Shown: in pieces, positions 1 to 64,000 of the stretch | How the letters are laid out: each line of letters opens with the position of its first letter | How positions within the stretch are numbered: the stretch's first letter is position 1 | NCBI RefSeq assembly: GCF_014395785.1 | Contig: NZ_CP060713.1 | Coordinates: 3,128,501-3,192,500 of the forward strand | Length of the DNA: 64,000 nucleotides | Direction of reading: 5' to 3' | From: Nocardioides mesophilus | Lineage (GTDB): Bacteria; Actinomycetota; Actinomycetes; Propionibacteriales; Nocardioidaceae | Notes under the pieces: model-generated | What the model saw: only the letters and a program-made list of their open reading frames with translations | Databases searched by the model: none | What the model was told of the DNA's origin: nothing | Program-made: the position numbers and the translations under genes

Positions 1-376
1 GCGGCAGAAGAACATCGACGCCTTCGTCAACGACCCCGACGTCTCGATCGCGGTCTGCTCCCTGACCGCGGCCGGCGTGGGGCTCAACCTCCAGGTCGCC
101 TCCAACGTCGTGCTCGCGGAGCTGTCGTGGACCGACGCGGAGCAGACCCAGGCCATCGACCGGGTCCACCGGATCGGCCAGGCAGAGCCGGTCACCGCCT
201 GGCGGATCATCGCCGCGCAGACCATCGACACCAGGATCGCCGAGCTCATCGACAGCAAGGCCGGCCTGGCGGCGAAGGCGCTGGACGGCTCCGACGAGGA
301 CATCTCGTCCTCGGCCGACGTGCAGCTCGAGGCCCTGGTGACGCTGCTGACCGACGCCCTGTCGGCCTCGGCGTGA
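1..376 (+). CDS. SNF2-family DEAD/DEAH helicase, C-terminal fragment
   Basis: The reading frame is open from the window edge, so only about the last 124 residues are present. They match the end of the SNF2 helicase C-terminal domain: the stretch AGVGLNLQVASNVV is followed by QAIDRVHRIGQ, which is motif VI with its arginine finger. Such proteins use ATP to move along DNA or remodel nucleoprotein. The rest of the gene lies to the left. A membrane protein starts 16 bp downstream, probably as an unrelated gene. Confidence 0.9.
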   Translation, partial: RQKNIDAFVNDPDVSIAVCSLTAAGVGLNLQVASNVVLAELSWTDAEQTQAIDRVHRIGQAEPVTAWRIIAAQTIDTRIAELIDSKAGLAAKALDGSDEDISSSADVQLEALVTLLTDALSASA

Positions 377-392
377 CGGGGCGCGCGCGTTC

Positions 393-3314
393 GTGAGCCG
401 GCTCACCCCCCGGTGGCGCGCACGGTCCCGCAGCCGCCGGGAGCGTGATGCCGCCTCGCGCCCGCTGGAGCTGCTGAGCTACGTCCTGCTCGCCGGCTTC
501 GTGCTGGTCACGCTGGGCCCGGCCCTGCTCGGTGCCGGCGCGCTGATCGACCTGAACAGGCTGACCACCGTGCAGCCGTTCATGGCGCTGCACGGTCGCA
601 CGACCAGCGACACGATCCTGTGCCGGTGGGACACCACCGACTACTACCTGCCCGGCATCGCGGCGATCAAGCGGGCCTTCTTCGCCGGTGACTTCCCGAC
701 CTGGGCGCCCTACGAGGTGGGCGGCTCGCCGCTCGCGTCCATGCCCAACCACGCGGCGCTGAGCCCGCTCTCGCTGCCCTACTTCCTGCTGCCGCTGTGG
801 TTCGCGCCCGCCTTCGTCAAGCTGGGGGAGTACGTCGTCGGCATCGCCGGCATGGTGGCCTTCCTCCGCCGACTCGGCGTCAGCCGGGGACCCGGCATCC
901 TGGCCGGCATCCTCTTCGTGTCCTCGGGCTTCATGATGATGTGGACGAACTGGCCGCACACCCGGGTGGCCGCCCTCATCCCGGCGCTGTTCTGGGCGCT
1001 CGAGCGCATCGTCCAGGAGCGTCGTGCCCGCGACGTGGTGCTCTGCGCCGTCGTGGTGGCCAGCATGCTGCTCGGCGGCTTCCCGGCGGTCACCCTGTTC
1101 GCGCTGACGGTCGCCGGGGCCTACGTCCTGGTGCGGGCGTTCACCCTGCACCGCGGGCGGCCCTCTGTCGCCGCCGGCGTCCTGGGCCAGGCAGTGGGCG
1201 GCGTGGCCCTCGGGGTCGGCCTCGCCTCGGTGCAGCTGCTGCCGTTCGTCCGGAACCTGGCGCTGTTCAACCTGGAGGGCCGCGAGTCGGCCGGCACGCA
1301 CCTGCCGCTGGGCCTGCTGCTGACCACGGTGGCGCCCGAGACCGTGGGGCTGTGCGCCAACGGCGACCGCTACGGCAAGATCAACCCGGTCGAGGCGGTC
1401 GGGTTCCTGGGCGCCGCAGCGCTGGTGCTCGCAGTGGTGGCCCTGGTGCTGCGGCTGCCCCGCGGCGCCCGGCCCGACCGCACCCCCCGGACCTTCTTCG
1501 CGGCCGCCGCGGTGGTGCTGGTGCTGGCGATCTGGGTCGGCGGACCCGTGCTGCTGGCGATCCAGAGCCTGCCGTTCTACTCCTCCAACTTCATCGGCCG
1601 CGCCCAGTCCGTCTTCGGCTTCGTCGGCGCGGCGCTCGCCGGCTTCGGCCTCGACCGGTTGCTGCGGTGGGTGCCGTCGGGCGGCGACGGGCCGCCGGGG
1701 GACGGGCCGCCGGGGGACGGGCCGCCGGGCGACCGTCCGCCGGAGGACGAGCCATCCGGACGGCCGGAGGACCCGACGCCTCCCGCGGACGACGTACCCG
1801 GGAAGGCGCGGCGGCTCGTGCTCCTGGCTCTGGCGGGGCTGGTCGCGGCCGGCTTCGCCGGCGTGGTCGTGGTCAGCGCCTACCGTGCGGCCGGACGCGA
1901 CGGCTACACCGAGCACCTGACCCATGCGTTGGTGGTCCCCGGCGTGCTTCTGCTGGCCGCAGTGCTCGCCGTGCTGCTCACCGTGCTCGGGCGTGGGCGG
2001 CTGCGGGTGGCCGGACCCCTGGTGCTCGCCGTGCTCGCGGTGGGACAGAGCACGGTGTTCGCCCACACCATGCTGCCGCTGAGCGACCCGGCCAACCTGT
2101 ATCCGGTGACCCCCACGCACGCGTTCCTCCAGAGCCACCTCGGCGGGGACCGGTACGCCGCCCCCGGGCACGTGATGGACCCGGCGACGTCGGACTACTA
2201 CGAGCTGCGGGTGCCCAACGGCCACGAGTTCACCGACCCCCGCTGGCGGGAGCTGCTGGAGGTCGCCGACCACACGGTGGCCCACTCGGCGACCTCCAGC
2301 GTGTTCTCCAGCAAGATGTCGAAGAAGATGGTCCACTCGCCTGCGCTGGACCAGCTGGCGGTCCGCTACTGGGTCGACAAGCCGGACCAGGTCCTGGGAC
2401 GGACCCCGCCCGCGCCGGTCGGGGACGAGCGCGTGCAGGTGGGGGAGGGCACCCGTGCGTCCTGCGAGATCGCAGGGGGCCCGCTGCGCGGGGTCCAGCT
2501 CCAGGTCGCCCGCTCGCGTCCCCTCCCCGATCGTGGCTCGGCGGTCCTGCACGTGTCGGTCCGCACTCCCGAAGGCGTCCTCGAGGGCGAGCGGCAGCTC
2601 TTCAGCCACCTGCCGCGTGGTCCGCAGCGCCTGCCCGTGGTCGGAGGGGAGCAGCTTCCCGCCGGCGGGTCCTACCCCGTGGAGGTCTGGATGACCGGGG
2701 CTCCCGGGGCGCTGGTCCTGCGCGGGTCGGACGGCCGGCCCGGGTGCGTGCCGGTGCGACCGGACGCCAATGGCGCCGTGCACCTGGTGCACGCCGACGT
2801 CGGGGCCAACGTCTACGAGCGCACCGGCGCTCTGCCCCGGATCCGGTGGGCCTCGCACAGCGAGGTCGTCGAGGACGACGCGACCCGGCTGGAGCGGTTG
2901 GCCGCCGGCCTCCCCGACGACACGGTGCTGCTCGACGACGCCAGCACTGCGCCGGCGTCCGGCGAGCCCGCCGACGTACGAGTGCTCACCGACCGGCCGG
3001 AGCGGATCGCGGTCGCCGTCGACGCCTCGGGCGGCGGCTACCTCGTGGTGGCCGACGCCCTGGTCCGCGACGGTTGGAGCGCGACCGTCGACGGAGAGCC
3101 GGCCCCGCTGGTCCACGGCAACCATGCGCTCGCCGCCGTCCCCGTGCCCGCAGGGGAGCACCGGGTGCAGCTGAGCTACGCGGCCCCCGGGCTGCGCACC
3201 GGCCTGCTGGTCTCGCTGACGTCGGTGGCCGTCTCGGTGCTGCTGCTGGTGGTGCCGATCGTGCGCCGCCGTCGCGGGAGGGGCCGCGTCGCCCCGGACG
3301 GCGGGCGGCGATGA
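393..3314 (+). CDS. YfhO-like multi-pass membrane protein
   Basis: This 973-residue protein starts with GTG. It has a long run of hydrophobic segments over roughly residues 28-550, then a large soluble C-terminal part with one more membrane segment near residue 950. The early luminal motif with the DTTDYYLP stretch and the overall plan resemble the bacterial YfhO family, thought to be GT-C-type glycosyltransferases that modify envelope polymers with lipid-linked sugars. A cytoplasm-sized loop around residues 432-451 carries DGPPG-type repeats. The downstream GT2 enzyme, which could make a polyprenyl-phosphate sugar donor, supports a glycosylation role, but the substrate is unknown. Confidence 0.75.
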   Translation: MSRLTPRWRARSRSRRERDAASRPLELLSYVLLAGFVLVTLGPALLGAGALIDLNRLTTVQPFMALHGRTTSDTILCRWDTTDYYLPGIAAIKRAFFAGDFPTWAPYEVGGSPLASMPNHAALSPLSLPYFLLPLWFAPAFVKLGEYVVGIAGMVAFLRRLGVSRGPGILAGILFVSSGFMMMWTNWPHTRVAALIPALFWALERIVQERRARDVVLCAVVVASMLLGGFPAVTLFALTVAGAYVLVRAFTLHRGRPSVAAGVLGQAVGGVALGVGLASVQLLPFVRNLALFNLEGRESAGTHLPLGLLLTTVAPETVGLCANGDRYGKINPVEAVGFLGAAALVLAVVALVLRLPRGARPDRTPRTFFAAAAVVLVLAIWVGGPVLLAIQSLPFYSSNFIGRAQSVFGFVGAALAGFGLDRLLRWVPSGGDGPPGDGPPGDGPPGDRPPEDEPSGRPEDPTPPADDVPGKARRLVLLALAGLVAAGFAGVVVVSAYRAAGRDGYTEHLTHALVVPGVLLLAAVLAVLLTVLGRGRLRVAGPLVLAVLAVGQSTVFAHTMLPLSDPANLYPVTPTHAFLQSHLGGDRYAAPGHVMDPATSDYYELRVPNGHEFTDPRWRELLEVADHTVAHSATSSVFSSKMSKKMVHSPALDQLAVRYWVDKPDQVLGRTPPAPVGDERVQVGEGTRASCEIAGGPLRGVQLQVARSRPLPDRGSAVLHVSVRTPEGVLEGERQLFSHLPRGPQRLPVVGGEQLPAGGSYPVEVWMTGAPGALVLRGSDGRPGCVPVRPDANGAVHLVHADVGANVYERTGALPRIRWASHSEVVEDDATRLERLAAGLPDDTVLLDDASTAPASGEPADVRVLTDRPERIAVAVDASGGGYLVVADALVRDGWSATVDGEPAPLVHGNHALAAVPVPAGEHRVQLSYAAPGLRTGLLVSLTSVAVSVLLLVVPIVRRRRGRGRVAPDGGRR
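1686..1745 (+). repeat. 15-bp tandem repeat inside the YfhO-like gene
   Basis: Three near-identical 15-bp units (GACGGGCCGCCGGGG at 1686, 1701 and 1716, the last ending in C) are followed by one diverged unit at 1731. They are in frame and encode DGPPG repeats followed by DRPPE, a Pro/Gly/Asp-rich linker between membrane segments. A multiple-of-three unit lets copy number vary without a frameshift. Confidence 0.9.
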
Positions 3315-3396
3315 CCGGGCCCGGGCCGCACCCGCGTTATCCTGGCGCCCTGGCCGGGAGCCACCTGGCCGAGATCTGTCTGTTGCGAGGCCGTCC

Positions 3397-4419
3397 TTGA
3401 GACTTGTGGTGCAGGTTCCGTGCCTGAACGAGGAGGACACCCTCCCGCTGGTTCTCGAGTCGATCCCCCGGGAGATCCCGGGGATCGACGAGATCATCGT
3501 CCTGATCATCGACGACGGGTCCTCGGACCGGACCGTCGAGGTGGCTCGCGCCCACGGGGTCCGCGAGTTCGTCCACCACACCCGCAACCAGGGGCTGGGA
3601 CGCTCCTTCCACGACGGCGTGGTGCGGGCGCTCGAGCTCGGCGCCGACATCCTGGTCAACACCGACGGCGACAACCAGTATCCCCAGGAGCGCATCACCG
3701 ACCTGGTCCAGCCCATCGTCGCCGGCAAGGCCGACATCGTCATCGCGGACCGCCAGGTGCACCAGGTGGAGCACTTCTCACCGCTGAAGAAGTCGCTGCA
3801 GCGGGTCGGGAGCCGGGTGGTCAACAAGGCGGCCGGCACCGACCTGCCCGACGCGGCCAGCGGGTTCCGTGCCTACTCCCGGGAGAGCCTGATGGTGCTC
3901 AACACCATCACCCGGTTCAGCTACTGCATGGAGACGATCATCCAGGCGGGCAACAAGCAGCTGAAGATCGAGAGCCTGCCGGTCACCACCAACCCGAAGA
4001 CGCGCGAGTCGCGGCTCTTCGGCTCGATGGGCGAGCACGTGCTCAAGTCCTCGGGAGCGATCGTCCGCGCGTACATCATGTACAAGCCGTACGTCATCTT
4101 CACGTGGCTCGCGCTGGTCTTCGGCGTCCTCGGGGTCGTGCCGTTCGCGCGCTACGGGGTGCTGATGCTGCGCGGCACGGAAGGCGGCCACCTGCAGTCG
4201 CTGCTGCTCGGCGCGGTGCTGCTGATCATCTCGTTCCTGAGCGTCATCATCGGGATCATCTCCGACCTGATCCGCACCAACCGCATCCTCATCGAGGACA
4301 CCCTCGAGCACACCAAGAAGATGCGGTTCGGCAAGAGCGGTCAGGAGCCGGCGTCAGGGGAGTGGACCCTTCCCGCGCAAGGCAGCGCACCGTTCACCGC
4401 CGAGGTCGGGCCGCGCTGA
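3397..4419 (+). CDS. Family 2 glycosyltransferase with C-terminal membrane segments
   Basis: A 340-residue protein of the dolichol-phosphate-mannosyltransferase-like GT2 group. The N-terminal fold starts with VVQVPCLNEEDTLP; DDGSSD lies at residues 39-44 and the metal-binding DGD at 90-92. Two hydrophobic segments near residues 230-255 and 265-290 anchor it in the membrane. Such enzymes move a sugar from a nucleotide donor to polyprenyl phosphate. The start is TTG at 3397; a GTG at 3406 is an alternative. It follows the YfhO-like gene and overlaps the next frame, suggesting an envelope-glycosylation operon. Confidence 0.85.
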   Translation: MRLVVQVPCLNEEDTLPLVLESIPREIPGIDEIIVLIIDDGSSDRTVEVARAHGVREFVHHTRNQGLGRSFHDGVVRALELGADILVNTDGDNQYPQERITDLVQPIVAGKADIVIADRQVHQVEHFSPLKKSLQRVGSRVVNKAAGTDLPDAASGFRAYSRESLMVLNTITRFSYCMETIIQAGNKQLKIESLPVTTNPKTRESRLFGSMGEHVLKSSGAIVRAYIMYKPYVIFTWLALVFGVLGVVPFARYGVLMLRGTEGGHLQSLLLGAVLLIISFLSVIIGIISDLIRTNRILIEDTLEHTKKMRFGKSGQEPASGEWTLPAQGSAPFTAEVGPR

Positions 4420-5402
4420 GCCGGCCGCCAGCCGAGGACCCGGCGCAGGGCCTCGAGCAGGGGGCGCGGGTCAGCGGTCGCCGCCGGCTCGTCTCCCTCG
4501 CGTTCGGCGTCCTCGTGCTGGCCGGGGGCGCCTGGCTGGTGGCCCGGAACGCCGCCGACCTCCGCGACGCCGCCCGCGACGTCGGCGTGGGCGCGGTCGT
4601 GGCGTCGGCGGCCCTCGCGGTGGTCGGCACCGTGCTGATCGAGCAGGTGTGGTTCGCCCTGCTCCGGGGGCTGGGGGTGCTCGCACCGCCGGTCGAGGCG
4701 GCCGGGGTGTTCTTCGTCAGCCAGCTCGGCAAGTACCTTCCCGGCTCGGTGTGGCCGATCGTCGCGCAGATGGAGTTCGGCCGCCGGTGGGGCACGCCGC
4801 GACGGACCATGCTGACCGCGAACATCCTGATGCTCGCGATGCTCACCGCGACGGGTCTGGTGGTCGGTGCGGTCCTCCTGCCCTGGTCCTCCGGTGAGGG
4901 GCTGGCACACTACTGGTGGCTGCTCCTGCTCCTCGTCCCGCTGCTGGTCTGCCTGCACCCGCGGACCCTTCCCGCCGTGCTGGACCGGCTGCTCGGGCTG
5001 GTCGGCCGGGAGCCGCTGCAGATCAGGGTCTCCGGACGGGCCATGGTGCAGGCCATGCTGTGGAGCCTGGCCGTCTGGCTGGTGATGGGGCTGCACCTGG
5101 TCGTGCTGGTCCGGGCGCTCGGCGCCACCGGGGCGGACCCGGTCGCGGCCGCCGTCGGTGGGATGGCCCTCGGCTGGGCGGCCGGGCTGATCTTCATCCC
5201 GGCCCCCGCCGGTGCCGGGGTCCGCGAGGCGGTGCTCGTGCTGACCCTGACCCCTCAGGTCGGCGCCGGTCCGGCGCTCGCCGTGGCGCTCGCCTCCCGG
5301 ATGGTCCTGCTGCTCGCCGACGTGCTGCTGGCCGCCGTGGGGGCCCTCACCGGCGCCGGCGTGGCGCGGTCAGGTCGCGAACGCGGCCGGCAGCAGGGCT
5401 AG
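4362..5402 (+). CDS. Flippase-like membrane protein (lysylphosphatidylglycerol synthase TM family, UPF0104)
   Basis: About 346 residues with seven to eight hydrophobic segments, starting at residue 47 or so and ending close to the C-terminus. The motif FFVSQLGKYLPGSVWP is characteristic of the UPF0104/AglD-type family linked to the membrane half of MprF. These proteins are thought to move lipid-linked intermediates across the membrane. Start choice is uncertain: GTG 4362 lies inside the upstream GT2 gene just after AGGGGA, while the frame near 4416 offers only CTG. The stop shares the four bases CTAG with the stop of the convergent methyltransferase. Confidence 0.75.
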   Translation: MDPSRARQRTVHRRGRAALSRPPAEDPAQGLEQGARVSGRRRLVSLAFGVLVLAGGAWLVARNAADLRDAARDVGVGAVVASAALAVVGTVLIEQVWFALLRGLGVLAPPVEAAGVFFVSQLGKYLPGSVWPIVAQMEFGRRWGTPRRTMLTANILMLAMLTATGLVVGAVLLPWSSGEGLAHYWWLLLLLVPLLVCLHPRTLPAVLDRLLGLVGREPLQIRVSGRAMVQAMLWSLAVWLVMGLHLVVLVRALGATGADPVAAAVGGMALGWAAGLIFIPAPAGAGVREAVLVLTLTPQVGAGPALAVALASRMVLLLADVLLAAVGALTGAGVARSGRERGRQQG

Positions 5403-6121
5403 ACGGCGCGCAGGATCGACGTCTGGTCCGGGTAGGGGAGGGTCGGGGTGAGGCCGGTGTACCGCTCCTCGGCCATGCCGGAGCGGCCGATCGCCTCCCG
5501 GTAGCGCCGCCGCCGGGTGTTGTCGAACACGATGATCCCACCGGGGGCCAGCCGGTCCTGCGCGGCGGCCAGGCAGGCCTCCCGGGCGCGGCCGTCGACG
5601 ACCACGAGGTCGAAGCTGCCCGGGACCGAGTCGATGGCGGCGACGTACCGGGCGAAGTCGAGTCCCTGGTGGCCTTCCTTGGCCGAGGGCACCCGCGGCT
5701 GCGCGGACACCTCCGGCTCGACGATCTGCAGCTCGACGTGATCGAGCCCGGCGAGCTCCCCGGCCACCATCTCCCCGAAGCCGCGGTGGTGCTCGACGCT
5801 GTGGACGTACGACGCGCGGCGGGCGAGCCACAGGGTGCTCGCGCCCGAGCCGTACTCGAACACCCGGACGGGGCCGGTGCGCTCCTCGAACCACTGCGTG
5901 ACCGCGGCGATGGCGTCGTAGGTCCACCACGGCACGTCCAGCCGGGCGATCGCGAGCGAGTCGTGGACCTTGGTCAGGCTGTAGGCCCAGTGCCGCAGCC
6001 GCCGGTCGAGCGGCGGCGGCTCGTCGCTCAGCACGCCGATCCTGGTCAGGCCACGACCGACGGCCTGCGCGGTCGTGGCATAGGCACGCTTCGCCGTGTG
6101 CAGCGGTGACGGGCGGGCCAC
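5399..6121 (-). CDS. Class I SAM-dependent methyltransferase
   Basis: A 240-residue protein with the SAM-binding motif EYGSGAS near residues 89-95, an acidic end of strand 2 (SVEHHRGFGE), and LVVVDGRARE near 175, which fits motif II. The class is clear; the substrate is not. Position next to glycosyltransferase-type genes hints at sugar or lipid methylation, but it is transcribed from the opposite strand and converges on them with a 4-bp overlap of stop codons. Confidence 0.75.
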   Translation of the reverse strand: MARPSPLHTAKRAYATTAQAVGRGLTRIGVLSDEPPPLDRRLRHWAYSLTKVHDSLAIARLDVPWWTYDAIAAVTQWFEERTGPVRVFEYGSGASTLWLARRASYVHSVEHHRGFGEMVAGELAGLDHVELQIVEPEVSAQPRVPSAKEGHQGLDFARYVAAIDSVPGSFDLVVVDGRAREACLAAAQDRLAPGGIIVFDNTRRRRYREAIGRSGMAEERYTGLTPTLPYPDQTSILRAV

Positions 6122-6236
6122 AGTCTTCCTCCAGGCGTTGCGGATCCCCGGTGTGCCGGGTCGTCGAGGGATGCTACTAGGTCGCGGTGGTGGCGCCGTG
6201 CCCAGTGCGGAGCCTTCCGCGGTGGGTCGCCGTTGC

Positions 6237-6464
6237 TCAGGCCGGCTCGAGCAGCGTCGCGGACACCCATTCCTCGACGACGACCCAGCCCAGGCCCTCC
6301 TCCAGGACCGGGCGCACCACCCGGCCCTGGTAGCCGGACTCCGTGCGGCGCCACTCCAGCAGCAGCCCCGGCAGCCGGCCGTGGCCGTCGCTGACCCAGC
6401 AGTGTTTCAGCGCCGGAGGTGGGGGCGGGGCGAGCGGGGCCGGCGTGTCGACCCGTTCGCTCAT
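6237..6464 (-). CDS. Small conserved actinobacterial protein, probably DNA-damage inducible
   Basis: About 75 residues with a proline run near the N-terminus, then a compact tryptophan-rich part with HCWVSDGHG, GLLLEWRR and VVVEEWVSA. I recognise the pattern as a small conserved actinobacterial protein but know no function. ATG 6464 is preceded by TGGGG; in-frame ATGs at 6491 and 6503 would add 9 or 13 residues. A near-consensus LexA box lies about 60 bp upstream, so induction by DNA damage is a reasonable inference. Confidence 0.6.
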   Translation of the reverse strand: MSERVDTPAPLAPPPPPALKHCWVSDGHGRLPGLLLEWRRTESGYQGRVVRPVLEEGLGWVVVEEWVSATLLEPA

Positions 6465-6523
6465 CGGGCCCCAGCTGCCGCGTCTGCTCATCCCGCCGGC
6501 CATCCCACCATGATGCCTCATGT

Positions 6524-6539
6524 TCGAGCATGTGTTCGA
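6524..6539. promoter_or_regulatory. LexA-like SOS box
   Basis: TCGAGCATGTGTTCGA differs at one position from the Gram-positive/actinobacterial LexA consensus TCGAAC-N4-GTTCGA. It lies upstream of the leftward small gene (start 6464) and about 165 bp upstream of the rightward amphi-Trp gene (start 6705). No good -10/-35 pair was identified. Confidence 0.6.
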
Positions 6540-6704
6540 ACGAGGAGCGGTGGATCTCACCTCGCCGGGCTGATGCGGAGCCGTCGCGAGCGGCGGCACA
6601 GTGACGCGAGGAGCAGTGATCGGAGCAACCGGCGGGCCGAGCGGGTGGGCGGTCCCACCGGCGAGGAGCACCCCCGCCCGCCGTACGAGGAAAGGAGACG
6701 CCGG

Positions 6705-6959
6705 ATGGCCGACGTCAAGTTGGAACGCAAGGAGTCCTTGTCCCGCCAGGAGGCAGCGGTCTGGCTGTCGGCGCTGTCGAAGGCGTTCGCCCGCGGCGGG
6801 CACGTGGAGCTCCCGGTGGGCGGGGGCACCCTGGGCCTGCACCTTCCCGAGCAGGTCCGCGCGGAGTTCGAGGTCGAGGTCTCGGGCGAGGAGGTGCAGG
6901 TCGAGATTGAGTTCACCTGGTCGACCGCCAAGCCGTCGTCAGGGGATCCCGACTCCTGA
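6705..6959 (+). CDS. amphi-Trp domain-containing protein
   Basis: An 84-residue protein with a strong ribosome site (AAAGGAG, 7 bp before ATG). The layout LSRQEAAVWLSALS, then ELPVGGGTLGLHLP, and a C-terminal alternating acidic strand ending in EIEFTW fits the small amphi-Trp family, named for a terminal tryptophan on an amphipathic strand. Function is not known. A strong hairpin follows the gene. Confidence 0.8.
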   Translation: MADVKLERKESLSRQEAAVWLSALSKAFARGGHVELPVGGGTLGLHLPEQVRAEFEVEVSGEEVQVEIEFTWSTAKPSSGDPDS

Positions 6960-6982
6960 CCGTGCGACCCCGACGGCGCTGC

Positions 6983-7017
6983 GGTGAGGGCCGGTCCGCC
7001 CCGGGCCGGCCCTCACC
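6983..7017. terminator. Bidirectional terminator-like hairpin
   Basis: GGTGAGGGCCGG (6983-6994) and CCGGCCCTCACC (7006-7017) form a perfect 12-bp stem with an 11-nt loop. It lies between the converging amphi-Trp gene and cardiolipin synthase. No U-tract follows, which is common in high-GC genomes. Confidence 0.7.
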
Positions 7018-7029
7018 CGGGGCCGGTCG

Positions 7030-8526
7030 TCACAGCAACCGGGAGAAGAGCCGGTACGTCGAGTTGCGGAGGCGCTGCGGGCCGCTGAGCGCGGCCAGGT
7101 CGGCCCGGGTGACCTCGTGGCAGCCCGCGACGTCCCGCTCGTACTGGCGGGCGTAGGCGCTGGCCACCTGCTCGTCGTAGAAGACCGAGACCACCTCGTC
7201 GTGCAGGATGATGCTGCGGATGTCCCAGTTGCAGGTGCCCATGATCACCAGGTCGTCGTCGACGGTCACCGTCTTCGCGTGCAGGAAGCCGGCCCGGTAC
7301 TGGTAGACCGTCACCCCGGCGTCGAGCAGCTGGCGGTAGTAGGCGTGCGCCGCGTAGAACGGCACCTTCTTGTCCGGGACCCCGGTCATCATCAGCCGGA
7401 CGTCCACCCCGCTCGTGGCCGCGACGCACATCGCGGTGATCAGCGGCTCGTCGGGGACGAAGTACGGCGACTGCACCCAGACGCTGCGGCGGGCGTTGAG
7501 CAGGGCGGTGACGAACACGTCGCGGATGGCGGGGAAGTCGGTGGAGACGCTCGAGTGCAGGACCTGCACGGGCACTCCGTCGCCGGGGCGGCGGACGGTG
7601 GGGGCGCGCACGTAGTCCGTGTACAGGTCCTCGGATCTGCCGTTCGCGGACCAGGTCGACGCGAACAGCCACTGGTACGGCGCGACCACCGGCCCGGTCA
7701 GCCGGAAGCTCGTGTCCCGCCACGTCTCGAAGCGCTCACCGCCGTCGATGTACTCCTGGCCCATGTTCATGCCGCCGCTGTAGACCATCGCGCCGTCCAC
7801 GATCGCCATCTTCATGTGGTTGCGGTAGTTGAGCTGGGAGGGTCGCCGGTAGCAGGGCACCACGACCGCGCCGGCGGCCGCGAGCTGCTTCAGCTCGGCC
7901 TTCTTGTAGGGCAGGCAGGAGACCCAGTCGTAGAGGATGCGGACCTCGACGCCGGCCGCGACCCGTTCCTGCAGCACCCGGGTGACCTGTGCCGTCAGCG
8001 CGTCCTGCTCCCAGATCAGGTACATCAGGTGGATGAAGTGCTTCGCCGTCCCCAGGTCCTCCAGCAGGTCGCCGAACTTGTCCGCGCCGGCGACGTAGAC
8101 GCGGATCGAGTCGGCCGGAAGCGGCACCATGCCGCCCTCGCGCCGGCCGGTGGCCTCGACGCGCTGCCCCGGCGTTCCCAGCAGCTTCTTCTCGACGGCG
8201 TCGGAGAAGTCGGAGTCGGCGCGCACGACCGGGGTCAGCGCGCGGCTGGCGTCCTCGCGCGCCTTGTCCCGCAGCTCGGCGCGCCGACGCGTCTCCCGTC
8301 GGTGGTTGCGGCCGATGAAGTAGTAGGCCACGATGCCGCCGACCGGGATCATCAGGATCACCAGCAACCAGGCGAGGACGATGCTCGGTTCGCGGTCGTC
8401 GGTCGCCAGTGCGAAGACGACGCCCAGGACCGCGGCCACGACCAGCGCCGACAGGGTCCAGGAGAGCACCGCGGCGAGGTCGACGGCCAGGACGGGCATG
8501 ACCGGCACGGTCGGCAGGGTCGGCAT
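7030..8526 (-). CDS. cls: Cardiolipin synthase (phospholipase D superfamily)
   Basis: A 498-residue membrane enzyme that joins phosphatidyl groups to make cardiolipin. Two N-terminal hydrophobic segments (about 22-42 and 49-71) are followed by two HKD motifs: H237/K239/D244 and H416/K418/D423. This is the usual bacterial Cls length and layout. ATG 8526 lies 7 bp after the stop of the upstream DUF305 gene; an ORF start at 8547 would overlap that gene, so 8526 is preferred. The two genes probably form an operon. Confidence 0.9.
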   Translation of the reverse strand: MPTLPTVPVMPVLAVDLAAVLSWTLSALVVAAVLGVVFALATDDREPSIVLAWLLVILMIPVGGIVAYYFIGRNHRRETRRRAELRDKAREDASRALTPVVRADSDFSDAVEKKLLGTPGQRVEATGRREGGMVPLPADSIRVYVAGADKFGDLLEDLGTAKHFIHLMYLIWEQDALTAQVTRVLQERVAAGVEVRILYDWVSCLPYKKAELKQLAAAGAVVVPCYRRPSQLNYRNHMKMAIVDGAMVYSGGMNMGQEYIDGGERFETWRDTSFRLTGPVVAPYQWLFASTWSANGRSEDLYTDYVRAPTVRRPGDGVPVQVLHSSVSTDFPAIRDVFVTALLNARRSVWVQSPYFVPDEPLITAMCVAATSGVDVRLMMTGVPDKKVPFYAAHAYYRQLLDAGVTVYQYRAGFLHAKTVTVDDDLVIMGTCNWDIRSIILHDEVVSVFYDEQVASAYARQYERDVAGCHEVTRADLAALSGPQRLRNSTYRLFSRLL

Positions 8527-8533
8527 GGCGCCC

Positions 8534-9187
8534 TCAGCCCGCGCCACCGCGGAAGGCGACCATCGGGCTCCCGTGCCAGTCGACGCCGAACCACTTCGCC
8601 AGCCACACGTGCATGCGCAGGATCTCGGCCCGCTGCGCGTCGCGGATCTCGCGGGCCAGTGCGTCCACCTGCCGGTGCTCGGCCGTGCCCCGGACCAGCA
8701 GCTGCTGGGAGGCCATCACCGCGGCCATGTGGTGGCCGATCATGTCCTCGAGGAACACCCGGTCCAGGTCGTCGCCGGACAGGTCCGAGAGCGGCCTCAT
8801 CATCGGGTGGTAGTCCACGTCGGTGGACCGTCCGGGGTACCAGCGGGCCAGCCAGCCCTCCATCCGCGTGATCTGCGCGGACTGGTCGGCGACGATGCGG
8901 CGGCCGAAGGCGCGCATCTGCGGGCGGTCCGACCGCTCGAGCTCACCGGCTGCCGCCACCGCCTCGCGGTGGTGGGCGATCATCTCCGCGAGGTAGTCGA
9001 ACTCGGAGGTGGCGCCGGGCCCCGGCATCCGTCCGGAGCCATGCATCGCTCCGGGGCCGTGCATCCGGGCGCCCGGCCCGTCACCGCCCCCGGCGGTCAG
9101 GTTGAGCATGACCGCGCCCGCCGCCAGCGTGACCAGCACGACGAGTCCTGTCACCGCCGCGACCACCGCGACGAGAGGTCGGTTCAC
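8534..9187 (-). CDS. Membrane-anchored DUF305 protein
   Basis: About 217 residues: an N-terminal signal anchor, a Met/His/Gly-rich linker (MHGPGAMHGSGRM), then two ferritin-like half-repeats marked by EMIAHHREAV and DMIGHHMAAVMASQQ. This is the DUF305 plan, a four-helix fold often seen in copper-related proteins. The Met/His linker also hints at metal binding. GTG 9187 has AAAGG about 10 bp upstream; a GTG at 9226 would add 13 residues. Co-transcribed with cls. Confidence 0.85.
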   Translation of the reverse strand: MNRPLVAVVAAVTGLVVLVTLAAGAVMLNLTAGGGDGPGARMHGPGAMHGSGRMPGPGATSEFDYLAEMIAHHREAVAAAGELERSDRPQMRAFGRRIVADQSAQITRMEGWLARWYPGRSTDVDYHPMMRPLSDLSGDDLDRVFLEDMIGHHMAAVMASQQLLVRGTAEHRQVDALAREIRDAQRAEILRMHVWLAKWFGVDWHGSPMVAFRGGAG

Positions 9188-9278
9188 GAGGGCACCGCCT
9201 TTCGCTGCCTTCCCCCGGCTGGCCACCAGCGTCGGGCGCGGGCCGGCCGGTCGGATAGAGCCGTGGGTCCCGGTCGCG

Positions 9279-9292
9279 GGGCCGAAGGGCTC
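9279..9292. promoter_or_regulatory. Weak DosR/DevR-like box
   Basis: GGGCCGAAGGGCTC fits the GGGNC-N4-GNCCC core with one mismatch. It lies about 92 bp upstream of the DUF305 start. Alone it is not significant; it is listed because better copies recur in the window. Confidence 0.3.
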
Positions 9293-9463
9293 CTGACACG
9301 GCCCCGCCCTTCCGCGTGCCCGGCAGATACGGACCCACGGGTCCCGGTGTGGTGCCGTAACCCGCGGCTTCCGGCCTCGTTGAGGACCCAGACGGTGCCT
9401 TTCCCGCCGTCACCGGACCGGCTCGCGAGACCCGCGGCCGGGCGAGCACGAGGAGCACTGCCG

Positions 9464-11554
9464 ATGCGGTCAGCACGTCGATGGATCGGTTCCCGGTCGA
9501 TGCGGGTCGGAGCGGTCGCCGCCCTGCTCGCCGGCACAGCAGGCCTGAGCGCGGCGGACGCCGCCACCCCCAGCGAGGGCACCGTCTCGGACACCAGCCG
9601 GTCGACCAGCTGGTCCGGCGGTCCGTTCGTGGCGCCCAACGTGACCGGGAACGCGCTCGACCAACCGCTGTGCTCGCTGCCGACCGACTGCGACGACTTC
9701 ACGCTGCACGTCGACACCCCGGCCGGCTACGGCGGCACCCACGCGCTGACCGTCGCGGTGTCCTGGGCCGACACCGCGGCCGACTTCGACGTCTACGTGC
9801 TGGACAAGGCGGGCAACGTGGTCGGCAGCGCCGCGTCGAGCGCCGACCCCGAGCAGGTGATCCTGCCTCCCGACTCCGGCGACTACACCGTCCGCGTCGT
9901 GCCCTTCGCCCCGCTCGGAGAGTCGTACGACGCCACCGCGACCCTCGCCGAGCTCCCGCCCAACCCGGCGCCCGGCACCGACACCCCGCCCACCTTCGCC
10001 ACCTACGCGGCTCCCGGCTCGCTGCCTGACGCCGACAACGCCGGGGAGCCGTCGATCGGCACCAGCTTCGCCACCGGCTCGACGTTCTTCCAGTCCTCGC
10101 TCTCCACCTACAAGGTCACCTTCGACGACAGCACCAGCCCGGCCACCGCCTCCTGGAGCGACGTGTCGGCCAACGCCGGCAACGGCTGCCCGCAGGGCAG
10201 CACCGTGAGCCTGGACCCGATCCTGTTCACCGACCACCAGACCGGACGCACGTTCGAGTCCCAGCTGTCCGGGGCCAACTCCCTGACCTGCTTCACCGAT
10301 GACGACGGGAAGACCTGGTCGCCGAGCACCGGGGGTGGGATCCCCTCCGGGGTGGACCACCAGACCATCGGCGGTGGGGCCTTCTCGGCCGACGGACTGG
10401 GCGCGCTGCCCACGTCGACCTACCCGGACGCCGTCTACTACTGCAGCCAGGACATCGCCACCGCGTTCTGCGCCGTCTCCAGGGACGGCGGCACCACCTT
10501 CGGCGCCGGCGTCCCGACCTACAGCCTCCTCGACTGCGGCGGCCTCCACGGCCACGTCAAGGTGGCACCCGACGGCACGGCGTACCTGCCGAACAAGGGC
10601 TGCGGCGCGGAGCAGGCCGCGGTCGTCTCCACGGACAACGGCAGCACCTGGACGGTCTCCCCGGTGCCGGGCGCGACGCCCGGGGACTCCGACCCCTCCG
10701 TCGGAGTCGGCTCCAACGGGACCGTCTACTTCGGCTACGTCGGCGCGGACGGGAAGCCGGGCGTGGCCGTGAGCCGCGACCGCGGAAAGACCTGGACCGA
10801 TCGGCAGCGTGTCGGCACCACCGCCGGCATCGAGAACGCGGTGTTCCCGACCATGGTGGCCGGTGACGACGACCGCGCCTCGTTCGTCTACCTCGGCACG
10901 CCGACCGGTGGCAACTACCAGGACAACGCCAACTTCCACGGCGTCTGGCACCTCTACGTGGACACCACCTACGACGGTGGCAAGACGTGGGTGACCAGCG
11001 ATGCGACGCCGAACGACCCGGTGCAGGTGGGGTCGATCTGCACCGGCGGCACCACCTGTGGGGACGACCGCAACCTCCTCGACTTCATCGACGTGACCCT
11101 CGACGACCACGGCCGGGTCGAGGTCGCCTTCGCCGACGGCTGCATCGACGCCTGCGTCACGGACCCGGCCCACGCCGGCCGCGACGCGTACGCCACCATC
11201 GCCCGCCAGACCGCGGGGCGCACCCTGCTCGCGGCCTACGACCCCCAGGTCACGAACGTGGCGCTCTCGTCCCTGTCGCTGACCCGGTCCGGTGGACGGC
11301 TGACCGCCACCTCGGTCCTCACCAACACCGGCACCACCGCGCTCCGCGACGTCTCGCTCCAGGTGCTCGACGGCCGCAAGGAGGTCGGACTGGTGACGGT
11401 CGCCGGGATCCCGGCCGGCGCGAGCAGGACGGTGGGCGTCGACTGGAAGGCGGGCGCGGGACCGCACACGGTCACCTCGGTCGCCGATCCCCGCAACGTC
11501 GTCGTCGAGTCCGACGAGGCGGACAACAAGCTCCAGAAGTCGATCGGCAGATGA
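9464..11554 (+). CDS. Exported BNR/sialidase-fold protein with PPC-like and CARDB domains
   Basis: About 696 residues. ATG 9464 has GAGGAG 8 bp upstream and opens a signal peptide ending near AADAA. A PPC-like beta domain (roughly 65-165, with DFDVYVLDKAGNVVG) comes first. Then come repeated Asp-box-like segments such as SRDGGTTF, STDNGSTWT, SRDRGKTWT and TYDGGKTW, typical of BNR/sialidase propellers. The last 100 residues form a CARDB module. It is probably secreted and may bind or cut glycans, but sialidase active-site residues were not verified. It overlaps the next gene by ATGA. Confidence 0.75.
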   Translation: MRSARRWIGSRSMRVGAVAALLAGTAGLSAADAATPSEGTVSDTSRSTSWSGGPFVAPNVTGNALDQPLCSLPTDCDDFTLHVDTPAGYGGTHALTVAVSWADTAADFDVYVLDKAGNVVGSAASSADPEQVILPPDSGDYTVRVVPFAPLGESYDATATLAELPPNPAPGTDTPPTFATYAAPGSLPDADNAGEPSIGTSFATGSTFFQSSLSTYKVTFDDSTSPATASWSDVSANAGNGCPQGSTVSLDPILFTDHQTGRTFESQLSGANSLTCFTDDDGKTWSPSTGGGIPSGVDHQTIGGGAFSADGLGALPTSTYPDAVYYCSQDIATAFCAVSRDGGTTFGAGVPTYSLLDCGGLHGHVKVAPDGTAYLPNKGCGAEQAAVVSTDNGSTWTVSPVPGATPGDSDPSVGVGSNGTVYFGYVGADGKPGVAVSRDRGKTWTDRQRVGTTAGIENAVFPTMVAGDDDRASFVYLGTPTGGNYQDNANFHGVWHLYVDTTYDGGKTWVTSDATPNDPVQVGSICTGGTTCGDDRNLLDFIDVTLDDHGRVEVAFADGCIDACVTDPAHAGRDAYATIARQTAGRTLLAAYDPQVTNVALSSLSLTRSGGRLTATSVLTNTGTTALRDVSLQVLDGRKEVGLVTVAGIPAGASRTVGVDWKAGAGPHTVTSVADPRNVVVESDEADNKLQKSIGR

Positions 11555-12024
11555 GGCGGCCCGGGCGCCGGCTGCCGGTCGTGGTCGCCGGCGTCACCCT
11601 TGCCGGGGTGCTGACCGGGTGCGGCGGCAGCTCGGAGGCGGAGGGTGACGCCGACGGGGGCCTCGACCGGGCCGCGGACCTGTCCACCTGCACGGCGGAC
11701 GCGCAGCCCGCGGCGCAGCCCTACGGGGACGCCTTCCCCTCCGACTGGCCGTTCCCGCCCCGGACGGTGGTCTTCGCCGTCGAGGACCGGGGCGGCGACG
11801 GGACGATCGTCACCGGGGTCTCCTCCGCTCCGTTCGCGGCAGTGCTGGACCACCTCAACACCGACGTCGTCGGGGCCGGCTTCGTGATCGAGCAGGGCGA
11901 GACCGAGGAGCACGACGCGGAGGCGGAGTGGGAGGGCAACGGCTTCCGCGGCCGCTGGGCGATCCGCGAGTCCGCGCAGTGCGCCGGCGAGACCGTCATC
12001 CAGGTGCTGTCCGCGGCGGACTGA
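11551..12024 (+). CDS. Small exported lipoprotein
   Basis: A 157-residue protein with a lipobox LTGC near residue 23, after a short twin-Arg-like basic N-terminus. It therefore probably sits on the outer face of the membrane. The mature part is acidic and I do not recognise its fold. It overlaps the upstream BNR/CARDB gene by ATGA, so it is translationally coupled to it and may act with it. Confidence 0.7.
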   Translation: MRRPGRRLPVVVAGVTLAGVLTGCGGSSEAEGDADGGLDRAADLSTCTADAQPAAQPYGDAFPSDWPFPPRTVVFAVEDRGGDGTIVTGVSSAPFAAVLDHLNTDVVGAGFVIEQGETEEHDAEAEWEGNGFRGRWAIRESAQCAGETVIQVLSAAD

Positions 12025-12235
12025 AGCGGTCCCCCGCGCCGACGGCGGGCTCGGAGAGGGCCCCGGAGGCCACCTGGAGAAACTATTTCCGGTCGATTCG
12101 GCACACACCGCCCACCTCGCGAAAAGTTGTACCGGGCAAGATCTTGACCGCCCGAAGTCGCCGGGGTTGCACTGTTTCGGTCAACGACATGAGCCGGTTC
12201 ACGACCCGCTCAGTGGTCCGATCAGGGGGTTCTTC

Positions 12236-14203
12236 GTGATCCGGTTCTCTCGTTCCTCATGCGCGGCCCTGGCCGCCGCAGCGCTCATCACCTCGACGGC
12301 GGGGGTCTCCTCGGCGTCGCCGCAGGCCTCAGCCACCCGCCTCGACGGCAGCCGTCCGGCGTGGGCGGTCCCCGCCCACCGGGTCGCGCCGAGCCGCGAT
12401 GGTGCGGCCGTGGACTTCAAGGTGCAGCTCGAGTGGCGCAACCCCGCCGCCGCGGCCCGGTACGCCGCCGCGGCGGCCTCGCAGGGCACGGCGACGTCCG
12501 GAGCGTTCCTGACCCCGGCACAGTTCCGCGAGCGGTTCGCGCCGAGCCGCAGCGACGTCGCGTCCGTCACGAGCTGGCTGCGCAGCCAGGGCTTCCAGGT
12601 CCGCTCCGTGCCGGCCAACCGCAAGTACGTCGAGGCGACGGGCACGGTGCGGCAGGCCGCCCGGGCCTTCCGCACGAGCTTCTCGACCTATCGCGTCCAG
12701 GGGATGAGGTTGCGCGCCAACGACACCGCCCTCCGGGTGCCGGCGTCGCTGCGGCACGTGCAGGCGGTGACCGGCCTCGACCAGTCGGAGGCGCTGGTGC
12801 ACAGCGACTCCGTGCTGCCCGCCGTCTTCCGCAACGCCCGGCCGTGCTCGAAGTACTGGGGTGAGAAGACCGTTGCCAACACCCCGACCCCCGACGGCAC
12901 CGCGCTGCCCGCCCGCCCCTCGGCGTTCGCGCCCTGCGGCTACGCCGGCAAGCAGCTGCAGGGTGCCTACGGGCTGGCCGGGACGATCGCCTCGGGCGTC
13001 GACGGCAGCGGTGTGACCGTCGCCGTCGTGGATGCCTACGCCTCCTCGACCGTCCTCTCCGACCTGAACACCTACTCCGCGCGCAACGGACTGCCCACGA
13101 TGCAGCCGGGTCAGTTCCGCGAGATCGTCCCGCCGGGCGTCTACCGGAGGCCGGCGAACCCGCAGCACGACCCCGCCGGCTGGAGCGGCGAGGAGACGCT
13201 CGACGTCGAGGCGGTGCACACCATGGCGCCGGGCGCGAAGATCATCTACGCCGGTGCGCCCAACAACCGGCAGGACATGAACGCCACGCTGAACATGCTG
13301 GTGGACAAGCACCTCGCCGACATCGTCACCAACTCCTACGGGTTCTCCACCGAGGCGCTGCCGCCCGGCTACATCAAGAGCACCAACGACATCCTGATCC
13401 AGGCCGCGGCCACCGGGATCAGCATGTTCTTCTCCTCCGGCGACGGCGGTGACCACACCGGGGGCGACCCGGCCAACGCGGCCGCTGCGACGCCCGACTG
13501 GCCGGCGTCGAGCCCCTGGGTGACCGCCGTCGGAGGCACGTCGCTGGGCGTCACCGCGAACGACACCCGGCTCTTCGAGCTGGGCTGGGAGACCGGCCGC
13601 AGCGCGCTCGACAAGACGGCCACCACCCCGACCTGGACGGCTCCGACGTTCCAGTACGGCAGCGGCGGCGGCACCAGCCGGCTGTTCGCCCAGCCCGACT
13701 ACCAGAAGGGTGTGGTGCCGGCGGAGATCTCGCAGAAGTACGGCAGCACCCCGATGCGGGCGGTCCCGGACGTGTCCGCGGTCGGCGACCCGACGACCGG
13801 CATGCTGGTCGGCCAGACCCAGCGGTTCCCGGACGGCTCCGCCCAGTACTCGGAGTACCGGATCGGCGGCACCAGCCTGAGCTCGCCGTTGTACGCCGGG
13901 ATGTTCGCGCTGGTCGTGCAGAAGGCCGGCCACCGGTTCGGGCTGGCCAATCCCGCCCTCTACGCGGCGCGGGCGACGACGTACGACATCACCAAGGCCG
14001 ACCTGGCGACCTACCCCGGCGCGGTGCGGGTCGACTACGTCAACGGGTTCGACGGCTCGGAGGGCTACACCTACACCGCCCGCTGGTTCGACTTCGACAA
14101 CGGCCTCACCATCCACGTCCGTCCGCAGTACGACGACGTGACCGGGATCGGGTCGCCCGAAGGGACCGCCTGGCTCGACGCGGTGGCGGGCTACCGGGGC
14201 TGA
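12236..14203 (+). CDS. Secreted S53 (sedolisin/kumamolisin) serine-carboxyl protease
   Basis: About 655 residues. GTG 12236 has AGGGGG 6 bp upstream and begins a signal peptide. A pro-domain follows (about 60-200), then the protease. The S53 catalytic set is visible: E319 and D323 in GEETLDVE, an Asp in SSGDGG as oxyanion residue, and S547 in GGTSLSSP. An Asp-rich C-terminal stretch near DDVTGIGSPEG suits the calcium site. S53 enzymes usually work at acid pH after pro-domain removal. A 211-bp leader separates it from the lipoprotein gene. Confidence 0.9.
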   Translation: MIRFSRSSCAALAAAALITSTAGVSSASPQASATRLDGSRPAWAVPAHRVAPSRDGAAVDFKVQLEWRNPAAAARYAAAAASQGTATSGAFLTPAQFRERFAPSRSDVASVTSWLRSQGFQVRSVPANRKYVEATGTVRQAARAFRTSFSTYRVQGMRLRANDTALRVPASLRHVQAVTGLDQSEALVHSDSVLPAVFRNARPCSKYWGEKTVANTPTPDGTALPARPSAFAPCGYAGKQLQGAYGLAGTIASGVDGSGVTVAVVDAYASSTVLSDLNTYSARNGLPTMQPGQFREIVPPGVYRRPANPQHDPAGWSGEETLDVEAVHTMAPGAKIIYAGAPNNRQDMNATLNMLVDKHLADIVTNSYGFSTEALPPGYIKSTNDILIQAAATGISMFFSSGDGGDHTGGDPANAAAATPDWPASSPWVTAVGGTSLGVTANDTRLFELGWETGRSALDKTATTPTWTAPTFQYGSGGGTSRLFAQPDYQKGVVPAEISQKYGSTPMRAVPDVSAVGDPTTGMLVGQTQRFPDGSAQYSEYRIGGTSLSSPLYAGMFALVVQKAGHRFGLANPALYAARATTYDITKADLATYPGAVRVDYVNGFDGSEGYTYTARWFDFDNGLTIHVRPQYDDVTGIGSPEGTAWLDAVAGYRG

Positions 14204-14212
14204 GCACGAGCT

Positions 14213-14247
14213 GCGGGGGAGCCGGCCTGCCTGCCCGGCTTCCCCGC
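14213..14247. terminator. Terminator-like hairpin between convergent genes
   Basis: GCGGGGGAGCCGG (14213-14225) pairs with CCGGCTTCCCCGC (14235-14247) over 13 bp with one G-U pair and a 9-nt loop. It separates the protease gene from the thiolase gene, which ends at 14286. Confidence 0.7.
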
Positions 14248-14285
14248 TGGTGCTTGCCCGACCCCGGGCCGCGCCGACCGCGGGC

Positions 14286-15479
14286 TCAGGCGGCCGCGGC
14301 CGGGTTCTCCAGCACCACCGCGAGTCCCTGGCCGACGCCGATGCAGATGGCGGCGACGCCCCAGCGCCGGCCGCGCTCGCGCAGCACCGCGGCGAGGGTG
14401 CCGAGGATCCGGCCACCGGAGGCGCCGAGCGGGTGCCCGAGGGCGATCGCGCCGCCGCGGGTGTTGACGATCTCCGGGTCGACCTTCCAGGCGTCGAGGC
14501 AGGCCAGCGACTGCACCGCGAACGCCTCGTTGAGCTCGACGGCGCCGACGTCGGACCAGCCGATGCCGGCCGCGCGCAGCGCACGCTCGGCGGCCTCGAC
14601 GGGGGCGTAGCCGAAGGACTGCGGCTCCAGCGCCGACGCTCCGCGACCGGCGATGCGCGCGGTGGGTTCCCTGCCGATGCGGGCGGCTGCAGCCTCGGAG
14701 CCGACCAGCAGGGCGGACGCGCCGTCGCTGAGCGGTGAGGCGTTGCCGGCCGTGATGGTCCCGTCGGGACCGAACGCGGGACGCAGGCCGCCGAGCGACT
14801 CGAGCGAGGAGTCGGGCCGGATGCCCTCGTCGCGGGGCAGCTCGGTGCCGGCGACCGGGACGACCAGGGCGTCGTAGAAACCCTCCTCCCAGGCCCGGTG
14901 CGCGAGCTCGTGGGACCGCACGGCGAAGGCGTCCTGGCGGGCTCGCGAGATGGCGAAACGCTGCTGGAGCAGCTCGTTGGCCTCGCCGAGCGACACCGTC
15001 CACTCCGGCGGCATCTGCGGGTTCACCAGCCTCCAACCTAGGGTCGTGGAGACCAGAGTCTCGTTGCCGGCGGGGAACGGCCGGGTGGGCTTGGGAAGCA
15101 CCCAGGGGGCCCGGCTCATGGACTCGACGCCGCCGGCCACCACCACCTCGGCGTCGCCGGTCTCCACCATCCGGGAGGCGGCCATCGCGGCGTCGAGGCT
15201 CGAGCCGCAGAGCCGGTTGACCGTCGAGCCGGGGACCGTGACCGGCAGCCCGGCGAGCAGCACCGCCATCCGGGCGACGTTGCGGTTGTCCTCGCCGGCG
15301 CCGTTGGCGTTGCCGAGCACCACCTCGGCGACGAGCGCGGGATCTAGCCGGGGCGAGCGGTCCAGCAGCGCGCGCAGGACGTGCGCGGCCAGGTCGTCGG
15401 GGCGGACGCCCGCCAGGGCGCCGCCGTAGCGCCCGAAGGGGGTCCGGACCGCGTCGTAGAGGAAGGCGGAGGTCGACAT
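14286..15479 (-). CDS. Acetyl-CoA acyltransferase (thiolase family)
   Basis: A 397-residue thiolase. The acyl-accepting cysteine is in VNRLCGSSLDAA (about residue 91), and the second half carries NEAFA, GGAIALGHPLGASG (catalytic His) and CIGVGQG (catalytic Cys). The family cleaves beta-ketoacyl-CoA or condenses acetyl-CoA. The N-terminal wording resembles the beta-ketoadipyl-CoA thiolase (PcaF) branch, but no aromatic-degradation genes are nearby, so the substrate stays open. Confidence 0.88.
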   Translation of the reverse strand: MSTSAFLYDAVRTPFGRYGGALAGVRPDDLAAHVLRALLDRSPRLDPALVAEVVLGNANGAGEDNRNVARMAVLLAGLPVTVPGSTVNRLCGSSLDAAMAASRMVETGDAEVVVAGGVESMSRAPWVLPKPTRPFPAGNETLVSTTLGWRLVNPQMPPEWTVSLGEANELLQQRFAISRARQDAFAVRSHELAHRAWEEGFYDALVVPVAGTELPRDEGIRPDSSLESLGGLRPAFGPDGTITAGNASPLSDGASALLVGSEAAAARIGREPTARIAGRGASALEPQSFGYAPVEAAERALRAAGIGWSDVGAVELNEAFAVQSLACLDAWKVDPEIVNTRGGAIALGHPLGASGGRILGTLAAVLRERGRRWGVAAICIGVGQGLAVVLENPAAAA

Positions 15480-15531
15480 CGGCTCTCGTTCGTCTCGGGA
15501 CCGGGGGCCGGTCGACCCCCGCGCCATTATC

Positions 15532-15545
15532 GGGCCGTTCGTCCC
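15532..15545. promoter_or_regulatory. DosR/DevR-like box
   Basis: GGGCCGTTCGTCCC fully fits the GGGNC-N4-GNCCC core. It lies 53 bp upstream of the slipin start and 53 bp upstream of the thiolase start, in the divergent gap. Confidence 0.45.
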
Positions 15546-15597
15546 TGCTGGCCGCCGACCGCCCTTCCTAGCGTGGTGGTGAAGGAAGGTGGACGTC

Positions 15598-16416
15598 GTG
15601 TCGAACCTCGGAGTGGCCGTCGTGCGGCAGTACGAGCGCGGGGTGGTGTTCCGGCTCGGGAAGCTGCGCGGGGTCCGGGAGCCCGGCCTCCGGTTCATGA
15701 TCCCGCTGGCCGACAAGCTGCGGAAGGTCAGCCTCCGCACGGTGACCATGCCGATCCCGTCACAGCAGATCATCACCCAGGACAACGTCTCGATCGGGGT
15801 GGCGGCGGTCGCCTACTTCCGCCGGGTCGACCCGATCAAGTCGATCATCGAGATCGAGAACGTCGAGACCGCCATCCACGAGATCGCGCAGACCACGGTG
15901 CGCAACGTGGTCGGCAGGTCGTCGCTGGACCAGGTGCTCTCCGAGACCGAGACCCTCAACGAGGCGATCAAGGAGATCCTCGACCGCACGACCGAGCAGT
16001 GGGGCGTGCTGGTCCAGATGGTCGAGCTGAAGGACATCGAGCTGCCGCAGAGCATGCAGCGCGCGATGGCGCGGCAGGCCGAGGCCGAGCGGGAGAAGCG
16101 CGCCAAGATCATCGCCGCGGAGGGCGAGGCGCTCAGCGCCGGCAAGCTCGCCGAGGCGGCAGACGTCATCTCCGGTCACCCGGTGGCGCTGCAGCTGCGC
16201 AACCTCCAGGTGCTCAGCGAGATCGCGATCGAGAAGAACTCGACCATCGTCTTCCCGGCGCAGTTCCTCGACAGCATCCGGAGCCTGACGGAGTTCGTCG
16301 ACCGGGAGAGCGCGTACGACGGTGGACGCCGTCCCCCGGCGCCGCGGTCCGAGGACGACGCGCTGGGCACCGGGCAGGCCGAGCGGATCCGCCCGGCAGC
16401 CAGCCCCTCCCCGTAG
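15598..16416 (+). CDS. Slipin / SPFH (band 7) domain protein
   Basis: About 272 residues. It begins directly with the SPFH domain ([15 protein letters not shown]) and holds the stomatin signature around [14 protein letters not shown] charged helix follows ([20 protein letters not shown]), typical of oligomerising slipins, then a disordered tail. Unlike most slipins it lacks an obvious N-terminal membrane hairpin, so membrane contact would be peripheral. GTG 15598 is 8 bp after GGAAGG; GTG 15589 would add three residues. Confidence 0.85.
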
Positions 16417-16444
16417 CGGGTCGCCGCGGCCGGTACGGGAGCGG

Positions 16445-16753
16445 CTACAGCCGCACCTGCGTGGACGCCGCCGTGCGCTGGGCCGGCACCCGGGGCGCGC
16501 CAGGCGCGGCCACCGGTACGCCGGGGCGCCGACCGGGCTCGGGTGCGGGGACCTCGCCGCGGCAGCAGGTCCTGACCGGGACCGTCCCTCCCTCGTGCAG
16601 GCCGGTCCTGGCCGGGTGCCGGCCACGGTGGCGTCTGCGCAGCGGCACCGGTGGGGAGGCGGGCTCCTGGGGCGGCTCCATGCGGTCCAGCCCCATGACG
16701 GTGAGCGACAGCAGGAGGAGGAAGCCGAACACCTCTGCCAGCGCCACGATCAT
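16445..16753 (-). CDS. Small putative membrane protein
   Basis: A 102-residue frame with one clear N-terminal membrane helix (about residues 2-22) and a long basic, Pro/Arg-rich tail. GAGGTGG lies 6 bp before ATG 16753, which supports translation. The tail composition looks like unselected high-GC sequence, so the true protein may be shorter or the frame may be spurious. No family recognised. Confidence 0.4.
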   Translation of the reverse strand: MIVALAEVFGFLLLLSLTVMGLDRMEPPQEPASPPVPLRRRHRGRHPARTGLHEGGTVPVRTCCRGEVPAPEPGRRPGVPVAAPGAPRVPAQRTAASTQVRL

Positions 16754-16878
16754 GTCGACCCACCTCGGCCGGGCCGGGCACGTCCCCGATCCTTCTTGTC
16801 AGTAAGCCAGCGACGATCCGGACCCGGTAGGGACGGAAGTCATCGCGCCCGGAGGTCGGGGGAACCCGAGGGGCGATC

Positions 16879-17289
16879 TCAGACCACCACGACGGGGCGG
16901 CGGCGCCGGCGGGAGCGGCCCGGGGTGCCGCCGACGCGCATCGCCGCGGCAGGACCGGCGACCAGCACCTGGACGTCCGCTACCGCCTCCCGGCGTTCCA
17001 GCCACTCCTCGAGGTCCTCGACGTCCAGGTGCACCCGCACCTCCAGCCCCGGGAACGCCGCGCGCGCCGCGGCCAGGGCCCGGTCCATGATCGCCATGCA
17101 CCCGGCGGTGTCCTCGCGCCTGCTGCTGAGCAGCACGAGGTCGAGCGGCAGCTCACGCGCGGCGGCCACCGTGGCGCCGTACCTTGCCGTGGCGCCCGGG
17201 TCGTCGTCCTCGGAGAGCACCGTCACCACCTCCGGGCCGAGGTGCCGGTAGGGGAGTCGCGGTGCCGGGATGTGGGCGTCGGCCTTCAT
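16879..17289 (-). CDS. Diverged Usp-like protein
   Basis: A 136-residue protein with a strong ribosome site (GAGGAGA before ATG 17289). Its alternating strands and helices (VVTVLSEDDDP, LDLVLLSSRRED, VLVAGPAAAMRVGG) recall one UspA domain, but the usual ATP-binding G-2x-G-9x-G-S/T is not kept. A basic RSRRRRRP tail ends the protein. The surrounding genes and the box at 17375 place it with the stress genes to the right. Confidence 0.6.
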   Translation of the reverse strand: MKADAHIPAPRLPYRHLGPEVVTVLSEDDDPGATARYGATVAAARELPLDLVLLSSRREDTAGCMAIMDRALAAARAAFPGLEVRVHLDVEDLEEWLERREAVADVQVLVAGPAAAMRVGGTPGRSRRRRRPVVVV

Positions 17290-17374
17290 GGCAGCTCTCC
17301 TCGGTCGCGGTCAGGCGGTGTCACTGTGCCGCGGGCATCCGGTCCCGCTCCAGAGACGCCGGTAACGGATCGTC

Positions 17375-17388
17375 GGGACCAAAGTCCT
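17375..17388. promoter_or_regulatory. DosR/DevR-like box
   Basis: GGGACCAAAGTCCT matches 12 of 14 positions of the mycobacterial DosR core GGGACTWWAGTCCC. It lies 86 bp upstream of the leftward Usp-like gene and 130 bp upstream of the rightward gene at 17518. This is the closest match to the published core in the window. Confidence 0.6.
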
Positions 17389-17446
17389 CACGGTGGTCCG
17401 GTATCGGCGGTTCGTCCGACCACGACAGCGGCGGCTCGCCCGGTTG

Positions 17447-17460
17447 GTGACCTAAGGCCC
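17447..17460. promoter_or_regulatory. Second DosR/DevR-like box in the same gap
   Basis: GTGACCTAAGGCCC keeps the right half and most of the left half of the DosR core (11 of 14). It lies 58 bp upstream of the ATG at 17518. Paired sites in one promoter region are common for DosR. Confidence 0.4.
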
Positions 17461-17517
17461 TGGGGACTGCCGGTGCCCCTTCCTAGGGTTTCGGGGACGA
17501 CAGTTGATGGAGGACGG

Positions 17518-17871
17518 ATGACGACACCCGTGGCACCCGTGGACGAGGACGAGGCACCCGGAACGGCGAGGACGGCAGGACCGGCACCCACCCCGCGCAT
17601 GAGCCGACTGGCCCCGGTGCCCAACAGGTCGTTCGTGCAGGAGCTGAGCGACCGCCTGGCCGTGGAGTACGCCGGCGCGGTGCCGCCCGGCCGGATCCTG
17701 GCCTACGTCGTGCTCACCAAGCACCGGCTCCGGGCGATCCATCTCGACGAGGCCACCCGGCGGGACCTGATCGAGGCGAGCGTGCGGCGAGAGCTCGTCC
17801 GCAAGTCGGTCCGGCCGCTGTCGGTCGTTCCGGGGCAGCGCACCCGCACGCCGGTCACGCGCGCGAGCTGA
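17518..17871 (+). CDS. Small helical protein, possible three-helix-bundle dimerisation domain
   Basis: A 117-residue protein. ATG 17518 has GGAGGA directly upstream. The first 35 residues are Pro/Ala-rich and probably disordered. The core SFVQELSDRLAVEY...VPPGRILAYV looks like the short helical module seen in many actinobacterial proteins near stress genes. Function unknown. Its 3' end overlaps the convergent sensor gene by 17 bp. Confidence 0.6.
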   Translation: MTTPVAPVDEDEAPGTARTAGPAPTPRMSRLAPVPNRSFVQELSDRLAVEYAGAVPPGRILAYVVLTKHRLRAIHLDEATRRDLIEASVRRELVRKSVRPLSVVPGQRTRTPVTRAS

Positions 17872-19231
17872 CCCCGGTACCGGCCGGCTGCTCGTCCTCC
17901 CGGTCCAGCTCGACGCTGTGCGAGAGCACCGTGCCCGTCGGACCGCCGCGATCGTCGCGCACCTCGAGCTGCACCCGACGCCCGGTCATGACGACCTCCA
18001 CCGCCACGGAGGTGGTGACGTCGGGATCGACCCGGTCCAGCGCCTCGTCGACCATCCGCACCAGCTCGTCGGCGGTCTCGGCGTCGACCAGGTCGATCGG
18101 GCCGCTGAACAGCACCGACGGCTGGAAGCCCAGCTCCTCGCCGTGGCGCGCCGCCGCCGCACAGACCCGGTCCCGCAGTGTCGTCGCGTGCGGCTTGCGG
18201 CGGATCCCGAAGATCACGCCACGCAGCTCGCGGATGATCCGGTCGGTCTCCTCCACCAGGGGTTGCAGGGTGGCGGCCGACCTCGGGTCGCGCGCCGCCT
18301 GCGAGGTCATCGTGAGGCCGAGCGCGAACAGGCGTTGGATGACGAGGTCGTGGAGGTCGGCGGCGACGCGGTCGCGCTCGTCGCGCAGCACGTGCTCCTG
18401 CTGGGCCTGGTCCAGACGGGCCGCCTCGGTGAGGATGCTGTCGCGCATCTCGTCCACCGCCTCCGCGACCGCCGCGAACTCTGTGGGAGCGGCGGTGACC
18501 ACGGGCCGGTCGTAGTCGCCGCCGGCGACCGCCTGGACGTCGTCGAGGAGGCGGGTGAGCGGGCGGGTCAGCCGCCAGCGGAGCAGCAGCACCGATCCGA
18601 GCGCGACGACGGCCGCCGTGATGACCGCCAGCCCCGTGACCGTGTTGGCCAGTGCCTGGGCCGCGGCGATGTCCTGGACCTGGGACCGGTAGAGCCCACG
18701 CACGTGGCTCTGCAGCAGCTCCAGCCGGGAGCTCAACTGGTCGAACAGCTGCTTGCCGCCGCGCACGCTCTCCTCCACCGCGGCGGACGAGGCGTCCTCC
18801 CCGCGCAGCTGGAGGGCGATCTCCGGCTGGGTGGAGCGTGACCAGGTGCCGGCGGCCGCGACCACGTCGTCGAGCAGCTGCACGGCGGTGGGCCGGCCGG
18901 TGAGCAGCCGCCGCAGCTCGGTCTCGAGCCGGCGTGCGTCGCGGCGCCCCGCGTGGTAGGGCTGCAGCAGCCCAGCGTCGCCGGTGAGCAGGTAGCCCCG
19001 GTAGCCGGACTCCTGGTCGACGTAGGCCTTGGCCAGCTGGGTCACGTCGCTCTCGGCCGGGCTCAGCTGGGTGGTGAGCTCCTGCTGCGCCTCGCGGACG
19101 GTCACCCGGGCGGCTGCGTTGGCGCCGGCGCTGATGAAGAGGAGCAGCAGCAGGGCCGCCACGACGGCGTACATCAGGAACCGCAGGGAGTCCAGTCGTT
19201 CCCGGAACCTCCGGACCGCACCGTGCGTCAT
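17855..19231 (-). CDS. CHASE3-type sensor histidine kinase with degenerate ATPase domain
   Basis: About 458 residues: membrane helix 1 (20-36), a CHASE3-like extracellular four-helix region (about 45-185), helix 2 (about 197-217), HAMP linker, and a HisKA_3 dimerisation domain with H294 in [16 protein letters not shown]. The ATP-binding domain is abnormal. The N-box reads DEALDRVDPD without the usual Asn, the G1 region reads RDDRGGPTG, and no G2 box follows. It may not phosphorylate itself. The dimerisation motif is nearly identical to that of the DevS-like kinase at 39467. ATG 19231 is preferred over upstream GTGs. Confidence 0.8.
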   Translation of the reverse strand: MTHGAVRRFRERLDSLRFLMYAVVAALLLLLFISAGANAAARVTVREAQQELTTQLSPAESDVTQLAKAYVDQESGYRGYLLTGDAGLLQPYHAGRRDARRLETELRRLLTGRPTAVQLLDDVVAAAGTWSRSTQPEIALQLRGEDASSAAVEESVRGGKQLFDQLSSRLELLQSHVRGLYRSQVQDIAAAQALANTVTGLAVITAAVVALGSVLLLRWRLTRPLTRLLDDVQAVAGGDYDRPVVTAAPTEFAAVAEAVDEMRDSILTEAARLDQAQQEHVLRDERDRVAADLHDLVIQRLFALGLTMTSQAARDPRSAATLQPLVEETDRIIRELRGVIFGIRRKPHATTLRDRVCAAAARHGEELGFQPSVLFSGPIDLVDAETADELVRMVDEALDRVDPDVTTSVAVEVVMTGRRVQLEVRDDRGGPTGTVLSHSVELDREDEQPAGTGVSSRA

Positions 19232-19602
19232 GATCGAGGGCACCCGTCTGCCACGGCCGGCGTCGAGCACCGGCCCACCAACCCGAGAACACGTGGCGTG
19301 AGCGTACCGCTCCCGCCGGCCCGCCGAGCCGTCCCGTTGCGGCCGTGCGCGTGCATCGTCATCTCGTCTCCTCGGCGCCGGCGTCCGTCCCGATCACGGA
19401 ACAGGCTGCGCGGGTTGCCGTGAAGCACCGGACGTCCCGGCTGGGGGGACCTTTCGACCCCTTCTGTCGCGAAAATGGCCTCCGTGCCCACGACCGGTGG
19501 CGCGTGCCCACGTCACCGGGCCGCCCGAGCGGGACCAACGGCCCGTCCGGTTCAGACGTCGGCCCCTGGGTCCGCGGTCGCGCCCGGCAGCACCGTGGTG
19601 GC
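19232..19602. other. Intergenic region between divergent genes
   Basis: The 371 bp between the sensor kinase and the membrane-protein gene hold no convincing coding frame. The one visible signal is GGGACCTTTCGACCC at 19446-19460. Read on the other strand it contains CGAAAGGTCCC, like the right half of the DosR-like boxes, but with one extra spacer base. It lies 143 bp upstream of the gene at 19603. Confidence 0.5.
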
Positions 19603-20358
19603 ATGACGACGATCCTGCGACCCGCACCGCGGCGCTTGCTGCGCGCCACGTACCAGGTGCTTTGGACGACGGTGGCCGCGCTCGTGTACGCGGCCGGGCT
19701 CGTCGGCGCCTTCTTCACCCTGCCGCCGCAGGCGATGGGCGGCCTGTTCCTCGCCTCCAGCCTGCTGGGCGCCTCCTGCGCGCTCTCGCTCTGGGCGATC
19801 GAGTCCATCCGACCCGCCCGGGTCGCCTGGGCGGGCCTGGCGACCGGGGTGGTGCTGCTGACCCTGCTCGGCCTCTCCGACTTCCTCGGGCTGGCCGGCG
19901 TGGGTCTCCTGATCCTGGTGCACGCCCTCTCACCGACCATGTTGCGGCGGCTGACCCGGTTGTCCGGCCACTCGCTGCGCAGCTCGGTCGACCGGGTCCG
20001 TGCCGCGGCGTCGGGTGAGGCCCCCCTCGAGCCCCGACCGTCGCGGGAGCCCCGGCGCAAGCCCACCAGCAGCCCCTCGCCCCCGGCGGTCGAATGGCCG
20101 CCGACGCCGGTCGCCGACGCCGAGGTCGAGGCGCTGGAGGTCCCCGACCTCGTCGCCGTCGAGGACCTGTGCCTGGCCTGGCAGAGCAGCTTCCTGGCAC
20201 TCAAGCGCTGCACCACCCCCGAGGCACGGCTCCGCGTCGTCGCCGAGCGCCAGGCCTGCCTCGACGAGCTCGAGCGACGCGACCCTGAAGCGCTGCACGC
20301 GTGGCTCGACGACGGCGCCCGCGCGGCGAGCACCCCGAACAAGTACCTCTCGCACTGA
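19603..20358 (+). CDS. Membrane protein of unknown function
   Basis: A 251-residue protein with about four hydrophobic helices in the first 115 residues (near 14-36, 43-63, 72-95, 96-110). A Pro/Arg-rich linker follows, then a cytoplasmic C-terminal domain around LVAVEDLCLAWQSSF. That domain recurs in proteins I cannot name. ATG 19603 is poorly supported by a ribosome site (GTGGTGG). Convergent with the P-type ATPase; 51 bp separate the stops. Confidence 0.55.
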   Translation: MTTILRPAPRRLLRATYQVLWTTVAALVYAAGLVGAFFTLPPQAMGGLFLASSLLGASCALSLWAIESIRPARVAWAGLATGVVLLTLLGLSDFLGLAGVGLLILVHALSPTMLRRLTRLSGHSLRSSVDRVRAAASGEAPLEPRPSREPRRKPTSSPSPPAVEWPPTPVADAEVEALEVPDLVAVEDLCLAWQSSFLALKRCTTPEARLRVVAERQACLDELERRDPEALHAWLDDGARAASTPNKYLSH

Positions 20359-20409
20359 GCACACCCGGGGATGCCCCGCCGGTGCCCAGTCGTCCGCCGC
20401 CCAGCGGGC

Positions 20410-23150
20410 CTACGCCTCACGCGCCGCAGTCGGGACCGGTCCGGGGTCGGCGACCCGGGCGACTGAGCGGCGGCGCACCGCCCGGTAGAGCTCGTCCACG
20501 CCCCACACCACCACCGGGAACGGCGCGATGAACAGCAACGTCGCCGCCGGCAGCGGCGCGGTCCTCAGCAGTTCGTTGAGCACGGGCACGTAGATCAGCG
20601 CCGCCGAGAACACCAGCTCGAAGGCGATGCCGCCGAGCAGCAGCCGGTTCGAGAACGGGCCGATCCGCAGCAGCGAGACCCGTTCGGTGCGGGACGCGAG
20701 CGCGGTGCCGACCTGGCAGGCGACGATCGCAGCGAACGAGGCGGTCGTGGCCTCCAGGTAGGTCTGGTGCAGCGGAGTGCCCGGGCCGGTCGGCGCGCCG
20801 ACGTACCAGCCACCGCGCTGGAGGGTGAAGAAGTACGCCGCCATGGTCAGCGCCGCGGACGTCACACCCAGCAGAGCCCAGGCCCGGAGCAGCATCTGCC
20901 CGGTGACCAGCCGGCCGTGGCGCGCCCGCGGCGGCTCCGCCATGATGCCCGGCTCGGCGGGCTCGCGGGCCAGAGCCAGCGCCGGCAGCGTCTCGGTTCC
21001 GAGGTCGATGGCGAGGATCTGCAGCACCGTCAGCGGCAGGGGGATGCGCCCGCCGGAGAGGGCGAAGACGAGGAACGGCACGACCTCCGGGACCGCGTGG
21101 GCGAAGATGTAGACGATGAACTTGCGGACGTTGTCGAAGATCCGGCGTCCCTCCTCGATGGCGACCACGATCGTGGAGAAGTTGTCGTCGGTCAGCACGA
21201 CGGTGGCCGCCTCACGGGCGACGTCGGTCCCGCTGCGACCCATCGCGACCCCGATGTCGGCGCGCCGCAGTGCCGGTGCGTCGTTCACGCCGTCGCCGGT
21301 CATGGCGACCACCTCGTCGTGGGCCTGCAGGGCCGCAGCGATCCGGATCTTGTCCTCCGGGCTGCTGCGCGAGCAGATCACCTCCTGACCCGGCTGGAGC
21401 AGCACCGTCAGCGCGGCGTCGGACAGGTTGTCGACCTGCGCGCCGGTCACGGTCCGCACCCCCGCGTCGCCGATGCCCACCTCCCGTGCGATCTCCCGGG
21501 CGGTCTCGGGGTTGTCGCCGGTGATCACGATGACCCTCAGCCCGGCCTCGTGACAGATCCGTACGGCCTCACGCACCTCCGGGCGGGGCGGGTCGAGCAG
21601 GGCCACGAGGCCGAGGAGGCACAGGTCGTGCTCCGCCTGCTCGCGCGTCTTCGGCCAGGTGCGGTCGGGCAGCGAACGGCGGGCGACCGCGAGCACCCGC
21701 AGCCCGCGGGCGGCCAGGTGGCTCACCTGCTCCTCGACCGCGCTGCGCTGCGCCGGCTCGAGCGCCCGCTCCGTCCCGCGGTCGAGCAGGCACACCGAGC
21801 GGGCGAGCACCGCCTCCGGAGCGCCCTTCACGTTCAGGGTGACCCCGTGCGCGGTGTCATCGACGGTGGAGGACATCCGGGCCTCGGAGTGGAACGGGTA
21901 GACGTGCAGCCGCCGGCTGACGGAGCGCTCGGCGCCGTCCCGGACCAGGGTGTGGGCGGCCTCCCAGAGCGCCTGCTCCGTCGGGTCCACCGACGAGGTG
22001 GCGACACCGGTGCCGGTGGTGATCGCGCACGACACCAGAGCGGTGGCGAGGGCGTCCACGTCGGGGTCGGGCGGCAGGTCGGGGGAGACGTCGAGCTGGC
22101 GGCCGGCGACCCCGATCGCGACCGCGGACATCCGGTTCCAGGTCAGCGTCCCGGTCTTGTCGGTGCAGATCACGGTGGTGGAGCCGAGCGTCTGCACCGC
22201 CGAGAGCCGCTTCACGATCGCCCCGCGGGCGGCGAGCCGGCGTACCCCCACCGCCAGCGCCAGCGTGATGGTGGGCAGCAGCCCCTCGGGCACGTTGGCC
22301 ACCAGCAGACCGATGGCGAACAGGAACGCCGAGGTGAAGCTGAGGCCCGCGAGCAGCCCCAGCGGGAGGAACGCCAGGCCGGCGGCGACCGCCACGACGG
22401 CGATCAGCCGCGCGATCCGGGTGACCTGCTGCTCGAGGGGGCTCTTGGTCGGCACCGTGACCTGCGAGAGGGCGGCGATGCGACCGAGCTCGGTGTGGTC
22501 CCCGGTGGCCACGACCACGGCGCGGCAGGTGCCGGCGAGGCAGACCGTCCCGCTGAACAGCAGGTCCGCGGCCTCCAGCGGCGGCACCGAGGCGGCGACC
22601 GCCTCCCCGCTGCGCGTGGTCGGCGCCGACTCGCCGGTGAGCGTCGACAGGCTCACCTCCACCTCGCCGGCGATGATCCGCGCGTCCGCACTGATCTTCT
22701 GGCCCTCGCTGACCACGAGGATGTCGCCCGGCACCAGGGTGGTCGCCGCGACCGTGGTGGCGACACCGTCGCGCACCACGGTCGCGTGCTCGGGAGGTAC
22801 TCCCGCAGCGCCTCGACCGAGCGCTCGGCGTGCCGCTCCTGCGCCAGCGCGAAGGCCGCGTTGAGCAGCACCACCGCCAGGATCGTCCATCCCAGCACGA
22901 TGCTGGCGGAGACGAAGGCGAGGACCGCGGCCGCCTCGAGCAGCAGCGCCAACGGGTGGGTGAACTGCTCGGCGGCCTGGCGCCACCACGACCGGGTCTT
23001 GCGCCGGGTGAGCACGTTCGGGCCGTACTGCACCAGCCGGTCCGCGGCGTCCCGCGTCGACAGCCCGCTGGGACGGGTCCGCAGCCGGCGCAGGACCTGC
23101 TCGCCCGGCCCCGTGACGTACGGCGTGAGCCCCTCCGGTCCCGCGCTCAT
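20410..23150 (-). pseudogene. P-type cation-transporting ATPase, frameshifted
   Basis: A P2-type ion pump split into two frames. The first part (23150 to about 22790) holds the N-terminal actuator helix region and the first two membrane helices, up to EALREYLP. The second part (about 22790 to 20410) continues in another frame from EHATVVRDGVA, with TGES, the PEGLLPT transmembrane motif, DKTGTLT (near 22160), GDGVNDAP and the C-terminal helices. PEGLLPT and KRLSAVQTLGS place it near SERCA/Na,K-type pumps. One missing base in the run at 22790-22793 explains the break. The start overlaps the stop of the DUF4389 gene by ATGA. Confidence 0.85.
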
Positions 23151-24769
23151 GCGGAGGGCTCAGGCCCCCCGGTCGGTGCGGGAGGTGACGCCGCCGTGCT
23201 GGGGCGGCTCCGCAGCGCCAGCACGAGCACCAGTCCGGAGAGCAGCAGCAGCACCACTCCGCTCACGGTGAGGCCGCCCCAGAGCCAGCCGAGGGCAGGG
23301 ACCTCTGCGCCGAAGGAGACGTCCGCCACGACTCCGCGTCGAGCGTCCGGGCTCATGACCACCATGCGCCAGCTGCCCTCCTGGACCGGCCAGGTCACCA
23401 CCTGCTGGCCCATCCCGGAGGCAGAGGCGACCCAGATCGAGCTGTCCGCCGGGGCGGTGGCTGCTGCTCCGCCCGGGTGGAACCGGTAGCTGGGATCCCC
23501 GCCGGGCCAGGAGCCCGTGGGAGCGTCGGTGAGCGTCGAGTACGCCATGCCGTCCAGGAAGGTGGTGACGTCGTCGGCCGCCGCGATGCCGACGAACACC
23601 TGGCGTCCGAAACCGGCGGACGCCTTGACGCGGCCGTCGCCGATCAGGTTCGAGAGGTCCGCGCCGGCGGCCTCCAGCCGGAACTCCGGGGAGACGACCG
23701 CGCGACCCGGGGACCTCACCGTGGTCGGGTCGGTCATCAGGAAGCCGGCGTCGTCGCGGAGCGCACGGTCGGCGAGGCCCATGGTGACCCCGCCGGTGAG
23801 CAACGCACCGCCGATCAGGAACAGCACCGCCCCGAGCACCACGGCGAGCACCCGGCCGGCTCCCCAGCGGCCGGGCGTGCGAGCCGTGCCGGGGGGCTGC
23901 GCGGAAGCACCGCCACCGGGCGGCCCGCTGGCGGTCGGCGGCGCCGGGGGCGTCGTGCCCGGACCGGCCAGTGGCGGCTCGGTGGACGGCGGAGGGTTGC
24001 CGACCGGCGCGGTGCCGCCGACCGGTGCGGCGCCGCCGCTCGCGACGGTGCCGGCGGGCGCGGTGCCCGGCGGTGGTCCGCCACGTTCGGCGAGGTCGAC
24101 GCTGCCCGGGTCGTGCCCGCCCATGTCGAGCCGGAACGGCGGGTAGTCGTCGGTCATCAGCCCTGCGTACGCCGCGACCCGCAACGCCCAGCGGTCCATG
24201 CCGAGGACGAAGTCGAACACCGAGCGGGGATAGCGGCCGGTGAACAGCAGGACGACCCCGGCGACGAGGACCAGCAGGCCGACCAGGCCGCCGCCCCAGG
24301 TCTCCGGGGACGCGTCTCCGTTGCCGTCGGAGGCGATGTACCACCCGCTGGTGAGGAAGAGGCCGACCACCAGGTAGTGCGGGATGGCCAGCAGCCACCA
24401 CTTGACCAGCACCAGGCCCCGGGACAGGTGCTGGGGGAAGGCGACCTCGAGCCTGGCCGGGTAGCTCGGGTCGTCGTGGAGGGTGAACGGGGGGTACCGG
24501 TCCGTGGCGAGCCCCCCGTAGGTGTAGTACGCGACCCGCCAGGTCCAGCGCAGGACCCCGACGTTGAAGTCGAAGACACCGCGCGGATAGCGGCCCGTGA
24601 ACAGGATGGCGAAGAAGGCGATCACGGTGAGAACGCCGAAGGCCAGCCACAGGAACGCCAGCACGATGTAGTGCGGGATCGCGAGGAACCACTTCACCAG
24701 CCAGAGCCAGCGGCTCAGGACCGGGTCGAGGGTCGCCTCGACCCGGACCGGATACCCCGTCGTCGACAC
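23147..24769 (-). CDS. Membrane protein with two DUF4389 domains
   Basis: A 540-residue protein from GTG 24769. Two copies of the DUF4389 pattern are seen: LVKWFLAIPHYIVLAFLW...FTGRYPRGVFDFNVG and LVKWWLLAIPHYLVVGLFL...FTGRYPRSVFDFVLG, each with two membrane helices. A Pro/Gly-rich linker (about 235-295), another membrane helix, an extracytoplasmic domain and a last helix near 510-530 follow. Function unknown. It lies 10 bp after hsp20 and overlaps the ATPase start, inside a six-gene leftward run. Confidence 0.8.
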   Translation of the reverse strand: MSTTGYPVRVEATLDPVLSRWLWLVKWFLAIPHYIVLAFLWLAFGVLTVIAFFAILFTGRYPRGVFDFNVGVLRWTWRVAYYTYGGLATDRYPPFTLHDDPSYPARLEVAFPQHLSRGLVLVKWWLLAIPHYLVVGLFLTSGWYIASDGNGDASPETWGGGLVGLLVLVAGVVLLFTGRYPRSVFDFVLGMDRWALRVAAYAGLMTDDYPPFRLDMGGHDPGSVDLAERGGPPPGTAPAGTVASGGAAPVGGTAPVGNPPPSTEPPLAGPGTTPPAPPTASGPPGGGASAQPPGTARTPGRWGAGRVLAVVLGAVLFLIGGALLTGGVTMGLADRALRDDAGFLMTDPTTVRSPGRAVVSPEFRLEAAGADLSNLIGDGRVKASAGFGRQVFVGIAAADDVTTFLDGMAYSTLTDAPTGSWPGGDPSYRFHPGGAAATAPADSSIWVASASGMGQQVVTWPVQEGSWRMVVMSPDARRGVVADVSFGAEVPALGWLWGGLTVSGVVLLLLSGLVLVLALRSRPSTAASPPAPTGGPEPSA

Positions 24770-24779
24770 GGCCTGTCGC

Positions 24780-25196
24780 TCAGCTCTTGCCGCGTTGCAC
24801 GGGGATGTGGGCGGAGGTCTTCGGCTCCTCGCCCATCGGCAGACGCACCTCGAGCACGCCGTCGCGGTAGGTCGCCTTCACGTCCTCCGGCGACGCGGTC
24901 CGGGGCAGCCGCAGGCTGCGGGAGAAGGAGCCGTAGTGGAACTCGCTGTGGTTCTTGTCGCGTTCCTCCTCGTGGCGCTCGCCCCTGACGGTCAGGACGT
25001 CGCCGGTCACCGTGACGTCGATGTCCTTGTCGGGGTCGACGCCCGGGATCTCCGCGCGGACGACGTACTCGCCCTCGTCGGTGAAGTCCTCGACCCGGAT
25101 GTAGCTGGCCAGGCCGCGCAACGAGAACGCCGGTCCGGACTCGAGCCAGTCGATCATCTCGGTGACGGGGTTGGTACGACGTGCAACGGTGCTCAT
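24780..25196 (-). CDS. Hsp20 / alpha-crystallin family small heat-shock protein
   Basis: A 138-residue ATP-independent chaperone. The alpha-crystallin domain runs from about residue 34 to 128 and has GDVLTVRGER and the closing GVLEVRLPMGEEP. GGAGGT lies 5 bp before ATG 25196. HspX, the best-known DosR target in mycobacteria, belongs to the same family. Here the gene sits in the sulfur/stress operon, 42 bp after the DsrE gene. Confidence 0.92.
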   Translation of the reverse strand: MSTVARRTNPVTEMIDWLESGPAFSLRGLASYIRVEDFTDEGEYVVRAEIPGVDPDKDIDVTVTGDVLTVRGERHEEERDKNHSEFHYGSFSRSLRLPRTASPEDVKATYRDGVLEVRLPMGEEPKTSAHIPVQRGKS

Positions 25197-25238
25197 GGAT
25201 ACCTCCGGTTGGATCGGTTGGGGTGTCGGTCGGATGGA

Positions 25239-25754
25239 TCAGATGAAGATGATCTGGGCGCCTTCGGTCTTCTCGATGAAGTCCGCCGCGCTGATCACCC
25301 CCTCGACGGTGTCGATGAGGTCGTCCTCGTCGAGGTGCTGCATGTCGGCCGACAGACGGCACGCCCACAGGTGCCCTCCGGAGTCCACGATCTGGTCGAG
25401 GAACTCGGGGACGTCGGGGATGTCCAGCCCGGCGATCGACTTCTTCAGGCGACTGGTGGCGATCGAGGTCATGCCCGGCAGGCCGCCGAGGCCCTGCGGG
25501 AGGTGCGTCGCGGTGTTGCCGAGCATCGTGAACTTCAGGTCGGCGTACGTGGACTTGTTGATCATGTCGAACCCCCAGAACGTGAAGAACAGGTGCACTT
25601 CGACGCCCTCTCCCAGGGCCGCGTTGGCCAGGATCAGGCCGGGGTAGGCCATGTCCAGGTTGCCCTTGGAGCAGATGACGGCGAGCTTGCGTCCCGAGCT
25701 CTCCTCGCCGAAGGACGGCACCAGCGGGGCAGGACCCGGGGATACGGTGGTCAT
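25239..25754 (-). CDS. DsrE/DsrF/DrsH-like sulfur-relay protein
   Basis: A 171-residue protein of the DsrE family. KLAVICSKGNLDMAYPGLILAN near the N-terminus and a conserved cysteine in LWACRLSADM (about 138) fit the DrsE2-like group, which carry sulfane sulfur as a cysteine persulfide. ATG 25754 has GAGG upstream. It directly follows the DsrC-like gene (16 bp) and the SQR-like gene, as expected for a chain passing sulfur from sulfide oxidation to an acceptor. Confidence 0.85.
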   Translation of the reverse strand: MTTVSPGPAPLVPSFGEESSGRKLAVICSKGNLDMAYPGLILANAALGEGVEVHLFFTFWGFDMINKSTYADLKFTMLGNTATHLPQGLGGLPGMTSIATSRLKKSIAGLDIPDVPEFLDQIVDSGGHLWACRLSADMQHLDEDDLIDTVEGVISAADFIEKTEGAQIIFI

Positions 25755-25770
25755 GTCGTTGCCTCGTCTC

Positions 25771-26085
25771 TCACACGCAGCCGCGTGGTTTGGGAAGGCC
25801 CGCCACGTAGGCCATCTTCTTGGCCGGCTTGGCGGGGAAGAGCGCGAACAGGGTCTTGGTGGGGATGCCGGCACTCACCGAGACCCGTCGCAGGGTGGGG
25901 GTCTCGCCCTTCTCCCGGAAGTCGGTGCGCAGGAAGTGCAGTGCCTTCCAGTGCTCGTCGGTGAGCTCGACACCGATCTGGCCGGCGAGCGTCGAGGCGA
26001 GCTGCTCGTCCCACTCGTCGTAGTCGGTCATGAATCCCTCGTCGTCGACGTGGATCGTGTGGCCGTCGATCGTGGTCACGGGCAT
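25771..26085 (-). CDS. DsrC/TusE-family sulfur carrier protein
   Basis: A 104-residue protein with the family ending AGLPKPRGCV. The penultimate Cys103 is the persulfide-carrying cysteine. The second DsrC cysteine, expected 11 residues earlier, is Ala92, so the intramolecular trisulfide mechanism of sulfite-reducing DsrC is unlikely; a TusE-like single-cysteine carrier role is more probable. GGAGG lies 6 bp before ATG 26085, inside the end of the upstream gene; only one base separates the two genes. Confidence 0.88.
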   Translation of the reverse strand: MPVTTIDGHTIHVDDEGFMTDYDEWDEQLASTLAGQIGVELTDEHWKALHFLRTDFREKGETPTLRRVSVSAGIPTKTLFALFPAKPAKKMAYVAGLPKPRGCV

Positions 26086-26086
26086 G

Positions 26087-27331
26087 TCAGGCCTCCTGCA
26101 TCTCGAGGTGCTTGCCGGCCATCGACATGGCGGTCGGCAACGGGATCGGGCGGCCGGGCAGCAGGGCGTTCCAGTAGATCCACTGGAACGCGAGCTTGCC
26201 GAGGTGGTTCATCCGGGTCTCCTCGAGCAGGCTCAGCGGACCCAGCCGGGGAACGGGGAACCGGCCCGGCAGCGGCTCGACGTCGTAGTTGAAGTCGATG
26301 AGCAGCGCCTTGTCGTGCCCGCTCTCGATGAAGCAGTTGGCATGGCCGTCGAAGGAGCGGGTCATCGGTCGTCCGGCGACGTGCTCCAGGAAGTTGGGGA
26401 CGAACATCTCGACGGAGAAGTGAGCGACCGAGCCGGCCTTGGAGGTCGGCAGGTCGGCGGCGTCGCCGAGGGCGAAGACGTTGTCGTGGGCCTTCGAGCG
26501 CAGCGTGTGCTTGTCCACCGGCACGTAGTTGAGCTCGTCACCGAGACCGGAGCGGGCCACGAAGTCGGCGCCCATGTTCAGCGGCACCGTGACCAGCAGG
26601 TCGAAGGCGATCTCCCGTTCGTCGTAGGAGACCAACGTGCGCGTCTCGGGGTCGATCCGCTCCACGAGGAAGTCCGCCTCGAGGGCGATCTTGCGCTCGT
26701 CGAGCATGTTGCCCAGCCGGGACGACGCGACCGGCTTGGTGAAGGCTCCCGGCAGTGGGGTGGCGAAGACCATCTCGACCCGGTCCCGCAGTCCCCGGTC
26801 GCGCAGCCACGCGTCGGCGAGGAAGGAGAACTCCAGCGGTGCGACCGGGCACTTGATCGGGATGTCGGTGGTGTGCACGACGAGCCGGCCGTGGTCGAAC
26901 CCGTTCAGTGCCTCGCGCAGCGCGGTCGCGCCGTCCAGGGTGAAGAAGTCGAAGATGCTGCGCCGCCAGGCTGCGCCCTCCATCCCCGGGGTCTCGGACG
27001 GGCGGGGAGAGGTGCCGCTGGCGATGACGAGGTAGTCGTAGCCGAGCTCCTGTCCGCCGACCAGCCGCACCTTGCTGTCCTCGGCCTGCACCTCGTCGAC
27101 CTCGCCGGTCACGAACCGGACACCGTCGGCGAGGAAGGCGTGACGCGAGCGCACCAGCCCTGCCGGGTCCTGCCGGCCGAAGGGGACGAAGAGGTAGCCC
27201 GGCTGGTAGTGGTGCTCGTCGTCGCGGTCCACGACCGTGATCCGCCAGTCGTTCCGGTCGAGCTTGCGACGCAGCTTGTTGGCCGCCATCGTCCCGGCCG
27301 TTCCGGCGCCCAGGATGACCAGGTCACGCAC
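26087..27331 (-). CDS. Sulfide:quinone-oxidoreductase-like FAD flavoprotein
   Basis: A 414-residue pyridine-nucleotide-disulfide-type flavoprotein. The FAD-binding GAGTAG lies at residues 8-13, ASGTSPRP at about 104-111 and VFALGDAADLP at 285-294. Two cysteines, C161 (DIPIKCPVAP) and C333 (GHANCFIESG), are placed as the redox pair of SQR enzymes, which oxidise sulfide and pass electrons to quinone. No membrane helix is seen; SQRs bind the membrane through C-terminal amphipathic helices. First gene of a run with DsrC, DsrE, Hsp20, DUF4389 and an ATPase. Confidence 0.85.
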   Translation of the reverse strand: MRDLVILGAGTAGTMAANKLRRKLDRNDWRITVVDRDDEHHYQPGYLFVPFGRQDPAGLVRSRHAFLADGVRFVTGEVDEVQAEDSKVRLVGGQELGYDYLVIASGTSPRPSETPGMEGAAWRRSIFDFFTLDGATALREALNGFDHGRLVVHTTDIPIKCPVAPLEFSFLADAWLRDRGLRDRVEMVFATPLPGAFTKPVASSRLGNMLDERKIALEADFLVERIDPETRTLVSYDEREIAFDLLVTVPLNMGADFVARSGLGDELNYVPVDKHTLRSKAHDNVFALGDAADLPTSKAGSVAHFSVEMFVPNFLEHVAGRPMTRSFDGHANCFIESGHDKALLIDFNYDVEPLPGRFPVPRLGPLSLLEETRMNHLGKLAFQWIYWNALLPGRPIPLPTAMSMAGKHLEMQEA

Positions 27332-27435
27332 GGTGCCCTCCTCAGTGTCACGAGTCGCCGGCGCCGCGGACTGGACGCCGACCTCTCCGGTCTCGATCCA
27401 CCTCGACGCTAGGAACGCCCGGCGGTGGGCGGGGA

Positions 27436-27449
27436 GAGGCTAAGGGCCC
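27436..27449. promoter_or_regulatory. Weak DosR/DevR-like box
   Basis: GAGGCTAAGGGCCC keeps 10 of 14 DosR core positions. It lies 105 bp upstream of the SQR-like gene and 95 bp upstream of the MEDS gene, in their divergent gap. Confidence 0.35.
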
Positions 27450-27543
27450 TGCCCCGGACGACCTCCTTCCCTGCCTGGGAGGACCACGCGAGCGCGGCGC
27501 GCCCGACGGCCTTCCCGGGTCGGCTCCGCCCCTCTAGACCACC

Positions 27544-28434
27544 GTGACGGCCCGGACGGACCGGAGTAGAACGTTGGCAACGGACACCACAAACGGGCTA
27601 CCGGGCCCTGCCCCGGATCGGCGCACCGCCCGGTGGAAGGCGGACATGCACCGGACGGGGCACATCCTGCTGCTGCACCACTCGGAGGGTGAGCGGCTGC
27701 GCGTGCTCGGTGACTGGTTCCGCGCCGGGCTGCGCAACCGCGAGAAGGTCCTCTACGTCGATGTCGCGGGCTGGGGCGCCTACACGATCATGCAGTCGTT
27801 CGCGGGACGCGGGCTAGACCTGAGACCCGCCCGGGACGCTGGCAGCTTCGAGATCGTGACGTTGGCGGACGCCGTGACGCCGGGGGGCCTGGAGCGCCTG
27901 CTCGAGGCAGGCCACGAGCAGGGCCGTCCCAGCACCCGGATGGCCTGTCGCTGCGACGCGGTCCTCGACGTCGAGGGCGAGGAGAGCTACCTCGACGTCG
28001 AGCGCCGGCTCGCGCTGGTCTGCCACACCCTGCCGGTCTCGGTGATGTGCCAGTACGACGCACGCACGACGCAGGGCGAACGGCTGGACCTGGCCGTGCG
28101 GTTGCACCCGGACTGGATCTACGAGAGCGGCCTGAACGTGCAACGCAGTGGGCAGCAGATCTTCGTCGAGGGCCGGGTGGACAGCTACGACCGCGACGTG
28201 CTGGAGCGGTCCTTGCACCGGATGGTGCAGGAGCTGCCGCCCGGCAGCACCCTGGACCTCGACCTGGAGGGTGTCGAGGCGCTGACCGCCGGAGCGTCAC
28301 AGGCCTTGCTCGACGGCACCGCGGCGTTCCGTGAGAAGGGCGGCCGGGTACGGTGCCACCCGCCGGCCGGTGAGGCCGGGTGGCTGCTGCGGGTCCTCGA
28401 GTCGCAGCACCGTCCGAACTTCGAGCTGCTGTGA
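27544..28434 (+). CDS. MEDS sensory domain protein with C-terminal STAS-like domain
   Basis: Up to 296 residues. HILLLHHSEGERLRVLGDWFRAGLRNREKVLYVD opens a MEDS domain (methanogen/methylotroph DcmR sensory), here about residues 35-195. The rest (LDLDLEGVEALTAGASQALLDG) resembles a STAS anti-sigma-antagonist domain. Such proteins are thought to sense small signals and act by partner switching. Start is unsure: GTG 27544 lacks a ribosome site, while ATG 27646 has GGAAGG 5 bp upstream and begins just at the domain. The stop is 3 bp from that of the convergent hydrolase. Confidence 0.7.
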   Translation: MTARTDRSRTLATDTTNGLPGPAPDRRTARWKADMHRTGHILLLHHSEGERLRVLGDWFRAGLRNREKVLYVDVAGWGAYTIMQSFAGRGLDLRPARDAGSFEIVTLADAVTPGGLERLLEAGHEQGRPSTRMACRCDAVLDVEGEESYLDVERRLALVCHTLPVSVMCQYDARTTQGERLDLAVRLHPDWIYESGLNVQRSGQQIFVEGRVDSYDRDVLERSLHRMVQELPPGSTLDLDLEGVEALTAGASQALLDGTAAFREKGGRVRCHPPAGEAGWLLRVLESQHRPNFELL

Positions 28435-28437
28435 GGT

Positions 28438-29844
28438 TCAGACCAGGCGGACGCGCTCCCCGAAGCGGGGTGCCACCGTGGTCCAGCCGAGCTGCTTGCG
28501 CAGGCGCTTGGCGAGGGCTGCCGCTGACGTCTCGGTCCCGTGGACGACGTACACCACCTCCGGGTCGCTGATCCGGGAGAGCCAGGTGACCAGCTGGGCG
28601 CAGTCCGCGTGCGCGGAGAACCCCAGGACGCTGACGACCTCGGCGTGCACGGGAACGTAGCTGCCGTAGATCTTCAGGTGCTGGGCGCCGTCGGCCAGTG
28701 CCTGGCCCCGGGTGCCGGGGACCTGGAAGCCGGTGAGGATCACCGAGTTCCGCTCGTGCGGGAGCTGGGCGCGCAGGTGGTGCAGGACGCGCCCGCCGGT
28801 GGCCATCCCCGACGCCGAGACGATGATGCACGGTCGGTCCGGCTCGTTGAGCGCCTCGCTGCCGGCCGCGTCGGGGACCCGGATGACGTTCTCGTCCCAG
28901 CCCAGGTCGTCCGGCTTCAGGTCCGGGCGCAGGTCGGCGTCGCCGTCGGCCAGGGCGCTGCGGTAGACCTCCCAGGCCCGCAGCGCCATCGGGCTGTCGA
29001 CGTAGATCGGCAGGCGGGGGATCCGGCGTGCGGCCTGCATCCGCACCAGGCTGTGCACGATCACCGGCGTCCGGTCGACCGCGAAGGCGGGCATCAGGCA
29101 GGACCCGCCCCGGCGGACCGTCCGGTTGATCACCGCGGCGAGGTGCTCCTCGTCCTGCGCGGGGTGCAGGCTGTCGCCGTACGTCGACTCCACCACCGCC
29201 ACGTCGACGTCGTGCGGAGCGGCCGGGGGGCTGAGCAGCGGGTGCCCCGGACGGCCCAGGTCGCCGCTGAACAGCATCCGGCAACCGGCCACGTCCACCT
29301 CCGCGAAGGACGAGCCGAGGATGTGGCCCGCCGGCCGGAGCCGGACGTCGATGTCGGGGGTGACCCGCTGCAGCAGCTCCACCGCGATCGGACGCAGCAG
29401 CCGCAGGGCCCGGGTCGCGTCCTCGGTGGTGAACAGCGGGCGGGGGGGGTCGTGCTTGGAGTAGCCGTGCAGCAGCGCCCGCTCCGCCTCCTGCTCCTGC
29501 AGGTGCGCCGCGTCGAGCAGCACGATCTCGGCCAGCTCGGCAGTCCTGGCCGTGCACCACACCGGTCCGGTGAAGCCGTGCGCCGCCAGCACGGGCAGGT
29601 AGCCGCTGTGGTCGAGATGGGCGTGCGTGAGCACGGCAGCGTCGAGGCTGCCCGGATCGACGAACGGTGGCTCCCAGTTGCGGCGCCGCCAGGCCCGCTC
29701 GCCCTGGAACAGGCCTGCGTCCACCAGCACCCGGGACCGGTCGGTCTGCAGCAGGAACCGGCTGCCGGTGACGGTGCCCGCGGCTCCGTGGAAGGTCAGC
29801 GACGCATGCGGGACGCCCTCTCGCGACGACGCCGCCGCGGTCAC
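28438..29844 (-). CDS. Beta-CASP metallo-beta-lactamase-fold hydrolase
   Basis: A 468-residue protein of the RNA-processing MBL group. The zinc motif HAHLDHSG is at about residue 76, ESTYGDS marks the beta-CASP insert, and GFSAHAD plus YVVHGT close the active site (RMMBL region). Relatives are exo- or endoribonucleases such as archaeal CPSF-type enzymes. GTG 29844 overlaps the stop of the alcohol dehydrogenase by GTGA, so the DUF1876, dehydrogenase and hydrolase genes form one operon. Confidence 0.87.
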
Positions 29845-30835
29845 GGGTGCACCTCGAGCACCGCGACCCCGGTGACCCTGCCGTGCTCGAGGTCGTCCAG
29901 CGCCCGGTCCGCCTCCGAGAACGGGTAGCGGACGACGTGCGGGCGCACGTGCAGGGCGGCGGCGAGACGCAGCAGCTCCTCGCCGTCGGTGCGGGTGTTG
30001 GAGGTCACGGTGGTCAGGCTCCGTTCCCGGAACAGATGCTCCTGGTAGTCCAGCGGCGGGACGTCGCTGAGATGGATGCCGGCCACCGCCAAGGTGCCGC
30101 CCCGGTCGAGGGCCGCCAGGGCCACCGGCACCAGGTCGCCGACCGGGGCGAAGAGGATGGCGGAGTCGAGGGGCTCGGGAGGGGAGTCGTACGCGTCGCC
30201 GACGGAGGCCGCCCCCAGCCCGGCCGCCAGCCGGCGCGCGTCCTCGCCGCGGGTCAGCACGTGCACCTCGGCTCCCTGCGCGATCGCGATCTGCGCGGTC
30301 AGGTGGGCGCTGGCGCCGAAGCCGTAGAGCCCGAGCCGCCCCCCGGAGGAAGTGCGGCGCGCCGCAGCGCCCGGTAGCCGATGATCCCGGCGCACAGCAG
30401 CGGGGCCAGCTCGCACGCGTCGCCGTCCTCGGGCAGGGCATAGGCGAACGCCGCCGGCACGGTCAGCAGGTCGGCGTAGCCGCCCTCGGCGTCCCAGCCG
30501 GTGTACCGCGACGCCGGGCAGAGGTTCTCCCGGCCGCTGCGGCACCAGCGGCACTGCCCGCACGTCGAGTGCAGCCAGGCCACCCCGACCCGGTCGCCCA
30601 CCTCGAAACGGGTCACCCCGGGACCGGTCTCGGCGACCCGCCCCACCACCTCGTGACCCGGGGTGACGTGCGGCTGCCGGGGTGGCAGCTCGAGCGCCGC
30701 GAGGTGCAGGTCGGTGCGGCACACGCCGCAGGCCTCGACGCGCACGAGGACCTCACCGCGGACGGGCACGGGCATCGGGCACTCGGTCTGACGCAGGCGC
30801 GGGCGGTCCGTTCCGGTGACCACCCACGACCGCAC
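29841..30835 (-). pseudogene. Zinc-dependent alcohol dehydrogenase, frameshifted
   Basis: A medium-chain zinc dehydrogenase in two frames. The first (30835 to about 30340) has the catalytic-zinc motif [18 protein letters not shown] and the four-Cys structural zinc site [15 protein letters not shown]. The second continues with [13 protein letters not shown], the Rossmann region, down to 29841. The break falls in six C (30339-30344, plus strand); one extra base restores [12 protein letters not shown]. Start GTG 30835 is 3 bp after the DUF1876 stop. It may be a sequencing error, in which case the gene is intact at about 331 residues. Confidence 0.85.
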
Positions 30836-30838
30836 GGA

Positions 30839-31117
30839 TCAGTCCTTCAGCGTGGCTCGCTCATGCGTGACGGCCTCGATGTCCTGGGCCGCCGTGTGCA
30901 GCAGCTGGTGGGCCAGCTCCGAGAGCGCCCGTGCCGCGGCCAGCTCGTCGCCGATCTCGGGGATGTCGCGGTCCGCTGGGTTCAGCCGGGCCACCCCGGT
31001 GGCGGTCAGCGACGTGCGGTCCGACGTACGCAGTCGTGCGTCGGCGTGGGTGTGGCCGTCCCGCTCACCGATGAGCAGGTCGACGGACCAGGTCTTGACG
31101 GCGGTGTGCATGCTCAT
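30839..31117 (-). CDS. DUF1876 domain-containing protein
   Basis: A 92-residue protein spanning the whole DUF1876 family: [20 protein letters not shown], then [25 protein letters not shown]. Rv1738, a DosR-regulon protein with a fold like ribosome hibernation factors, belongs to this family, so a role in ribosome stasis is plausible. GAGGAG lies 3 bp before ATG 31117. First gene of an operon with the alcohol dehydrogenase and beta-CASP hydrolase, with a DosR-like box 113 bp upstream. Confidence 0.9.
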
Positions 31118-31229
31118 CGACTCCTCAACCTTTCTGGACGCGGCCCCAGGTGTGGACGGGATGCGTGACCCCTGACCCCTCGTACCTGGGGCCGCACCCC
31201 ATCTCAGCGACGCCCCGCTGCGAGAGGCA

Positions 31230-31243
31230 GGGGCAAAGGTCCC
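31230..31243. promoter_or_regulatory. DosR/DevR-like box
   Basis: GGGGCAAAGGTCCC fits the GGGNC-N4-GNCCC core fully and 11 of 14 positions of the DosR core. It lies 113 bp upstream of DUF1876 (leftward) and 133 bp upstream of DUF1918 (rightward). Confidence 0.55.
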
Positions 31244-31375
31244 CCACATCGCCCGGGTGGGGGTCGGGGCGGCGGGCCCGGTGCACCCGGGACCTCCGTC
31301 CCTCCCCGGCAGGCGGTCCCTGCGATTGAGTGGGACCAAGCCGTGGTGAACCGGCCCGGCGGAGAGGAGACCCCC

Positions 31376-31594
31376 ATGAAGGCCGCACCTGGCGACCGGC
31401 TCGTCATCCACAGCCTGCACGTCGACGGTCCCGTCCGGGACGGTGAGATCCTGGAGGTGCGAGGAGCAGACGGGGCGCCGCCGTACCTCGTCCGCTGGTC
31501 CGACACCGGGCACGAGGGTCTGGTCTTCCCGGGTCCCGACGCCACCGTCCAGCACTTCGAGCACGTGACGCCGGCCGATGGTGGCGCCACGTGA
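31376..31594 (+). CDS. DUF1918 domain-containing protein
   Basis: A 72-residue protein that is entirely one DUF1918 domain: GDRLVIHSL near the start, REGE-like [31 protein letters not shown]. The SH3-like fold is common in actinobacteria; its role is unknown. GAGAGGAGA precedes ATG 31376. Its end overlaps the start of the P-type ATPase by 17 bp, so both are probably translated from one message. Confidence 0.9.
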
Positions 31595-34058
31595 CGTAGA
31601 GCCGCCGGACGTCGAGGACGATCTCGCCGCCCCGGCCCGACCCGAACGGCCGGTGCCCGGCTCCGGCCTGAGCGTCGACGAGGCCCGCCGGCTCCTCGAG
31701 GAGCACGGACCCAACCGGATCCCGCGGTCCCGTCCGCCGCGGATGCTCGGGCGTGTGCTCATGCAGCTGCGCGACCCGATGCTGCTGCTGCTGCTCGCCG
31801 CCGGCGTCTTCACGACCCTGACCGGTGACGTCCCCGACACCCTGGTGATCGGGCTCGTCGTCGTGCTCAACACCGTGCTCGGCGTCGTCCAGGAGTGGCG
31901 CGCCGAGCGGGCCATCGCTGCCCTGGACCGGCTGGCGGCGCCCTGGGCGGTCGTGATCCGCGACGGCGCACCGACCCGGCTCTCGGCCGAGGACGTCGTT
32001 CCCGGGGACCTGCTGGTGCTGGGTGCGGGGGACGTGGTCGCCGCCGACGGCGAGCTGGTGGAGGCACACCGGCTGCAGCTCGACGAGTCGGCGATCACCG
32101 GCGAGTCCGAGCCGCGCGAGCGGGCGGTCGGCGAGCAGGTGGAGGCCGGGACCGTGACCACCCGCGGTCGGGCGGTCGCCGTCGTGACGCGGACCGGCGC
32201 GACGAGCGGTCTCGGCCGGATCGCCGCGCTGGTGGCGCAGGCCCCGCGTCGGAGCACGCCGCTGCAGCAGCGGCTCACCCGGCTCAGCGGCCAGCTCGTC
32301 GTCGCCGTCGCCGCGCTCGCGACGCTGGTGCTGCTGCTGGGACTCGCCCGCGGGCGTCCCTTGGTCGACATGATCCTGGTGGCGGTCAGCCTCGCGGTGG
32401 CCGCGGTGCCGGAGTCGTTGCCGGCGGTGGTCTCCATCGCCCTGGCCACCGGAGCCCACCGGATGGCGCAGCGGCACGCCGTCGTCCGGGCACTCCCCGC
32501 CGTGGAGACGCTGGGCTCGGTGACCGTCCTCGCCTCGGACAAGACCGGCACCCTCACCGAGGGCAAGATGGTGGTGGAGCGGCTGTGGACGCCGGCCGAC
32601 GGTGAGCCCGCGGAGCGTGACCTGCTGCGCGACGGCGTGCTGTGCAATGACGCCCAGGACTCCATCGACGACTCGGGCGACCCGTTGGAGGTGGCCCTGG
32701 TGAACGCGGCCCGGGAGGTCTTCCCGGTGGCCGCGGCACGCCAGGAGTGGGCGCGCCTCGAGGAGCGGCCCTTCGACAACCAGGTGCGCCGGATGCTCAC
32801 CCTGCACCGCAACGACGCCGGGCGACGGCTGCTGGTCTGCAAGGGCGCGGCCGAGGCGGTCGCGGAGCTGCTGGCCGACGACCAGCCGGCGCAGCGCTCG
32901 CTGCTGGCCGCCGAGGAGCTGAGCGAGGCGGGCTACCGGGTGCTGATGGTGGCCGACCGGGAGGGCGACGAGCTGCTCGGGCTCGACGACGCCGGCCTGC
33001 GACTCGTCGGCCTGGTGGCGATCAGCGACCCGCCCCGGGCGGCGGCCCGAGGTGTCATCGACGAGCTGCACGGTGCCGGCATCCGGCTGGTGCTAGTCAC
33101 CGGGGACAACGCCGGCACCGCGCGCGCGGTGGCTGCCCGGCTCGGCCTGCTGGACGCGACCCCGGCGGTCGTCGAGGGAGCGGACCTGTCCGGCCGACTC
33201 GCGCAGGGGCCCCCGGACGACGTCGGCGTCTTCGCCCGGATCCGGCCGGAGCAGAAGGTGGAGATCGTCGAGCACCTGCAGCAGTGCGGTGAGGTGGTCG
33301 CGATGACCGGCGACGGCGTCAACGACGCGCCTGCCCTGCGCCGCGCGGACATCGGGGTGGCGATGGGCGACACCGGCACCGAGGTGGCCCGCCAGGCGGC
33401 CGACGTCGTGCTGGTCGACGACAACCTCGAGACGCTGGCGCATGCCGTCGAGGAGGGTCGGCGGGTCTACACCAACATCCGCACCTTCCTGCGCTACGGC
33501 ATCAGCGGCGGCTTCGCGGAGGTGGCCGTCATGCTGCTCGGACCGTTCCTGGGGATGCCGATCCCGTTGCTGCCGGCCCAGATCCTCTGGATCAACATGC
33601 TCACGCACGGGCTGCCCGGTGTCGCGTTCAGTGCCGAGCCGGCCGACCCGCGCACGATGAAGCAACCGTCGCGCCCGCCGCAGGAGTCGATCCTCGGGGC
33701 AGGGCTGCTCCGCCAGATCGCCATCGCCGGCTCGCTGATCGGTGTCGTGTCACTCGTGGCCGGCCTGCTCGCCCTGCAGTGGGGGGCCCACGTCCAGAGC
33801 AGCGTGTTCGTGACGCTCGCCTTCGGCCAGCTGTCCGTCGCGCTCGCACTGCGGGCCCCCGTCGCCCGGCGTCGGCTGCGCGAGCGGATGGTGGAGCTGG
33901 CCGTGGCGGGGGCGGTGCTGCTCCAGCTGCTTGCGCTCTACGTCCCGCTGCTGCAGGAGCTGCTCGGCACCCGCCCCCTGACCGCCTCGGAGCTGGCCGC
34001 GGCCGGCGCCCTGGGGGTGCTCCCCGGGCTGGCCGTGCGGGTCTTCCGGGGTCGCTGA
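31578..34058 (+). CDS. P-type cation-transporting ATPase (P2A-like)
   Basis: An intact 826-residue ion pump. TGESEP lies in the actuator domain, PESLPAVVS in helix 4, phosphorylated D321 in [10 protein letters not shown] and GDGVNDAP near 577-584. The C-terminal six-helix part is complete. PESLPAVV and [11 protein letters not shown] resemble Ca2+-type (SERCA-like) pumps; the ion is not proved. CtpF (Rv1997), a DosR target, is of this group. ATG 31578 lies within the end of the DUF1918 gene. Confidence 0.9.
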
Positions 34059-34070
34059 GCCGCGCGGACC

Positions 34071-35021
34071 TCAGGTGCGCAGGAACACGTCGCGAAGCGC
34101 GCGTCGCGGGGTGCGCTCGAGGGGCTCCCGGGACGCGGGCAACCACCCGATCCGGACCAGGATCTGCGGGCAGAGCCGGTCCTCCAGCACGGTGCCGGAG
34201 ACCTCGGCGCGGGTCTGCGCCACCTCGATGCACTGGCTCATCGGCACCACCGAGAGGCCCTTCTGCGTCGCCCGGAGCCAGACCTCGCTCAGCGCCTCCC
34301 CGGCCCGCAACCGCGAGAGCGTGTCGTCCGAGGAGGTCGCCACCATCAGCAGCCCGACGCCCTCCTCCTCCATCGCCTCGGGCGGTGCCGGCTCCCGACG
34401 CAGCAGGTCGGCGGTCGGCATCCCCGAGCCGCGGTCGTTGCGCCGCCACAGCGCCAGCTCGTCGAGGTAGGCGGTGTCACTGCGCTGCAGCTCGTCGGCC
34501 CGGGCGGTGAGCTCGGCGAGACGTTGCCGGACCGCACCGTCGGAGACCGGCAGCACGTGGGCCCCCCAGCGGGAGCCCGACCGGGCGAGGCTGTGCAGCT
34601 GCTCCGGGGGCACCGGCCACGAGCCGAGCGGGCGGCGGTCGGTGTGCCGCGCCGCCAGCGCCTGCAGCAGCCGGGTGGCGTCGGGGGAGACCGGAGCCCG
34701 GGTGAACGACACCATCGCCAGGCGGTGCGGCCGGCCGGGCTCGGGGACCCGGCGTACATGGGAGGCCCAGCCCAGGCCTGCCGCCGCGACCTGGACGTGG
34801 TGGAGCGCCGCACCGCAGCTGATCGCCAGGTCGCGGCCGTCAGGGTCGCTGTGCAGCAGCTGCCGGGACCGGTCGGCGACCAGCTCGAGACCGGTGGCCG
34901 TCGCCCGCCACAACCAGGGCTGGGTGTTGTGCACGCTGGGCGCGCGGCAGGCGAGCGTCAGCAGCTCCTCGTACGGCGGCGCCGCCGTCGTCGCACGGGC
35001 CGACGCGCTGGTGCCGGTCAC
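34071..35021 (-). CDS. Acg-like nitroreductase-fold flavoprotein
   Basis: A 316-residue protein of the Acg family, a nitroreductase fold thought to store rather than turn over FMN. APSVHNTQPWLWR at about 32-44 and CGAALHHVQVAAAGLG match the family; HTDRRPLGSWPVP and GLSVVPMSQ follow. In mycobacteria, acg (Rv2032) is a DosR target beside hspX. GTG 35021 overlaps the stop of the upstream Usp gene by GTGA, giving a two-gene operon. Confidence 0.87.
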   Translation of the reverse strand: MTGTSASARATTAAPPYEELLTLACRAPSVHNTQPWLWRATATGLELVADRSRQLLHSDPDGRDLAISCGAALHHVQVAAAGLGWASHVRRVPEPGRPHRLAMVSFTRAPVSPDATRLLQALAARHTDRRPLGSWPVPPEQLHSLARSGSRWGAHVLPVSDGAVRQRLAELTARADELQRSDTAYLDELALWRRNDRGSGMPTADLLRREPAPPEAMEEEGVGLLMVATSSDDTLSRLRAGEALSEVWLRATQKGLSVVPMSQCIEVAQTRAEVSGTVLEDRLCPQILVRIGWLPASREPLERTPRRALRDVFLRT

Positions 35022-35959
35022 GAGCGCACCGTCTGGGTGGGGCGGGTCCGCTGGTGCGCGGCGGAGGCGGGCGTCTCCGCCTGTCGCAGCGCCGGGACCA
35101 CCTCGACGGGGCACAGCGACTCCTGGATGAGCGACCGGGTCAGCGAGCCCAGTCTCGGCACGCGTCTCGGGGCCCGGTTGCGACCGACGACGAGGAGGTC
35201 GGAGTGGCCCGAGGCCTGCAGCAGCGCGTCGAAGGGACGCATGTGCAGCACGTGCACCCGGACCTCCACCCCGGGGTAGTCGTCGCGGAGCTCGGTCACC
35301 CGGCTCTGCAGGTCGCGTTGTGCCTGCGCGGCCCAACGGTGCACCGCCTTGCGGTCGGCGATCGCGTCGTCGTAGGCGGTCGGGAGGTGCCACGCGTGCA
35401 TCACGGTGAGCGTCCCGCGCAGACCCTCGGCGATCGAGAACCCGTGGCGCAGCAGCGCCTCGTCGGGGTGCACCTGGTCGACCGCGACGGTGACGTGGGC
35501 ACCGGCGGTGAGCGGCCCGGTCCAGGACTCCGGCACCGAGACCATCGGGACCCCGCACCGCTCCGCCACACCGGCCGCGGTCGACCCGGTGAAGATCCGG
35601 GCGAACCGGGACTGCTGCCGGTGCTGCAGGACCAGCCGGTCCGCGCGCTCGCTGGCCTCGAGCAGCACCGGGACGGTGGAGCCGGTCCTGACCACCGTGT
35701 CGACCGGCAGCCGTCCGTCGCTGAGCTGCTGCACGCGCTCCGCGGCGTGGTGGACCAGCTGCTCCCCGACCAGCTGGGCCCCACGCAGCGTGAGGAGCAT
35801 CGACTCGGGACCTCCGGCACCGCGCGAGTGGACGACGTGCACGAGCCGCACTCCCCGGCCTTCGCGCAACGCCTGGTCCGTGGCGAAGGTCAGCGCGGCC
35901 TCATGCACGTCGGAGTCACCGACGGCGACGACGATCGGCAGGAGGTCGCGGCTGGACAT
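35018..35959 (-). CDS. Tandem-domain universal stress protein
   Basis: A 313-residue protein with two UspA domains (about 8-145 and 155-292). The second keeps the nucleotide-binding pattern VVGRNRAPRRVPRLGSLTRSLI; the first is looser (LQHRQQSRFARIFTGSTAAGVA). Tandem Usp proteins of this size are typical DosR targets. A DosR-like box lies 64 bp upstream. Followed by the Acg-like gene with a 4-bp overlap. Confidence 0.9.
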   Translation of the reverse strand: MSSRDLLPIVVAVGDSDVHEAALTFATDQALREGRGVRLVHVVHSRGAGGPESMLLTLRGAQLVGEQLVHHAAERVQQLSDGRLPVDTVVRTGSTVPVLLEASERADRLVLQHRQQSRFARIFTGSTAAGVAERCGVPMVSVPESWTGPLTAGAHVTVAVDQVHPDEALLRHGFSIAEGLRGTLTVMHAWHLPTAYDDAIADRKAVHRWAAQAQRDLQSRVTELRDDYPGVEVRVHVLHMRPFDALLQASGHSDLLVVGRNRAPRRVPRLGSLTRSLIQESLCPVEVVPALRQAETPASAAHQRTRPTQTVRS

Positions 35960-36022
35960 GGCTACTTCCTTCGACGGCTCGGTCAGTCACTTCACCGTCT
36001 CGGCTCGACGCCGGGACCGACC

Positions 36023-36036
36023 AGGGTCGAAGTCCC
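36023..36036. promoter_or_regulatory. DosR/DevR-like box
   Basis: AGGGTCGAAGTCCC keeps the right half (CGAAGTCCC) exactly; the left GGG is shifted by one base compared with the core. It lies 64 bp upstream of the leftward Usp gene and 103 bp upstream of the rightward alcohol dehydrogenase. Confidence 0.4.
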
Positions 36037-36138
36037 TTGGCTGGCATGACCAACGCACCTGACCACGCTCCGCGACGTCACGTGACGGTGGGACCGACGA
36101 GCCCGGCCACCGGGCGGGACCACGACGAGGAGAGCCCC

Positions 36139-37209
36139 ATGCGAGCGGTGCGGATGACGCAGTGGCAGGGGGAGCCGGTGCTCACCGAGGTGCCGGAGCC
36201 TGACCCGGGGCCGGGCGAGGTCGTGATCGCGGTCGGAGGCGCCGGCGCCTGCCACTCCGACCTGCACCTGCTCCACGAGTTCGAGGCCGGCGCGCTGCCG
36301 TGGAACCCGCCGTTCACCCTCGGTCACGAGAACGCCGGTTGGGTGCATCGGCTGGGTCCGGGCGTCGAGGGCCTCGAGCCCGGGGACCCGGTGGCCGTCG
36401 TGGGCGCCTGGGGGTGCGGGCGGTGCGGCCGTTGCCTGGCCGGGCTGGAGACCTACTGCGAGCGTCCCGACCTGGCCCCGGTGCCGGGCGGGGGAGGTGG
36501 CCTCGGCCTCGACGGCGGGATGGCGGACTACCTGCTGGTGCCGGGCGCCCGGCACCTCGTCCCGCTGCCCGAGGGGCTCACCCCGGCCGAGGCGGCGCCG
36601 CTGACCGACGCCGGGCTGACGCCGTACCACGCGGTGCGTCGTTCGCTGGCCAAGCTCACCCCGGAGAGCACCGCGGTCGCGGTGGGCGTCGGCGGCCTGG
36701 GTCACCTGGCGGTCCAGATCCTCAAGGCCGTGTGCCCGGCCCGGGTGATCGCGGTCGACCCGCGCGAGGACGCCCGGAGCCTCGCGCTCGCCGAAGGTGC
36801 CGACCTGGCGCTGCAGCCGGGTGAGGGACTGGTGGAGCAGGTCCGTGACGCCACCCACGGCCACGGCGCCGACGTGGTCCTGGACTTCGTGGGGTCGGAC
36901 GACTCGCTCGCCGCCGCGGCGGCGTACGCCCGGCCGTTGGGCGACCTGACGATCGTGGGCATCGCCGGCGGCAGCCTCCCGGTGTCGTTCTTCGGCGTCC
37001 CCTACGAGCTCAGCGTGCAGACGACCTACTGGGGCAACCGGTCCGAACTCGCCGAGGTCCTCGAGCTCGCGGCCCGCGGTCTGGTCCGGGCCAGGACGAC
37101 GACCTTCGACCTCGACGACGCGGTCGACGTGTACGCCCGGCTCGCCGCCGGAGAGATCACCGGACGCGCCGTCGTGGTGCCGGCGCGCGAGCCCGTCAGG
37201 ACGGCATGA
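36139..37209 (+). CDS. Zinc-dependent alcohol dehydrogenase
   Basis: An intact 356-residue medium-chain dehydrogenase. Catalytic-zinc ligands lie in GACHSDLH and LGHENAG; the structural zinc site is GCGRCGRCLAGLETYC; the Rossmann motif is GVGGLGHLAVQ. GAGGAGA sits before ATG 36139. Relatives oxidise or reduce primary alcohols and aldehydes with NAD(P). It diverges from the Usp/Acg operon and overlaps the stop of the convergent flavin-binding protein by 14 bp. Confidence 0.9.
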   Translation: MRAVRMTQWQGEPVLTEVPEPDPGPGEVVIAVGGAGACHSDLHLLHEFEAGALPWNPPFTLGHENAGWVHRLGPGVEGLEPGDPVAVVGAWGCGRCGRCLAGLETYCERPDLAPVPGGGGGLGLDGGMADYLLVPGARHLVPLPEGLTPAEAAPLTDAGLTPYHAVRRSLAKLTPESTAVAVGVGGLGHLAVQILKAVCPARVIAVDPREDARSLALAEGADLALQPGEGLVEQVRDATHGHGADVVLDFVGSDDSLAAAAAYARPLGDLTIVGIAGGSLPVSFFGVPYELSVQTTYWGNRSELAEVLELAARGLVRARTTTFDLDDAVDVYARLAAGEITGRAVVVPAREPVRTA

Positions 37210-37612
37210 CCCGTCTGCCGGTGACCTGGTCCGGGGTCACGCGCAGGACCAGCGAGCGGTCGCCGGCTGCCCAGGGCACCGGACGTGCCTCGTCGGTCTC
37301 GGGCAGCTCCCCGGGGTCGGCGGCCCGGGAGGGGCCCCGGACGAGGACGCTCCAGCCCGACTGCGTGTAGTCGTCGAACTCGTCGACCTCGAAGGCGGCG
37401 TAGCCCCATCGCAGGTGCTGGCCGAGCAGGCCGTCGGGCGAGGTGCGGAACAGGACAGATCGGTCGTGCACCGTGTAGTTGACCGGCAGCATCACCGCTC
37501 CCCTCCCGTCGCAGAAGCCCACCCGACCCACTTCGTGTGTCGCCAGCAGGTCCCAGCACTCCTGCGCGGACAGCTCGTTGAGATGCCCTGGTGCCCATCG
37601 ACCGTCGAGCAT
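37196..37612 (-). CDS. Pyridoxamine 5'-phosphate oxidase-family (split-barrel FMN) protein
   Basis: A 138-residue split-barrel protein: ELSAQECWDLLATHEVGRVGF, then LPVNYTVHDRSVLFRTSPDG and AAFEVDEFD. The family binds FMN or F420; many small members sit in DosR-like regulons. ATG 37612 has GAGGTGG 5 bp upstream. The frame stays open upstream through an Ala/Asp-coding repeat but contains no further usable start except GTG 37621. Confidence 0.85.
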   Translation of the reverse strand: MLDGRWAPGHLNELSAQECWDLLATHEVGRVGFCDGRGAVMLPVNYTVHDRSVLFRTSPDGLLGQHLRWGYAAFEVDEFDDYTQSGWSVLVRGPSRAADPGELPETDEARPVPWAAGDRSLVLRVTPDQVTGRRVMPS

Positions 37613-37652
37613 GTAACCCACCTCTTCGACCTTCTCGGCCGCTGCGGCCTGC

Positions 37653-37679
37653 GCTGCATCGGCTGCATCTGCTGCATCG
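37653..37679. repeat. Three 9-bp direct repeats
   Basis: GCTGCATCG, GCTGCATCT and GCTGCATCG follow each other without gap between the Usp stop (37690) and the flavin-binding gene start (37612). On the minus strand they would read as Asp-Ala-Ala units in the frame of the downstream gene. Confidence 0.8.
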
Positions 37680-37689
37680 CCTGCAGCAG

Positions 37690-38688
37690 TCAGTACGTCG
37701 GTGTCCAGACGTCCTCGGGGTGGCCGTGGCGCCGGCCTCCCGCCCTGGACAGCGCCGGCACCACGGCGATCGGGACCTCGGCGTGGTGCAGCACGGCCCG
37801 TGCCGTGGAACCGACATGGAAGCCGCCGAGGTGACGAGGCGACGTGTGCCGCCCGACCACGGCCAGCTGGGCGACGTGGCTCGCGTCCACCACGGCGTCC
37901 GTGGGGGTCTCGGCCACCGCCTCCACGGTGATCTCGAGCTCGGGGTAGCGCTCCCGCCACGGCGTGACCAGCGCCTCGAGCTGCTCGTCGTAGCGGGTGC
38001 GGCACTCGGTGATGTCGTCCGGGGACCAGGCGTAGAGCGACGGGACGTCCCAGGCCGACACGACCACCAGGGCGACTCCGAGCCGGTCCGCGCGCGCGGC
38101 CGCGAACTCCAGCACCGCCTCGTCGGTCCCGACGCTGAGGGTGTCGCCCTTGGGCCGCCCGGGCGGCGGCAGCTCCGGCATCTCCACGCCGACCACGATC
38201 GGGGCGGTCCGCTTGACCAGCTGGACCCAGTGCTCGGGCACCACGACCGTCGGGACGGGGGACCGGCCGGCGACGGCCACCGAGGTGCTGGTCGCCGTCA
38301 GGCGGTGGGCCTTGCTGAGCGCGCGACGGCCGATGACCAGCAGGTCCGCGGTCGCCGCGGTGTCGAGCAGCAGCTGGGTGGCGGTTCCGGCGTCGACCAC
38401 GATCTTGGTCTCGGCGCGGCCGATCTCCAGGCCGCGCAGCAGGTGTTCGATGTCCCTCTGGGCCTGCGCCTCGATCCGCGCCGGCGAGGCGGCCTCGGGC
38501 CGGACGGAGAGGGTGTTCAGGGTGGGGTAGGCGGTGACCAGCGTGAGGCTGCCGCCGGGGTGGTCGGCCTCCCGCGCCGCCCAGCTGACGGCGCTGGTGC
38601 TCCGGCCGTCGGGGTCGACGCCGACGACCACCCGACTGGCCGCGGTCTCGGCCCGCTGCTCCTGCGGGGTCCTCGTTGACATGCTCAT
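37690..38688 (-). CDS. Tandem-domain universal stress protein
   Basis: A 332-residue protein with two UspA domains (about 18-150 and 163-318). Nucleotide-binding-like glycines are seen in VIGRRALSKAHRLTATSTSVAV and VVGRHTSPRHLGGFHVGSTAR. A DosR-like box lies 98 bp upstream of ATG 38688. The flavin-binding gene follows after 77 bp on the same strand. Confidence 0.9.
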   Translation of the reverse strand: MSMSTRTPQEQRAETAASRVVVGVDPDGRSTSAVSWAAREADHPGGSLTLVTAYPTLNTLSVRPEAASPARIEAQAQRDIEHLLRGLEIGRAETKIVVDAGTATQLLLDTAATADLLVIGRRALSKAHRLTATSTSVAVAGRSPVPTVVVPEHWVQLVKRTAPIVVGVEMPELPPPGRPKGDTLSVGTDEAVLEFAAARADRLGVALVVVSAWDVPSLYAWSPDDITECRTRYDEQLEALVTPWRERYPELEITVEAVAETPTDAVVDASHVAQLAVVGRHTSPRHLGGFHVGSTARAVLHHAEVPIAVVPALSRAGGRRHGHPEDVWTPTY

Positions 38689-38785
38689 GCTGGCTCCTCG
38701 TTCACGACCTGGTCACCACGCCTCCCCTGATCCGAGCCTGGTCCCGGAGGCGGCGAGGCCCCAGGGGCTCTGGTACCGGCGGGCC

Positions 38786-38799
38786 GGGGCGAAGGTCCC
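38786..38799. promoter_or_regulatory. DosR/DevR-like box
   Basis: GGGGCGAAGGTCCC fits the GGGNC-N4-GNCCC core fully. It lies 98 bp upstream of the Usp start at 38688 and 10 bp from the stop of the next Usp gene. Confidence 0.55.
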
Positions 38800-38808
38800 G
38801 CGGGGCTC

Positions 38809-41248
<2,440 letters not shown>

Positions 41249-41588
41249 CCCACGACACCCCACCCCGCCCAACCCCACCCCGCCGAGTCGGCGCATCTGC
41301 AGCGCTGGACCCCGTCGAGTCGGCGCATCTGCAGCGGTGACGGACGGTCGGTGATGAACAGTCCGCGCGCCCAGCCGCTTCGCCTCGGAGCATGGGCTGC
41401 AGATGCGCCGACTCGGTAGCTGGGTGGGCTGCAGATGCGCCGACTCGGCAGCTGGGTGGGCTGCAGATGCGCCGACTCGGCGGCGCTGTGATCGACTTCG
41501 GGGGATTGGCCCGGGTTCGGGACCTGGGTCCTGGACGGCGGGCCCTCGGACCTGCCCGGACGGGCCGGTCGAGGACTACTGTCGTGCC
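41249..41588. other. 340-bp intergenic region between devS and devR
   Basis: No coding frame is supported here. It contains a C-rich stretch (41249-41280), the five-copy inverted repeat cluster described separately, and about 110 bp before devR without a clear DosR-like box. The repeats could form large hairpins in RNA, so termination or attenuation between the two genes is possible. Confidence 0.7.
41284..41479. repeat. Five copies of a 20-bp element, two forward and three inverted, 32-bp spacing
   Basis: CGAGTCGGCGCATCTGCAGC occurs at 41284-41303 and 41316-41335. Its exact reverse complement occurs at 41396-41415, 41428-41447 and 41460-41479. Within each arm the start-to-start distance is exactly 32 bp with 12-bp spacers; the two arms face each other across 60 bp. 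The inverted copies sit in a 32-bp tandem unit whose spacers differ at one base. The 13-bp palindrome CGCCGAGTCGGCG is part of the first copy. Confidence 0.95.
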
Positions 41589-42248
41589 ATGACTGCCCCT
41601 GCAGAGACGCGCAAGATCCGGGTCTTCCTGCTCGACGACCACGAGATCGTGCGACGGGGGCTCAAGGAGCTGCTGGAGAACCACGGCGACATCGAGGTGG
41701 TCGGTGAGTCCGGCCTGGCCATGGAGGCGACCCGTCGGATCCCGGCGCTGCGTCCGGACGTGGCGGTGCTCGACGGTCGGCTGCCGGACGGTTCCGGGAT
41801 CGACGTCTGCCGGGAGATCCGCTCGCAGAACCCGGAGATCGCCGCACTGATCCTCACCTCGTTCGACGACGACGAGGCACTGTTCTCCGCGATCATGGCC
41901 GGCGCCGCCGGCTACGTCCTCAAGCAGGTCCGCGGCAACGACCTCGTCGACACCGTACGGCGGGTCGCGGCCGGCCAGTCCACGCTGGACCCGGCGGTCA
42001 CGGAGCAGGTGCTCGACCGGCTGCGCAAGGGCCCCGAGGAGGACCCGGTGCTGGCGCCGCTGACCGCGCAGGAGCGCCGGATCCTCGAGCTGATCGGGGA
42101 GGGGATGACGAACCGGCAGATCGCCGAGTCGATGTACCTCGCCGAGAAGACGGTGAAGAACTACGTCAGCGCGATGCTCGCCAAGCTCGGCTTCGAGCGC
42201 CGCACCCAGGCCGCGGTGTTCGCCGCGAAGCACCTCAACCAGGGCTGA
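41589..42248 (+). CDS. devR: DevR/DosR-like NarL-family response regulator
   Basis: A 219-residue regulator. The receiver domain has D16/D17 and phospho-acceptor D62 in VLDGRLPDGSG, with K112 in GYVLKQ. The LuxR-type helix-turn-helix spans about 150-210 (LTAQERRILELIGEGMTNRQIA and AEKTVKNYVSAMLAKLGFERR). Those recognition-helix residues, including the KNYVS stretch, match mycobacterial DosR closely. It is the likely binder of the palindromic boxes in this window. No strong ribosome site is seen before ATG 41589. Confidence 0.9.
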   Translation: MTAPAETRKIRVFLLDDHEIVRRGLKELLENHGDIEVVGESGLAMEATRRIPALRPDVAVLDGRLPDGSGIDVCREIRSQNPEIAALILTSFDDDEALFSAIMAGAAGYVLKQVRGNDLVDTVRRVAAGQSTLDPAVTEQVLDRLRKGPEEDPVLAPLTAQERRILELIGEGMTNRQIAESMYLAEKTVKNYVSAMLAKLGFERRTQAAVFAAKHLNQG

Positions 42249-42258
42249 CCAAAGTCCC
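42245..42258. promoter_or_regulatory. DosR/DevR-like box
   Basis: CTGACCAAAGTCCC keeps the right half and 11 of 14 DosR core positions. It starts within the devR stop region and lies 86 bp upstream of the Usp gene at 42344. Confidence 0.5.
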
Positions 42259-42343
42259 CCGGCAGGGCGACCTCGTTCCCTGACCCGGGGCGCCGCCCGG
42301 CACCAGGCTGAAGGGTGCAGGCGAGGCAGCGGGGAGGTCGGTG

Positions 42344-43306
42344 ATGGACCAGGCAGCCGGCACCCGACCGGGCCGGGCACGTCCTGTCGTGCTGGTCGGC
42401 GTGGACGGCACCGAGGACGGCGAGCGGGCGCTGCGGTACGCCGTCGCGGAGGCGCACCGGCGGGACGCCCGCCTGCGGATCGTGCACGCGCGCCAGCAGG
42501 TGGCACTCGTGGCACCACTGGCGCAGATGGTTCCGGAGCACCACGTGGCCGAGGTGGCACAGGGCATCGTCGAGCGTGCTGTGCAGACGGCCCGCGAGCT
42601 GGGCTACGCGGCACCGGACCTCGAGTGCCTGCAGGAGAGCGCGCCGGTCCACACCGCCCTTCTCGCGCACGCGCACGACGCGACCTGCGTGGTGCTCGGG
42701 CGACGCGGGTCCGCCGCCCGGCACCTGGCGACCGGCTCCACGACCTCGGCGGTGGCGGCTCTGTCGCCGGTCCCGACGATCGCCGTCCCTCCGGCGTGGC
42801 ACCAGGGTCCTCAGCACGGGCTGGTGGTGGTGGGCATCAACGGCGCCGGCGCCGAGGACGCCGACGGGGCCTGGACGGTGGTCCGGGCCGCGCTCGCGGA
42901 GGCCAGGTCGCGGCATGCGCGCCTCGACGTGGTGCATGCCTGGCGGCCCTTCAGCCAGTACGACGCCGTCCTGGACACGAAGGCCCTGGCCCGCACCTGG
43001 AGCCGGAGCGCCCAGGTGTCGCTGACCCGGTGGATGCACGACCACCAGCCGGGGCGTGACGTCGAATGGGTCGTGCAGCCGCGCTACCAGCGTCCGGCGG
43101 TCGCCCTGCACGAGGTGTCTCGGATCGCGGACCTGCTCGTGCTGGGCCGGCACGGACGCACCGGTCTGCTGGCTCTCTCGCCCGGATCGGTCACGCGCAC
43201 GTTGCTGCGGGTCAGCGAGTGCCCGGTGATGGTCGTGCCGCTGCCGTCCACGGCGGGGTCGGACGGTGCGGACGCGGACCCTGCCGCGTCCGTCGTACAT
43301 GCGTGA
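42344..43306 (+). CDS. Tandem-domain universal stress protein
   Basis: A 320-residue protein with two UspA domains (about 14-147 and 158-300). Binding-loop patterns VLGRRGSAARHLATGSTTSAV and VLGRHGRTGLLALSPGSVTRTLL are both kept, so it probably binds ATP. GGGAGG lies 6 bp before ATG 42344. It follows devR, as Rv3134c neighbours devR in Mycobacterium (there upstream). The flavodoxin gene follows after 12 bp. Confidence 0.92.
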   Translation: MDQAAGTRPGRARPVVLVGVDGTEDGERALRYAVAEAHRRDARLRIVHARQQVALVAPLAQMVPEHHVAEVAQGIVERAVQTARELGYAAPDLECLQESAPVHTALLAHAHDATCVVLGRRGSAARHLATGSTTSAVAALSPVPTIAVPPAWHQGPQHGLVVVGINGAGAEDADGAWTVVRAALAEARSRHARLDVVHAWRPFSQYDAVLDTKALARTWSRSAQVSLTRWMHDHQPGRDVEWVVQPRYQRPAVALHEVSRIADLLVLGRHGRTGLLALSPGSVTRTLLRVSECPVMVVPLPSTAGSDGADADPAASVVHA

Positions 43307-43318
43307 GGAGAGGAAGTC

Positions 43319-43849
43319 ATGAGGGCCTGGGTCGTCTACGAGTCGATGTTCGGCAACACCGAGGAGGTCGCGCGGGCGGTGGCCGAGGGGCTGAGCACGC
43401 GGGCCAACGTCGAGCTGTACGACATGGCGCGGGCGCCGGCCGAGATCAACGGCCTGCTCGACCTGATCGTGGTCGGGGCGCCCACCCACGCGTTCTCCTT
43501 GAGCCGGCCGTCGACCCGGGCGTCGGCGATCGAGCAGGGCGCGACCCACGGCGCCGCGGAGCGCGGGGTGCGCGAGTGGCTCGAGCACCTGCACGACGGG
43601 CCGCACTCGGAGCTGGTCGCGGCGTTCGACACCCGCGTCGACAAGATCCGGCACCTGCCCGGCTCGGCCGCCCACAAGGCAGAGCGGCTGGCGCGCCACC
43701 ACGGCTACTCCCCGGCGGGGAGGATGAGCTTCTACGTCTCCGACGCCCCGGGTCCGCTGCTCCCCGGCGAGCTGGACCGCGCGCGTGAATGGGGCAGGCA
43801 CCTGGCCGAGGACATGGCGGCGCGGGCCGCGGGGCGCGTGGTCAGGTGA
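43319..43849 (+). CDS. Flavodoxin-domain protein
   Basis: A 176-residue FMN-binding protein. YESMFGNTEEVA at residues 7-18 is the phosphate-binding loop, and VVGAPTHAFSLSRP follows at about 51-64. GAGGAGAGGAAG lies before ATG 43319. Probably a low-potential electron carrier or oxidoreductase; partner unknown. Co-transcribed with the preceding Usp gene. Confidence 0.88.
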   Translation: MRAWVVYESMFGNTEEVARAVAEGLSTRANVELYDMARAPAEINGLLDLIVVGAPTHAFSLSRPSTRASAIEQGATHGAAERGVREWLEHLHDGPHSELVAAFDTRVDKIRHLPGSAAHKAERLARHHGYSPAGRMSFYVSDAPGPLLPGELDRAREWGRHLAEDMAARAAGRVVR

Positions 43850-43885
43850 CCCCGGCCCAGCGTGCCGGGACCCGGACGGGACCGG

Positions 43886-44671
43886 TCAGGACCGGCCGTC
43901 CTCGGCGACGAGTCGCTCGGTCAGCTGCTGGGCGGCACCGGCGATGTAGCGGCCGGCCATGTCGAGGCGGTCACCGAGCCGCCCCTTGGGTCCGGTGATG
44001 TTGATGGCGGCGACGATGCGGCCGTTGAAGTCGCGCACCGGGGCGGAGCAGCCGACCACGCCGTGCTCGAACTCCTCGTCGACCGTGGCGTAGCCGTTCG
44101 CGCGGATCCGTGTCAGCTCCTCGAGAAGCTCCTCGGGCGTCGTCACCTTGGGGTGCGCGCCCGCGACCGCGAGCTGCGCCGGGGTGAACCAGGCGCGGAT
44201 CGCCGGCTCCTCCCAGTCCGAGACCAGCACCCTTCCTGCTGAGGTCGCCGCCGCCGGCACCGTGACGCCCTCCCAGCCGACGCCGCGGAATGCGTGCGCC
44301 GGAGCCTCGCTGGCGACCGTGAGGAGGTCGTTGCCGCGCAGCACGCACAGCACCGTGGTCTCCTGCACCTTCGAGACCACCGCGCGCAGGTACGGCGTCG
44401 CCACGGTCACCAGCCGGGACTCGAACGTCCGGGCTGCGAGCGCGTAGATCCGCCAACCCAGCCGGTAGCCGAGCGTCTCGGGGTCGCGCTCCACCAGCCC
44501 TTCCTTGGCCAGCGCAGCCAGCGCCCGGGAGACCTGGGACTTCTCGCGTCCCACCAGGTCGGCCACCCGCGAGACACCCAGTGCTCCGTTGAAGCCGCCC
44601 GCGTGCTGGGCGAGGGCGTCGAGGATGTCCAGGTCGCGTCGGAGACCAGCCGGGACGGTCGCAGGCGGCAT
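43886..44671 (-). CDS. IclR-family transcriptional regulator
   Basis: A 261-residue regulator: winged helix (about 12-72, VSRVADLVGREKSQVSRALAAL) and an IclR effector domain with GATSAGRVL-like AATSAGRVLVSD, VDEEFEHGVVGCSAPVRD and AAINITGP. It diverges from the ten-gene uptake and oxidation operon and probably controls it through two palindromes in the 207-bp gap. Its ligand is presumably the transported compound or an intermediate. Confidence 0.92.
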   Translation of the reverse strand: MPPATVPAGLRRDLDILDALAQHAGGFNGALGVSRVADLVGREKSQVSRALAALAKEGLVERDPETLGYRLGWRIYALAARTFESRLVTVATPYLRAVVSKVQETTVLCVLRGNDLLTVASEAPAHAFRGVGWEGVTVPAAATSAGRVLVSDWEEPAIRAWFTPAQLAVAGAHPKVTTPEELLEELTRIRANGYATVDEEFEHGVVGCSAPVRDFNGRIVAAINITGPKGRLGDRLDMAGRYIAGAAQQLTERLVAEDGRS

Positions 44672-44706
44672 GCGGCACCTCGTTCAGGGACGTTTCTCAC
44701 GTAGAG

Positions 44707-44726
44707 TGCAACAGGGAACTGTTGCA
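44707..44726. promoter_or_regulatory. Operator candidate 1 (palindrome)
   Basis: TGCAACAGGGAACTGTTGCA has perfect 8-bp arms around a 4-bp centre. It lies 36 bp upstream of the IclR-type gene start, in the divergent gap, in unusually AT-rich sequence. Confidence 0.75.
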
Positions 44727-44729
44727 ATT

Positions 44730-44749
44730 TGAGCAACATGTATTGCTCA
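44730..44749. promoter_or_regulatory. Operator candidate 2 (palindrome)
   Basis: TGAGCAACATGTATTGCTCA has perfect 7-bp arms around a 6-bp centre. Its centre is 23 bp (about two helical turns) from the centre of candidate 1. Both share a GCAA/TTGC core, so one protein could bind both. Confidence 0.75.
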
Positions 44750-44878
44750 CAATGTAGCGCAGTTCTACGGTCGCTGTAATCCACGTCACAGACGAACCCG
44801 CCCTCGAGCGACAGGACGGACACCCGGCGAGACGGCGGATGACGGACCGCAGGACGGCACGGGGGAAGGAGGAGCGGG

Positions 44879-45526
44879 ATGAGCTTCCGGGAGTACCTCG
44901 AGTTCAACTGGGACGACCTGCTGTCGCTGGCGTGGGCCCACCTCGTGGTGGTGGTCGTGGCGCTGGCGATCGCCTCGGTCATCGGCGTCGCGGTGGGGGT
45001 GCTCACCTGGCAGAGCCCACGCTGGTCGGGGCTGGCGATCGCCACGGCCGGCGGTCTGCTCACCATCCCCTCGCTGGCGCTGCTGGCGCTGCTGATCCCC
45101 GTCTTCGGGCTCGGCTGGGTGCCCTCGGTGGTCGCGCTGGTGCTCTACTCGCTGTTGCCGATCGTGCGCAACACCGTCGCCGGGCTCCGCGGGGTGGACA
45201 GCGCGATCCTGGAGGCCGCCGCTGGGATGGGCCTGTCGCGGACCACCGCGATGTGGCGGATCCAGATGCCGATGGCGTGGCCGGTCATCATCACCGGCAT
45301 CCGGGTCTCCGCTCAGATGCTCTTCGCGATCGCCACCATCGCCGCCTACGTCGCGGGACCGGGGTTGGGCAACGAGATCTTCGCCGGGCTCTCCCGGCTC
45401 GGCGCGACGAACTCGCTCAACATGGCGGTTGCCGGGACGCTCGGTGTCGTCCTGCTCGCCCTGGCCTTCGACGCCGTGTTCATCCTCATCCGCCGCTTCA
45501 CCACCTCGAGGGGTCTCCGTGCCTGA
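44879..45526 (+). CDS. ABC transporter permease, ProW/OpuCB type
   Basis: A 215-residue inner-membrane permease with five to six helices. The EAA-like loop EAAAGMGLSRTTAMWRIQMP is the ATPase-contact site. Family members transport glycine betaine, choline, carnitine or proline betaine. GGAAGGAGG lies just before ATG 44879. First gene of the operon; it overlaps the ATPase gene by 8 bp. Confidence 0.9.
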   Translation: MSFREYLEFNWDDLLSLAWAHLVVVVVALAIASVIGVAVGVLTWQSPRWSGLAIATAGGLLTIPSLALLALLIPVFGLGWVPSVVALVLYSLLPIVRNTVAGLRGVDSAILEAAAGMGLSRTTAMWRIQMPMAWPVIITGIRVSAQMLFAIATIAAYVAGPGLGNEIFAGLSRLGATNSLNMAVAGTLGVVLLALAFDAVFILIRRFTTSRGLRA

Positions 45527-46580
45527 CCACACCCCGTCCACCGACCTGGCGACCGGGCGACCCGCCGGCGCCGCGGCCCGCGCCTCGCACGGCGTCAGCA
45601 TCCAGCTCGTCGAGCTGACCAAGCAGTACCCCGGCCAGCCCGCACCCGCGGTCGAGCGGGTCTCCATGGACATCGCGCCCGGTGAGATGGTGATGTTCCT
45701 CGGGCCGTCCGGCTGCGGCAAGACCACCACGATGAAGATGATCAACCGGCTGATCGAGCCGACCAGCGGCCAGATCCTCATCGACGGACAGGACGTGCTG
45801 AAGCTCGACCCCAACGAGCTGCGGCGCAGCATCGGGTACGTCATCCAGCAGATCGGGCTGTTCCCGCACATGACCATCGGCGAGAACATCGAGCTGGTGC
45901 CTCGGCTGCTGGGCTGGTCCAAGACCCGGACCCGCGAGCGCGTCGCGGAGCTTCTCGACCTCGTCGGGCTCGATCCATCCGTCTACCGGGAGCGTTACCC
46001 CCGGCAGCTCTCCGGTGGCCAGCAGCAGCGGGTGGGGGTGGCCCGGGCCCTCGCCGCGGACCCCCCGGTGATGCTGATGGACGAGCCGTTCGGCGCCACC
46101 GACCCGATCACCCGCGAGCACCTGCAGAACGAGTTCCTGCGGCTGCAGAAGGAGATCCGCAAGACCATCATCTTCGTCACCCACGACTTCGACGAGGCGG
46201 TCCGGCTCGGCGACCGGATCGCGGTGCTCCGGGACCGGTCGGCGATCGCGCAGTTCGACACTCCCGAGCGGATCCTGTCAGCGCCTGCCGACGACTACGT
46301 GGCCAGCTTCGTCGGCTCCGCGGCCGCGATCCGGCGCATGGGTCTGACCACGGTCGCGGACGCGCTGCGACTGGTGAGCCTGGACCCGTCCGGTCCGGCG
46401 GCGGACGCCACGGTCGACGTCTCCGCGAGCATCCGGGACGCCATCGACGCCATGCTGCGCAGCGGCAGCAGCCACGTCGACGTACGCGACGACAGCGGCT
46501 CGGTGATCGGCAGTCTCGGGTTCGACAGGGTCTGCGAGCTGTGGGCGCGGGCCGGGCAGGGAGGCAGTCATGTCGCTTGA
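45519..46580 (+). CDS. ABC transporter ATP-binding protein, ProV/OpuCA type
   Basis: A 353-residue ATPase. Walker A is GPSGCGKTT, the signature LSGGQQQRVGVARAL, Walker B VMLMDEPFGATD, and the H-loop THDFDEA. A C-terminal part (about 265-350) resembles one CBS module, which in OpuA-type systems senses ionic strength. GTG 45519 with AGGGG upstream gives an 8-bp overlap with the permease gene. Confidence 0.92.
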   Translation: MPDHTPSTDLATGRPAGAAARASHGVSIQLVELTKQYPGQPAPAVERVSMDIAPGEMVMFLGPSGCGKTTTMKMINRLIEPTSGQILIDGQDVLKLDPNELRRSIGYVIQQIGLFPHMTIGENIELVPRLLGWSKTRTRERVAELLDLVGLDPSVYRERYPRQLSGGQQQRVGVARALAADPPVMLMDEPFGATDPITREHLQNEFLRLQKEIRKTIIFVTHDFDEAVRLGDRIAVLRDRSAIAQFDTPERILSAPADDYVASFVGSAAAIRRMGLTTVADALRLVSLDPSGPAADATVDVSASIRDAIDAMLRSGSSHVDVRDDSGSVIGSLGFDRVCELWARAGQGGSHVA

Positions 46581-47349
46581 CGCCCTCGACACCGCCTACG
46601 AGGTCCGACCGGCCGAGCGCTGGTCGCGACGGGCGCTGCTGAACCACCTGATGACGCCGGCGCTGCTGGTCGGGGTCGTGCTCGGACTCTACGGCTGGGT
46701 GCAGGCCCAGGACCTGGACAGCATCGAGACGCGGGTGCTCAACCGGCCGGCGATCATCGACGCGACGCTGCAGCACCTGCAGCTGACCGCGATCGCCTCG
46801 GTGCTGGTGATCCTGATCGCGATCCCGCTGGGCATCCTGCTGACCCGGCGGGGGATGCAGTGGCTCACCCCGTTCGCGCTGGGGCTGGCCAACATCGGGC
46901 AGGCGGCCCCGGCCCTCGGGGTGCTGGTCATCCTGGCGATGCTGTTCTCGGTCGGGGAGCGGATCGCCATCGCCGCCCTGGTCGTGAGTGCCGTGCTTCC
47001 CGTGCTGCGCAACACGATCGTCGGCATCCAGCAGGTCGACCGCAACCTGGTCGAGGCGGCCCGCGGCATGGGGCTGACCCCCGGGCAGGTGCTCCGCAAG
47101 ATCGAGATCCCGCTGGCGGTGCCGGTCATGCTGGCCGGACTGCGCACCACCATCATCATCTGCGTCGGGGTGGCCACGGTGGCTACCTTCATCAACGCCG
47201 GAGGACTCGGGGACATCATCGTCGCCGGCATCAAGACCGTCCGCACGCCCATCCTCGTGACCGGGGCGGTCCTCACGGCCGTCATCGCGTTCAGCCTGGA
47301 CTGGTTGGCCGGCATGCTCGAGAACTTCCTTCGCCCGCACGGGCTCTGA
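46570..47349 (+). CDS. ABC transporter permease, ProW/OpuCD type
   Basis: A 259-residue second permease with an N-terminal helix (about 30-46) and the typical five-helix core. EAARGMGLTPGQVLRKIEIP is the coupling loop. Two different permeases plus an ATPase and a lipoprotein is the OpuC layout. It overlaps the ATPase gene by 11 bp. Confidence 0.9.
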   Translation: MSLDALDTAYEVRPAERWSRRALLNHLMTPALLVGVVLGLYGWVQAQDLDSIETRVLNRPAIIDATLQHLQLTAIASVLVILIAIPLGILLTRRGMQWLTPFALGLANIGQAAPALGVLVILAMLFSVGERIAIAALVVSAVLPVLRNTIVGIQQVDRNLVEAARGMGLTPGQVLRKIEIPLAVPVMLAGLRTTIIICVGVATVATFINAGGLGDIIVAGIKTVRTPILVTGAVLTAVIAFSLDWLAGMLENFLRPHGL

Positions 47350-47388
47350 TCCACCTCCCTCACATCCTGCTCACGACTGGAGACACCC

Positions 47389-48321
47389 ATGAAGCACGCC
47401 AAGCTGCTGCCCCTTGCCCTCACCGCGCTGATGGCGACCTCGCTCGCCGGATGCGGCGGAGACTCCGGAGGCGGGGAGGGTTCGCTGTCCGGTGCGTCGT
47501 ACGTCGTCGGCGCGAAGGACTTCAGCGAGCAGGACATCCTCGCGAACATGACCGCGATGCTGCTGGAGAAGAACGGCGCCGACGCGGAAGCCAAGCGGAT
47601 CACCGGCTCGGTGAACACCCGCACCGCCCTGGAGTCCGGCGACCTGGACATGTACTGGGAGTACACCGGCACCGCGTGGATCACCTACCTCAAGGAGACC
47701 AAGCCGATCGGTGACCCCGAGGAGCAGTTCGACGCGGTCAAGAAGGCTGACGCGGAGAAGAACGACATCGCCTGGCTGGACCACGCGGAGTTCAACAACA
47801 CCTACGCCCTGGCGGTCCGCTCCGAGTACGCCGACGAGAAGGGTCTCGCCACGCTGTCCGACCTGGCCGCCCTGGCCGCCAGCGACCCGGGGGAGGCGAC
47901 CATCTGCGTGGAGAGCGAGTTCGCCGCCCGTGACGACGGCCTGAGTGGCCTGCTCGACGCCTACGGGATGGACGTCCCCGACGACCAGGTCAAGACCCTG
48001 GACACCGGGGTGATCTACACCGAGACCGACAAGGGCGACACCTGCAACTTCGGCGAGGTGTTCGCCACGGACGGCCGGATCGCCAACCTGGACCTGACCG
48101 TGCTCGAGGACGACAAGAAGTTCTTCCCCGTCTACCAGGGTGCGCCCACGATGAAGCAGGCGACGCTCGACGAGCACCCCGAGATCGCCGACATCCTGGC
48201 GCCGCTCACCGCCAAGCTCGACACCGAGACCATGCAGAAGCTCAACGCCGAGGTCGACGTGGACGGTCTGGACGCGGAGGACGTCGCCCAGAAGTGGCTC
48301 GAGGACGAGGGCCTGCTGTGA
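47389..48321 (+). CDS. Substrate-binding lipoprotein, OpuCC/ProX type
   Basis: A 310-residue exported lipoprotein (lipobox LAGC, mature from about Cys22). GAKDFSEQDILANM, TGSVNTRTALESGDLDMYWEYTGTAW and VFATDGRIANLDLTVLEDDK match quaternary-amine binding proteins. The aromatic cage residues WEYTGT are kept, but the ligand cannot be fixed from sequence alone. Confidence 0.92.
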   Translation: MKHAKLLPLALTALMATSLAGCGGDSGGGEGSLSGASYVVGAKDFSEQDILANMTAMLLEKNGADAEAKRITGSVNTRTALESGDLDMYWEYTGTAWITYLKETKPIGDPEEQFDAVKKADAEKNDIAWLDHAEFNNTYALAVRSEYADEKGLATLSDLAALAASDPGEATICVESEFAARDDGLSGLLDAYGMDVPDDQVKTLDTGVIYTETDKGDTCNFGEVFATDGRIANLDLTVLEDDKKFFPVYQGAPTMKQATLDEHPEIADILAPLTAKLDTETMQKLNAEVDVDGLDAEDVAQKWLEDEGLL

Positions 48322-48821
48322 GCGACGTCCAGCTGGGCGAGAGCTTCATCGGGAAGGGGGCGGAGGCGGCGCACGTCAACACCGTGCTCGGCCCTCGGGA
48401 GGGGGCTGTCGGCACCGCCTGGGCCACGGCCCTGGCCGGTCCCACCGTCGGCCACCAGCCGTTCGTGGCCATCCTCAGGCCGGGGCTGCCGGTCAAGCCG
48501 CTGACGCTCTTCGTCAACAAGGCCACGATCGAGGCGGACGCGCACGGGCTGCTGCACTGGGGTCCCGCCCAGGCGGGCATCGCCGCCGGAGTCGCCGACG
48601 CCGTCGCCGACGGGGTGGTTCCCGCAGACCAGGTCGACGAGCTCGCGCTGATCGCCGCGGTGTGGGTGAACCCCGCCGCCGCCGACGCCGACCTCGTCTA
48701 CCGCAACAACCGCGAGGCGGTCAGGACCGCGCTGGCCGCGGGAGCGTCCGGGCACCCCGACCTCGACGACGTGCTTGCCGCCCGCGCCCACCCCCGGAAC
48801 CCCTTCTACGCAGCGGACTGA
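48318..48821 (+). CDS. Formaldehyde-activating enzyme (Fae) homologue
   Basis: A 167-residue protein of full Fae length. GESFIGKGAEAAHVNTVLG holds the conserved His near residue 18 that in true Fae aids condensation of formaldehyde with tetrahydromethanopterin; RPGLPVKPLTLFVNKATI is also conserved. GTG 48318 overlaps the binding-protein gene by GTGA. No methanopterin genes are visible, and Fae homologues occur in sugar-acid-type operons of non-methylotrophs, so the real substrate may differ. Confidence 0.85.
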   Translation: MSDVQLGESFIGKGAEAAHVNTVLGPREGAVGTAWATALAGPTVGHQPFVAILRPGLPVKPLTLFVNKATIEADAHGLLHWGPAQAGIAAGVADAVADGVVPADQVDELALIAAVWVNPAAADADLVYRNNREAVRTALAAGASGHPDLDDVLAARAHPRNPFYAAD

Positions 48822-48826
48822 GCGAC

Positions 48827-49933
48827 ATGAAGATCACCGACATCGTCCTGGACAGGCTGCGCCTCGACCTGGACCCACCGTTCCGGGCGGCCTGGGACCC
48901 GGTCCCGCGTCGCCACTTCGACGCCACGGTCGTGCGCGTCGAGACCGACGAGGGAGTCGTGGGCATCGGCTCGGGCGACACGATGGACGGCTTCGAGGCC
49001 TTCCAGCACCTGTTCATCGGCACCGACCCGATGCGGATCATGCGGCACATCCGGGCGATCGAGACGATCAACTTCCACGCCGGTCGGTTCTGGCCTCTGG
49101 AGGTCGCCCTGTGGGACATCGTCGGGAAGGTCACCGGGGTCCCGGTGTCGACCTTGTTCGGCAACGTGGGGACCCGGATGCCGGCGTACATGTCCACCGG
49201 TGAGCTGAAGAACCCGGAGGAACGCGTGGAGTCCGCGCTCGCCGGGCACGAGCAGGGTTTCCGGGCGATGAAGATCCGGATCGACCGCACCGGCATCGAG
49301 CGCGGCATCGCCTCGGTGCGCGGAGTGCGCGAGGCCCTCGGCGACGAGTTCGCGATCATGGTGGACCTCAACCAGAGCTGGCGGATGGCCGGCGACGTCG
49401 ATCCCGCGCTGGACGTGAAGTCGGTCGGGCGCACGGTGGCGCGGCTCGAGGAGCTCGGCGTCTTCTGGGTCGAGGAGCCACTGCCCTACACCGACCTGCA
49501 CGGGCTCAAGGAGCTCCGGCGCGGCGCCGGACTCCGGATCGCCGGCGGCGAGATGCTGCCGTCGTTCAGCGACGTGCTGACCTACCTCGAGCACGACGTG
49601 CTCGACATCTACCAGATGGACTGCGTGCTGGCGATCGGCATGCACCGGACCCGGACGGCGGCGGAGCTCGCACAGCACCGCAACCGGCAGTTCACGCCGC
49701 ACAGCTGGACCAACGGGATCGGGGTGCTGGCCAACCTGCACGTCGCGGTCGGCGTCGGCGCCGCGCCGTACTTCGAGTTCCCCTACGACCCGACCGGCTG
49801 GACCATCGAGCGACGCGACTTCATGCTCGCCGAGCCGGTGTGGATCGACGACGAGGGCTACGTCAACGTGCCCGACGCACCCGGGCTCGGTGTCGAGCTC
49901 GACGAGGAAGCCGTGAAGAGGTGGAGAGTGTGA
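48827..49933 (+). CDS. Mandelate racemase/muconate lactonizing-family enzyme (enolase superfamily)
   Basis: A 368-residue enolase-superfamily enzyme. The second-strand base motif reads MKIRID. Metal ligands are the Asp in VDLNQSW, the Glu in WVEEPLPY and the Glu in AGGEMLPS; HSWTNGIG supplies the base histidine. The set fits an acid-sugar dehydratase or racemase. It starts 5 bp after the Fae-like gene and overlaps the aldehyde dehydrogenase by GTGA. Confidence 0.88.
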   Translation: MKITDIVLDRLRLDLDPPFRAAWDPVPRRHFDATVVRVETDEGVVGIGSGDTMDGFEAFQHLFIGTDPMRIMRHIRAIETINFHAGRFWPLEVALWDIVGKVTGVPVSTLFGNVGTRMPAYMSTGELKNPEERVESALAGHEQGFRAMKIRIDRTGIERGIASVRGVREALGDEFAIMVDLNQSWRMAGDVDPALDVKSVGRTVARLEELGVFWVEEPLPYTDLHGLKELRRGAGLRIAGGEMLPSFSDVLTYLEHDVLDIYQMDCVLAIGMHRTRTAAELAQHRNRQFTPHSWTNGIGVLANLHVAVGVGAAPYFEFPYDPTGWTIERRDFMLAEPVWIDDEGYVNVPDAPGLGVELDEEAVKRWRV

Positions 49934-51435
49934 GCGCGGAGCTGCTGGGACGCACCCGGGACGAGTGGACCAAGGCCGCCGACAACCTGAGCATCGAGAG
50001 CCGGATGTTCGTCGACGGCGGCTACCGCGACGCCACGTCGGGGGAGACGTTCGAGTCGCGCACCCCGCGCGACGGCAGCGTCCTGGCCCGCGTCGCCCGC
50101 GGCGGGGCCGACGACGTGGACCGGGCCGTGCGGGCCGCTCGGGCAGCCTTCGACGACGGCCGTTGGCGGAGCCTTGCTCCGCGGGCCCGCAAGCAGGTGC
50201 TGCTGCGCTGGGCCGAGCTGATCCGCGAGCACACCGAGGAGCTCGCACTGCTCGAGACCCTCGACGTCGGCAAGCCGGTCAACGAGTCCGTCCGGGTGGA
50301 CGTCGCGTCCGCCGCGTACTGCATCCAGTGGTACGCCGAGGCGCTCGACAAGACCTACGACGAGGTGGCTCCGAGCGGCGAGGGGTCGCTGGTCACCATC
50401 ACCCGCGAACCTCTCGGCGTGGTGGGCGCGGTGGTGCCCTGGAACTACCCGCTGATCATCACCAGCTGGAAGCTGGCGCCGGCGCTGGCGACCGGCAACA
50501 GCGTGGTGCTCAAGCCCGCCGAGCAGTCGTCGCTGTCCGCGCTGCTGCTGGCCCGGCTGGCCGTCGAGGCAGGTATCCCGGACGGGGTGCTGAACGTCGT
50601 CACCGGCCTCGGGCCGGAGGCCGGGGCGGCGCTGGGCCGGCACCCGGACGTGGACAAGATCGCGTTCACCGGGTCCGGTGAGGTCGGCCGGATGTTCCTC
50701 GGCTACGCCGCGGAGTCCAACGGCAAGCAGGTCCAGCTCGAGGCCGGCGGGAAGTCCCCGCAGCTGGTGCTCGCCGACGCCTCGAACCTGACCGCAGCGG
50801 CCGAGGCGGTGGCCTGGGGCATCTGCTACAACGCCGGTCAGACCTGCAACGCCGGCTCACGCCTGGTCGTGGACCGCGCGGTCCGCGAGGAGCTCATGCC
50901 CCAGGTCCTGGAGGTGGCGCGCAGCTTCGTGGTGGGGGACCCGCTGGACCCGGCGACCACCATGGGCCCGATCGTCGACCAGCGGCAGCTCGACCGCGTG
51001 CTGGCCTACCTCGACATCGGTCGTGACGAGGGGGCGGAGGTGATCGGGGGTGCGCGCGTGGCCACCGGGACCGGCGGCTACTACGTCGAACCCGCCGTGC
51101 TCGACAAGGTCTCCAACGACTCCCGCGTCGCGCAGGAGGAGATCTTCGGCCCGGTGCTCTCGGTCGTCGAGTTCGACGGTCTCGAGGAGGGCCTGCGGCT
51201 GGCCAACCAGACCAGCTACGGCCTGGCCGCCTCGGTGTGGACCAGTGACCTGGCGACCGGCCACCGCGTCGCACGGCAGCTGCGGGCGGGCACCGTGTGG
51301 GTCAACACCTTCGACGCCACCGACGTCTTCGCGCCGTTCGGCGGCTTCAAGGCCTCGGGGGCCGGTCGCGACAAGTCGCTGCACGCCCTCGACGAGTACA
51401 CCGGTCTCAAGACCACCTGGTTCGACCTGTCCTGA
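49930..51435 (+). CDS. Aldehyde dehydrogenase
   Basis: A 501-residue NAD(P)-dependent enzyme. PWNYPLIITSWK (catalytic Asn), FTGSGEVGR (cofactor), LEAGGKSPQLV (general-base Glu) and NAGQTCNAGSRL (nucleophile Cys) are all present. Closest in feel to the PuuC/betaine-aldehyde group, which suits the quaternary-amine transporter, but the substrate is an inference. GTG 49930 overlaps the previous stop. Confidence 0.92.
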   Translation: MSAELLGRTRDEWTKAADNLSIESRMFVDGGYRDATSGETFESRTPRDGSVLARVARGGADDVDRAVRAARAAFDDGRWRSLAPRARKQVLLRWAELIREHTEELALLETLDVGKPVNESVRVDVASAAYCIQWYAEALDKTYDEVAPSGEGSLVTITREPLGVVGAVVPWNYPLIITSWKLAPALATGNSVVLKPAEQSSLSALLLARLAVEAGIPDGVLNVVTGLGPEAGAALGRHPDVDKIAFTGSGEVGRMFLGYAAESNGKQVQLEAGGKSPQLVLADASNLTAAAEAVAWGICYNAGQTCNAGSRLVVDRAVREELMPQVLEVARSFVVGDPLDPATTMGPIVDQRQLDRVLAYLDIGRDEGAEVIGGARVATGTGGYYVEPAVLDKVSNDSRVAQEEIFGPVLSVVEFDGLEEGLRLANQTSYGLAASVWTSDLATGHRVARQLRAGTVWVNTFDATDVFAPFGGFKASGAGRDKSLHALDEYTGLKTTWFDLS

Positions 51436-51487
51436 ACCCCTGCTCCTCCCGCACATCCCCCGACGCAGCCCCCGGAAGGTGCTTCAC

Positions 51488-52390
51488 GTGAACGTTGGCT
51501 TCATCGGACTCGGGCACATGGGCGGCCCGATGTCCCTCAACCTGCTCCGTGCCGGGATCGCCGTCACGGTGCACGACCTGCACCGGGACGCCGCCGAGCA
51601 GCAGCTCGCGCTCGGCGCCACCTGGGCGGACTCGCCGGCCCGGCTGGCCGCCCAGGTCGACGTCCTGGTGACGATGCTGCCCGGGCCCCGCCAGGTCGAG
51701 GCGGTGCTGCTCGCCACCGGGGTGGCCGAGGCGCTGCCGGCCGGGTCGGTCTGGCTGGACATGTCCACGTCCACGCCGGAGGCGGCCCGCAACGTCGGGG
51801 TGGTCCTCGAGCGCCGCGGCGTGCACCGGCTGGACGCGCCGGTGAGCGGGATGGCGAAGGGCGCCACCGACGGCACCCTGCAGATCTTCGTCGGCGGTGA
51901 GGCAGCGGTGCTGCAGCGCTGCCGCCCGCTGCTGGAGGTCATGGGAGACCCGGAGCGGATCTTCCACGTCGGAGGTCACGGGGCCGGCTACACCGTCAAG
52001 CTGATGGTCAACCTGCTCTGGTTCTGCCACCTGGTCGCCTCGGCGGAGGTGCTGACGATGGGCGTGAAGGCGGGCGTCGACCTGGAGGTGCTGCGGCAGT
52101 CGCTGATCGCCAGCCCGGCGCAGTCCAACTTCCTCGAGAACGACGTGCTCGGGATCCTCGAGCGCGGGGACTACGACGAGTCCTTCGCCATGGTGCTGGC
52201 CTGCAAGGACCTGGGCCTGGCCGTGGACCTCTCCCGCGACGTCGGCGTACCCGTCGAGCTGTCCGCGCTCGTCGAGCAGATCTACCGGCGCGGCAAGGCG
52301 AAGTACGGCGACCTGGCCGGCGAGATGATCCCGGTGCGGCTCTACGAGGACCTCGCCGGGCTCGAGCTGCGACTGCCGAAGGGAGCCTGA
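51488..52390 (+). CDS. NAD(P)-dependent beta-hydroxyacid dehydrogenase (HIBADH family)
   Basis: A 300-residue enzyme: GFIGLGHMGGPMSLNLL (cofactor loop and substrate signature), DAPVSGMAKGATDGTL, and GHGAGYTVKLMVN with the catalytic Lys. The family oxidises 3-hydroxyisobutyrate, tartronate semialdehyde and related acids. GGAAGGTG lies before GTG 51488. Confidence 0.9.
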   Translation: MNVGFIGLGHMGGPMSLNLLRAGIAVTVHDLHRDAAEQQLALGATWADSPARLAAQVDVLVTMLPGPRQVEAVLLATGVAEALPAGSVWLDMSTSTPEAARNVGVVLERRGVHRLDAPVSGMAKGATDGTLQIFVGGEAAVLQRCRPLLEVMGDPERIFHVGGHGAGYTVKLMVNLLWFCHLVASAEVLTMGVKAGVDLEVLRQSLIASPAQSNFLENDVLGILERGDYDESFAMVLACKDLGLAVDLSRDVGVPVELSALVEQIYRRGKAKYGDLAGEMIPVRLYEDLAGLELRLPKGA

Positions 52391-52391
52391 G

Positions 52392-53579
52392 ATGGACGCG
52401 CGCTCGCGGGTGCTCACCAGACTGGCGGACCTCAACCTCAGCCTGGAGCCGAACGCCCATGTGGAGCTGGGGGCCGGCGCCGTGGCCAGGCTGCCGCAGG
52501 CCCTGGCAGCGGTCGGCCAGCGCCGCGCGTTCGTGGTCACCGACAGAGGTCTGCGGGCGACCGGGATCGTGGACCGCGTGCTGGACCTGCTGCGCGAGGC
52601 GGGCATCGAGACAGACCTCTTCGACGGCGTCGAGCCGAACCCCTCGACGGACTCCATCGACCAGGCCGCCGAGCAGGTGCGGCAGTTCGGCGAGGCCGCC
52701 GTGGTCGCGGTCGGAGGCGGGTCCGCGCTCGACGCCGCCAAGGGCATCGCCCTGCTGGCGGCCAACCCCGGGGTCGCCGCCGACTACGACTACCGCGCCG
52801 TCCCGCAGTCACCGGGCCGGCCGATCGTGGCCGTCCCGACGACGGCGGGCACCGGGGCGGAGACCAACGGCTTCGGCGTCATCGAGGACCGGACCGCCCG
52901 CTGCAAGGTCTACCTCGGCCACGGGTCGGTGCGGCCCCGGCAGGTCATCCTGGACCCCGAGCTGACCCTCGGCCTACCCGCGCTGGCGACCGCCGCCACC
53001 GGCATGGACGCACTGGTCCACGGCATCGAGTCGCTGGCCTCGCGGGGAGCGAACCCGTTCTCGGTGGCCTACGCCACCCAGGCGGTGACGCTGGTCGCCG
53101 ACAGCCTGGTGGCCGCGGTGGAGGACGGATCCGACCTCGAGGCCCGGTCCCGGCTGCTGGTCGGCTCCCACCTGGCCGGGCTCGCGCTCTCCCTCAGCGG
53201 GCTCGGGCTCGTGCACGGGATCGCGCACGCGGTGACCAACCACTGCGGGGCACCGCACGGGCTCGCCCTCACTTCGGTGCTCGACGAGGTGATGAGCCGT
53301 TCGGTGCCGGCGGCGACCGGCCCCTACGCGGTCGTCGCCACGGCGATGGGAGTGGGCTCGTCCGCGTCGAGCGCGGAGGAGAACGCCCGGGCCGCGGTGC
53401 GCGCGGTGCGCGAGCTGGCCGACCGGGTGCAGGCGCGGCTGCCGCTGCGCGAGCTCGGCCTGCAGCAGGACGCGGTGGCCGCCGTGGCGCGCGGCGCGCT
53501 GGCCGATGCGGTCAGCAGCAACCATCCACGGCAGTTCTCCCAGGCCGAGGTCGAGCAGGTCCTGGTGGGTGCGTGGTGA
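52392..53579 (+). CDS. Iron-containing alcohol dehydrogenase
   Basis: A 395-residue type III alcohol dehydrogenase. GGGSALDAAKGIAL binds NAD, PTTAGTGAE follows, and iron ligands are the Asp and His in GMDALVHGIE and the His residues in GLVHGIAHAV and CGAPHG. It starts 1 bp after the preceding stop. It probably oxidises an alcohol or hydroxyacid whose aldehyde feeds one of the two aldehyde dehydrogenases. Confidence 0.92.
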   Translation: MDARSRVLTRLADLNLSLEPNAHVELGAGAVARLPQALAAVGQRRAFVVTDRGLRATGIVDRVLDLLREAGIETDLFDGVEPNPSTDSIDQAAEQVRQFGEAAVVAVGGGSALDAAKGIALLAANPGVAADYDYRAVPQSPGRPIVAVPTTAGTGAETNGFGVIEDRTARCKVYLGHGSVRPRQVILDPELTLGLPALATAATGMDALVHGIESLASRGANPFSVAYATQAVTLVADSLVAAVEDGSDLEARSRLLVGSHLAGLALSLSGLGLVHGIAHAVTNHCGAPHGLALTSVLDEVMSRSVPAATGPYAVVATAMGVGSSASSAEENARAAVRAVRELADRVQARLPLRELGLQQDAVAAVARGALADAVSSNHPRQFSQAEVEQVLVGAW

Positions 53580-55087
53580 CCGGGCTGACCGAGGACCGGA
53601 GCGCGGGCGCGGCGAGGAGGGACGCGCTTGCGGCCGCCGAGAGCTCCGTGCTGGCAGAGGCCGGCACCGGCGCCTACATCGGCGGGTCATGGGTGGAGGC
53701 CGGCAGCGGCCGCACCCTGGAGGTCCTGGACCCCGCCACCGAGCGGGTGCTGGCCTCGGTCGCCGACGCCGGCCCGGCGGACGGCCTGGCCGCGCTGGAC
53801 GCCGCCTGCGCGGCGCAGAGCGACTGGGCCGCCAGCCCGCCCCGGCAGCGGGCGGAGGTGCTGCGTGCCGCGTTCGAGCTGCTCACCGCCCGCGCGGAGG
53901 AGATGGCGCTGCTGATCACGCTCGAGATGGGCAAGCCGCTCGCGGAGTCCCGCGGCGAGGTGGCCTATGCCGCCGAGTTCCTGCGCTGGTTCGCCGAGCA
54001 GGCCGCGCACGTCGGCGGGACCTACCGCCAGGCGCCCGCCGGCGGGCAGCGGTTGATCACGCACCGGCAGCCGGTCGGACCGTGCCTGCTGATCACGCCG
54101 TGGAACTTCCCGCTGGCGATGGGCACCCGCAAGGTGGGTGCTGCGATCGCGGCCGGCTGCACCATGGTGCTCAAGCCCTCGGAGCTGACGCCGCTGGCGA
54201 GCATGGCGCTGGCCCGGGTGCTGACCGAGGCCGGCCTCCCACGGGGCGTGCTCAACGTGGTGACCACCACCGAGGCCCCCGCGCTGGTGGCGCCGGTGAT
54301 GGCAGACCCGCGGCTGCGCAAGGTCTCCTTCACCGGGTCCACCCCCGTCGGCAAGGTGCTGCTGCGCCAGGCGGCGGACAACGTGCTGCGCACCTCGATG
54401 GAGCTCGGCGGCAACGCCGCGCTCCTCGTCTTCGACGACGCCGACCTCGAGGCCGCCGTCGAGGGCACGATGGTGGCCAAGATGCGCAACATGGGGCAGT
54501 CCTGCGTCGCGGTCAACCGCGTCCTGGTGCACCGCGACGTCGCTGCGGACTTCACCGCCGCGCTCGCCGGGCGGATGGGCTCGCTCACGCTGGGCCGGGG
54601 CACCGACGCCGGGGTGGAGGTGGGACCGCTGATCGACGCCCGCCAGCGCAGCAAGGTCGCGGAGCTGGTCCGGGACGCGGTGGGGGCGGGGGCCGGCACC
54701 CTGGTCGGGGGTACGGCGCCGTCACGCACCGGCTTCTTCTACGAGCCGACCGTGCTGGTCGACGTACCCACCTCCGCGCGGATCCACCGCGAGGAGGTGT
54801 TCGGACCCGTCGCCGCCGTCACCACGTTCGCCGACGAGGCCGAAGCGCTCCGGATCGCCAACGACACCGAGTTCGGCCTGGTCGGCTATGTGTTCACCCG
54901 GGACGTTTCGCGGGCGGTGCGCGTCGCGGAGGGGCTGGAGACCGGCATGGTCGGCATCAACCAGGGCCTGGTCAGCAACCCGGCCGGGCCGTTCGGCGGG
55001 GTCAAGCAGTCCGGCCTCGGCCGGGAGGGCGGCGACGAGGGCGTGGAGGAGTACCTGGAGACGAAGTACATGGCCCTCGCGCTGTGA
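53576..55087 (+). CDS. gabD: Succinate-semialdehyde dehydrogenase-type aldehyde dehydrogenase
   Basis: A 503-residue enzyme: PWNFPLAMGTRKVGAA, FTGSTPVGK, MELGGNAALLVF and MGQSCVAVNR with the nucleophile Cys. Wording matches the GabD branch. GTG 53576 overlaps the previous stop by GTGA; GTG 53573 is an alternative. Last gene of the ten-gene operon. Confidence 0.88.
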   Translation: MTGLTEDRSAGAARRDALAAAESSVLAEAGTGAYIGGSWVEAGSGRTLEVLDPATERVLASVADAGPADGLAALDAACAAQSDWAASPPRQRAEVLRAAFELLTARAEEMALLITLEMGKPLAESRGEVAYAAEFLRWFAEQAAHVGGTYRQAPAGGQRLITHRQPVGPCLLITPWNFPLAMGTRKVGAAIAAGCTMVLKPSELTPLASMALARVLTEAGLPRGVLNVVTTTEAPALVAPVMADPRLRKVSFTGSTPVGKVLLRQAADNVLRTSMELGGNAALLVFDDADLEAAVEGTMVAKMRNMGQSCVAVNRVLVHRDVAADFTAALAGRMGSLTLGRGTDAGVEVGPLIDARQRSKVAELVRDAVGAGAGTLVGGTAPSRTGFFYEPTVLVDVPTSARIHREEVFGPVAAVTTFADEAEALRIANDTEFGLVGYVFTRDVSRAVRVAEGLETGMVGINQGLVSNPAGPFGGVKQSGLGREGGDEGVEEYLETKYMALAL

Positions 55088-55104
55088 CCCCGCCGGGCCG
55101 AGCG

Positions 55105-55515
55105 TCAGGAGGAGCGGCTCTCCCGGGTGCGGCGGCCGTTCTCCTTCTTGATCGCCTCCACCAGGTCGTCCTTGTCCATGCGTGAGCGGCCGGGGATGTC
55201 GAGCTTCTTGGCGACCTCGTAGAGGTGGCTCTTGGACGCGTTCGCGTCGACACCCTCCGCCGTCCCGCCGCCGCCCCGACGCGCCGGGGCCCCGGACTTC
55301 GAGGCCTGCTCGTCGGAGGGGCCGCGCTGCTCCTTGGGCTCCCAGTGGTCCCCGACCTTCTCGAAGCCGTGCTTCAGGGCCGAGAAGGCGGTGCGGTGGG
55401 CGCGCTCGCCCTCTCCGTAGGAGTCCACCGCGGAGTCGTGGGCCTCGGACCAGGTGCGCTGGGCCTTCTCCGGCGACCGCTGCAGGGTCGAGGGGAGGTC
55501 TTCCTTCTTCGGCAT
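55105..55515 (-). CDS. ChaB-domain protein with Rho N-terminal-like domain
   Basis: A 136-residue protein. The N-terminal ChaB domain (PKKEDLPSTLQRSPEKAQRTW, to about residue 60) is followed by a Gly/Arg linker and a SAP/Rho-N-like helix-extended-loop-helix (KSHLYEVAKKLDIPGRSRMDKDDLVEAI). The latter usually binds nucleic acid. AAGGAG lies 6 bp before ATG 55515. Function unknown; such proteins are common next to stress genes in actinobacteria. Confidence 0.85.
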   Translation of the reverse strand: MPKKEDLPSTLQRSPEKAQRTWSEAHDSAVDSYGEGERAHRTAFSALKHGFEKVGDHWEPKEQRGPSDEQASKSGAPARRGGGGTAEGVDANASKSHLYEVAKKLDIPGRSRMDKDDLVEAIKKENGRRTRESRSS

Positions 55516-55548
55516 CTCGAGCTCCTTCCTGTACGTCGTCCCGCTCGG

Positions 55549-55562
55549 AGGACGAGGGTCCT
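55549..55562. promoter_or_regulatory. Weak DosR/DevR-like palindrome
   Basis: AGGACGAGGGTCCT has perfect AGGAC/GTCCT arms around 4 bp and resembles the DosR core at 9 of 14 positions. It lies 34 bp upstream of the ChaB gene. It could equally be an unrelated palindrome. Confidence 0.3.
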
Positions 55563-55629
55563 TCACCTGTCCGGCTACCCGGTCGGGTCCCTCGGTATGC
55601 ACGCGCATCGTCGCGGCCGGAGGTGCCTA

Positions 55630-56370
55630 TCACGCCATGGAGAGCAGGAAGGCCGCGGCGAAGCCGACCACCGTGACCATGCCGACGAGCGAGCCGGCGT
55701 GCTCGACCGACTCGGGAAGCATGGTGTCGGCCAGCATCGTCAGGATCGCGCCTGCGGCGAACGCCTGGATGATCGCGATCACGAGGGGCGATGCACCGGC
55801 GAGCAGCCCGAACCCGAGCGCGGCCGCGAGCGCCGACATCGCGGTCACGAGCGCCCAGACGCCGAAGATGTAGCGGTGCGAGTGGCCGGCCGCCTTCATG
55901 CCGGCCGAGGCCGAGAGGCCCTCGGGCACGTTGGAGAGGAAGACCGCGGCGACCACCGCGACGCCGACGCTGCCCCCACCGATCAGGCTGACGCCGATCG
56001 CCGCGGACTCCGGGATGCCGTCCAGCAGCGAGCCGAGCACCAGGGCTCCGGCGCCCGCGCCGTTGCTGCTCGAGCCGCCGCCGGTGCCGGTGGGGTTCTT
56101 GCGACGGTGCCCGCCGCGCTGGTCCACCCACCAGTCTCCGATCCAGAAGACCAGCGACCCGGCGGCGAGTCCGGCGAGCACCGCGGTGCCGCCTCCCCGG
56201 TCGAAGGCCTCGCTGGTCAGCTCGAACGCCAGCGCGCTGATCAGCACGCCGGACCCGAAGGCCATCGTCAGCCCCACCACCTTGATGGGGATCTTCAGCA
56301 GGGTCGCCAGAGCGGCGCCGACCAGCAGCGCCGCACCGGCGACGAAGCCCCACCACGCGGCCATGAGCAT
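55630..56370 (-). CDS. ZIP-family metal transporter
   Basis: A 246-residue membrane protein with about eight helices. The metal-site helices read LDGIPESAAIGVSL and LSNVPEGLSASAGM. The first usually carries His-x-x-x-Glu; here it is Asp-Gly-Ile-Pro-Glu, so metal choice may differ. A Gly/Ser/Arg loop (about 85-105) replaces the usual His-rich loop. It begins 6 bp after the enolase-family gene. ATG 56370 or 56364. Confidence 0.82.
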   Translation of the reverse strand: MLMAAWWGFVAGAALLVGAALATLLKIPIKVVGLTMAFGSGVLISALAFELTSEAFDRGGGTAVLAGLAAGSLVFWIGDWWVDQRGGHRRKNPTGTGGGSSSNGAGAGALVLGSLLDGIPESAAIGVSLIGGGSVGVAVVAAVFLSNVPEGLSASAGMKAAGHSHRYIFGVWALVTAMSALAAALGFGLLAGASPLVIAIIQAFAAGAILTMLADTMLPESVEHAGSLVGMVTVVGFAAAFLLSMA

Positions 56371-56376
56371 GTCGGA

Positions 56377-57540
56377 TCACCGATCTTTCGAAGGAGGAGA
56401 AGGAGGAGAAGGGGAAGAGGTCGCCGGACCGGAGGTCGTGGCGGCCACCTCGTAGGTGCCCACCACCTCCGGCCGGCATTCCAAGCCGTGTCCCGGGCGG
56501 TCCAGGCGGGGGGAGACGGTACCGCCGGCGGGGTCGAGGGCCCCGTCGAAGAGCATCGACTCGATCCGGACGTGGTCGTGGAACCACTCGAGGTGGCGCA
56601 CGTTCGGGGTGGCGGCGGCAGCCGGGGCGTGCAGGTTCGGGGCGCAGTGCGCGGAGAGCTCCAGGCCGTGCCCGGCCGCGACGGCGGCGGCCCGGAACCA
56701 CGCGGTGTAGCCGCCGGCGCGGGTGGCATCGGCCTGCAGGCAGTCGACGGCGCCGGCGGCGCACATCCGGGTGAAGTACTGCACGTCGGTGCCGTACTCA
56801 CCCGCCGTGACGTCGGCGTCGACGCGGGCCCGCACCCGGGCCAGGCCGGCGAGGTCGTCGGAGCTGACCGGCTCCTCGAGCCAGTGGACGTCCGCGTCGG
56901 CGACGTCGCGGAGCATCCGGACCGCCTGCTTGACCGACCAGGCGCCGTTGGCGTCGATGAACAGCTCCGCGGCGGGCCCGATGCTCCGGCGGGCCAGCTC
57001 GATGCGGTGCCGGTCCCGCTCCGGGCAGGTCCCGTCACTCTCGCCGACCTTGATCTTCACCCGCGGGATGCCCTGCTCGTGGACCCAGCCGGTGAGCTGC
57101 TCGACGGTGCGGTCGTCGTCGTACGTCGTGAAGCCGCCGCTCCCGTAGACGGGCACCTGCTCGTGGGCGGCGCCGAACAGGGCGACCATCGGCAGCCCCA
57201 GCAGACGGGCCTTGAGGTCCCACAGCGCGACGTCGACGGCGCTGACCGCATAGCCGGCCACCCCGGCCCGGGTGCTGTTGCGCACCGCCCGGACCATCGC
57301 CGCCCAGGCAGCCGGCACGGCCATCGGGTCGCGGCCGACGAGCTCGGGGGTGAGCTGGTCGCGCACCACCTCGGCACACGCCGCCGGACCGTAGGTCCAG
57401 CCGGTGCCGGTCGCCGAGCCGCTGTGGACCTGGACCAGCACCATCGTGGTCGAGTCCCACCGGGCCGTGCCGTCGGCCTCCGGCTGGTCGGTGGGGACGG
57501 TGAGGACCCGGACGGTCAGGCCGTCGACGCGGCGGCTCAC
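56377..57540 (-). CDS. Mandelate racemase/muconate lactonizing-family enzyme (enolase superfamily)
   Basis: A 387-residue enzyme with the KxK base motif (RVKIKVGE), metal ligands in FIDANGAW, WLEEPVSSDD and TAGEYGTD, and the base His in LSAHCAPNLH. The set is typical of acid-sugar dehydratases or racemases. A Ser/Pro tail of about 18 residues is probably disordered. GTG 57540 overlaps the TPP-enzyme stop by GTGA. Confidence 0.87.
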   Translation of the reverse strand: MSRRVDGLTVRVLTVPTDQPEADGTARWDSTTMVLVQVHSGSATGTGWTYGPAACAEVVRDQLTPELVGRDPMAVPAAWAAMVRAVRNSTRAGVAGYAVSAVDVALWDLKARLLGLPMVALFGAAHEQVPVYGSGGFTTYDDDRTVEQLTGWVHEQGIPRVKIKVGESDGTCPERDRHRIELARRSIGPAAELFIDANGAWSVKQAVRMLRDVADADVHWLEEPVSSDDLAGLARVRARVDADVTAGEYGTDVQYFTRMCAAGAVDCLQADATRAGGYTAWFRAAAVAAGHGLELSAHCAPNLHAPAAAATPNVRHLEWFHDHVRIESMLFDGALDPAGGTVSPRLDRPGHGLECRPEVVGTYEVAATTSGPATSSPSPPSPPSKDR

Positions 57541-59324
57541 CGGGACCCCGGCACGAACTCCTGGGCCTTCACCTTGATGCCCTCCTTGATGACGTCCCAG
57601 CGGTCGGCGTCGCCCCTGGCGAGGGCGAGCGCGGCATCCTTCATCTGCTCGAACGTGGCGTGCGGAGGCACCGGCGGCACGCTCGCGTCGGTGTGTACGT
57701 CGAGCAGCGTCGGCCGGTCCGCCGCCAGGGCCCTGTCCCAGGCCGACCCGAGCTCCTCGGGGTCGGTCAGCGTCTCGGCCCGCAGGCCGAGCGAGGCCGC
57801 GAAGGCGGCGTAGTCGACGTCGGGCAGCCGCTGCGACTCCTCGAACTTCGGGGCGCCGCCCATCGCCCGCATCTCCCAGGTCACCTGGTTGAGGTCGTTG
57901 TTGTGCAGCACGGCGACCACCAGCCGTGGGTCCTGCCAGCCCTGCCAGTAGCGCTTGACGGTGATGAGCTCGGCGAGGCCGTTCATCTGCATCGCGCCGT
58001 CACCGGCGAACACGATCGCCGGGCGGTCGGGGTGGGCGAACTTGGCGCCGATGCCGTAGGGGACGCCGGGGCCCATCGTGGCCAGCGTGCCGGACAGCGA
58101 TCCGCGGACCCCGGACGTGAACTTCAGCTGGCGGGCGTACCAGTTCGCCGAGGAGCCGGAGTCGGCGGCGACGATCGCGTCCGACGGCAGCCGGCTCGAC
58201 AGCTCGTGGAAGAGCCGCATCGGGTTGACGGGCTCGGCGGCCACCATCGCCTCGCGCTCCATGGTCTCCCACCACCGCGCCACGTTCTTCTCGACCGACT
58301 CGCGCCAGGACCGGTCGTCCTTGCGCTGCAGCAGCGGCAGCAGCGCGCTCAGGGTGGCCCGGGCGTCGGCGACGATGTTCAGCTCGGTGGGGTACCGCAT
58401 GCCGATGAACTTGCCGTCGATGTCGATCTGCACCGCCCGGGCCTGCCCGAACTCGGGGAGGAACTGGGTGTAGGGGAAGTTCGACCCGACGATCAGCAAG
58501 GTGTCGCAGTCGCGCATCAGCTCGTAGCTCGGCCGGCTGCCCAGCAACCCGATCGGTCCGGTCACGAACGGCAGGTCGTCGGGGAGGACGTCCTTGCCCA
58601 GCAGGGGTTTGGCGATGCCGGCGCCGAGGAGCTCGGCGACCTCCAGGACCTCCGCAGCGGCTCCGCGCGCGCCCTGGCCGGCCAGGATCGCGACCTTGCT
58701 GCCGGCGTTGAGGATCTCCGCGGCCCGCCGTACGGCGTCGTCCTGGGGAGCCACCTGCGGCCAGGAGGTGCCGATCGAGGACGGCACCATCTTGAAGGCA
58801 TGGGTGGGTGGCGTGTACTCGAGCTCCTGCACGTCGCTGGGGAGGATGACCGCGGTGGGGCAGCGCTCGGACTGCGCGACCCGGATCGCCCGGTCGAGGA
58901 CGTTGGGCAGCTGCTCGGGGACGGTCACCATCTGGACGTAGGCCCCGGCCACGTCCTTGAACAGCGAGAGCAGGTCCACCTCCTGCTGGTAGGAGCCGCC
59001 CATCGCCGAGCGGGCGGTCTGGCCGATGATCGCCACCACCGGCACGTGGTCGAGCTTGGCGTCGTAGAGACCGTTGAGGAGATGGACGGCGCCGGGTCCG
59101 GAGGTCGCCGCGCAGACGCCCACCTTGCCGGAGAACTTGGCGTAGCCCACGGCCTCGAAGGCCGACATCTCCTCGTGGCGGGACTGGACGAACATCGGCT
59201 GGTTGTCGGCGCGACCCCACGCGGCGAGCAACCCGTTGATCCCGTCCCCGGCGTAGCCGAAGACGTGCGTGACGTCCCAGTCGCGGAGGCGCTCGAGGAC
59301 GTGGTCGGCAACTGTCTGGCTCAT
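57537..59324 (-). CDS. Thiamine-pyrophosphate enzyme, pyruvate oxidase (PoxB)-like
   Basis: A 595-residue TPP enzyme. The catalytic Glu lies in SRHEEMSAFEAVGYAK; the TPP/Mg motif runs from FAGDGAMQMNGLAEL to HNNDLNQ. Domain order and length fit the pyruvate oxidase/quinone-dependent pyruvate dehydrogenase group rather than acetolactate synthase, though no C-terminal membrane-binding peptide is obvious. AAGGGAGAG lies before ATG 59324. It sits between the GMC oxidoreductase (23 bp) and the enolase-family gene. Confidence 0.85.
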   Translation of the reverse strand: MSQTVADHVLERLRDWDVTHVFGYAGDGINGLLAAWGRADNQPMFVQSRHEEMSAFEAVGYAKFSGKVGVCAATSGPGAVHLLNGLYDAKLDHVPVVAIIGQTARSAMGGSYQQEVDLLSLFKDVAGAYVQMVTVPEQLPNVLDRAIRVAQSERCPTAVILPSDVQELEYTPPTHAFKMVPSSIGTSWPQVAPQDDAVRRAAEILNAGSKVAILAGQGARGAAAEVLEVAELLGAGIAKPLLGKDVLPDDLPFVTGPIGLLGSRPSYELMRDCDTLLIVGSNFPYTQFLPEFGQARAVQIDIDGKFIGMRYPTELNIVADARATLSALLPLLQRKDDRSWRESVEKNVARWWETMEREAMVAAEPVNPMRLFHELSSRLPSDAIVAADSGSSANWYARQLKFTSGVRGSLSGTLATMGPGVPYGIGAKFAHPDRPAIVFAGDGAMQMNGLAELITVKRYWQGWQDPRLVVAVLHNNDLNQVTWEMRAMGGAPKFEESQRLPDVDYAAFAASLGLRAETLTDPEELGSAWDRALAADRPTLLDVHTDASVPPVPPHATFEQMKDAALALARGDADRWDVIKEGIKVKAQEFVPGSR

Positions 59325-59347
59325 CTCTCTCCCTTCATCGTTCCTGG

Positions 59348-61015
59348 TCAGGTGGTCGGTCGTCCCTCGCCGCGGACCAGTCGGTCGGCGGCCCGGGCGG
59401 CGACGGACATGATGGTGAGGGCCGGGTTGGCCGATCCCTGGGTGGGCAGCACGCTGCCGTCGGTGATCAGCAGGTTGGGCACCGCGAAGGAGCGGCAGTC
59501 GCCGTCGACGACGCCGGTGGTCTCGTCGGCGCCCATCCGGGCGCCACCGACGAGGTGCGCGTAGCGCTTGAAGGTCTTGACCTCCTCGGCGCCGGCGGCC
59601 TGCAGGATCCCCTCCATGACCTGCTGCGCCTCCTGCATCAGGGCGCGGTCGTTGTCGCACTGGCTGTAGCTGAACTTCGCCACCGGCATCCCGTGGCGGT
59701 CGACCTCGTCGGCCAGCGTCACCCGGTTGTCGGGGAGGGCGAGGAACTCGCACAGTGCCCCCAGACAAGCCCAGTGGACGTAGTCGCGCATCTGCTCGCG
59801 CAGCGGCCCGCCCCACATCTTCTGGCCGGCGAAGTGCTCGGACCAGGTCACGGGCAGCGGTGACACCGTCTGGATGGAGAAGCCGCGCCGGTAGGGCTTG
59901 GTCGGGTCGGTCTCGTAGAACTGCTCCGAGGAGACCTCCGGGGGCGGCGCCTTGTACATCCGGACCTCGTCGGGGAACCGTCCGCCGGTCTGTGGCGCGC
60001 CCTGGACCATGAGGTAGCGGCCGACCAGGTCGTGGTCGTTGCACAGGCCGTCGGGGAAGCGGCGCGAGGTGGAGTGCAGCAGCAGCCGCGGCGTCTCGAT
60101 CGAGTAGCCCGCCACGACGACGTGGGCGGCCCGCTGGAACCGCTCCAAGCCCTCGCGTCGGTAGTGCACCCCGGTCGCCCGACCGGTGCGCTCGTCGATC
60201 TCGATCCGGGTGACCATGCAGTCGGGGCGGATCTCCGCCCCGTGGGCCAGGGCGTCGGGGACGTGCGTGATCAGGGGTGAGGCCTTCGCGTTGACCTTGC
60301 ACCCCTGCAGGCAGAACCCGCGGTAGATGCAGTGCGAGCGGTGGCCGAACCTGCCGTTGGCGATCGCCACCGGTCCGACCCGGGTCTCGACGCCGGCCGC
60401 GAGCGCGCCGCGCTGGAAGATCTCGCCGTTGCCGCCGACCGGGTGCGGGGAGTGCGGGTAGTCGTGGGGATCCCCCCAGGGCCAGTGCTCGCCGGCCACC
60501 GGCAGCTCGCCCTCGATCAGCTCGTAGTAGGGCCTCAGGTCGTCGTAGCCGAACGGCCAGTCCGCACCCACGCCGTCGTCGCTGAACGTGGAGAAGTCGC
60601 TGGGGTGGAACCGCGGCGTGTAGCCGGCGAAGTGCACCATCGAGCCGCCGACCCCGCGGCCGGAGTTGTTCGACCCGAGCGGCACCGGGTCGTCGCCGGC
60701 GATGACCCGGGGCTCGGTCCAGTACAGGTGGTGGGAGCCCGCCTCGTCGGAGACCCAGTCCTGGTCGGGGTCCCAGAACGGCCCGGCGTCCAGAGCGGCG
60801 ACCCGCCAGCCCGCGCGTGCCAGCCGTTGGGTCAGGGTCGCCCCGCCGGCACCGGCGCCGATGACGACCGCGTCGAGCTCGTCGGTGTCCTCGAAGCGGC
60901 GCATCTGCTCGCGCAGCCGGTGGTCGGTGCGCTGCTGCCCGCTGGGCAGCAGCCAGGCGGACGAGTTGCGCGCGCGGACCGAGTCCGCCGACCCGTCGGT
61001 GAGCAGCGGCCGCAT
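59348..61015 (-). CDS. GMC-family FAD oxidoreductase (gluconate dehydrogenase large-subunit-like)
   Basis: A 555-residue flavoprotein: VVIGAGAGGATLTQRLARAG (about 49-69) binds FAD, RGVGGSMVHFAGYTPR follows, and the C-terminal GGARMGAD with LLITDGSVLPTQGSANP closes the active site. Cysteines in FCLQGCKVNAK resemble the iron-sulfur or structural site of membrane gluconate/alcohol dehydrogenases. The neighbouring subunit 3-like gene overlaps it by ATGA, supporting a two-subunit dehydrogenase. Confidence 0.9.
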   Translation of the reverse strand: MRPLLTDGSADSVRARNSSAWLLPSGQQRTDHRLREQMRRFEDTDELDAVVIGAGAGGATLTQRLARAGWRVAALDAGPFWDPDQDWVSDEAGSHHLYWTEPRVIAGDDPVPLGSNNSGRGVGGSMVHFAGYTPRFHPSDFSTFSDDGVGADWPFGYDDLRPYYELIEGELPVAGEHWPWGDPHDYPHSPHPVGGNGEIFQRGALAAGVETRVGPVAIANGRFGHRSHCIYRGFCLQGCKVNAKASPLITHVPDALAHGAEIRPDCMVTRIEIDERTGRATGVHYRREGLERFQRAAHVVVAGYSIETPRLLLHSTSRRFPDGLCNDHDLVGRYLMVQGAPQTGGRFPDEVRMYKAPPPEVSSEQFYETDPTKPYRRGFSIQTVSPLPVTWSEHFAGQKMWGGPLREQMRDYVHWACLGALCEFLALPDNRVTLADEVDRHGMPVAKFSYSQCDNDRALMQEAQQVMEGILQAAGAEEVKTFKRYAHLVGGARMGADETTGVVDGDCRSFAVPNLLITDGSVLPTQGSANPALTIMSVAARAADRLVRGEGRPTT

Positions 61016-61673
61016 CACTCGTCGGCCCCTTCCGGTGCCTGCCCGTGCGCGGGAGGGCTGCTCATCGCGGTCTCGAACGGCTCGCGGCGGCCGACCCCGC
61101 GGTTCTTGTAGCCGCGGGATAGGCCGGGCCGGAGAAGCCGATCTCGTTCCAGGCCCACGGGTGGGAGTAGAACGCGGTGCAGGCGTAGCGGGACCACAGC
61201 GACCAGACCCGGTCGGCCCGCATCCCGTGCCAGGGCTGGTCCGAACGGTCGAGCACCGACTGGAGCAGCCTCTGCTGCTCCTCATGCGTGCAGTCGGCGT
61301 ACCCCCGACCGGTCGTCGTCCGGGCGTCCGCGTCGAGGGCCTCGACGCTGGCCGACCAGGCCTCGGGGTCCGGCGGCAGGTCCTCGTAGCGCCAACCGTC
61401 CGTCGACAGCTCCGCCAACCGCTGGTCGATCATCTCGAAGACCGGCACGCGCGGCTCGTCGTGCTGGTCGAGGATCAGGTCGAGCAGCGGGCGGGCCACC
61501 GCCTCCTGCTCGGGGGTGAAGTGGCGCAGCGGCGGCATCGGGCCGAGCCTGGCCAGCACCACCCCGGTCGTGACGCGGTCCCACGCCGGCGCCTGGTCCA
61601 GGACGTCGAAACCGGGGAACCGGCTGGGTTCGCCGCCCGGGACGACCCCTGACTGCCGGTCCCCGCCGCTCAC
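61015..61673 (-). pseudogene. Gluconate 2-dehydrogenase subunit 3-like protein, frameshifted
   Basis: About 220 residues when the two frames are joined. GTG 61673, after a strong AGGAGGGG, opens the first frame: FTPEQEAVARPLLDLIL, then YSHPWAWNEIGFSGPAYP. The second frame continues with RGYKNRGVGRREPFE and ends at 61015. Adding one G to the GGG at 61116-61118 (plus strand) restores the expected join PAYPRGYKN. Family members are small partners of GMC dehydrogenases. The upstream stop overlaps its start by GTGA. Confidence 0.8.
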
Positions 61674-62131
61674 CGGCCCCTCCTGAGGACCGAGGCGAGC
61701 AGGCCCATCCCGCCGAGCATCGTCATCATCAACGGAGCCAGCAGCGGGGGACCCATCTCGAGGTTGTAGCGCGCGTTGCGCCACCCGCCCGGTTTCTGGG
61801 ACACCCCCCGCGCATGCAGGTAGGTGCCCTGCAGGCCGTTGGCCACGATGGCCGCGGAGGTGAGGGGCAGCAGGGTGTGGGAAGCCCGCTCGCTGACGAG
61901 GCCGGCGACGCCGGCCGCGGCTCCCAGCGGGGCCAGTCCGACCGGCAGCCACATCAGCCGGTTCCCGAAACTGGCCTTATCGTGCTCGAAGTAGATCTCC
62001 ACGCCTGCGACGATGGCTCCGGCGCCGGTGAGGGCGGACAGCGTCCGTCCGAACCGACCGTGCCGGACGTCGTCGACCGCAGCGGAGACGGCGTGAGGCA
62101 GTAGTTCTTCCATAGCAGTGGTCATACCCAT
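61670..62131 (-). CDS. Small membrane protein, first gene of the GMC/TPP operon
   Basis: About 153 residues with three to four hydrophobic segments (near 33-47, 62-80, 86-104 and 130-148 of the protein). No family is recognised. Start candidates are ATG 62131, 62125 and 62113; no ribosome site is visible for the first two, so a leaderless message is possible. The operator palindrome lies just upstream. Confidence 0.65.
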   Translation of the reverse strand: MGMTTAMEELLPHAVSAAVDDVRHGRFGRTLSALTGAGAIVAGVEIYFEHDKASFGNRLMWLPVGLAPLGAAAGVAGLVSERASHTLLPLTSAAIVANGLQGTYLHARGVSQKPGGWRNARYNLEMGPPLLAPLMMTMLGGMGLLASVLRRGR

Positions 62132-62137
62132 ATTGAG

Positions 62138-62152
62138 GCGCAATAATTGCGC
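62138..62152. promoter_or_regulatory. MarR-type operator palindrome
   Basis: GCGCAATAATTGCGC is a perfect 15-bp palindrome around a central A, in AT-rich sequence between the leftward operon and the rightward MarR gene. The half-site GCAAT recurs at 62157-62161. Placement fits autoregulated MarR repressors. Confidence 0.75.
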
Positions 62153-62183
62153 AGACGCAATATAAATGTGAGCGGAGACACCG

Positions 62184-62669
62184 GTGACGGACCAGGCGGG
62201 TCAGGACGGCGGGCTGCGGCCCGAGGAGGTCGAGGCGGTGATGGCCGGGACCCGGGCGATGGGAGTGCTGATCGCCGAGTCCCTGGCGAAGGTCGAGACC
62301 GTGGTGACGATGCCGCAGCTCCGGGTGCTGATCCTGGCGTCGGTCGCGCCACTCAACGTCTCGGCGGTGGCCGAGGACCTGGGCGTGCACCCCTCCAACG
62401 CGACCCGCACCTGTGACCGGCTGGTCCGGGCCGGGCTGCTGGACCGGAACCCGGACCCCGCGGACCGGCGGCACGTCATGCTCACTGCCACCGAGGAGGG
62501 GCGCCGGCTGGTGCAGACGGTGATGGACCACCGCCGCTCCCGGGTCGAGCAGATCCTTCAACGCCTCGACGAAGAGCAGCGCGCGGCGCTGGCCGTTTCG
62601 CTGGCAGCGTTCACCGCGGCGGTCGGCGAGGAGCACCTGGGCCTCGAGGCGGTGGTGGTCCAGCCCTGA
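62184..62669 (+). CDS. MarR-family transcriptional regulator
   Basis: A 161-residue winged-helix regulator: TMPQLRVLILASVAPLNVSAVAEDL, recognition helix HPSNATRTCDRLVRAGLL and wing RNPDPADRRHVMLTATEEG. GGAGA lies before GTG 62184. It probably represses the divergent six-gene operon and itself through the palindrome at 62138. Confidence 0.92.
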   Translation: MTDQAGQDGGLRPEEVEAVMAGTRAMGVLIAESLAKVETVVTMPQLRVLILASVAPLNVSAVAEDLGVHPSNATRTCDRLVRAGLLDRNPDPADRRHVMLTATEEGRRLVQTVMDHRRSRVEQILQRLDEEQRAALAVSLAAFTAAVGEEHLGLEAVVVQP

Positions 62670-62721
62670 GCCGCAGCCCGGTGCGGACGACCAGGTCGGC
62701 CCCGGTCGCCCGTCACCAGGG

Positions 62722-64000
62722 TCAGCGGGTGGGGCGGCCCTCCTCCCCGGTGTGCCGGCGGCTCTTCGACGGACCGGTGCCGGTCTCGAGGTTGAGCGCG
62801 GTGTTGACCAGGGCGATGTGCGAGAGCGCCTGCGGGAAGTTGCCGACCAGGCGGTCCTCCTTCGCGTCGTACTCCTCGGAGAGCAGGCCGACGTCGTTGG
62901 TCAGGGCGACGAGCCGCTCGAACAGCTCCTCGGCGTCCTTGCGCCGCCCCTGGGCGAGGTAGCAGTCGGCCAGCCAGAACGTGCAGGCCAGGAACGAGCC
63001 CTCGCCCGGCGGGAGTCCGTCGAGCTCCTGGGAGTCCTCCGTCATCGAGTACCGCGCGACGAAGCCGTCCGGGCACAGCTCCTTCTCGATCGTCTCGACC
63101 GTGCCCAGCATGCGCGGATCGTCGGGCGGCAGGAAGCCGACCTCGCTGATCAGCAGCAGCGAGGCGTCGAGGGCCTGGGAGCCGTAGTACTGCGTGAAGG
63201 TGTTGCGTCCGGCGTCGTACCCCTTCTCGCAGACCTCGTCGAAGATCTGCTGCCGGACCTCGCGCCAGCGGTCCACCGGCCCCTCGAGGCCGAACTGCTC
63301 GACCGCCTTGACGGCGCGGTCCATCGCCGCCCAGGCCATCACCTTGGAGAACGTGAAGTGCCGGGGACCGCCGCGGATCTCCCAGATGCCGTTGTCCGGC
63401 TCGTGCCAGTGCGCCTCCAGGAACTCCACCAAGGAGCGCTGCACCTCCCACGCGTGCTCGTCGGGAGGTACGCCGTGCGTGCGGGCCTGGTGGAGGGCGT
63501 CCATCAGCTCGCCGTACACGTCGAGCTGGAACTGGCCCGAGGCCGCGTTGCCGGCGCGCACCGGTCGTGAGTCCTCGTAGCCGGACAGCCAGTCGAGCTC
63601 TATCTCGGTGAGCCGGCGCTCGCCTTCGACGCCGTACATGATCTGCATCTGGTCAGGTCGCCCGGCCAGCGCCCGCAGCAGCCACTCCCGCCACTCCTCG
63701 GCCTCCTCGGTGTACCCGCCGTCGATCAGGGCGAGCAGCGTGAAGGTCGCGTCGCGGATCCAGCAGTAGCGGTAGTCCCAGTTGCGGACCCCGCCCACCT
63801 GCTCGGGAAGCGACGTGGTGGGCGCTGCGACGATGCCGCCGGTGGGCCGGTAGGTCAGCGCCTTGAGCACGATGAGCGAGCGGCGCACGAGCTCCCGGTG
63901 GGGCCCGTGGTAGGTGCACCGGGACGCCCACTCCTCCCACTCCTGCGTGGTGCGCTCGATGGTGGCGCCCACGTCCAGGTGCTCCGGGGCCGCCTCTCGG
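62722..64000 (-). CDS. Glycoside hydrolase family 15 enzyme, 5' end outside window
   Basis: The C-terminal 420 or so residues of a GH15 enzyme (glucoamylase or trehalase type). GVRNWDYRYCWIRDATF is the conserved substrate-binding and catalytic-acid region and EVGFLPPDDPRMLGTV the late region. The frame runs out at the window edge. Two-domain actinobacterial GH15 proteins of this kind often act on trehalose or alpha-glucans in the cytoplasm. Convergent with the MarR gene. Confidence 0.9.
   Translation of the reverse strand, partial: REAAPEHLDVGATIERTTQEWEEWASRCTYHGPHRELVRRSLIVLKALTYRPTGGIVAAPTTSLPEQVGGVRNWDYRYCWIRDATFTLLALIDGGYTEEAEEWREWLLRALAGRPDQMQIMYGVEGERRLTEIELDWLSGYEDSRPVRAGNAASGQFQLDVYGELMDALHQARTHGVPPDEHAWEVQRSLVEFLEAHWHEPDNGIWEIRGGPRHFTFSKVMAWAAMDRAVKAVEQFGLEGPVDRWREVRQQIFDEVCEKGYDAGRNTFTQYYGSQALDASLLLISEVGFLPPDDPRMLGTVETIEKELCPDGFVARYSMTEDSQELDGLPPGEGSFLACTFWLADCYLAQGRRKDAEELFERLVALTNDVGLLSEEYDAKEDRLVGNFPQALSHIALVNTALNLETGTGPSKSRRHTGEEGRPTR

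Follow-up and report, generated by a model that had tools for sequence, protein, structure and literature searches.

A convergent repeat array between devS- and devR-like genes of Nocardioides mesophilus as a putative member of a dispersed repeat family with its own nuclease gene

The stretch of DNA analysed here (the window) comprises 64,000 nucleotides of the Nocardioides mesophilus chromosome (NZ_CP060713.1, positions 3,128,501 to 3,192,500) and carries on its forward strand a gene for a devS-like histidine kinase (39467-41248; GAF, GAF, HisKA_3 and HATPase_c domains) followed by one for a devR-like LuxR-type response regulator (41589-42248; Response_reg and GerE domains). Both genes are neighbours of the element described below and lie outside it; their domains agree, by gene type, with an earlier interpretation made from the letters alone (the sequence-only reading), which had placed an array of repeats between devS and devR. 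Universal stress protein genes are found on both sides of the pair (37690-38688 and 42389-43306), as they are in dormancy gene clusters.

The gap between the two genes holds five exact copies of a 20-mer, CGAGTCGGCGCATCTGCAGC, where 0.01 are expected (100 shuffles). Two of them, on the plus strand, form a left arm at 41284-41335 (copies at 41284-41303 and 41316-41335) that starts 35 nt past the devS stop codon, and three, on the minus strand, form a right arm at 41396-41479 (copies at 41396-41415, 41428-41447 and 41460-41479), with a period of exactly 32 bp in both. The number, strands and strict spacing of the copies are precisely as the sequence-only reading had described them. The 60-bp interval separating the convergent arms (41336-41395) contains no TCCACA/TGTGGA site. 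Whole 32-bp units of the right arm are 84-97% alike and the 31-nt units of the left arm 94%, and since this close likeness includes the spacers, local duplication is visible within both arms. The spacers, which had been called variable, are thus not simply so. As a folding check suggested at the time confirmed, RNA of both arms forms a long hairpin (-169.1 kcal/mol, z -7.27), as would be the case for any convergent arms, and an incidental effect of this hairpin on read-through is possible. Searches for another identity of the array returned no sigma-70 promoter, intrinsic terminator or Rfam family at this position, and RNA pairing inside the unit (GCTG of the spacer with CAGC) was rejected on reading the units, as the spacers vary without matching changes.

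In five congeneric genomes devR lies directly 3' of devS, with gaps of 10, 70, 71, 63 and 47 bp as against 340 bp in the window, and none of these five gaps contains the array. A sixth congener (G046) has only a distant devS relative (39%), with no devR in the fetched piece. From this comparison of sequences we infer that the array stretch was gained at the devS-devR gap relative to the congeners, probably as an insertion spanning 41249-41518, the right edge of which was set by eye at the palindrome GGACCTGGGTCC. This palindrome (41519-41531) lies between the array and devR and resembles a DosR/DevR box; it may be devR's own control site. Similar palindromes, GGACCTAGGTCC and GGGACCTTGGTCCC, were seen by eye almost directly 3' of the devS stop codon in two congeners (L210, L211). 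A different palindrome considered near devR, GGGACCNNNGGTCC, had no match there, the actual palindrome being shorter in the middle, and it is rarer in the window than chance would give.

The 20-mer belongs to a repeat family that extends over the whole genome (4.49 Mb, one contig), one of the possibilities that had been raised. With up to two mismatches there are 73 + 79 copies of CGAGTCGGCGCATCTGCAGC on the two strands, as compared to 0 + 0 for the reversed pattern, and 151 of the 152 fall in 23 places, the window included; copies beyond the window were gathered by fetching 23 stretches around the other clusters. Arms hold one to seven copies, mostly exactly 32 bp apart, with C-rich 12-nt spacers that are duplicated within arms; one array (L053, 4392163-4392286 of the genome) has the same 20-mer at a 52-bp period instead. 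Where arms on opposite strands adjoin, they are convergent in 16 cases and divergent in one, the distance between the arms of the 16 pairs ranging from 7 to 1040 bp, and single arms exist as well. The interiors are unlike one another in the loci compared (by eye, unaligned). With respect to genes, which at the array loci were called with a crude caller written for this analysis, 27 of 42 arms begin within 50 nt past the stop codon of a gene running in the same direction, and 3 of 42 lie within 50 nt of one running in the opposite direction. Of the gaps between genes in the fetched stretches, arrays are present in 12 of 49 that are convergent, in 12 of 134 that are co-directional and in 4 of 51 that are divergent; as these stretches were chosen for their arrays, only the relative rates are meaningful. 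One arm out of 43 lies inside a gene call.

Ten genes neighbouring arrays were named with NCBIfam and are of mixed function (NadA, PurB, FadD, PaaN, oxoglutarate dehydrogenase, a fructose PTS, a HelR-like ATPase and others). The array had been suggested to uncouple the expression of devS and devR, an idea that is not supported, given these mixed neighbours and the absence of the array from five congeneric pairs. What was found is instead the very outcome named beforehand as speaking against a regulatory array, namely a dispersed repeat without link to regulatory genes. These sequence comparisons point to the block in the devS-devR gap being a passenger and not a switch for the two genes.

The search of related genomes that had been proposed alongside showed that few relatives carry the repeat. 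Among 120 Nocardioidaceae genomes only three besides N. mesophilus itself have more than two copies of the window 20-mer: G046 with 78 (among those listed mostly ending in CATCCGCAGG), G092 with 134 (among those listed mostly ending in CATCTGCAGA) and G062 with seven copies of the window-type core. A degenerate two-unit pattern retrieved 63 stretches from the GTDB contigs; every record concerned has Nocardioides or Nocardioidaceae in its title, and the carriers are N. gansuensis and four MAGs. Two exact 20-mers used as a pattern gave no match in the public contig set, and the array pattern none in viral contigs.

At one of the chromosomal loci (L040), outside the window, the family encloses a gene. 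The convergent arms are 1040 bp apart there, and the sole gene called between them, P0001 (1679859-1680833 of the genome), ends with its stop codon 2 bp before the right arm. Among the array loci compared at this stage, just one further strong relative was found, that of N. gansuensis (L106; 42% identity across almost the full length), likewise between a plus-strand and a minus-strand arm. Pfam profiles detected AbiEi_4 in 24, MTES_1575 in 25 and DUF559 in 4 of 29 aligned homologues, P0001 itself lying over the cut-off for AbiEi_4 and under it for MTES_1575, which is described as a Vsr-family restriction endonuclease (PMC3710099). PADLOC models of AbiEi matched all four proteins scanned; in P0001, L106 and L127 the match reaches roughly residue 180, and in L132 it covers shorter stretches. 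In the alignment (A1), which comprises 29 of 31 homologues (L136 and the truncated L147 were left out; L136 and L134 have a stop codon inside the match, and L134 was kept), residues D246, E257, D259 and H264 are invariant in 29/29 and form a D..ExDG..H motif. Judged by these profiles and residues, P0001 probably combines an AbiEi-type DNA-binding half with a Vsr-type (MTES_1575/DUF559) nuclease half. Genes homologous to P0001 are present in 91 of the 120 Nocardioidaceae genomes (E <= 1e-15) and in 167 of 296 genomes of the class (E <= 1e-20). No NCBIfam or PHROGs model matched the four family members scanned, a PDB search gave nothing significant, and modelling the N. gansuensis homologue from its sequence alone gave an unusable structure (mean pLDDT 35.7). 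A phage or plasmid origin was considered and rejected, relatives of P0001 being absent from viral contigs and from phages (0 in each) and represented by one partial match (37%) among 72,556 plasmids.

To see how general the association of gene and arrays is, 51 Nocardioidaceae loci (30 best-in-genome matches, L106 and 20 further matches) were scored for two features, a tandem array on at least one side of the gene and an inverted likeness of one flank to the other. The threshold for each was the 99th percentile among 1000 control intervals, all taken from the N. mesophilus genome. Both features are present at 31 loci, a tandem array at 40, inverted likeness at 36, at least one of the two at 45 and neither at 6, while 0 of the 1000 control intervals have both. 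Inverted likeness has a median of 20 in matched flanks and of 1 in flanks of different loci; the 99th percentile of the mismatched pairs (46) lies above the matched median because some repeat families share GCCGAGTCGGC. In a survey of the class, 22 loci were scored, seven of them from the same family (L178-L185 were excluded, their genomes having been counted already), and of the 15 outside the family five show both features and 13 at least one; cores around TGATCATGCA recur there (L192, L193, L197, L199-L202). The gene-array association seen in these sequences is general, yet not universal. Most periods measure 31-33 bp and some 22 or 42-44 bp, all of them near whole helical turns; occasional periods of 17, 26 and 38 bp are away from such turns. 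Inspected by eye, many units contain GCCGAGTCGGC, a palindrome of 11 bp centred on a single base, and others (CGAGGCGTCGC, CGAGTTGTCGG) are without it, and at several loci the adjoining gene stops with a TGA that also opens the first unit.

We predicted that the core beside the gene would be dispersed in that genome and absent elsewhere, and this held in three of three genomes. In G011, which is without the window 20-mer, the core at the gene has 42 copies (0 in six other genomes); in G050 it has 124 (0 in five other genomes, 1 in one); and in G266, from another family, 93 (2 in a congener, 0 in four others). N. mesophilus, G092 and N. gansuensis agree as well, these having been found from the repeat side and not from the gene side. 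In G046 the core beside the gene (L125, of which only the left arm was seen) differs from the dispersed core at two positions, and G062, an assembly that is 86% complete, disagrees, its seven window-type copies being unlike the two units beside the truncated homologue L147. Convergence recurs too: among the listed copies of G266, neighbours on opposite strands and within 400 bp of each other converge 25 times and diverge seven times, the gaps in convergent pairs measuring 7-41 bp, and among the first 100 of the 124 copies of G050 they converge 12 times and never diverge. The dispersed arms of G011 look single, because its listed copies form same-strand runs at 32 bp with no opposite copy within 400 bp.

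A second feature of the gene is a short site near its start. Within -160 to +40 of the nominal start, TCCACA occurs in either orientation at 45 of 50 loci (L147, which begins at a contig end, was omitted), compared to 1 of 50 when the region 3' of the gene is taken and 76 of 2000 when windows are drawn at random. A G follows in 49 of 52 sites, giving the consensus GTTRTCCACAGG; the N. mesophilus copy (L124) is without the exact hexamer, and in L126 three TCCACA sites lie within repeat units. We take the TCCACA/TCCACAGG site upstream of the nuclease genes (L124-L153, L217-L236) to resemble a DnaA box, in which case the sequence would suggest that the gene is perhaps linked to replication initiation. 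Furthermore, 13 of the 51 loci (e.g., L106, L133, L141, L151) share the same neighbours, triosephosphate isomerase (tpiA), SecG and RbpA on one side and OpcA on the other. Arrays are present at 11 of these 13, with cores differing at least in the 3' half, and were not seen in L152 and L232. A common site with differing cores indicates that the gene usually keeps its place as the core is altered. Both orientations occur there (seven one way, six the other), so the gene may flip by recombination between its inverted arms.

The dispersal of the repeat, the convergence of its arms, the 32-bp period, the association of gene and arrays and the DnaA-box-like site at the gene start are all established at the level of sequence. 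As an explanation of the window block we favour, with somewhat better than even confidence, that it belongs, as a dispersed member without a gene, to a private repeat family for which P0001 is the cognate nuclease gene, in a relationship like that of REPINs and RAYTs. A nuclease, dispersed private cores that change, and gain between species together fit a repeat that is kept and spread by the nuclease, as has been proposed for REPINs with their RAYTs (PMC3116915). That the array binds a protein, as had also been suggested, is plausible because the gene for an AbiEi-type DNA-binding nuclease sits between two arms of the same repeat. One protein molecule would read each core of about 20 bp, which would be natural given that AbiEi is described as binding 23-bp repeats as monomers, in its own promoters (PMC7319586), and a period near three helical turns would put the molecules on one face of the DNA. 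The nuclease half would cut or nick at core sites and repair would copy arms to new places, with landing often at TGA-containing sites past stop codons, where harm is least, and with slippage lengthening the arms. The repeats would then live with the nuclease as REPINs do with a RAYT, the enzyme being unrelated. The window fits imperfectly in one respect, which counts against this explanation: its right arm has no minus-strand gene ahead of it. Other observations weigh against it too: six of the 51 loci have neither feature, L152 and L232 show no array at the shared site, G062 disagrees and G046 agrees in part, the dispersed arms of G011 look single, GCCGAGTCGGC is common to some families, periods of 17, 26 and 38 bp occur, P0001 is under the MTES_1575 cut-off, the PDB search gave nothing significant, and four of the five scored paralogues are without arrays.

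The likeness to REP/REPIN-RAYT systems lies in short repeats with many intergenic copies, often in inverted pairs, and in a cognate gene that is flanked by its repeat, each gene having one core (PMC3116915), as well as in the preference for 3' ends and in repeat termini from which a stop codon can be supplied (PMC3733652). The copies of G266, mostly simple inverted pairs with short gaps, come nearest to REPINs in build. The differences are in the gene, which here is AbiEi plus Vsr-type nuclease and not a RAYT, and in the units, which form tandem runs of fixed period and do not appear to make a hairpin alone. RAYT repeats are marked by a palindromic unit with a GTAG or CGTC tag; by eye, many units here hold the palindrome GCCGAGTCGGC and others do not. 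A RAYT as the cognate enzyme was sought and rejected, a search for the Y1 transposase (PF01797) giving 0 matches in the N. mesophilus genome and, as a control, matches in 5 of 14 known genomes. The N-terminal wing-helix half likens the protein to AbiEi antitoxins of type IV toxin-antitoxin systems, but here it is fused to a nuclease half, and at L040 no second gene that could be the AbiEii (DUF1814) partner toxin was called between the arms, the right neighbour being PaaN. The C-terminal half shares with Vsr-fold nucleases its match to MTES_1575 or DUF559. The EDxHD enzymes are kin to Vsr. They constitute a homing endonuclease family (PMC6083498), to which the invariant residues of apparently catalytic type are a further likeness, whereas no intron or intein context was seen for the gene here, which is paired with dispersed tandem arrays. 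In the literature searched, mainly open-access, no title or opening of an abstract described an association of repeats with such a nuclease, and the available text of PMC12306157 does not mention Nocardioides. We set the system apart as a new kind because the defining RAYT enzyme was sought in the N. mesophilus genome and not found and no other known kind fits; if all systems of a repeat and a cognate enzyme are counted as one kind, it belongs to that kind.

Part of the data, and best among the alternatives, would also be explained by a role at 3' ends, in which the arms act as terminators or 3'-UTR elements through the hairpin or a polar protein roadblock, with the nuclease as roadblock or RNA processor, and in which the window block would end devS transcripts ahead of devR. 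The position of 27 of 42 arms just past a stop codon in the sense direction vs 3 of 42 in the other, the higher rate of arrays in convergent gaps (12/49, against 12/134 co-directional and 4/51 divergent) and the long hairpin of the window arms (z -7.27) all speak for it. However, the cores are private to genomes and absent from the orthologous devS-devR gap of five congeners, nuclease residues of catalytic type are invariant, a consensus scan gave no terminator-like site and four array-bearing gaps are divergent, so that we regard such a role as unlikely. Less probable still is a DNA-binding network, i.e., an AbiEi-type regulator or chromosome organiser for which the arrays are selected operators or anchors, the nuclease half regulating copy number or being idle. 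The binding of AbiEi proteins to repeats in their own promoters (PMC7319586), the clustering of periods around whole helical turns (31-33, 22 and 42-44 bp) and the DnaA-box-like site by the gene start would suit it, but neither the change of copy numbers and cores between species of one genus, nor the invariant nuclease residues, nor ten named neighbour genes without a common function would be expected.

The convergence of the arms and the stretch inserted in the devS-devR gap relative to congeners would also be features of a MITE, a single mobile unit that has the arms as its terminal inverted repeats and depends on some transposase for its movement. Interiors that range from 7 to 1040 bp and are unlike between loci (by eye, unaligned), the existence of single arms and the absence of the Y1 transposase from the genome make this very improbable. 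We give the least weight of all, next to none, to neutral tandem repeats arising by chance duplication and slippage with no cognate protein: spacers are locally duplicated inside arms, as such an origin would have it, but one core is present at 23 places and recurs within the family in five public genomes or MAGs that bear names, and the three predictions from gene to dispersed core held. Neutral repeats are thus refuted as the full explanation, while slippage may lengthen arms.

Extending the favoured explanation, a repeat family with its cognate nuclease, beyond N. mesophilus is a more tentative step, for which we put our confidence slightly below even: a widespread class of actinobacterial repeats, mobile or domesticated, whose tandem binding arrays past stop codons would be spread and maintained by their own Vsr-fold nuclease. 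Its AbiEi-type half, which reads the DNA, would change fast, so that nearly every species has a new specificity, and the process would perhaps be timed by DnaA; the class would be an analogue of REPIN/RAYT with an independent origin. If true, dispersed repeats kept by an enzyme would have arisen at least twice, with unrelated enzymes, and the common actinobacterial AbiEi/MTES_1575 (DUF559-like) genes would be given a partner as well as a function open to testing. With its presumed binding site beside every such gene, many pairs of protein and DNA specificity could be read from genomes, and arrays of this type should not be taken for regulatory sites of the nearest gene.

The one arm inside a gene call is a single 3-mismatch copy in a hemerythrin-domain gene (L036, 1225582 of the genome), which is probably there by chance; it lies less than 1 kb from a PF18741-like gene (L122, 1226369-1226608). 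This gene is one of five distant PF18741-type paralogues in the genome that were scored (L117, L118, L120-L122), four of which are without arrays; a further candidate, L123, had no profile match. The exception is L117 (near 1470229), a paralogue of P0001 at 84.6 bits, which has repeats of about 50 bp on both sides with the core GCAACGAGCGGTCACCG, more direct than inverted.
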